Shown piece after piece: positions 1-21,786 of a stretch of 21,786 nucleotides of DNA. The DNA comes from a virus. Under the pieces are notes generated by a model. The model was not told where the DNA came from and searched no databases. It saw only the letters and a program-made list of their open reading frames with translations. The stretch's first letter is position 1. Each line of letters begins with the position of its first letter. The stretch is taken from positions 1-21,786 of IMG/VR virus record IMGVR_UViG_3300020450_000111. One strand, 5' to 3'. The translations under genes and the position numbers were made by a program.

Positions 1-68
1 TGCGCGTCACTGGCTTGCTCTTCCTCGATGGAAATTATACCATCGCCGTCGTAATCTGTTGGATTCAT
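1..68 (-). CDS. EF-hand calcium-binding small protein (5' part only)
   Basis: The reading frame starts at ATG 68-66 and runs off the left edge, so only the first 22 residues are visible. Residues 5-16 form a canonical 12-residue EF-hand loop, DYDGDGIISIEE, with Asp at positions 1, 3 and 5, Gly at 6, Ile at 8 and Glu at 12, which are the calcium-coordinating positions of the family. It begins two bases after the stop of the 39-residue membrane protein gene, in the same transcription direction, so it belongs to the same operon. Short EF-hand proteins are known in phage genomes but have no established role that I can name. Calcium binding follows from the motif; the function and full length cannot be judged here. 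Confidence 0.6.
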   Translation of the reverse strand, partial: MNPTDYDGDGIISIEEEQASDA

Positions 69-69
69 G

Positions 70-189
70 TCATTGAGCCACCGCTATAATGCCGACCATG
101 ACCAAAAACATCACCGCCATTGCTATTGCGATTTGCCATTTAAAGGCCAAACCGGAAAACCAAACTTCAACTTTGTTTATCCATTTCAT
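70..189 (-). CDS. 39-residue single-pass membrane protein
   Basis: The frame could begin farther upstream at 261, but I chose ATG 189 because it follows a purine-rich stretch and overlaps the upstream nuclease gene by only 23 bases. Residues 1-18 are basic and aromatic. Residues 19-38 form one uninterrupted hydrophobic segment (IAIAMAVMFLVMVGIIAVA), long enough to span the inner membrane. No family is recognised. Its position among a holin-like gene and a secreted protein suggests a lysis accessory or second small holin, which is inference. A stretch this short can arise by chance, so the gene call itself is moderate. Confidence 0.45.
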   Translation of the reverse strand: MKWINKVEVWFSGLAFKWQIAIAMAVMFLVMVGIIAVAQ

Positions 190-541
190 CTTTTTTCTCT
201 TTTCTTGACAGTTTAATTCGTTCTTCCCCTTGCGGAATGAGTGTGCAATTTCCATCCGCATCGACTTTTAATACGCGGACCTTTGCCCATTTTTGTTCTA
301 GACTAAGCCCGCCATAACTCCGGTCGTATGATGTCTTTACGTCTATAAGCAAAACAATCGGCGGCGCTTTACCCTGCGTTTTCACGCAGATAAGATCGAC
401 TGGGCCGTGTCCGCTCACATTCTGACAAACGGTAAACCCGCGTCCCAAAAAATACTTGACCGCACAACTTTCTGCCCAAGCTGCCGTTTGTAAATGATTG
501 TCACGAATGTATCCGCTCCCAAGTCCATGCGAAGGCTGCAC
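167..541 (-). CDS. PD-(D/E)XK nuclease-like protein
   Basis: The 124 residues show the core of the PD-(D/E)XK nuclease fold: Glu24 in the first helix (AWAESCAVKYFLGRGF), then the metal-binding Asp49 in GPVDLI, then LIDVKT with Asp67 and Lys69 as the (D/E)XK half. The spacing fits small Holliday-junction-resolvase-like and restriction-like nucleases, which cut DNA with divalent metal. The C-terminal 20 residues are highly charged. The start is uncertain: GTG 541 has no clear ribosome site and lies inside the holin-like gene, whereas a GGGAG lies seven bases before an ATT codon at 508, and there is no ATG early in the frame. A DNA-processing role (branch resolution or end trimming before packaging) is inference. 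The substrate is unknown. Confidence 0.65.
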   Translation of the reverse strand: MQPSHGLGSGYIRDNHLQTAAWAESCAVKYFLGRGFTVCQNVSGHGPVDLICVKTQGKAPPIVLLIDVKTSYDRSYGGLSLEQKWAKVRVLKVDADGNCTLIPQGEERIKLSRKEKKDEMDKQS

Positions 542-707
542 AAATCGCGGCTAAAAATGCCGCGACTTTGAGCATCATCCACAGTGATCCCTTCCCCATA
601 GATGCCATCTCTAGCAAGCGGTCTAGTTTGTGTTCAATATTGTGCAAACGCCGCTCTTGTTCTTCTGTTCGCGCCTCTAATCGCGCCAATCGCTCTACTT
701 CGCTCAT
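501..707 (-). CDS. Holin-like small membrane protein
   Basis: The 68 residues divide into an N-terminal charged coiled coil (residues 1-33, with heptad-like Leu, Ile and Arg spacing in MSEVERLARLEARTEEQERR and beyond), a short linker containing MGKGSLWMMLK, and one hydrophobic segment at about residues 43-62 ending in a basic tail. This layout is common among small phage holins or lysis accessory proteins of the XhlA type, which sit in the inner membrane and help release the endolysin. The start overlaps the stop of the preceding gene as ATGA, implying coupled translation. No endolysin gene lies inside the window, so the lysis assignment rests on topology and neighbours only. Confidence 0.55.
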   Translation of the reverse strand: MSEVERLARLEARTEEQERRLHNIEHKLDRLLEMASMGKGSLWMMLKVAAFLAAICAAFAWTWERIHS

Positions 708-1006
708 ACCCCAACTTTCGATTGACCCATGAGTTTAGGTTTGATTCCCTCGTCCATTACGCACGAATAGCCGCTTACAAGATGAACGACTGCAATCCAT
801 TTCGTTTCCTCATCCGTGCTCATCCATATTTCTGTGATATGACCGCGATCCGACCACCCCCGCCAGGCAGGGAGCATGCCAGTATCCTTTAACGACTGCA
901 CCAGCATCCCCCTTGGCGGACAGCTAACTTGTTCCGTCGCAGCAACGGGAGTCCAAAAAAAAGCCGCTACAAGAGCGGCACAAGGGATAAGGTGTTTAAA
1001 CGTCAT
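704..1006 (-). CDS. Secreted two-cysteine protein of unknown function
   Basis: The 100-residue product begins with a signal peptide: basic MTFKH, a hydrophobic core at residues 6-20, and an Ala-x-Ala-like end (PVAATE) giving probable cleavage near residue 23. The mature part has Cys29 in SCPPR, a TEIWMSTDEETKW segment and Cys82 in SGYSCVMDEG. This resembles a set of small secreted proteins seen in phages and alphaproteobacteria with a Cys-Pro-Arg start, a tryptophan-containing strand and a Cys near the end; no function is established. The two cysteines could pair in the periplasm. Its ATG overlaps the stop of the 728-residue gene. Codons 10-18 also encode a strong intrinsic terminator (see 955-979), so expression must depend on read-through. 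Confidence 0.6.
   Translation of the reverse strand: MTFKHLIPCAALVAAFFWTPVAATEQVSCPPRGMLVQSLKDTGMLPAWRGWSDRGHITEIWMSTDEETKWIAVVHLVSGYSCVMDEGIKPKLMGQSKVGV
955..979 (-). terminator. Intrinsic terminator inside the signal-peptide codons
   Basis: On the minus strand, a six-base-pair perfect stem (GCCGCT, loop CTTGT, AGCGGC) is followed at once by eight T residues at 962-955. This is the textbook form of a rho-independent terminator for transcripts running leftward. It lies 24 bases beyond the stop of the 728-residue ejection-type gene but inside the first 18 codons of the next gene. It probably ends most structural-gene transcripts and lets a fraction continue into the lysis-type genes. Confidence 0.75.
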
Positions 1007-3189
1007 TGCGCTATCGGGGGAGCAACCCCACGATCTGGTGGTGGTGCATCACTTGGTCTTTCTTCGGGAAAAACTGCATCAGGCGTTTGCGAGATCACCC
1101 GCAACATTGCGCCTCGCATAAGTTGAGGTTGATTCTGGTATTTAATGACTTGTTGCAGTGACCGAAAGAGTTTCGGTGACGCTAAAGCATCTGCACCTTT
1201 ACGCGACAAGTAGTAAGCGGTAAACGCCAAACCAGGGCCGATCCCGCTAACAGCCGTTGCACCCGCTATAGGCACAAAAGCACGGAGTACGGATTTAAAA
1301 CCGCCAAGCATGGCGCGTCTGGCAACGAATGTTGATACATCCGGTACGCCTTGTTGCAAGGCAATTTCAGCCAAGTCAGCAAACTTTCTAATGTCTTGCA
1401 AATTTGTCCGCCCTGACCGTATATCTTTTTTCGCCCCGCCCCCACGGAAAATTTCTCTTGTGGTTTTGGCGGTTTCGCTGTTTGGATTTGTAATTCCTAA
1501 GTTATCGAGAAACGCTTTTTTGTTAAATCCGGTTTTCTCAATGTTGCTCATTCCAGCTTGTAGCGCGTCATTTATTTTTGTTCGTTGTACGGCTTCAAAA
1601 ATCGGTTGTGCCTCTTCACCGAACACTTTGCGTAAGTTTTTAACTGCAAGCACTGATTTACTGTCTATTACCGCGTTATATATTTGATCAGCCTCAAGGC
1701 TTCCAGGTTGTTCATATCCAACGCTAAACATCTTCTTGTCAACGCGACCAAATTTTTTCGCCGTTGCTGTTTCAAATCGTTTCATACCGTTTGTAAAAAA
1801 TTGATCAGCCGCTTTAAAGGCTTTTCCGACTTCTGCATCACCGCCTGTACGCAACGCATTTTCTATGCCCTCTTTCAACGCCAAAGCAGGAGTTAAAAAT
1901 TCATTGTTACTTGCTTTTTTCCCAGCCTCTATGATGCTGTCCAGCCTACCAGCTAACCCATCGAGCGCATCTAAACTCTGCGAAGAGTTTAGCTTTGCCA
2001 TGTCTTTTACTAGCGCGTTAAAGTCTCGCGCAGGGTCTTGTTGCCCTGACCGTGATTTTGTCAATACCCTTTCGCGTTTTACTGTAGGCCCAAAAGCAGG
2101 GCTTTTTACACTCGACAATCCTGCTATCGGACTTGCTGGCTCCGTAACTTCTTTAAACCCATACTTAACAGGCAACTTTTCATTTGCGGTAGCGAGGGTT
2201 TGCCGCGCAAGCGAACGTAAATCCGTTACATCGAACTTAGAGTTATTTTTTCTCGCTGTTTCTTTAACAATTCCATAAAACAAATTTGCTCTGTCGCGGA
2301 ATTGTTTAAAGTTTCTCTGAGCCAGTTTGCTCATATTTATGCCTTGCCTACCTACGTCTACAATCGGGCCGATCCGTGAAAACAATCCTTGCTGTAGCTT
2401 GCTTACTGAATTAAACCGTTCAGCTTGAGCAGCTTTAAACGACTCACTAATAATCGGAAATCGTCCTAAAATATTTGGCGCACCGCGAACAAAGTCATAA
2501 CGAGATATTTCCGGTATACCAAGTTTTACACCGGACTCTAGCCTTGCTGCACGGGCTAAATCTTTTTCTGCCCGTCCTACGCCTAAACCGTAATTCATAA
2601 ACGCATCGCCAAGCAGACCACCGAGGGGGCGAAGTGCTTGCCCTGTAACGCCGAACCCTATATCAAAAAGTCCTTCCCTAGCAGCGTTACGCATGCGCTG
2701 ATAGCGGTCTGGTATTTGGTAATTTTGCAATGCTCTAGTCGGATCTTTATACTGCGATTTATCTAATGCGCTTTGCACAACATCACTAAAAGGTATGTTT
2801 TTTTGTGCATCCGTCGCAGCATCAAACGCAAGTGAACCAGTCAACGCCCCTAAACCACCGCCGAGCACCGCTCCTGGTGGCCCAGCTATTGCCCCGCCTT
2901 TAATTGCGCCAGCCATGCCGCCCGTTGCGATTGCACCCATGCGTGAGCCTGATAGCCTGTCCGGTTCACGTTGCGGAACAGGGTTCATGTTAGCTACCAT
3001 GTCCATCATTTCTCTGCCGCTAGGGATTGGGTCTTGCTTACTTGGCGGCACAACGTCCTCAACGGGCATTGAGCCAAACTTTTGCTCTACAAGTTCGCTT
3101 ATTTGTGCGTCAGTAAAATCTTTAGGAACTTGTGCTTCGTAAGTTTTATCGCCTATGGGTACTGAAATTGTTTTTGTTTCCTCTGCCAT
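1003..3189 (-). CDS. Putative internal virion (DNA ejection) protein, 728 residues
   Basis: This is the largest of three consecutive genes placed after the tail hub, where podoviruses keep the proteins stored in the head and injected with DNA (P22 gp7, gp20 and gp16; T7 gp14 to gp16). It has a folded N-terminal segment of about 40 residues, a Gly/Ala-rich hydrophobic stretch at about 84-122, a long helical charged middle, and a second hydrophobic stretch at about 635-662 followed by a Pro-rich tail. Two amphipathic or membrane-active regions in an otherwise soluble protein suit a translocation channel. I see no lysozyme-type catalytic motif. It starts one base after the upstream stop. The assignment is by position and composition, not a recognised domain. 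Confidence 0.6.
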   Translation of the reverse strand: MAEETKTISVPIGDKTYEAQVPKDFTDAQISELVEQKFGSMPVEDVVPPSKQDPIPSGREMMDMVANMNPVPQREPDRLSGSRMGAIATGGMAGAIKGGAIAGPPGAVLGGGLGALTGSLAFDAATDAQKNIPFSDVVQSALDKSQYKDPTRALQNYQIPDRYQRMRNAAREGLFDIGFGVTGQALRPLGGLLGDAFMNYGLGVGRAEKDLARAARLESGVKLGIPEISRYDFVRGAPNILGRFPIISESFKAAQAERFNSVSKLQQGLFSRIGPIVDVGRQGINMSKLAQRNFKQFRDRANLFYGIVKETARKNNSKFDVTDLRSLARQTLATANEKLPVKYGFKEVTEPASPIAGLSSVKSPAFGPTVKRERVLTKSRSGQQDPARDFNALVKDMAKLNSSQSLDALDGLAGRLDSIIEAGKKASNNEFLTPALALKEGIENALRTGGDAEVGKAFKAADQFFTNGMKRFETATAKKFGRVDKKMFSVGYEQPGSLEADQIYNAVIDSKSVLAVKNLRKVFGEEAQPIFEAVQRTKINDALQAGMSNIEKTGFNKKAFLDNLGITNPNSETAKTTREIFRGGGAKKDIRSGRTNLQDIRKFADLAEIALQQGVPDVSTFVARRAMLGGFKSVLRAFVPIAGATAVSGIGPGLAFTAYYLSRKGADALASPKLFRSLQQVIKYQNQPQLMRGAMLRVISQTPDAVFPEERPSDAPPPDRGVAPPIAQ

Positions 3190-3190
3190 G

Positions 3191-4489
3191 TCACTTAACC
3201 GTCCATTTGATACCGCTTCGGGTTGTTCCTGACCTTGATTTAGTGCTGGCTCCCTCGCCTGTTATAATATTTTTCTTCTGTTCGATAACTTCCAAATCTT
3301 CTTTTAATCGTCTACGCAAGTTTGCCACATTTGCTAAGATTTTTTCTGAGGAAGTCCATTCGCGCAAGTTGGTTAACTTTTTCAATTCTTTCAATTCTTC
3401 TGCTATTGGCCTAGAGCCTTTAGCCTTAGTCCTTAATTGTATGTAAGACTCAAACAATTTTTCAGACATATTACCAATATTATCAATGAAGGCTTGTGAT
3501 TTTTTATCACCAGCCAACATCTTACCCATCCTTGTGATGCCGTTATCGCCAAAGACGTTACCTAAAATTTGCGACATCGTGACCGCAGATGCCACTACAT
3601 CACCCCTAAAACCTACTAGTTCAGGGTTTTTCTCTATTTTGGTTAGTATTGTTTCTATATCAGCAAACTCATTGCGGCTTCGCTCTACTTCGGCAGTAAC
3701 GTTACCTTGCGATTTTTTCTCTGCACTTGATGGCTCATAATCTTCGGGTTTTGCTATGTATGCACCTTTGTTGTTTGCCAACACTGTCTGTACTGCTACC
3801 CGTTCACCTTTATCATTGATAATATAGTCTTGATTATTTTGTCGTAAAATTGCTTTAAATGTGCCATCGGGAAAGCGAATTCGATTTAGCGTTCCTTTTG
3901 TTCCTTCGGCCTTCATTCCCGCTATGTTTTCCCTAGATACATTTTGCCCCGTCGCTATGCCTTCTCTGGACTCAATTTGATCACCAGATATTTTTTCTCT
4001 GGACTGAATTTGTTCGCGCTGTAAGTCTCTCCGCAGATTTTCTTCCCTTTTTTCACGTTCTTGCGCCGCTAATCGTTGCGCTTGCAGCCCCAAGGATTTC
4101 TGGATAGACGGGTTGTTGATGTACTTACCCATCAACTTGTATATATCACCGCTTGTCACCTGGCGCGGAATGTTTGCCACTTGCCCCGTTGCTGGCTCCT
4201 GCACAGTTGTCGTTTGTCCGTACAAATCCGCCAAGTCCTTCTTGGCAGCACCCTGTTCCTTCATGTTCGCAATATCGCCAAGTGCCTTGCCTAACGCGGA
4301 CAACCCTTGCCCTACAGAATTATCAGGCGGTAAGTTGATTGCACCAGGAGCGCGTAATCGCGCAGCTTGCGGTCTTTGCTGCATCCGTGCGATTTGCTGA
4401 TTAGCCGCTTGCTGAATACCAACGGGGCCACGCCCTCCTAGCAAACCAGTTAAAACCGGATTGCCGATTAATCCATCTCTTATCGCCAT
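3191..4489 (-). CDS. Putative internal virion protein, coiled-coil rich, 432 residues
   Basis: The product has a Gln/Ala-rich N-terminus (QQAANQQIARMQQRPQAAR), a low-complexity charged segment at about 138-190 with repeated SREKI, SREGI and SRENI units typical of a long helix or coiled coil, and a helical C-terminal half ending in a Ser/Thr/Gly tail. There is no signal peptide or transmembrane segment. Its start codon shares one base with the stop of the 351-residue gene (TAATG), so the two are likely co-translated. Similar long helical proteins beside the tail genes of podoviruses are ejection or internal core components, the basis for this call. No catalytic motif is visible. Confidence 0.55.
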   Translation of the reverse strand: MAIRDGLIGNPVLTGLLGGRGPVGIQQAANQQIARMQQRPQAARLRAPGAINLPPDNSVGQGLSALGKALGDIANMKEQGAAKKDLADLYGQTTTVQEPATGQVANIPRQVTSGDIYKLMGKYINNPSIQKSLGLQAQRLAAQEREKREENLRRDLQREQIQSREKISGDQIESREGIATGQNVSRENIAGMKAEGTKGTLNRIRFPDGTFKAILRQNNQDYIINDKGERVAVQTVLANNKGAYIAKPEDYEPSSAEKKSQGNVTAEVERSRNEFADIETILTKIEKNPELVGFRGDVVASAVTMSQILGNVFGDNGITRMGKMLAGDKKSQAFIDNIGNMSEKLFESYIQLRTKAKGSRPIAEELKELKKLTNLREWTSSEKILANVANLRRRLKEDLEVIEQKKNIITGEGASTKSRSGTTRSGIKWTVK

Positions 4490-5544
4490 TAGCTGATTGC
4501 CTTGTCCATAAAGTGCCTAATGATTTTCTTAATGCGCGGTTTGTCAGCGATGTACTCTGCGAACCGCTCACCGAACTTGACGTACAGTTTAAACAGCCAC
4601 TTCGGTGCGTCTTTGGTCAACCATTCGCGGAAGACAACCCACTTAATATTGTCTTGACCATATACTTCACGGGCTACCCAACAAAGGCCCAGGAAAGGCG
4701 CAATCCGCGCTCCGCCTGACAACAAGCCGCCAAGCCCGCCAAGGATGCCACCTAGCGACGACCCGCCTCTTACGGGTTGCCTAGAAACACTGCCCATCGG
4801 TGTCATGCCAATGGCGCTTTGTCTGATGCTCAAGTTGCGGAGCGGAAAGTTTTGCTGATCAAGAAAGTCAGCGTATCGCATGTCATTTAAGGATTGGCGC
4901 AACCCTTGTGTTTGTTGACCTATACCAGATAACGCCCCAGCAAACTGCCGCCCCATCGTCAAGTCTGCGCCAGCTTGTCCGGTTAATTGTTGACCAGCGC
5001 CAAGAAGCTGACCCGTTGCAGATTGGCCTAACCGTGCCGCGTCCGCAAAGTTCTGGGAGCGCATCTGATTGCTGATCCTGCCAACCGTGTCGAGATAGTT
5101 AGCGTTGTTCTGCGCTTCTATCAAAGCTGCTCTTGATCCACCAAACGGATTGCGAAGCCGTGCTTGTTCGTTGATTAAATCGCGCTCATCCCGCACATCG
5201 TCAACCATGTCATCAATAACATCGGTGGTATACGGATTAGTGTAATTCGCCATCATCGTTGATGGGTCGTTGATCGAGTTTATTGCAGCCGTGGTTGCAG
5301 CCGTTCCTGCTCTTGCTGTTGGCTGAAACTGCCCGCCGAGCCCTCTTACCACACCAAAAGCCGCGTTTTGATCAGGAGAAAAAGGCGCAATTCTTTCGGC
5401 GGGGGTTCCGTCCGGGTTGACGTAAGGAGTGCGCGGAGCGTTCGCCAGCGTTCCCGCTATCGCCAAGTTTTGATCTACAAAATCCCGATATCTTTGCGGA
5501 ATATCGGACGAAGATACCATCGACGCGCCTTGATTTTTTCCCAT
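4489..5544 (-). CDS. Putative ejection or tail-associated protein with CWVAREVYG C-terminal module
   Basis: The 351 residues comprise a polar Ala/Gln-rich helical N-terminal two thirds, a Gly-rich linker at about 258-287 (GSSLGGILGGLGGLLSGG), and a compact C-terminal module from residue 288 starting CWVAREVYG and continuing through KWVVFREWL and FGERFAEYI. I know this C-terminal module from many phage proteins encoded in the tail or ejection gene region, where it closes otherwise unrelated proteins; its biochemical role is not established. The Gly-rich linker next to a hydrophobic APFLGL segment would suit membrane insertion. It lies between the 121-residue gene and the coiled-coil protein, with TAATG overlaps at both ends. 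Confidence 0.6.
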   Translation of the reverse strand: MGKNQGASMVSSSDIPQRYRDFVDQNLAIAGTLANAPRTPYVNPDGTPAERIAPFSPDQNAAFGVVRGLGGQFQPTARAGTAATTAAINSINDPSTMMANYTNPYTTDVIDDMVDDVRDERDLINEQARLRNPFGGSRAALIEAQNNANYLDTVGRISNQMRSQNFADAARLGQSATGQLLGAGQQLTGQAGADLTMGRQFAGALSGIGQQTQGLRQSLNDMRYADFLDQQNFPLRNLSIRQSAIGMTPMGSVSRQPVRGGSSLGGILGGLGGLLSGGARIAPFLGLCWVAREVYGQDNIKWVVFREWLTKDAPKWLFKLYVKFGERFAEYIADKPRIKKIIRHFMDKAIS

Positions 5545-5909
5545 TAAAATTTCCTCTCAAGTGTAACGTAATCTTGTTTGTAGTGTTTCTGTAATTTTCT
5601 GAGCCAGCCTTTGCGCCCGACAATGGTTACAGCCATGCAACCCTCTTTCCGCGCCCACTCTTCTACATCTGGCAACATCTTGTTTACGAGTTCATCCATG
5701 TCACCCGCCGCTAACCATATGCGGGCTTTCTTTCTATCTTGCGGGAACTGATGCAACTCTGTGACTATCGCTGATTTCTCGCCGCACCAAAGTTGCGCTT
5801 TTTGCCGCCAAAGTTCGCGTTGCACATCTTCCAAATCATGTGTGTCTTGATACTTTAGAGCCCGCTCAATCAAGGGCGCGGCCTTTTCCCAGGTCTTTTC
5901 GCTGATCAT
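5544..5909 (-). CDS. Conserved 121-residue phage protein (possible GNAT-like fold)
   Basis: I chose ATG 5909 because it lies four bases after the tail hub stop; the longer frame to 6017 would overlap the hub by about 100 bases. The sequence contains AQLWCGEKSAIVTELHQFPQ, then IWLAAGDMDELVNKMLPDVEEWA, then GCMAVTIVGRKGWLRKL. This pattern (a strand with EKSAIVTE, an acidic helix, then a Gly-Cys strand and GRxGW) recurs in small phage proteins encoded beside tail and head genes. The strand-helix-strand order resembles a trimmed acetyltransferase-like (GNAT) fold, but I cannot show an acetyl-CoA site. Function is unknown; a virion or assembly role is inferred from context. Confidence 0.65.
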   Translation of the reverse strand: MISEKTWEKAAPLIERALKYQDTHDLEDVQRELWRQKAQLWCGEKSAIVTELHQFPQDRKKARIWLAAGDMDELVNKMLPDVEEWARKEGCMAVTIVGRKGWLRKLQKHYKQDYVTLERKF

Positions 5910-5913
5910 CTTG

Positions 5914-8016
5914 TTACCGAGTGCGTTGCGTTGGCACAACGTCAAAAAGGATTTTCCCCAAACGCCCGTCTGTAGGGCTGGAATTCCAATCGTAACGAAG
6001 TGCAATTTGCCTGGCACTTATACGTGTATCTACTTTCAACGTTTGACTGTTAATTGCGCCAAGGTTAGTGGTTTCAATATAGGTATCCTGCGGAAATTGT
6101 TTTGACTTCACACTGACATTTACACCGCCTGACAAACCGTGAAAATCAGGCGTAAAACGCTTGATGAAGGTGTGGGTATGCCCGTCCTCAATATCTAACC
6201 AACCACTTTCCAAAAACGCTGTAAATGCCTCTCCGTTAGCCGTGTTACCGCGTTCTTGGATTTTTAACGTGCCATCTGCATGCGCTGATATCGGGTTGCT
6301 TTCCACACCCCTTTCCGCCCATGCCGTGATTTCATTTGTACCCAAGTACCAAACCAGTTCCGCAAAGTTTAACGTGAGATACCGCGCACATTCGTTTGTC
6401 TCATCGGGATACCACCAAGTCACCTCATTGAACGTGTCGTTAGTTCCTGCGTGTATGAGCGCCTCTTGCCCTTCCGCTAACCCGTCAAAAAAGAAATCAC
6501 GCATCGGGCAGGATATCGTTGTTGGCGTACCGCCATTGTAGAGCATGAATTCACGCGATGATGACAACCAGTAAATTGTAGAGTTACCTGCTCTCGCCCA
6601 TGCGTTCTTCGACAAGAGCCCTGCTCCTACCGCCAACAATGTAGGGCGGTAGACCGTTTCGACTTCCGGTACATATTGTATCTGGTAACAAGCCGTGTCA
6701 GTCCAGATCAGCGACACAAACGACATAGGTGCTGCACCGACGATGTGGTTGCCCTCTGACAAGAGGAAGTCACCCGCGCTGTTTGTTTTCTTCGGTGTCC
6801 AAAAGAACTGCACGTTTGCGCCAGTTACATCAGTGAGCCCGCTATCGATTGCTGCCCAGCCAACCCGTAACGGGTTTTTTGTTCCAGGCGAACTTGTGTT
6901 TGTCGTAGGATCGTAAATATTGTTTGCCCCGCCAAGAGCGACGATAAAGTTTTCCGGTGTAGTAAAAAACGTGATTGGACTAGGGCAATCCGTTGCGCTG
7001 TCGCTTATCCGCGTTGCCCTTTGACTTGGTATGTTAGGCCAGGTAAAAATTGGGCTGTCTAAAAAGTTGGCAACCATCTGACCTTGAAAATGACTTATCG
7101 ACCACACGCGGGCTCCAAATTCGCTTTCACTCGACGGTGTTGAATAGTAGCCCTCTGAATACGCACCCGAACCATAACCTTGTCCCGCCGTGCTTGTCTC
7201 GTTTCCAGAACTATAAGGATAATGAAAATCTGTCGAACCACCCGCACCCGATACTGTGGCGTTAGCGTTACTGCCGAATATCACGCTATATGTGTTTGCA
7301 TCGGTGACGGTAATCTGATAGCCGACTTCAGTGACAAAGTTGGTTGTGCCACTGTACGCTGCATCAGAAGTTGATCTGGTTTCCGAACTGATTAAAAGTT
7401 GATCATCGTTAACTTTGTAAATCGTGTGCGTTTTATTTAACTCGCTTGCTGGGATGCCGCCAAAACCAACCGCACCCGATAGCGTCATAAGATCTCCGGT
7501 ATTCATACCGTGCGCTGTAAGCGTAACGATTAATGATGTAGAGTTTGTCGATACCGTGATGTCTGTTATCGTGCCTGACAACCCAAGGCTAATACCACCC
7601 ACGGCTGACGCATTGCGTAGGTAGACACGGTTGCCAGTAAACAATCCGTGTGTGGCATGAGTGATAGTTACAACCGGACTGCCTGATGTGGTGGCAAGCG
7701 CGTTACTCAACGCACCGTTTAAACGAATTGGCGTAATGTCGTGTAGCGCAGAGTTAACGTAAGCGTACAATCGGGTGTGCGTTCCGACACCGATTACTTT
7801 ACGCCCGTCAAGGGTTTCGTAAACGTGCATCTTGCGGGCTTTGCCCTCAAACGTGTCTTCGGTCAAATCCTCAAAGCCGCCAATCACTTCGGGCATAGAC
7901 CTTTCTCCGACGCGACGGAACCGAATTTTGTCGCTGTCTACCCACCGATTTTCCGCAAGCGTCGGGGTATTGTCCTTTATGATACCAGGAGCAATTTTAA
8001 TTTCAGTTGTTACCAT
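5914..8016 (-). CDS. Tail hub / packaged DNA stabilization protein (P22 gp10-like)
   Basis: The 700 residues begin with a segment typical of the podoviral hub family: an APGI turn at residues 9-12, then the ENRWVDSDKIRFR core, then GGFEDLT and DGRKVIGVGTHTRLYAY. This region and the later strands (FVSLIWTDTACYQIQYVP at mid-protein, and WLDIEDGHTHTFIKRFTPDF near the C-terminus) fit the beta-propeller plug that seals the portal after packaging and forms the tail tube base. Between about residues 112 and 250 there is an inserted pair of related beta modules (THATHGLFTGN and LTAHGMNTGD, each followed by a Gly-Gly-Ile), not needed by the family core. The start has an AGGAT site, and the stop is four bases before the next gene. 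Confidence 0.75.
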   Translation of the reverse strand: MVTTEIKIAPGIIKDNTPTLAENRWVDSDKIRFRRVGERSMPEVIGGFEDLTEDTFEGKARKMHVYETLDGRKVIGVGTHTRLYAYVNSALHDITPIRLNGALSNALATTSGSPVVTITHATHGLFTGNRVYLRNASAVGGISLGLSGTITDITVSTNSTSLIVTLTAHGMNTGDLMTLSGAVGFGGIPASELNKTHTIYKVNDDQLLISSETRSTSDAAYSGTTNFVTEVGYQITVTDANTYSVIFGSNANATVSGAGGSTDFHYPYSSGNETSTAGQGYGSGAYSEGYYSTPSSESEFGARVWSISHFQGQMVANFLDSPIFTWPNIPSQRATRISDSATDCPSPITFFTTPENFIVALGGANNIYDPTTNTSSPGTKNPLRVGWAAIDSGLTDVTGANVQFFWTPKKTNSAGDFLLSEGNHIVGAAPMSFVSLIWTDTACYQIQYVPEVETVYRPTLLAVGAGLLSKNAWARAGNSTIYWLSSSREFMLYNGGTPTTISCPMRDFFFDGLAEGQEALIHAGTNDTFNEVTWWYPDETNECARYLTLNFAELVWYLGTNEITAWAERGVESNPISAHADGTLKIQERGNTANGEAFTAFLESGWLDIEDGHTHTFIKRFTPDFHGLSGGVNVSVKSKQFPQDTYIETTNLGAINSQTLKVDTRISARQIALRYDWNSSPTDGRLGKILFDVVPTQRTR

Positions 8017-8018
8017 TT

Positions 8019-8744
8019 TTATCCTGTAAAAATAAAGGGGGATATGCCCGCCGCATAATTAGCGTTTGGGTACATTGCTAATTCTGGAAAGTTGTAACCG
8101 CCTGTTTGCACCGCCGTTGTCGGAGCGGCAGGAACTTGCCCTGCATAGAAAGCCGAAGTGTCATCGAGCAGCCCGCCCATCGTGCCAAGCGCATTTGCAT
8201 AAAAATCTGGATTGCCTGTAAAGCTATAGCCTGGAAGCTGACCAGGCAAAGGTGCGGGGCCAAAATTTGTTGGGCCTGTCATGTTTGTTTGCACATCTTG
8301 GCCTGTCGTTTGGTCGAATGTAGCCATTGGCGCAGTAACGGTTGAAACGGGAAATGGCTGAGTGTTTATAGCGTCTGCCCCAGGAAACACACCGTTAACA
8401 AAACTTGAGAGCGGGCGGCCTAACTCATCCGCCATATCAAAACTTGCCCGCCCTTCTGTTTGTCCTCTGTCTAAGTAATGTTGCTGCGCTATCTGGCTTG
8501 TTCTTGCGCCAAAATCTGCGCCTGGTGCTATGCCTTCTGATCTCGCAGTATCGGCGGCAAACTGAAGAACATCAGGATTAGCTTGCATATATTGTTGCTC
8601 TGGCGTAAGTACCGTTGTTGCCCGCATGTTGGCAAGCGAGGCTTCTTGTTGTTTGCTGTACTGGTCGAAGAGACTTCCAGGACGAACATCAGGGAACCCC
8701 GTATTCGGGTCTATTTGCGCCAATGCTTGTTCAAAAGTAATCAT
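8019..8744 (-). CDS. Tail-region protein with NPDV...HY...G...EGR motif
   Basis: The 241-residue product has an excellent ribosome site (GAGGAA) before ATG 8744. The recognisable part is residues 51-100: YMQANPDVLQF, then AQQHYLDRGQTEGR. The Tyr...Asn-Pro-Asp-Val...His-Tyr...Gly...Glu-Gly-Arg pattern is a short helical module found in diverse bacterial secreted and surface proteins and in some phage proteins, usually in several copies; here there is one. The rest is Pro/Gly/Thr-rich and probably extended, ending in aromatic residues. It lies just upstream of the tail hub and after fibre-associated genes, so a structural tail role is likely, but I do not recognise a defined function. Confidence 0.55.
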   Translation of the reverse strand: MITFEQALAQIDPNTGFPDVRPGSLFDQYSKQQEASLANMRATTVLTPEQQYMQANPDVLQFAADTARSEGIAPGADFGARTSQIAQQHYLDRGQTEGRASFDMADELGRPLSSFVNGVFPGADAINTQPFPVSTVTAPMATFDQTTGQDVQTNMTGPTNFGPAPLPGQLPGYSFTGNPDFYANALGTMGGLLDDTSAFYAGQVPAAPTTAVQTGGYNFPELAMYPNANYAAGISPFIFTG

Positions 8745-8747
8745 GCC

Positions 8748-9017
8748 TTATTCCTCTGGCTCTGGGTCTTCCCAGTAAGGTGACCATAAAGAGTCTTGGT
8801 TGCGTTGCAAATAAGACCAAAGTTTGTCAGCATCTTTATCAAACGGTTCTGAAGTCAGAGGGTTTCGTGAGGCAATAATTATCCGATAAGTATTTACACC
8901 TTCGCCCTCTTCCCCCTCTTCAATAATAGTTTTTGCGATACTTGAACTGTCACCGTTGTCGTAAAATTCACTAACAATTTCGTAAGTTTTTCCGTTTATT
9001 TTGCGCTGGTTAGACAT
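8748..9017 (-). CDS. Small acidic hypothetical protein, 89 residues
   Basis: The frame opens at 9062, but ATG 9017 has a GGAG nine bases upstream and overlaps the preceding gene by eight bases, so I chose it. The product starts MSNQRKINGKTYEIV, a small beta-hairpin-like segment, then has an acidic patch (IEEGEEGEG), an aromatic strand YRIIIASRN, and ends in an acidic tail PYWEDPEPEE. There is no signal peptide or membrane segment. I do not recognise a family. Lying between two tail-region genes with tight spacing, it is probably a minor tail component or assembly factor. Confidence 0.5.
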   Translation of the reverse strand: MSNQRKINGKTYEIVSEFYDNGDSSSIAKTIIEEGEEGEGVNTYRIIIASRNPLTSEPFDKDADKLWSYLQRNQDSLWSPYWEDPEPEE

Positions 9018-9363
9018 CGCTTTCAACTCCGAATACATATGTATTATAACTACCCCCAACATTCTTAACGGATGTTCCAGCTAATAACGTGATCTGTGGG
9101 CTGTCTGTTCCAGTTTTGTATTGCTGTGGCCCTGAGGAGAAACCGCTATAGTGTTCTACATCTACACCGTTTGCGGTTAAGTAAGATCTATAGTAATCGC
9201 CTTGTTGGCTTCCAGCATTACTCACCCAGCCACGAAACACCCTAGAGTCTGGCACAGTATAAATCACAGCGTTGTTTGTGCTTCCGGCTAACGCTATTTG
9301 CTTGTCCGGTGTTGGGTTTGAACCAACGGCCGCAGAGGCGGGGACATCAATTGGAGTTAACAT
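9010..9363 (-). CDS. Small tail-associated beta protein, 117 residues
   Basis: ATG 9363 follows AAGGAAAGGAAA, a strong ribosome site. The protein is rich in Ser, Thr, Gly and Val with alternating hydrophobic residues (NAVIYTVPDSRVFRGWVSNA; DSPQITLLAGTSVKNVGG), which indicates a beta-sandwich domain with no charged helices. Domains of this type, with strands like VIYTVP and ITLLAGT, occur in phage fibre-tip and baseplate decoration proteins. It directly follows the putative receptor-binding protein with a 14-base gap, so it may decorate or chaperone that protein. No named family is assigned. Confidence 0.55.
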   Translation of the reverse strand: MLTPIDVPASAAVGSNPTPDKQIALAGSTNNAVIYTVPDSRVFRGWVSNAGSQQGDYYRSYLTANGVDVEHYSGFSSGPQQYKTGTDSPQITLLAGTSVKNVGGSYNTYVFGVESDV

Positions 9364-9377
9364 TACATTTCCTTTCC

Positions 9378-11045
9378 TTATTGATCACTTAATATTGCGG
9401 TGACCCTACATCGTAAACTTGGTGCTTTCGTATAGGTACGAGCAGACCGTTGAGCGTTTGTGGGGGCTACGTTAAAAACTGCAAAATCGGAATCAAAACC
9501 ACCGGCTGCAGTTTCTGTCGTTAACTTGGTCGGACCTGCATTAAGATCATTTGGGTTGAAACGATGAACTTGGTAGTAGTCGGGGGTCCCACTGTTTTTG
9601 AAATAATGGTTCTCACTGCCGTCAACAAAAAAAGTATTATAACTATGTGCGTTATACGAAGCGAATGCACTATTTGCTAGTATATCGCCCCAATCAATTT
9701 CACCGTTATTACTGCCAACGTTATTAAAAACACTTGAGGCAACATTTATCAGTGACGCACTCGCTACTGCGACTGCGTGTAAGCCATGTGTTCCAATTAT
9801 GGGGCCATGAGTAGCAAAACCTTCCTCCATTTCAGCTTGCGTGAATGTAAAAACCATTCGCTTCCTATTCCCGCGATTATAATAAATTAAATATCTCGCA
9901 AGCCCTGTGTCGAAGGTTAAACGCAAGTCTTGATATTGTTGATTGGAGTAGTAATTTACAAAAGCATTGACCATATTTACTGCAGAGCCAGAATTGTTGC
10001 CAAACGGGTCAGTTCCGTTTTGATGCGAACTGGTCGAGCTGAGATATTGCCACCTTGGGGCTACGGTCGTTGAATTGTCGTTGACTAGAGTTTCAGGCAC
10101 TTCATACAACCATGCTCTTGAATTATTCATAGAATAGCCAAAAAGATATTTTTTTCCATTTGTATGACGGTTATGGTAAAAACCTTGTAAATGATTGTCA
10201 TAACTTGTCGGTGATTGATGCGATGGACTGTCAGCCGCGATAGCTGTCTGTCCATGCCAGTATGAACCAGAATTGCCACCGCCTGTTGTGTTTGCGGCAG
10301 TCAAGTTTGTTTCAGTTTCATCAAGGTCAATCCATCTTATTCGCGTATCACTTGGGCCTCCTTGATACATAAAAAAGATATATCTACTGCCATCAAAATG
10401 ACCCCTTTGATAGAGGTCGTAATAACCACCTAAAAATGTGCCTGTGTCTGCATTCCAAATATCAAACCCTGTTTGATTAGATGAGTAATTGTAAAACAAA
10501 ATTCGTAGGTTTAATCCATTCGCATTAGTATGAAAAATTGTGTAATTGTTAGGATAATTATAAAGTGTGTAGCCAAGATTACTACCGAATGTAACACTGC
10601 TTTTATCGACTTGTGTTTGCGTGTTTAAAGTAGGCTCGCTTTGACCAGACACACTTACGTTGACGACTTGATCTTGAATTGTTGTAAAATTTGAAGAATT
10701 GTTATTTGAATTAAAAACTTTTTCGTCTGTAAAGACGATATTTTTGGCGGTCGGTCTAATCGACAGAGTAGATGAAGGCGGCATAATTACCGAACCTTCA
10801 AGTCCTAACCGATTAGCTTGTGCGCAGTTTCCAAGCGAAGTAAATTGACCAGATGCCAAACCACTTGTCAAACCTATCGTAGCTTCAGCCGTTATAGCAT
10901 CTGTCGGCTGGCCCTGCGTTGCTTCAATGCTTTTGATCACAAGATTCGTCGTGCTGTTAGTCGTAACAATATCGTTCCGAGTCCCAGCGATCAATTCATC
11001 TGTAGTAAAAGAATGATAGCCAGCTTGTTGTATTTGATCTGCCAT
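9378..11045 (-). CDS. Putative receptor-binding tail protein, 555 residues
   Basis: The product is exceptionally rich in Asn, Ser, Thr, Tyr and Phe, poor in Lys and Glu, with many short beta-like segments (YIFFMYQGG, RIRWIDLDE, KYLFGYSMNNSRAWLYEVP, LARYLIYYNRGN). The repeated strand-turn pattern with tryptophans and aspartates looks like a beta-propeller or similar receptor-binding head rather than a coiled fibre. The N-terminal 110 residues are more regular and probably anchor it to the tail. Its codon composition looks more AT-rich than its neighbours', which is common for fast-evolving host-range genes. The start has AGAGGAAA upstream. Receptor binding is inferred from composition and its position after the fibre gene; no enzymatic motif is seen. 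Confidence 0.55.
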   Translation of the reverse strand: MADQIQQAGYHSFTTDELIAGTRNDIVTTNSTTNLVIKSIEATQGQPTDAITAEATIGLTSGLASGQFTSLGNCAQANRLGLEGSVIMPPSSTLSIRPTAKNIVFTDEKVFNSNNNSSNFTTIQDQVVNVSVSGQSEPTLNTQTQVDKSSVTFGSNLGYTLYNYPNNYTIFHTNANGLNLRILFYNYSSNQTGFDIWNADTGTFLGGYYDLYQRGHFDGSRYIFFMYQGGPSDTRIRWIDLDETETNLTAANTTGGGNSGSYWHGQTAIAADSPSHQSPTSYDNHLQGFYHNRHTNGKKYLFGYSMNNSRAWLYEVPETLVNDNSTTVAPRWQYLSSTSSHQNGTDPFGNNSGSAVNMVNAFVNYYSNQQYQDLRLTFDTGLARYLIYYNRGNRKRMVFTFTQAEMEEGFATHGPIIGTHGLHAVAVASASLINVASSVFNNVGSNNGEIDWGDILANSAFASYNAHSYNTFFVDGSENHYFKNSGTPDYYQVHRFNPNDLNAGPTKLTTETAAGGFDSDFAVFNVAPTNAQRSARTYTKAPSLRCRVTAILSDQ

Positions 11046-11057
11046 TTTTTATTTCCT

Positions 11058-12674
11058 CTATTCAAATTTCATTTGAGTTGCAACGCCGCCGCCAGCGCTT
11101 GGTGTTGACCAAGCCAGCACACCATTACCAGCGGCATCGGTTAGCACTTGCCCTGCCGCGCCGACTGTCGGCGGCAACGTAAAAACAATATTGCCAGAAA
11201 ATTGTGCATGAGGCGGAGCTTGGAGAGCGACATAATGAGCGTTATTTACCTCGCAGTAAAAGCGCACCTGACTTTGAGATCCAGTGTTTTTAACGCCCAA
11301 GATACCTGAAGAAATTGAGTGACTTTGCATATCCAAGTCACCGCCAAGCGCCGGACTCGTATCCTGCGACAATTCCGTTATAACGCCAAGGTTAGTCCTT
11401 GCGGTAGCCGCATCTGCTATATCGGAAAGATTGTTTGAGACTGTTAGAAAGTTTGAGGCTGTAACGGCAACTGCCGACCAGGCGTTATTGGCCGCGTTTC
11501 TCACTTGCATCTGGTCAAGGTCGCTCCGAAACACAAGGTCACCGGATTGCAAAGCCGTGCCATCATTGCGTTGTGTGGGAGCCGAATTTTTAGGGCCAAG
11601 ATACGTTGACGAATAATTTGTTACATCCGTAACGTTACTCGCTACAGTTGTGATCGCGTTAGTCGCTACTGTTCCATCCTGGATATCCGCCAACGTATTC
11701 ATGTTTGTGACGTTAGCAGACGTAGCAAGCGTGTTCATATCTGCAACAACATCAGTCGTAGCTAATGTGTTCATATCATTAACTACATCAGTGGTAGCCA
11801 ACGTGTTCATGTCATTAACAATATCAGCCGTTGCTAATGTGTTCATATCAGCAATAACATCTGCTTGGGCAAGCGTATTCATATCAGAAATGACATCTGC
11901 GCTTGCAAGCAAATTCATGTCATTGACAATATCAGTCGTTGCCAATGTGTTCATGTCAGAAATTACGTCAGGAACGGCAAGTGTATTCATGTCACTTATA
12001 ACATCTGCTTCGCCTAATGCTGCCATGTCAGCTAAAACATCGGTTTGAGCCAACGCCGCCATATCTGCAACGACGGCGGTTGTAGCAAGCGTGTTCATGT
12101 CATTTACAACATCAACAGTACCCAGCGTGTTCATGTCGGCTACTGCATCGGCTGTACCTAACCTTCCGATTTCAGTGTCCTTGCCCGCAACGGTTTGCAG
12201 ATTGTTATTGTTGATCTGCGCTGCAACCGTCTGCAAGTTGTTGTTATTGATTTGCGCGGCAACCGTTGCTACGTTTACACCATCAGGCAAGGTTAAACAC
12301 GTTACAGTAGTTCCGTTTGTAACCAGCAACCCAAAGAAAGCGTTTCCTAACGTTGCAGTGTTTGAGCCATTGTCGAATGTTAGCGTTTGCCCCGTGGCGT
12401 TTTCGATGATCCACCAGTTTTGTGTTGCAGGAATTGTTATCGTTGCTGCAAAGTTGCCTGTAAATTTAAACTGGCGAAAACGTATATCGTTGGTTGTGTA
12501 GTTCGTTGAGGTCAGCGTGTAGGTCGTGCCTGTAAGCGTGATCTCGTTTACGCCGTGTAGAGCCTCGTCCATAACGTCGAACAAGCCGTTTAAACCGCTT
12601 GCCAAACCCCAAGTGTTCAGCCCTTCGCCAAGTGCTTGCTTTTTATATTTGCCGCGTGTGGTAGGTGATGCCAT
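11058..12674 (-). CDS. Tail fibre protein with thirteen 12-residue repeats
   Basis: The 538 residues are organised as an N-terminal domain (1-135, with MASPTTRGKYKKQALGEGLN and WWIIENATGQTLTF, the style of podoviral fibre anchors), two exact 12-residue copies of TVAAQINNNNLQ (137-160), thirteen tandem copies of a TLATTDVVNDMN-like unit (171-326), and a C-terminal part with strands such as GDLVFRSDLDQMQVR, DIADAATARTNLGVI and GDLDMQSHSI, typical of fibre shafts. Repeats of the D-V-V-x-D-M-N-T-L type are frequent in fibres of marine phages and probably form a trimeric helical or beta-helical rod. Repeat number can change by recombination, altering fibre length. Attachment to the host surface is the expected role. 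Confidence 0.8.
   Translation of the reverse strand: MASPTTRGKYKKQALGEGLNTWGLASGLNGLFDVMDEALHGVNEITLTGTTYTLTSTNYTTNDIRFRQFKFTGNFAATITIPATQNWWIIENATGQTLTFDNGSNTATLGNAFFGLLVTNGTTVTCLTLPDGVNVATVAAQINNNNLQTVAAQINNNNLQTVAGKDTEIGRLGTADAVADMNTLGTVDVVNDMNTLATTAVVADMAALAQTDVLADMAALGEADVISDMNTLAVPDVISDMNTLATTDIVNDMNLLASADVISDMNTLAQADVIADMNTLATADIVNDMNTLATTDVVNDMNTLATTDVVADMNTLATSANVTNMNTLADIQDGTVATNAITTVASNVTDVTNYSSTYLGPKNSAPTQRNDGTALQSGDLVFRSDLDQMQVRNAANNAWSAVAVTASNFLTVSNNLSDIADAATARTNLGVITELSQDTSPALGGDLDMQSHSISSGILGVKNTGSQSQVRFYCEVNNAHYVALQAPPHAQFSGNIVFTLPPTVGAAGQVLTDAAGNGVLAWSTPSAGGGVATQMKFE
11697..12164 (-). repeat. Thirteen tandem 36-bp repeats in the tail fibre gene
   Basis: Each unit encodes a 12-residue repeat with consensus T-L-A-x-x-D-V/I-V/I-x-D-M-N. 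The Asp-Met-Asn end and the Asp-Val middle are the most constant positions; the two variable residues after Leu-Ala differ most. The units keep frame without interruption. The copies are diverged, not identical, so the array is old or under diversifying selection. Confidence 0.85.
12195..12266 (-). repeat. Two tandem 36-bp units encoding TVAAQINNNNLQ
   Basis: The two units encode identical 12-residue sequences but differ at synonymous positions in the DNA, so the amino-acid sequence is being kept. The period equals that of the larger array just downstream in the same gene. Confidence 0.85.
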
Positions 12675-12676
12675 GC

Positions 12677-12946
12677 TTAACTCACAATCGCTCTATCGGT
12701 TACTCTTCGCCAATCCGTGCCATCACTGAACGCAATGACCGAACCGCCTGTCTCATCGGATACATAAATTAGTTCTCCTGGTGTCTCTGCAGATGGGAGT
12801 TCCGCAACTACAAAACTTGCTAATCGAGGAATACGCCCTTGTCGGAAAAACGTGCTTTCAACCCGCGTCATAAACGGAGTCAAAACCGTCTGCACTTGGT
12901 TGCCCCACCTTTCCCAATTTGCGTAAGATGACGGGTTAGGAATCAT
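12677..12946 (-). CDS. Small tail-fibre-associated protein, 89 residues
   Basis: I chose ATG 12946, which overlaps the stop of the upstream adaptor as ATGA; the longer frame to 12991 would overlap it by 49 bases. The N-terminal half (IPNPSSYANWERWGNQVQTVL) is helical. The C-terminal half has PGELIYVSDETGGSVIAFSDGTDWRRVTDRAIVS. The Tyr-Val-Ser-Asp-Glu-x-Gly-Gly...Phe-x-Asp-Gly-x-x-Trp-Arg-Arg pattern is a short beta element I know from the ends of many phage fibre or neck proteins, where it closes a beta fold. Located directly before the fibre gene, it probably links the fibre or neck. Its function is not established. Confidence 0.6.
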   Translation of the reverse strand: MIPNPSSYANWERWGNQVQTVLTPFMTRVESTFFRQGRIPRLASFVVAELPSAETPGELIYVSDETGGSVIAFSDGTDWRRVTDRAIVS

Positions 12947-13569
12947 ACGACGGTCACACTCAATTGGGGCCGAACGGGAGCGCCGTTCCACCGAGCCCTA
13001 GTATCATCGCCAGCAACTTGCAACGAGGCATTGTCCATCAAGCCGACCCAAGTCTGCAACCGAACATCTTCGCCAAGGTACGGCGCACTATGAAGTGCTG
13101 ACCCATACAGATAAACGTCTGGATGATAAGTAAGCAGCCAGTTTGTATCACTGTCCACACTCAATGCTGGCAGACGTTGATAATAGGATAACAGTGCCGC
13201 CGTTGTCGTATCGGGGCGCGGCCCTAATTTTAACGTATCGCCAACGATAGTGAAATTAACCGGAGATCCCGCCGTGTTTGAGGTATGCGCGTTTTCAAAT
13301 GCGCTGGGGCTCATGTACTCAAGTCGAACGCGAGGATCACTCTGGAACACAACCGTCCTCGCCTCAATAAAGTCTGTCGGCAAAGTCGCGCTGCCGCTAC
13401 TAAAAGTAAGCGATGCCGATGCTTCCTGTCTTCGGTTGCGGAAGCGCACATCTCTATTGACTTGCGCCTCAAGCATTGCAATGAAATCAGGAATGGCAGT
13501 TGTCAAGTCGCTTCTGTTAAGCAGTGTCGCTATTGAAGTCTTGAGTTCGCCGTAGTTACTAAGTGCCAT
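12943..13569 (-). CDS. Head-tail adaptor (connector) protein
   Basis: The 208 residues start with a helical segment (YGELKTSIATLLNRSDLTTAIPDFIAMLEAQVNRDVR) followed by a beta-rich region (ASLTFSSGSATLPTDFIEARTVVF; PVNFTIVGDTLKLGPRPD) and a helical end (LLTYHPDVYLYGSALHSAPYL). This arrangement is common in podoviral proteins that bind under the portal ring, such as P22 gp4 and T7 gp11-like adaptors. Position between the capsid gene cluster and the fibres agrees. ATG 13569 directly follows the TAA of the preceding gene. I am confident of the family type from pattern and place, but have no alignment. Confidence 0.65.
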   Translation of the reverse strand: MALSNYGELKTSIATLLNRSDLTTAIPDFIAMLEAQVNRDVRFRNRRQEASASLTFSSGSATLPTDFIEARTVVFQSDPRVRLEYMSPSAFENAHTSNTAGSPVNFTIVGDTLKLGPRPDTTTAALLSYYQRLPALSVDSDTNWLLTYHPDVYLYGSALHSAPYLGEDVRLQTWVGLMDNASLQVAGDDTRARWNGAPVRPQLSVTVV

Positions 13570-13911
13570 TTAAATGTGCCTTGTACGTTTTCCAAGTTGC
13601 AGCGTGTTTACCCGCAAATGACGGTATTCGGGATCATCTAATTTACGCATGACTGCGGGCCCGTGATCCTTGTTGTAAATGTTAATCCCTTCCTCCATCC
13701 ATTTAACGATGACAGATGGCGGGATACGGGCAACGTGGTGCATCTCATTGTTGTCACCCCGCCCGACTTCTTTTGACTGTATCGCCTTGTTTGCTTCAAC
13801 AATGCTTTCAGTGTTTTTCCAGACCGTCTTTACAACGCTCGTTTCGGTAGCATCGTCGTACTGAAAGTATTCAGTCTTTTCCGGTGCATCCTCAAGGATT
13901 CGCCAACTCAT
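13570..13911 (-). CDS. Conserved neck-region protein, 113 residues, function unknown
   Basis: The product opens MSWRILEDAPEKTEYFQYDD and contains ARIPPSVIVKWMEEGINIYNKDHGPAVMRKLDDPEYRHLRV. The pattern of Ile-Pro-Pro-x-Val-x-x-x-Trp-Met-x-Glu-Gly-x-x-x-Tyr/Phe and the closing Leu-x-Asp-Pro-Glu-x-x-x-Leu-Arg recurs in small proteins encoded just after phage capsid genes; no biochemical function is established. It is all alpha or mixed, with no signal peptide or membrane segment. It overlaps the 24-residue basic peptide gene by ATGA and ends one base before the adaptor ATG. A neck or completion role is inferred. Confidence 0.6.
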   Translation of the reverse strand: MSWRILEDAPEKTEYFQYDDATETSVVKTVWKNTESIVEANKAIQSKEVGRGDNNEMHHVARIPPSVIVKWMEEGINIYNKDHGPAVMRKLDDPEYRHLRVNTLQLGKRTRHI

Positions 13912-13982
13912 TTTTTCTTCTTGCCGCCTTTTTTTGGTGGACGGCCTCTTTTTGAACCATAAGTCCCTTTTCCATAAGGCAT
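13908..13982 (-). CDS. 24-residue highly basic peptide
   Basis: ATG 13982 has a perfect AGGAG ribosome site eight bases upstream, and the frame ends in an ATGA overlap with the next gene. The sequence is MPYGKGTYGSKRG followed by RPPKKGGKKKK: no acidic residue, ten Lys or Arg residues, and a Gly/Tyr-rich start. The composition suits binding to DNA, RNA or the inner capsid surface. Similar tiny peptides, usually starting MPYGKGTYG, appear after the capsid gene of other phages; their role is not known. Because the gene starts just beyond the capsid terminator, its dose should be lower than the capsid protein. Confidence 0.75.
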   Translation of the reverse strand: MPYGKGTYGSKRGRPPKKGGKKKK

Positions 13983-13995
13983 GTGTTTTTCTCCT

Positions 13996-14025
13996 AAAAA
14001 GAAGAGAGGGGCATACACCCCTCTC
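13996..14025 (-). terminator. Rho-independent terminator after the major capsid gene
   Basis: On the minus strand, the stem GAGAGGGG / CCCCTCTC (8 base pairs, 6-base loop) is followed by TTCTTTTT at 14003-13996. It starts 10 bases after the capsid stop and ends directly against the AGGAG ribosome site of the basic peptide gene. It would cut transcription after the most abundant product, as the terminator behind gene 10 does in T7. Confidence 0.85.
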
Positions 14026-14035
14026 AAAGTTGTGA

Positions 14036-14674
14036 TTAAGCAGAAGTTGTCAAACCGACATACTTGCCGTGTGCAGCTTCGTTGAGAACCGCCAATGTGG
14101 CTTCACACATTACTGTGCGCTTCTCATTGTCACCCGTCTTACCCAACTCGTAAGTTTGGAAAGGACGGAGATAAGCAACACCGAGCATTTCAAAATCAAG
14201 CAGCAATGCAGTTTTAGCCCGCATAAAGCGATTTGCCATAATCTTGATGCCCCCTTGACCACTGAAATCTGACACGTAGATATCAGCCGAACCCATGATG
14301 GATGCACGGTCAAGTGCTGGCGCAGTGTCACGGTATAAAGTTGCTATACCAGTGAAACCAGATATTGCTTGGCGGTTAAAACTACCCGCGATAAGCACAT
14401 CTGGCTCTCCGCCAGATTCCCAACATTCAGCAATCAGAGTTTTGAAAGTAGCCTCTTCGATTGCATCACTGTTTGTCGGATCAGTCGGTGCAGCAACGCT
14501 TCCGTTAGCAGCGTTAAAGCCAGGGTTTTGCATGCCTGTTTCTCTTTTTGCCACCACGTTAGTGCTGATCCAAGACTCCAAACCAGCCATTTGAGCGGCG
14601 GTTGAAGCATCGCCCGCAGCCAAAGCTGCGTTTTGTGTTAAAGCGAATTCTAAGTCTCGCTTCAATTCCTTAGA
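14036..14674 (-). other. Exon 3 of the major capsid gene
   Basis: Codons 117-328, beginning SKELKRDLEFALTQNAALAA and ending GLTTSA before TAA. The frame is also open 3 bases upstream to a TTG (14677), which an automatic caller would take as the start of a separate 213-residue gene; that TTG is the end of intron 2. Confidence 0.85.
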
Positions 14675-15551
14675 CAAAATCTTTGCATTGGCTCGTTACA
14701 CCAACACCTACTTTTTGTAGCTCGACCTTTCGGATACGAGTTGAGACTATATCATCATCTCATAAAGATGCTGGGCGCTTCCAACCTACTTAGGTTGTAC
14801 TCCTTGCGGATAGTCGTTGAACCTTCCATTATATAATGGCTTGGCTGCTGATTACCTTATCTTGCGACTTAGGCTTTCCAGCAATTCACCCAGTATTTTT
14901 AACCGCATATTGCTATGCGGCTGCGCTCATAGAATAACGCTTTTGCATCTGATAGGCCATTTGCGATTTGAATCCGGCTGAATCAACCGACTCAAGGCTT
15001 CCGGCTACGGATGCAGTTTTCTTCAGAATTTGCGTCCTGTTTCCAGGTCTTACAGTAGCCGCCGATGCTACAGCTGCATCATCATCGCCCTCAACGTGCT
15101 TGTTCGAAGCAGCATTGGCAAGCGAATCTGTATTCCCATATGTGTTAATGCTAGGTCGCTAACCCAACACCACTCTTACGAGTGCTAACGGTTGTCCCGT
15201 TAGATCAGACTATGTCTTAAACCTATAAATAGGCTTCTTGGCGCTTCCACTTCGCTTGAAGTGTACTCCGAAATCGGATAGTCGTTGCACGTTCCCTTTA
15301 TAAAAGGGCTTCGCTCAAGATTACCCTCGACTTGACGTTAGGGCTTCCCTTGAATTCACCAAGTGTTTTTTGAACTATATTACTATAGAACCGAGCTAAA
15401 TTAACTCATGTAGTTTGGCGGTTGCTGTCATTTTCTTTGCCATTGTCAATACAGGCGTATCGACGGGGCTGATCGAGTAGATCACATCACCCAAATCTTC
15501 ACGGATATTAACCCGTGTATAGGTCTGGGTCGTATTAGTTGGTACTGCCAT
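14036..15551 (-). CDS. Major capsid protein (DUF5309 type), split by two group I introns
   Basis: The spliced coding sequence joins 15551-15404, 15136-14937 and 14674-14036 (148, 200 and 639 bases) and gives 328 residues, the usual size for the DUF5309 / SU10-type capsid family. Exon 1 carries the family start MAVPTNTTQTYTRVNIREDL and GDVIYSISPVDTP. The first splice restores a tryptophan codon (T/GG) in the conserved HEW-x-x-D-x-L motif; the second joins QKR to SKELKRDLE, the other conserved motif. Unspliced, both exons run into stop codons within a few residues. GGAGG lies five bases before ATG 15551. It follows the scaffold by 20 bases and is followed by a strong terminator. Capsid identity is confident; splicing is inferred from sequence. 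Confidence 0.88.
14675..14936 (-). ncRNA. Group I intron 2 of the capsid gene, 262 nt, no ORF
   Basis: The 5' splice site follows a T (AAGCGT) that pairs with the guide GCGC at 14926-14923, with the invariant U-G pair at the cut. P2 is CCGCAUA-GCAA-UAUGCGG. P3 pairs CUGGGUG (14893-14887) with CGCCCAG (14777-14771); P4 pairs UUGCUG (14884-14879) with CAGCAG (14850-14845); P5 is GCCU/AGGU; P6 is CCAUU/AAUGG; P7 pairs GACUAU (14815-14810) with AUAGUC (14750-14745); P7.1 and P7.2 hairpins and P8 CAUCU/AGAUG follow. P9 has a GAAA loop. The last intron base is G (14675). GGUUCAACGACUA and GAUAUAGUC are the classic R and S core elements. P7.1/P7.2 extensions place it near subgroup IA. Confidence 0.9.
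14937..15136 (-). other. Exon 2 of the major capsid gene
   Basis: Codons 50 (last two bases) to 116, reading NTDSLANAASNKHVEGDD, then TVRPGNRTQILKKTASVAGS, then FKSQMAYQMQKR. It has no start codon of its own in a useful place and is too short to be called as a gene, so it would normally be missed. Confidence 0.85.
15137..15403 (-). ncRNA. Group I intron 1 of the capsid gene, 267 nt, no ORF
   Basis: The exon ends CATGAGT and pairs with the guide GCUC at 15396-15393, again with U-G at the cut. P2 is CUAUA-GUAA-UAUAG. P3 pairs CUUGGUG (15363-15357) with CGCCAAG (15243-15237); P4 pairs UUCAAG (15354-15349) with CUUGAG (15319-15314); P5 is GCCCU/AGGGU; P6 is CCCUUU/AAAGGG (15308-15294); P7 pairs GACUAU (15283-15278) with AUAGUC (15213-15208); P7.2 is CACUUC/GAAGUG; P8 is CCUAU/AUAGG; P9 is CUAACGG/CCGUUAG; P9.1 is CACUC-GUAA-GAGUG. 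The terminal G is 15137. Each helix differs from intron 2 by compensating bases. No homing endonuclease is encoded. Confidence 0.9.
15404..15551 (-). other. Exon 1 of the major capsid gene
   Basis: Codons 1-49 and the first base of codon 50, with GGAGG at 15561-15557 as ribosome site. Without splicing it would end three residues later at a TAG inside the intron, giving a useless 51-residue peptide. Confidence 0.88.
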
Positions 15552-15571
15552 TTAAACCTCCGTTATGCAGA

Positions 15572-16543
15572 TTACCCAAGAAGTTCCTCAAACACGGAGT
15601 TGAAATCCTCCTTGCTTTGAGTTTTGCTTGCAGCGTCCAACTTTTTCTTCAGATTAGAACGTGTATCGGCTTTTACTTTTGCGGAACCAGGCTTTAACAC
15701 CTTCGGTTTGCCCGCTACTTTCTTTTTGGCAACTTGCGGGGCTTGCTTTTCCAGTTGGAATTGCCGATGACCCGCCAATAGCCATTTAACCAGTCTTGCA
15801 TCAGTAATTGCGCCAACGTCTTCGGGGTTAAACCCATCCTCAACCAGTGCGTTGCGTAACTCTAGCGTTTCTCGCTCTGCTACCGATCCATCACGCCATT
15901 GCGGAATGTATTCGGGTAACAACTTGGCTTGTTCTGCCAAGTGTGTCTGCTTTTGAGCCACGGCTGCTTGCTGGTTTTGCATCATAATCTGTTGACGCTC
16001 TTCTTGCTTCTGCTTCCACTTATGGTGCATCAGAGGGGCTTCGAGGGGATTTTCTTCGAAAATCTCTTCCCAATTTGGCTGTTCCTCTTGCTGCCACATT
16101 TGTGCAAGCTGCTGCATCTGAGCCTGTACTTTTGCACGTTCTTGCTGAAGTTCTTGCTGGAACGCTTTTTTCTCCGCATCAAACGCCTTCACATCTTCCG
16201 AATGTGCTTGCGTCTTCCGCGTATAGTCTGCATGACGCAAATAATGACCTTGTACCTCATCCGGAGTGAGTCTCACGGTTTGCCCGTCAACGATAATTTC
16301 TACTATCTCTGGGGCCGCATCGCTTTCCTCTGCGGTATCGCCTTCATCTATTTCGTCATTGCTCTGCGCTTCGGCTTCTGCAATCTCGACATCCTGACCG
16401 TCGTCTTGTGCCTCGATTTCCTGTTCCGAAACGACTTCCTGTTCAGCTTGTCCAGCGTTAGCTGGGGCTAGGTCTTCTGGGGGAGTACCCGACAAAATAC
16501 CCTCGAATTGCTCCGTAATTGAAGCATCCATTTCTTCGCTCAT
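15572..16543 (-). CDS. Capsid assembly scaffolding protein
   Basis: The 323 residues have the scaffold layout: a strongly acidic N-terminal third (1-80), a short conserved segment VDGQTVRLTPDEVQGHYLRHADYTRKTQ at about 85-112 (the DYTRKT motif recurs in phage scaffolds of this type), a long Gln/Glu-rich coiled coil (113-215), and a Lys-rich C-terminal helix-turn-helix (265-323) that in scaffolds binds the inner capsid surface. The protein is not expected in the mature virion. AAAGGAAATACA precedes ATG 16543. It sits 20 bases upstream of the capsid gene, the usual order. No protease motif is present. Confidence 0.85.
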   Translation of the reverse strand: MSEEMDASITEQFEGILSGTPPEDLAPANAGQAEQEVVSEQEIEAQDDGQDVEIAEAEAQSNDEIDEGDTAEESDAAPEIVEIIVDGQTVRLTPDEVQGHYLRHADYTRKTQAHSEDVKAFDAEKKAFQQELQQERAKVQAQMQQLAQMWQQEEQPNWEEIFEENPLEAPLMHHKWKQKQEERQQIMMQNQQAAVAQKQTHLAEQAKLLPEYIPQWRDGSVAERETLELRNALVEDGFNPEDVGAITDARLVKWLLAGHRQFQLEKQAPQVAKKKVAGKPKVLKPGSAKVKADTRSNLKKKLDAASKTQSKEDFNSVFEELLG

Positions 16544-16571
16544 TGTATTTCCTTTGTTAAGGGGCTAGTGC

Positions 16572-16850
16572 TTATCCTTGTTCCCAGCCAGCCTTATTAT
16601 TGGCTATCGCCTGGGCGATTTTTGAGGCGGACTTGCCATCAAAAATTAGTTTGTCGAAGTGCTTGTTGATCATGCGTAAAACTTGTACGCCAACAATGCA
16701 CCTGTACCGCGCATCATCATCGTTCCTCTCGCACATCACTGCCTGATCGAGAAACGCCTTTTCTAATGCTGCGAACGCATCTATTAAAACTGGGTCTTCT
16801 TTAAGTCGCTTTGCGTCCTGTCCGGTGTAAAGCGGGTTACGTTCTTCCAT
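16572..16850 (-). CDS. Conserved small head-region protein, 92 residues
   Basis: The sequence AKRLKEDPVLIDAFAALEKAFLDQAVMCERNDDDARYRCIVGVQVLRMINKHFDKLI follows a pattern I know from many phages: an Ala-x-x-Leu-x-x-Asp-Pro-x-Leu start, a long amphipathic helix, an Asp-rich turn with Arg, and a second helix ending near a His. These helical hairpin proteins lie between portal and scaffold or near the capsid genes, with no established function. No ribosome site is obvious before ATG 16850, so translation may be coupled to the preceding gene, which ends nine bases upstream. Confidence 0.7.
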   Translation of the reverse strand: MEERNPLYTGQDAKRLKEDPVLIDAFAALEKAFLDQAVMCERNDDDARYRCIVGVQVLRMINKHFDKLIFDGKSASKIAQAIANNKAGWEQG

Positions 16851-16859
16851 TAGGGTTTC

Positions 16860-17540
16860 TTAACCGTCCTTACCTTCACTTCCATCATCATCGCCAGAGT
16901 TTCCGCTTCCACCAGAGCCATCAGGGCCATCATCTGGGCCTGGATCACTACCATCCTGACCGCCTGACAAGTCGATACCGGACAGCCTTGCTCTAATTAA
17001 GCGATTGCGGAATTCAGGATCAAAAAGTTCACCCGCCCTTTCGTGGCGCTCCCCATATACCGCCAAATTCATTGGCACTGATTTCCCTTCTGCATCCTTG
17101 CCATAAAGGTAATCAACAAAAAATCCATTAGGTCGAATGTCGTATGTTCCATCGCCCATGTCTTCGAAACCACTAAACACTGATTGATAATTATTATCGC
17201 CAAAGTTGGCTTGCCGCAACGCACCCTCAAACCCCATCAACTCACTCAAGGTAAACGCACCGCCGCCTGTTCTTGTGTCATCAGCATCGCCAGCTTGCGC
17301 GGGGTCGGATGTGTAAACACCACTAGGCTGAAGCGGTTTAAACGTGTTTGTAGACGCATCGTAATATTGCCCTAGCAAAGAACCACCCGCAAATGTTGCC
17401 CCAACGTTACCTGGGTCGTAAAACTTCTTACCGTCATTGAGCAATCCGCCCCCGCCGTACTCTGGACGGTAGATCAACTCATCATTCGGTACATTTGGTG
17501 CAACCGGATACAAAAGGCTCCCGCCAACTCGCATGTTCAT
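16860..17540 (-). CDS. Hypothetical protein with Gly/Asp-rich C-terminal tail
   Basis: The 226 residues begin MNMRVGGSLLYPVAPNVPND and contain aromatic and glycine-rich segments (RPEYGGGGLLNDGKKFYDPG; LGQYYDASTNTFKPLQPSG; MGDGTYDIRPNGFFVDYLYG). From about residue 191 the chain is almost only Gly, Asp, Ser and Pro, a disordered, strongly acidic tail. Its ATG overlaps the preceding stop as ATGA. I do not recognise the family. An acidic flexible tail beside portal and scaffold genes could aid head assembly or mimic DNA, but this is speculation. The protein has no membrane segment. Confidence 0.6.
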   Translation of the reverse strand: MNMRVGGSLLYPVAPNVPNDELIYRPEYGGGGLLNDGKKFYDPGNVGATFAGGSLLGQYYDASTNTFKPLQPSGVYTSDPAQAGDADDTRTGGGAFTLSELMGFEGALRQANFGDNNYQSVFSGFEDMGDGTYDIRPNGFFVDYLYGKDAEGKSVPMNLAVYGERHERAGELFDPEFRNRLIRARLSGIDLSGGQDGSDPGPDDGPDGSGGSGNSGDDDGSEGKDG

Positions 17541-17716
17541 CTTTTCGCCTTTTTCTTAATTGTGCGCTTCATAATTTTGATCTTCACCTTCCCCTTTGGC
17601 TTTTTCTGCCTTCCAAGAAAGTCAAACATTCGCTTCGTTGTTTCCATGTCACTGTGGGAACCGTGTAAATTTGGCATAACTGTCTCAATCGTATAAGTTG
17701 ATGTTTGCGTTTCCAT
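17537..17716 (-). CDS. Small basic protein overlapping the portal 3' end
   Basis: ATG 17716 has AGGA seven bases upstream and gives 59 residues; ATG 17677, just past the portal stop, would give 46 and is the main alternative. The N-terminus is neutral and Thr-rich (METQTSTYTIETVMPNLHG). The C-terminal 25 residues are extremely basic (GRQKKPKGKVKIKIMKRTIKKKAKR in pattern, Lys and Arg at more than half of positions). Such a tail suggests nucleic-acid binding or interaction with the acidic tail of the adjacent 226-residue protein, whose ATG overlaps this stop. No family is recognised. Confidence 0.5.
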   Translation of the reverse strand: METQTSTYTIETVMPNLHGSHSDMETTKRMFDFLGRQKKPKGKVKIKIMKRTIKKKAKR

Positions 17717-19907
17717 CCGGTGATCCTGCCACCATCTTTTCACGCTCTAATTCTTTTTCCGCCTCTAACTCGCGCATCCTGTACTCATGGTCACGCTGCA
17801 TCTTCTCGTATTCAAACGCCAATCGGTTAGCCGCCTCTTCACGGTCAACCGCCGCTTTGAGTTCAGCCGCCTCCCTTTGCGTCTTGGCAGCAAGTTCCGC
17901 CTTGAACCGTGCAACTTCCGCATCACTCTCTGCCCGCATGCGGTCAGTCTGCGACTTCATAGCGGCTTCCGCCTCGCTCTGTTGCAACCTTGCTTGCGCT
18001 TCCATTTTCGCAAGTTCCATCTTCTGTTGCGCTTCCATCATGCGCGGATCAGGCTGCTTCGGCTGACCTTGTTGCGCCATCATTGCTTGCGTTGGGTCGG
18101 TAAAGAATAACGCAGGGTTAAGATCAGCCGCTTCACACATTTTCTTGAGCGTGTTGTAATACAAGTTCAACGGCGCTATCGGGTTGTTCAAGCCAAGTTG
18201 TTGCATCAACGCTTCCTGCTTCTGGGCCACGACTGCCAGCTTGCTCACTTGCTCCTGCTTCGTTCCCATGCCAAGACCAACATTGATCTGCAAGTCCATC
18301 TCGACATTCCAGCTTGACGGGTCTATCGGAACCCATTGACCGCGCAGCTTAACAAGTTCTTCCTTGTTGCTGTAGCGGTTCAAGATCTGCAACGTCAAAC
18401 GCATCAACCGCGTCCAGCCCGTTTCCGCAAACTGGCGGCAGATCAACTCAACGCGGGCTCTAGCCGCATTTGCCATCTCATCCACGCCACGCGCTGTTTC
18501 CGTTGTGACCTTCGATGCATCCAGTCCGCCAGCCATGTCATTGATGCCCGTGCGTTTCTGTAGCATCGAGTCAATCCATTGAAGCATCGGAAACGCCTGT
18601 CCGCCAGACCACTGTGTAGACAACGGAACAATCGCAGTTCTGGGATCACCAGTGACACGGTAAATCGAACCAGGGTCTTCGGATAACAAGTCATCCAGTT
18701 CAACCCGTGATTCATCCACCGCTTTGTGCGGGTACAAGCTGAGATACAACCCGTCCATCATAGAACGCCAAAGCGCGGTCTTTAATCGCTGCAAGTCCTT
18801 CGTGAGATCCGCAAGACTATAACCGTATATCCGGTGCGGTCTTGGTATCGTTGTTAACTCCGCAAACGGCAACTCACTGACTACCTCGTTCTCAAGGATT
18901 TTCGTGTTACTCGCGCCGCCTATGCAAGTCACGCGGCGCAACTCTGCACGACCATCCCCGTCATAATCGACCTTCATGTAACACTCAAATACAGCAACAC
19001 GCCTTTGTAACGGGTCTAAACTGCTATACTCGTTTGTCATCGTTTCCAGATCCGCAAAGCGTTGCTGGAATAACTGATCGTATATCTCGTCACTCGTTGT
19101 CGAAGCCGCATACACGGTTTCCTCGTCGTACCCCTCTTCGATCAACTCTTCCACGGTACGCGCTTGACGATGACACGCAAAACTCCAAGTCGGATCATTC
19201 TCGTCAATGCTACGCGCCAAACGGTTAACGAAAAATTCCTCCGGTGGTATCGCTTCCCAACGAAGCCGCCCCTTACTCTGGGTGTGCCTGATCTTTACAT
19301 CGTGTATCGGGTTTACAACGCGGTTATTCAACGCTTCGGTCATCGCCATCTGATCGTCCATGACGGTATCGCTGTCTTCATCGCCATACACGCCAAGTTC
19401 AGTATGCTCCAAAACCTCAACTTCGGGGTTGTTCACCAGAACCATGTATTCCTGTTCAGAGAGCCCCGTGTATGTCTCTTCTTTCACCCGCTCTAATTCT
19501 TCCCACCACACCTTGCAAAAGCTGGTGCCAGTGATTAGCGCGGACTTCATCCATGATGTGCCAATCCGGTAGCCCGGGTTTTGCTTCATCAAAACGTGAT
19601 TAACGTAATCCGTAGCCTGTTCAGCCGCATCCTCATCCTCTGGGCCTATCGGGGTAAACACCGCCGCGCTTTCCGTACCCATAAAAGTGCGGACAAGCGA
19701 GGGCATGACCATCTCGATCGTTTCCAGCACATCGCGGCTCATCACCTGACTGCGACCCTCGCGCTCATCGCCATAACCCTCGCCCTCATAGCGGGCAAGG
19801 TTATCGCGCATCTGGCTCGACAGGTCATCACCTTCGAAGCCAAGGCTGTCGCGTATATTTTGTGATACGATCTCAGTTAACCGAGCATCGTCAATCTTTT
19901 CAGTCAT
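17685..19907 (-). CDS. Portal protein (P22-like)
   Basis: The portal is the twelve-subunit ring at one capsid vertex through which DNA enters and leaves. The 740 residues contain helical and beta segments typical of podoviral portals: SRDVLETIEMVMPSLVRTF at about 57-75, then EQATDYVNHVLMKQNPGYR, GTSFCKVWWEE, ELTTIPRPHRIYGYSLADL, and KRTGINDMAGGLDASK in the clip-stem region. From about residue 640 to 730 there is a long Glu/Ala/Arg coiled coil, as in the P22 barrel. I chose ATG 19907 over the GTG at 19931 because the latter has no ribosome site. It overlaps the 47-residue gene by eight bases. Confidence 0.85.
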   Translation of the reverse strand: MTEKIDDARLTEIVSQNIRDSLGFEGDDLSSQMRDNLARYEGEGYGDEREGRSQVMSRDVLETIEMVMPSLVRTFMGTESAAVFTPIGPEDEDAAEQATDYVNHVLMKQNPGYRIGTSWMKSALITGTSFCKVWWEELERVKEETYTGLSEQEYMVLVNNPEVEVLEHTELGVYGDEDSDTVMDDQMAMTEALNNRVVNPIHDVKIRHTQSKGRLRWEAIPPEEFFVNRLARSIDENDPTWSFACHRQARTVEELIEEGYDEETVYAASTTSDEIYDQLFQQRFADLETMTNEYSSLDPLQRRVAVFECYMKVDYDGDGRAELRRVTCIGGASNTKILENEVVSELPFAELTTIPRPHRIYGYSLADLTKDLQRLKTALWRSMMDGLYLSLYPHKAVDESRVELDDLLSEDPGSIYRVTGDPRTAIVPLSTQWSGGQAFPMLQWIDSMLQKRTGINDMAGGLDASKVTTETARGVDEMANAARARVELICRQFAETGWTRLMRLTLQILNRYSNKEELVKLRGQWVPIDPSSWNVEMDLQINVGLGMGTKQEQVSKLAVVAQKQEALMQQLGLNNPIAPLNLYYNTLKKMCEAADLNPALFFTDPTQAMMAQQGQPKQPDPRMMEAQQKMELAKMEAQARLQQSEAEAAMKSQTDRMRAESDAEVARFKAELAAKTQREAAELKAAVDREEAANRLAFEYEKMQRDHEYRMRELEAEKELEREKMVAGSPDGNANINLYD

Positions 19908-20043
19908 CCTTGGCTTCTTTCTTTGCCGCACAAGTGCAAGGTTTATACTTGCTCAAGCGGCCGACCTCTTTTTGCAGGGCTTCGACCACTCCGGTTAACG
20001 CTTGCATGTGCGCTTGCATTTTTCTCGCTGTCGCAAAATCCAT
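19900..20043 (-). CDS. 47-residue protein coupled to the large terminase
   Basis: ATG 20043 shares its A with the terminase stop (TAATG), and the TGA lies eight bases inside the portal start, so both ends are locked into the operon. The sequence MDFATARKMQAHMQALTGVV, then EALQKEVGRL, is an amphipathic coiled coil, followed by KPCTCAAKKEAKDD with a Cys-x-Cys pair. It is below usual gene-length cutoffs and would be missed. The coiled coil suggests an oligomer, possibly binding the terminase or portal; function is unknown. The overlap pattern is the main evidence that it is a real gene. Confidence 0.6.
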   Translation of the reverse strand: MDFATARKMQAHMQALTGVVEALQKEVGRLSKYKPCTCAAKKEAKDD

Positions 20044-21311
20044 TACACAATCCAACTTCTATCTGGTTTTCTCATCACACTGCGCGGCCTCGCTACCTTG
20101 AAACCCTCCGTTGCCAAGCCAAAACTGTCGGCGGCATGACTCGCCCAGTTGTGGAGCGGTTTCGGCTTCAAGATTCGAAGCTTCTCCGAGTATTCGAACC
20201 TATAAGCCCGCAAAGCGCGTAACCCTTCCGCGCACTTGTCCTTGTCAAACCACAACCGCCCAAATGCCATCCTCGCCGCGCTAATCCGATCCTCTGGATT
20301 AGTACGGGGCATTACCGTTGGCGTGATCCCCAAGGTCTGCAATGTCTCCGCACGACTAACACCCGTGCCAAGCTCCCGCGCACTCACATCATGCGGAAAC
20401 AAGTAACGTCCGTAATTATACGGCTTGTCACGAAGCACCTTGACATAGTGATCGAGCCCCATGCCGGTGTTTTCGTAATAATCGATGAAGTGGATTTCCC
20501 TGCCGACTTCTTGGAAAAACCACATTGTAAACGTGTCACTGATACCAAGGTCAAACGCGACATTCACCAACGCCGCCTTATCATGCGGTACAGCGCATAT
20601 CCTGCCCTCTTCCTGCGCTTCCTGTACTTCCTCGCCAAAAATGCTGCCTCGCGTATTTGACTGCCAGCTACACAAGAATTCCTGTTCGTATTCCGCCTTG
20701 CTCATGCTCCGACGAGCATCTTCCAACTCTTCGGGGTCGATGATCCCCGTTTCATCAGCGCGGTACGTCCTCGCAAACCAGTTACCGCCCGTCACTTCAG
20801 CATGCTGGTAAATCTCGCTGAAATTGTTGTCCATGCCCGCAGGGGTTCCGATGAACACCGCCCATCCCTTGCGATCAGTCAAGGCAGGACGCAAAATCTC
20901 CGACCAGACTCGCGGGTGCATCTGACCAAACTCATCGCAGATTACCCCGTCAAATCGCTGCCCCCGAAGACTGTCCGGTGAGTCACCACCCGCCAAGGTG
21001 ATACGTGACTCGTTGTGCGGAAAGTCAGCGCGTAATTCCTGCTCGTTAAACGTCACACCAGGAACATCGCGTACCATCGGCTTTAAAATGCTATCCCACG
21101 CCACGACTTTACTCTGGCTTCTCAACGGGCTCACAAACGCATAACGCGGAAGCGGCTTGCGGTTTGTCACCGCCGCCCTCACCGCATGCGCGATTGCCCA
21201 CGTAGTCTTGCCAAACCGTCGATGAGCGCAGATCACATTGAATCGCTTGATATCCCTGTGCAGCGCCTTCTGTGTGGGGCGCGGCTTGTAGGGTATTACA
21301 ACTTCTGCCAT
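20043..21311 (-). CDS. terL: Terminase large subunit
   Basis: The motor that packages DNA into the head and cuts it. The 422 residues hold a Walker A-type element at 29-37 (AHRRFGKTT), Walker B at 122-127 (GVICDE, Asp126-Glu127), the coupling motif GTPAG at 155-159, and an RNase H-like nuclease domain with Asp254 (VAFDLG), Asp277 (IDYYE) and Asp395 (HAADS), the metal-binding acids. All family landmarks are present, so the gene is intact. The start lacks a clear ribosome site; the upstream 30 bases are AT-rich. It follows the small terminase after a non-coding gap and is followed by a TAATG overlap. Confidence 0.95.
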   Translation of the reverse strand: MAEVVIPYKPRPTQKALHRDIKRFNVICAHRRFGKTTWAIAHAVRAAVTNRKPLPRYAFVSPLRSQSKVVAWDSILKPMVRDVPGVTFNEQELRADFPHNESRITLAGGDSPDSLRGQRFDGVICDEFGQMHPRVWSEILRPALTDRKGWAVFIGTPAGMDNNFSEIYQHAEVTGGNWFARTYRADETGIIDPEELEDARRSMSKAEYEQEFLCSWQSNTRGSIFGEEVQEAQEEGRICAVPHDKAALVNVAFDLGISDTFTMWFFQEVGREIHFIDYYENTGMGLDHYVKVLRDKPYNYGRYLFPHDVSARELGTGVSRAETLQTLGITPTVMPRTNPEDRISAARMAFGRLWFDKDKCAEGLRALRAYRFEYSEKLRILKPKPLHNWASHAADSFGLATEGFKVARPRSVMRKPDRSWIV

Positions 21312-21588
21312 GTCAATTTGATTTTCGGTTTTTCAAAAATTTTAAATTTTATATACGGAATTACGTTTTTGGCTGCGACGCGGTAAAGGGGTTTTTTGTA
21401 GGGGGGTGTGGGGGGTCGTTTAAACGTGCCCTAACCCCAAAAACCGCAGAATTCCGCGCTTTTGTGTCACCGGATACCCTTGTTTTACCCGTAACCCATT
21501 GATTTTATTGTGTGTTTGTCGGATACACCATCCGATTGAACCAAACTTAACACCGTTTAAACGCGAAAAACGCAACAAAAACAACGGT
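21312..21588 (-). other. Non-coding gap between small and large terminase genes
   Basis: This 277-base stretch has no supported gene. It contains three runs of G on the plus strand (GGGG 21388-21391, GGGGGG 21401-21406 and 21410-21415), the 8-base palindrome GTTTAAAC twice (21418-21425 and 21555-21562), an inverted repeat (21519-21535), and an AT-rich block before terL (21330-21353). The largest gene-free stretch in the window outside the introns, lying beside the terminase genes, is a plausible place for a packaging start (pac or cos) or a late promoter, but no proven motif is seen. Confidence 0.5.
21519..21535. repeat. Short inverted repeat in the terminase gap
   Basis: TCGGAT and ATCCGA are perfect complements separated by ACACC. 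A related GGATACC sits about 45 bases away at 21472-21478. No U tract follows on the minus strand, so this is not a standard terminator; a protein-binding site such as a terminase recognition site is possible. Confidence 0.5.
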
Positions 21589-21786
21589 TTAGCGGTTTTC
21601 CGCGTCGTCGTGGTTTTCCTCCCCATCTACGATCCACCGGAAAGCGACATTCGTATCTTGTTTGACTTGTTGCACGTCGAGCCCCGTCCATTTGCCAAGC
21701 AAGTTTAATGCACTTACACGAGCCCCGTGCGTTGCGCCTTCCCCGTCATACATCGCTTGAGCCATTACCAAGTTCATTAGGTTTTC
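21589..21786 (-). CDS. terS: Terminase small subunit, C-terminal part
   Basis: The frame is open to the right edge and ends at 21589. The visible 65 residues read ENLMNLVMAQAMYDGEGATH, then GARVSALNLLGKWTGLDVQQ, then a charged tail. The Arg-Val-x-Ala-Leu-x-x-Leu-Gly-Lys-x-x-Gly-Leu pattern is the usual end of the central oligomerisation region in small terminases, which recognise the packaging site and hand DNA to the large subunit. The DNA-binding N-terminus lies outside the window. Adjacent terL supports the call. Confidence 0.75.
   Translation of the reverse strand, partial: ENLMNLVMAQAMYDGEGATHGARVSALNLLGKWTGLDVQQVKQDTNVAFRWIVDGEENHDDAENR

Follow-up and report, generated by a model that had tools for sequence, protein, structure and literature searches.

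We asked what interrupts the major capsid protein gene of the linear virus record IMGVR_UViG_3300020450_000111, whether the interruptions could be removed to give a functional reading frame, and how they came to lie there. The whole record, 21,786 bases, was analysed and is referred to as the window. Its structural genes lie on the minus strand and code for the terminase large subunit, an SU10-type portal, a scaffold, the capsid and an SU10 adaptor; the 8-kb structural region showed no DNA similarity to known phages. A gene of the tail region (window 11058-12674) contains many near-repeats of the form DMNTLATxDVVxDMNTLA, with a Pfam LED_rpt match below the cut-off. The capsid gene occupies 15551-14036 (-) and carries two interruptions:

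17685 to 19931, minus strand: SU10-type portal gene (PF23899, E 5e-190)
15572 to 16543, minus strand: head scaffolding protein gene, upstream of the capsid gene (PHROG 3927)
15404 to 15551, minus strand: capsid exon 1, ATG start at 15551, 3' end CATGAGT (placed with the empty allele L001 and PF17236)
15137 to 15403, minus strand: intron 1, predicted group I (IA-type), 267 nt, ORF-less (RF00028, 91.6 bits)
14937 to 15136, minus strand: capsid exon 2, starting GGAATACAG and ending AAAGCGT
14675 to 14936, minus strand: intron 2, predicted group I (IA-type), 262 nt, ORF-less (RF00028, 91.3 bits)
14036 to 14674, minus strand: capsid exon 3, starting TCTAAGGAATTG (S-KELKRD) and ending TAA
15393 to 15396, minus strand: intron 1 internal guide GCUC, pairing as P1 with exon GAGU (15407-15404), U.G at the splice site (sequence and MFE fold)

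A cmscan of the whole window against all Rfam families gave exactly two matches, both to group I introns (RF00028), at 15413-15185(-) with 91.6 bits (E 1.2e-22) and at 14943-14721(-) with 91.3 bits, the gathering score of this family being 50 bits. A sequence-only reading had placed an ORF-less group I intron at 15403-15137 and had proposed such a scan; its coordinates, the guide GCUC, the U.G pair at the cut, the terminal G at 15137 and the restoration of the HEW motif were all correct to the base. Exon 1 ends CATGAGT at 15404, as proposed, and GCUC (15396-15393) pairs with GAGU. Intron 1 splits the codons HE|W and its last base is G; its excision restores CAT GAG TGG AAT ACA GAT TCG CTT, that is HEWNTDSL. 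The guide of intron 2, GCGC (14926-14923), pairs with exon GCGU, the terminal G lies at 14675 and the junction reads KR|SKELKRD. No stop-free stretch exceeded 45 aa in intron 1, in agreement with its description as ORF-less, or 53 aa in intron 2, and neither intron encodes an endonuclease ORF.

Removal of both introns gives 987 nt and an SU10-type major capsid protein of 328 aa, which matches PF17236 (SU10_MCP) over residues 4-325 with E 3.3e-83. On the contrary, the unspliced reading meets a stop after 51 aa, and the reading with intron 1 alone removed meets one after 123 aa. Product lengths of 1516 nt for the unspliced and 987 nt for the spliced RNA had been predicted, and both figures are right, the difference of 529 nt being the sum of 267 and 262.

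The secondary structure of intron 1 was drawn with the following elements:

15375 to 15388, minus strand: P2 hairpin CUAUA-GUAA-UAUAG, pairs drawn
15237 to 15363, minus strand: P3, 15363-15357 with 15243-15237, enclosing P4-P6a, the P7 5' strand, P7.1 and P7.2
15208 to 15283, minus strand: P7 pseudoknot (guanosine-binding helix), GACUAU (15283-15278) with AUAGUC (15213-15208), pairing 100% across 28 introns
15150 to 15235, minus strand: P8 (15235-15220), P9 (15203-15185), P9.1 (15184-15171) and P9.2 (15168-15150)

The claim that the core helices P2 to P9 can all be drawn was borne out, P2 to P9.2 together with P7.1 and P7.2 pairing in 66 of the 66 drawn pairs. Folding of the intron 1 RNA gave -90 kcal/mol versus -64 +/- 5 for shuffled sequences (z = -5.2; 0/200 shuffles equally stable) and an MFE fold that includes P1, P2, P3, P4, P5, P6, P6a, P7.2, P8, P9, P9.1 and P9.2; the corresponding z for intron 2 was -3.9. 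Subgroup IA is defined by the presence of P7.1 and P7.2 between the P7 5' strand and the P3 3' strand, and intron 1 contains these two helices in that position.

Covariation was analysed in an alignment of 28 distinct capsid-gene introns, with the structure drawn from intron 1 and P7 treated as a pseudoknot. In this alignment 85.9% of the cells were paired and double changes occurred in 51/66 pairs, figures that are somewhat favourable to the drawn structure, which derives from one row of the alignment. None of 500 shuffles reached any of the five covariation measures, and the slid controls collapsed. P3 was 99.5% paired and P7, P7.1 and P7.2 were 100% paired, while P2, P8, P9.1 and the inner part of P9 were variable or poorly aligned. 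The pairing of P3, P7 and P7.2, the first and last of which show numerous double changes, exceeds what the single-row bias could produce. A decayed remnant that no longer splices, the phage living with a truncated capsid or with a capsid expressed from another copy, is very improbable, given that the core helices are all intact and covarying, the U.G pair and the terminal G are kept, the frame is exactly restored, the unspliced product would have just 51 aa, the MFE z is -5.2 and the window ORFs show no sign of a second capsid gene.

As judged from its sequence, the element at 15403-15137 is a group I (IA-type) intron, one of two in the capsid gene of this uncultured SU10-type phage, and we infer that both are spliced in the cell. 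In the capsid mRNA the guide GCUC would pair with the exon 1 end GAGU, an exogenous guanosine bound in P7 would attack after the U of the U.G pair, and the freed exon 1 would then attack after the terminal G at 15137, joining the exons and restoring HEW; intron 2 would follow the same route at KR|SKELKRD. Since the introns are predicted to splice themselves out, capsid production would depend on RNA catalysis.

Empty alleles, in near-identical phages, were found by using exon 3 as the IMG/VR query. L001 has an uninterrupted capsid gene, and its capsid shows 99.7% identity to the predicted splice product; at the intron 1 junction this allele carries the uninterrupted sequence CACGAATGGAATATAGATTCG (HEWNIDS), and it reads through both junctions at exactly the predicted bases. 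The group I reading thus agrees with the covariance model, with the exact splice geometry, with the covariation seen among relatives and with the intron-free alleles that occur in nature. The allele L002, on the same contig as L014, contains intron 2 with 4/262 bases changed and lacks intron 1. In L106 and L043 an intron 2 of 92-94% nucleotide identity lies at the same codon junction although the capsid proteins are only 42-53% identical, indicating that intron 2 moved horizontally into the same site. Alleles with none, one and two introns at about 90-97% nucleotide identity make the cost, the mobility and the trans-homing of these introns directly testable.

An exact search with a core 26-mer found no copy of intron 1 beyond the window contig, and a search with the HEW-site junction pattern matched 20 contigs, none with SU10 capsid or intron similarity. 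We also considered introns 1 and 2 as recent duplicates and rejected this, the two belonging to different clades of the intron tree. The finding of intron 1 in a single contig would suit an assembly chimera, in which an intron fragment was joined into a capsid contig; we regard this as hardly conceivable, the insertion being base-exact with a matching guide, intron 2 being present in the independent contigs L014, L106 and L043, and the same arrangement recurring in dozens of other capsid contigs.

A scan of IMG/VR with an intron-core pattern returned at least 119 stretches, and at least 37 of those loci carry insertions in an SU10-type capsid gene. An intron-blind scan, in which a protein stretch lying downstream of the most-used insertion site served to pick the capsid genes, found at least one insertion in 16/80 loci, a set ordered by relatedness to the intron-bearing seed and including near-copies. 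When the exon 3 proteins were clustered at 97%, 11 of 32 clusters had an intron-bearing member and 7 of those 11 were mixed, with and without introns; in 5 mixed clusters the exon 3 proteins with and without an intron were identical. Boundaries were set by group I rules for 88 insertions, all but two of them 220-310 nt long and nearly all ORF-less. In 20 loci that were re-tested, 34 insertions placed by protein alignment corresponded to exactly 34 RF00028 matches. The insertions fell at profile columns 28, 33/35, 54 (window intron 1), 57, 61, 70, 93-95, 101, 118, 122 (window intron 2), 128 and 249-255; close site labels may partly reflect alignment jitter, and we claim at least 11 sites. Three introns per capsid gene were found in L019, L050 and L096. 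A compact subtype of 221-223 nt occupies site 33 in many contigs (L026, L156, L165, L172, L180) and forms a separate clade. The SU10-type capsid gene of L147 is interrupted at 1730-2718 by a group I intron of 989 nt that holds a frame of 232 codons for an HNH endonuclease. No other intron of these capsid genes bears a recognised endonuclease, and further HNH matches lie on the L147 contig; L108 carries a 519-nt group I intron whose 122-codon frame has a hydrophobic stretch and cysteines.

The description of a single intron therefore understates the case, intron 1 being one of many across a family of capsid genes. As a class, SU10-type capsid genes appear to be an insertion hot spot for such introns, one apparently unreported. 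The recurrence of introns, across many lineages, in a late gene that is highly expressed might be read as a sign that they are retained for a regulatory role, for example capsid timing through splicing or the guanosine level; this is improbable to our mind, as presence and absence among near-identical phages, with identical exon 3 proteins in the five mixed clusters, argues that the introns are dispensable.

The intron tree showed clustering by site, with 20 label changes versus 41 in shuffles (0/200), a result to which near-copies contribute. One boundary, in L079, was mis-placed by the automatic caller; this intron was kept as a tree row and left out of the flank and core comparisons. Compared with their closest intron-free alleles, intron-bearing alleles diverged in the exons at 3-4 times the gene average up to 12 nt from the site, while pairs of intron-bearing alleles were nearly identical within those flanks. 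At 24 de-replicated sites the +/-12 nt flanks contained 95 differences versus 44.4 +/- 10.6 expected from random positions within the same allele pairs (0/5000). At the intron 2 site L001 has CGA AGC and the window CGT TCT, which encode the same two amino acids with four bases changed. Directly upstream of intron 1 lies a divergent block:

15405 to 15510, minus strand: divergent exon 1 tract, CDS nt 42-147, with 23/106 differences from L001 versus about 3% around it

Differences from L001 amount to 30/1041 upstream of the tract and 4/193 downstream, and L001 and L014 differ at 7/106 positions in the same block. It is a probable co-conversion tract brought in with intron 1, its limits having been chosen after the data were seen and other recombination blocks being present in these genomes. 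The flanks are most simply read as having been copied in along with the intron, at the DNA level; alternatively, some alleles could stay empty since their target has changed.

Copying at the DNA level raises the matter of the initiating enzyme. Pfam revealed no homing endonuclease in most of the larger minus-strand window genes, and six-frame searches for HNH, HNH_3, GIY-YIG and LAGLIDADG_1 found none in the window, in L001, in G004 or in the complete phage C72C1. As neither an intron ORF nor an endonuclease was found in these, the initiating enzyme would act in trans from elsewhere, be of another type, or be absent; a trans-acting enzyme that starts the mobility is hypothetical. The endonuclease-free introns would be optional, selfish passengers. 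Because they come with altered exon flanks, their recent arrival may be ascribed to DNA-level gene conversion, either by trans-endonuclease homing or by plain recombination between co-infecting phages.

Comparison of the introns with each other indicated a modular build. The 5' modules (up to P3) of same-site introns stay similar even where the cores are only 65-75% identical (mean 0.66 versus 0.51 for different sites); the same-site similarity is partly constraint, as the guide must match its site. On the contrary, the pairs L024_57/L111_28 and L058_61/L070_35 share cores of 0.96 and 0.94, respectively, at different sites and with different 5' modules. That related phages have almost the same core at separate positions of one gene is more than site-specific homing alone can explain. 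Together with the lack of ORFs in all but a few introns and the 4-nt target GCCU common to L058_61 and L070_35, it could be taken to mean that the route of spread is not DNA homing: intron RNA would reverse-splice into capsid mRNA, be copied by reverse transcription and enter the genome through recombination. Precise insertion of that kind would leave the exon flanks unchanged, yet they differ from the empty alleles; L001 lacks the -1 U required at the intron 2 site; and the L024/L111 switch keeps the core while the whole P1-P2 module differs, which looks like intron-intron recombination. Spread by reverse splicing is therefore unlikely, and recombination of guides and cores between introns is the likeliest reading of these pairs.

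Taken together, we are nearly certain that the element is an IA-type self-splicing intron, one of two in this gene, that the two would be selfish passengers which arrived by recent gene conversion, and that SU10-type capsid genes are a hot spot for them. More tentatively, and with somewhat less than even confidence, we propose that these genes are a dense, actively turning-over niche of ORF-less introns in which P1-P2 guides and P3-P9 cores recombine separately. If so, a core that took over the guide of another intron could be directed to a new site, which would give the introns a natural, modular way of reaching further insertion sites that requires no endonuclease encoded by the intron.

Group I introns are classical elements of phages. 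The group IA introns of phage T4 td, nrdB and nrdD belong to the same catalytic class and have a P7.1/P7.2-type core, but they interrupt nucleotide-metabolism genes and carry endonuclease ORFs. Phage C72C1 (OQ984150.1) has the same gene order around the capsid, and its capsid gene is split at a neighbouring site by a 251-nt RF00028 intron, the sole one of that complete genome. Its record (8530-9731, L232) divides the capsid into two pieces, each named 'major head protein', and places three small, probably spurious ORFs between them; the intron is unrecognised in the annotation. Annotators should expect such capsid genes to show as two to four fragments and to be missed or called split, as in C72C1. 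A separate observation concerns Bacteriophage DSS3_VP1 (L231, MN602266.1 4390-6410), whose terminase large subunit is annotated as two pieces; the pieces are separated by DNA that resembles intron 1, together with a small hypothetical ORF, and the interruption is probably another intron.

The sequence-only reading considered an essential structural gene that depends on RNA catalysis unusual; it is indeed uncommon, but has precedents. In mycobacteriophage LittleE splicing of an intron, most likely group I, in the major capsid gene was proven by RT-PCR and N-terminal protein sequence, and empty relatives are known (Pope et al. 2013, PMC3706429). That phage belongs to another phage and host group than the window phage, and it has one 819-nt intron with an endonuclease ORF, whereas the window gene has two ORF-less introns of about 265 nt. 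In BAKA and Optimus a virion structural gene is likewise interrupted by an ORF-less intron of 265 nt, but this is a tail gene and the site is a single one (PMC3706429). For lactococcal phage Tuc2009, that paper cites a group I intron within the gene of a capsid subunit. In the Jug huge phages, essential genes contain numerous group I introns of small size (about 206 nt), in part confirmed by metatranscriptomes (PMC12363816); these are spread over many genes (terL, nrdD, polymerase) of 360-402 kb phages, while here the introns concentrate in one capsid gene of small phages. Phage group I introns are described as favouring genes of nucleotide and DNA metabolism, a preference called mysterious in 2025 (PMC12350094). 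In the open literature, subscription journals being largely uncovered, we found nothing that presents SU10-type capsid genes as a hot spot of introns. The kind of element is already known; the hot spot, the capsid genes with two or three introns and the mosaic introns are the part worth following.
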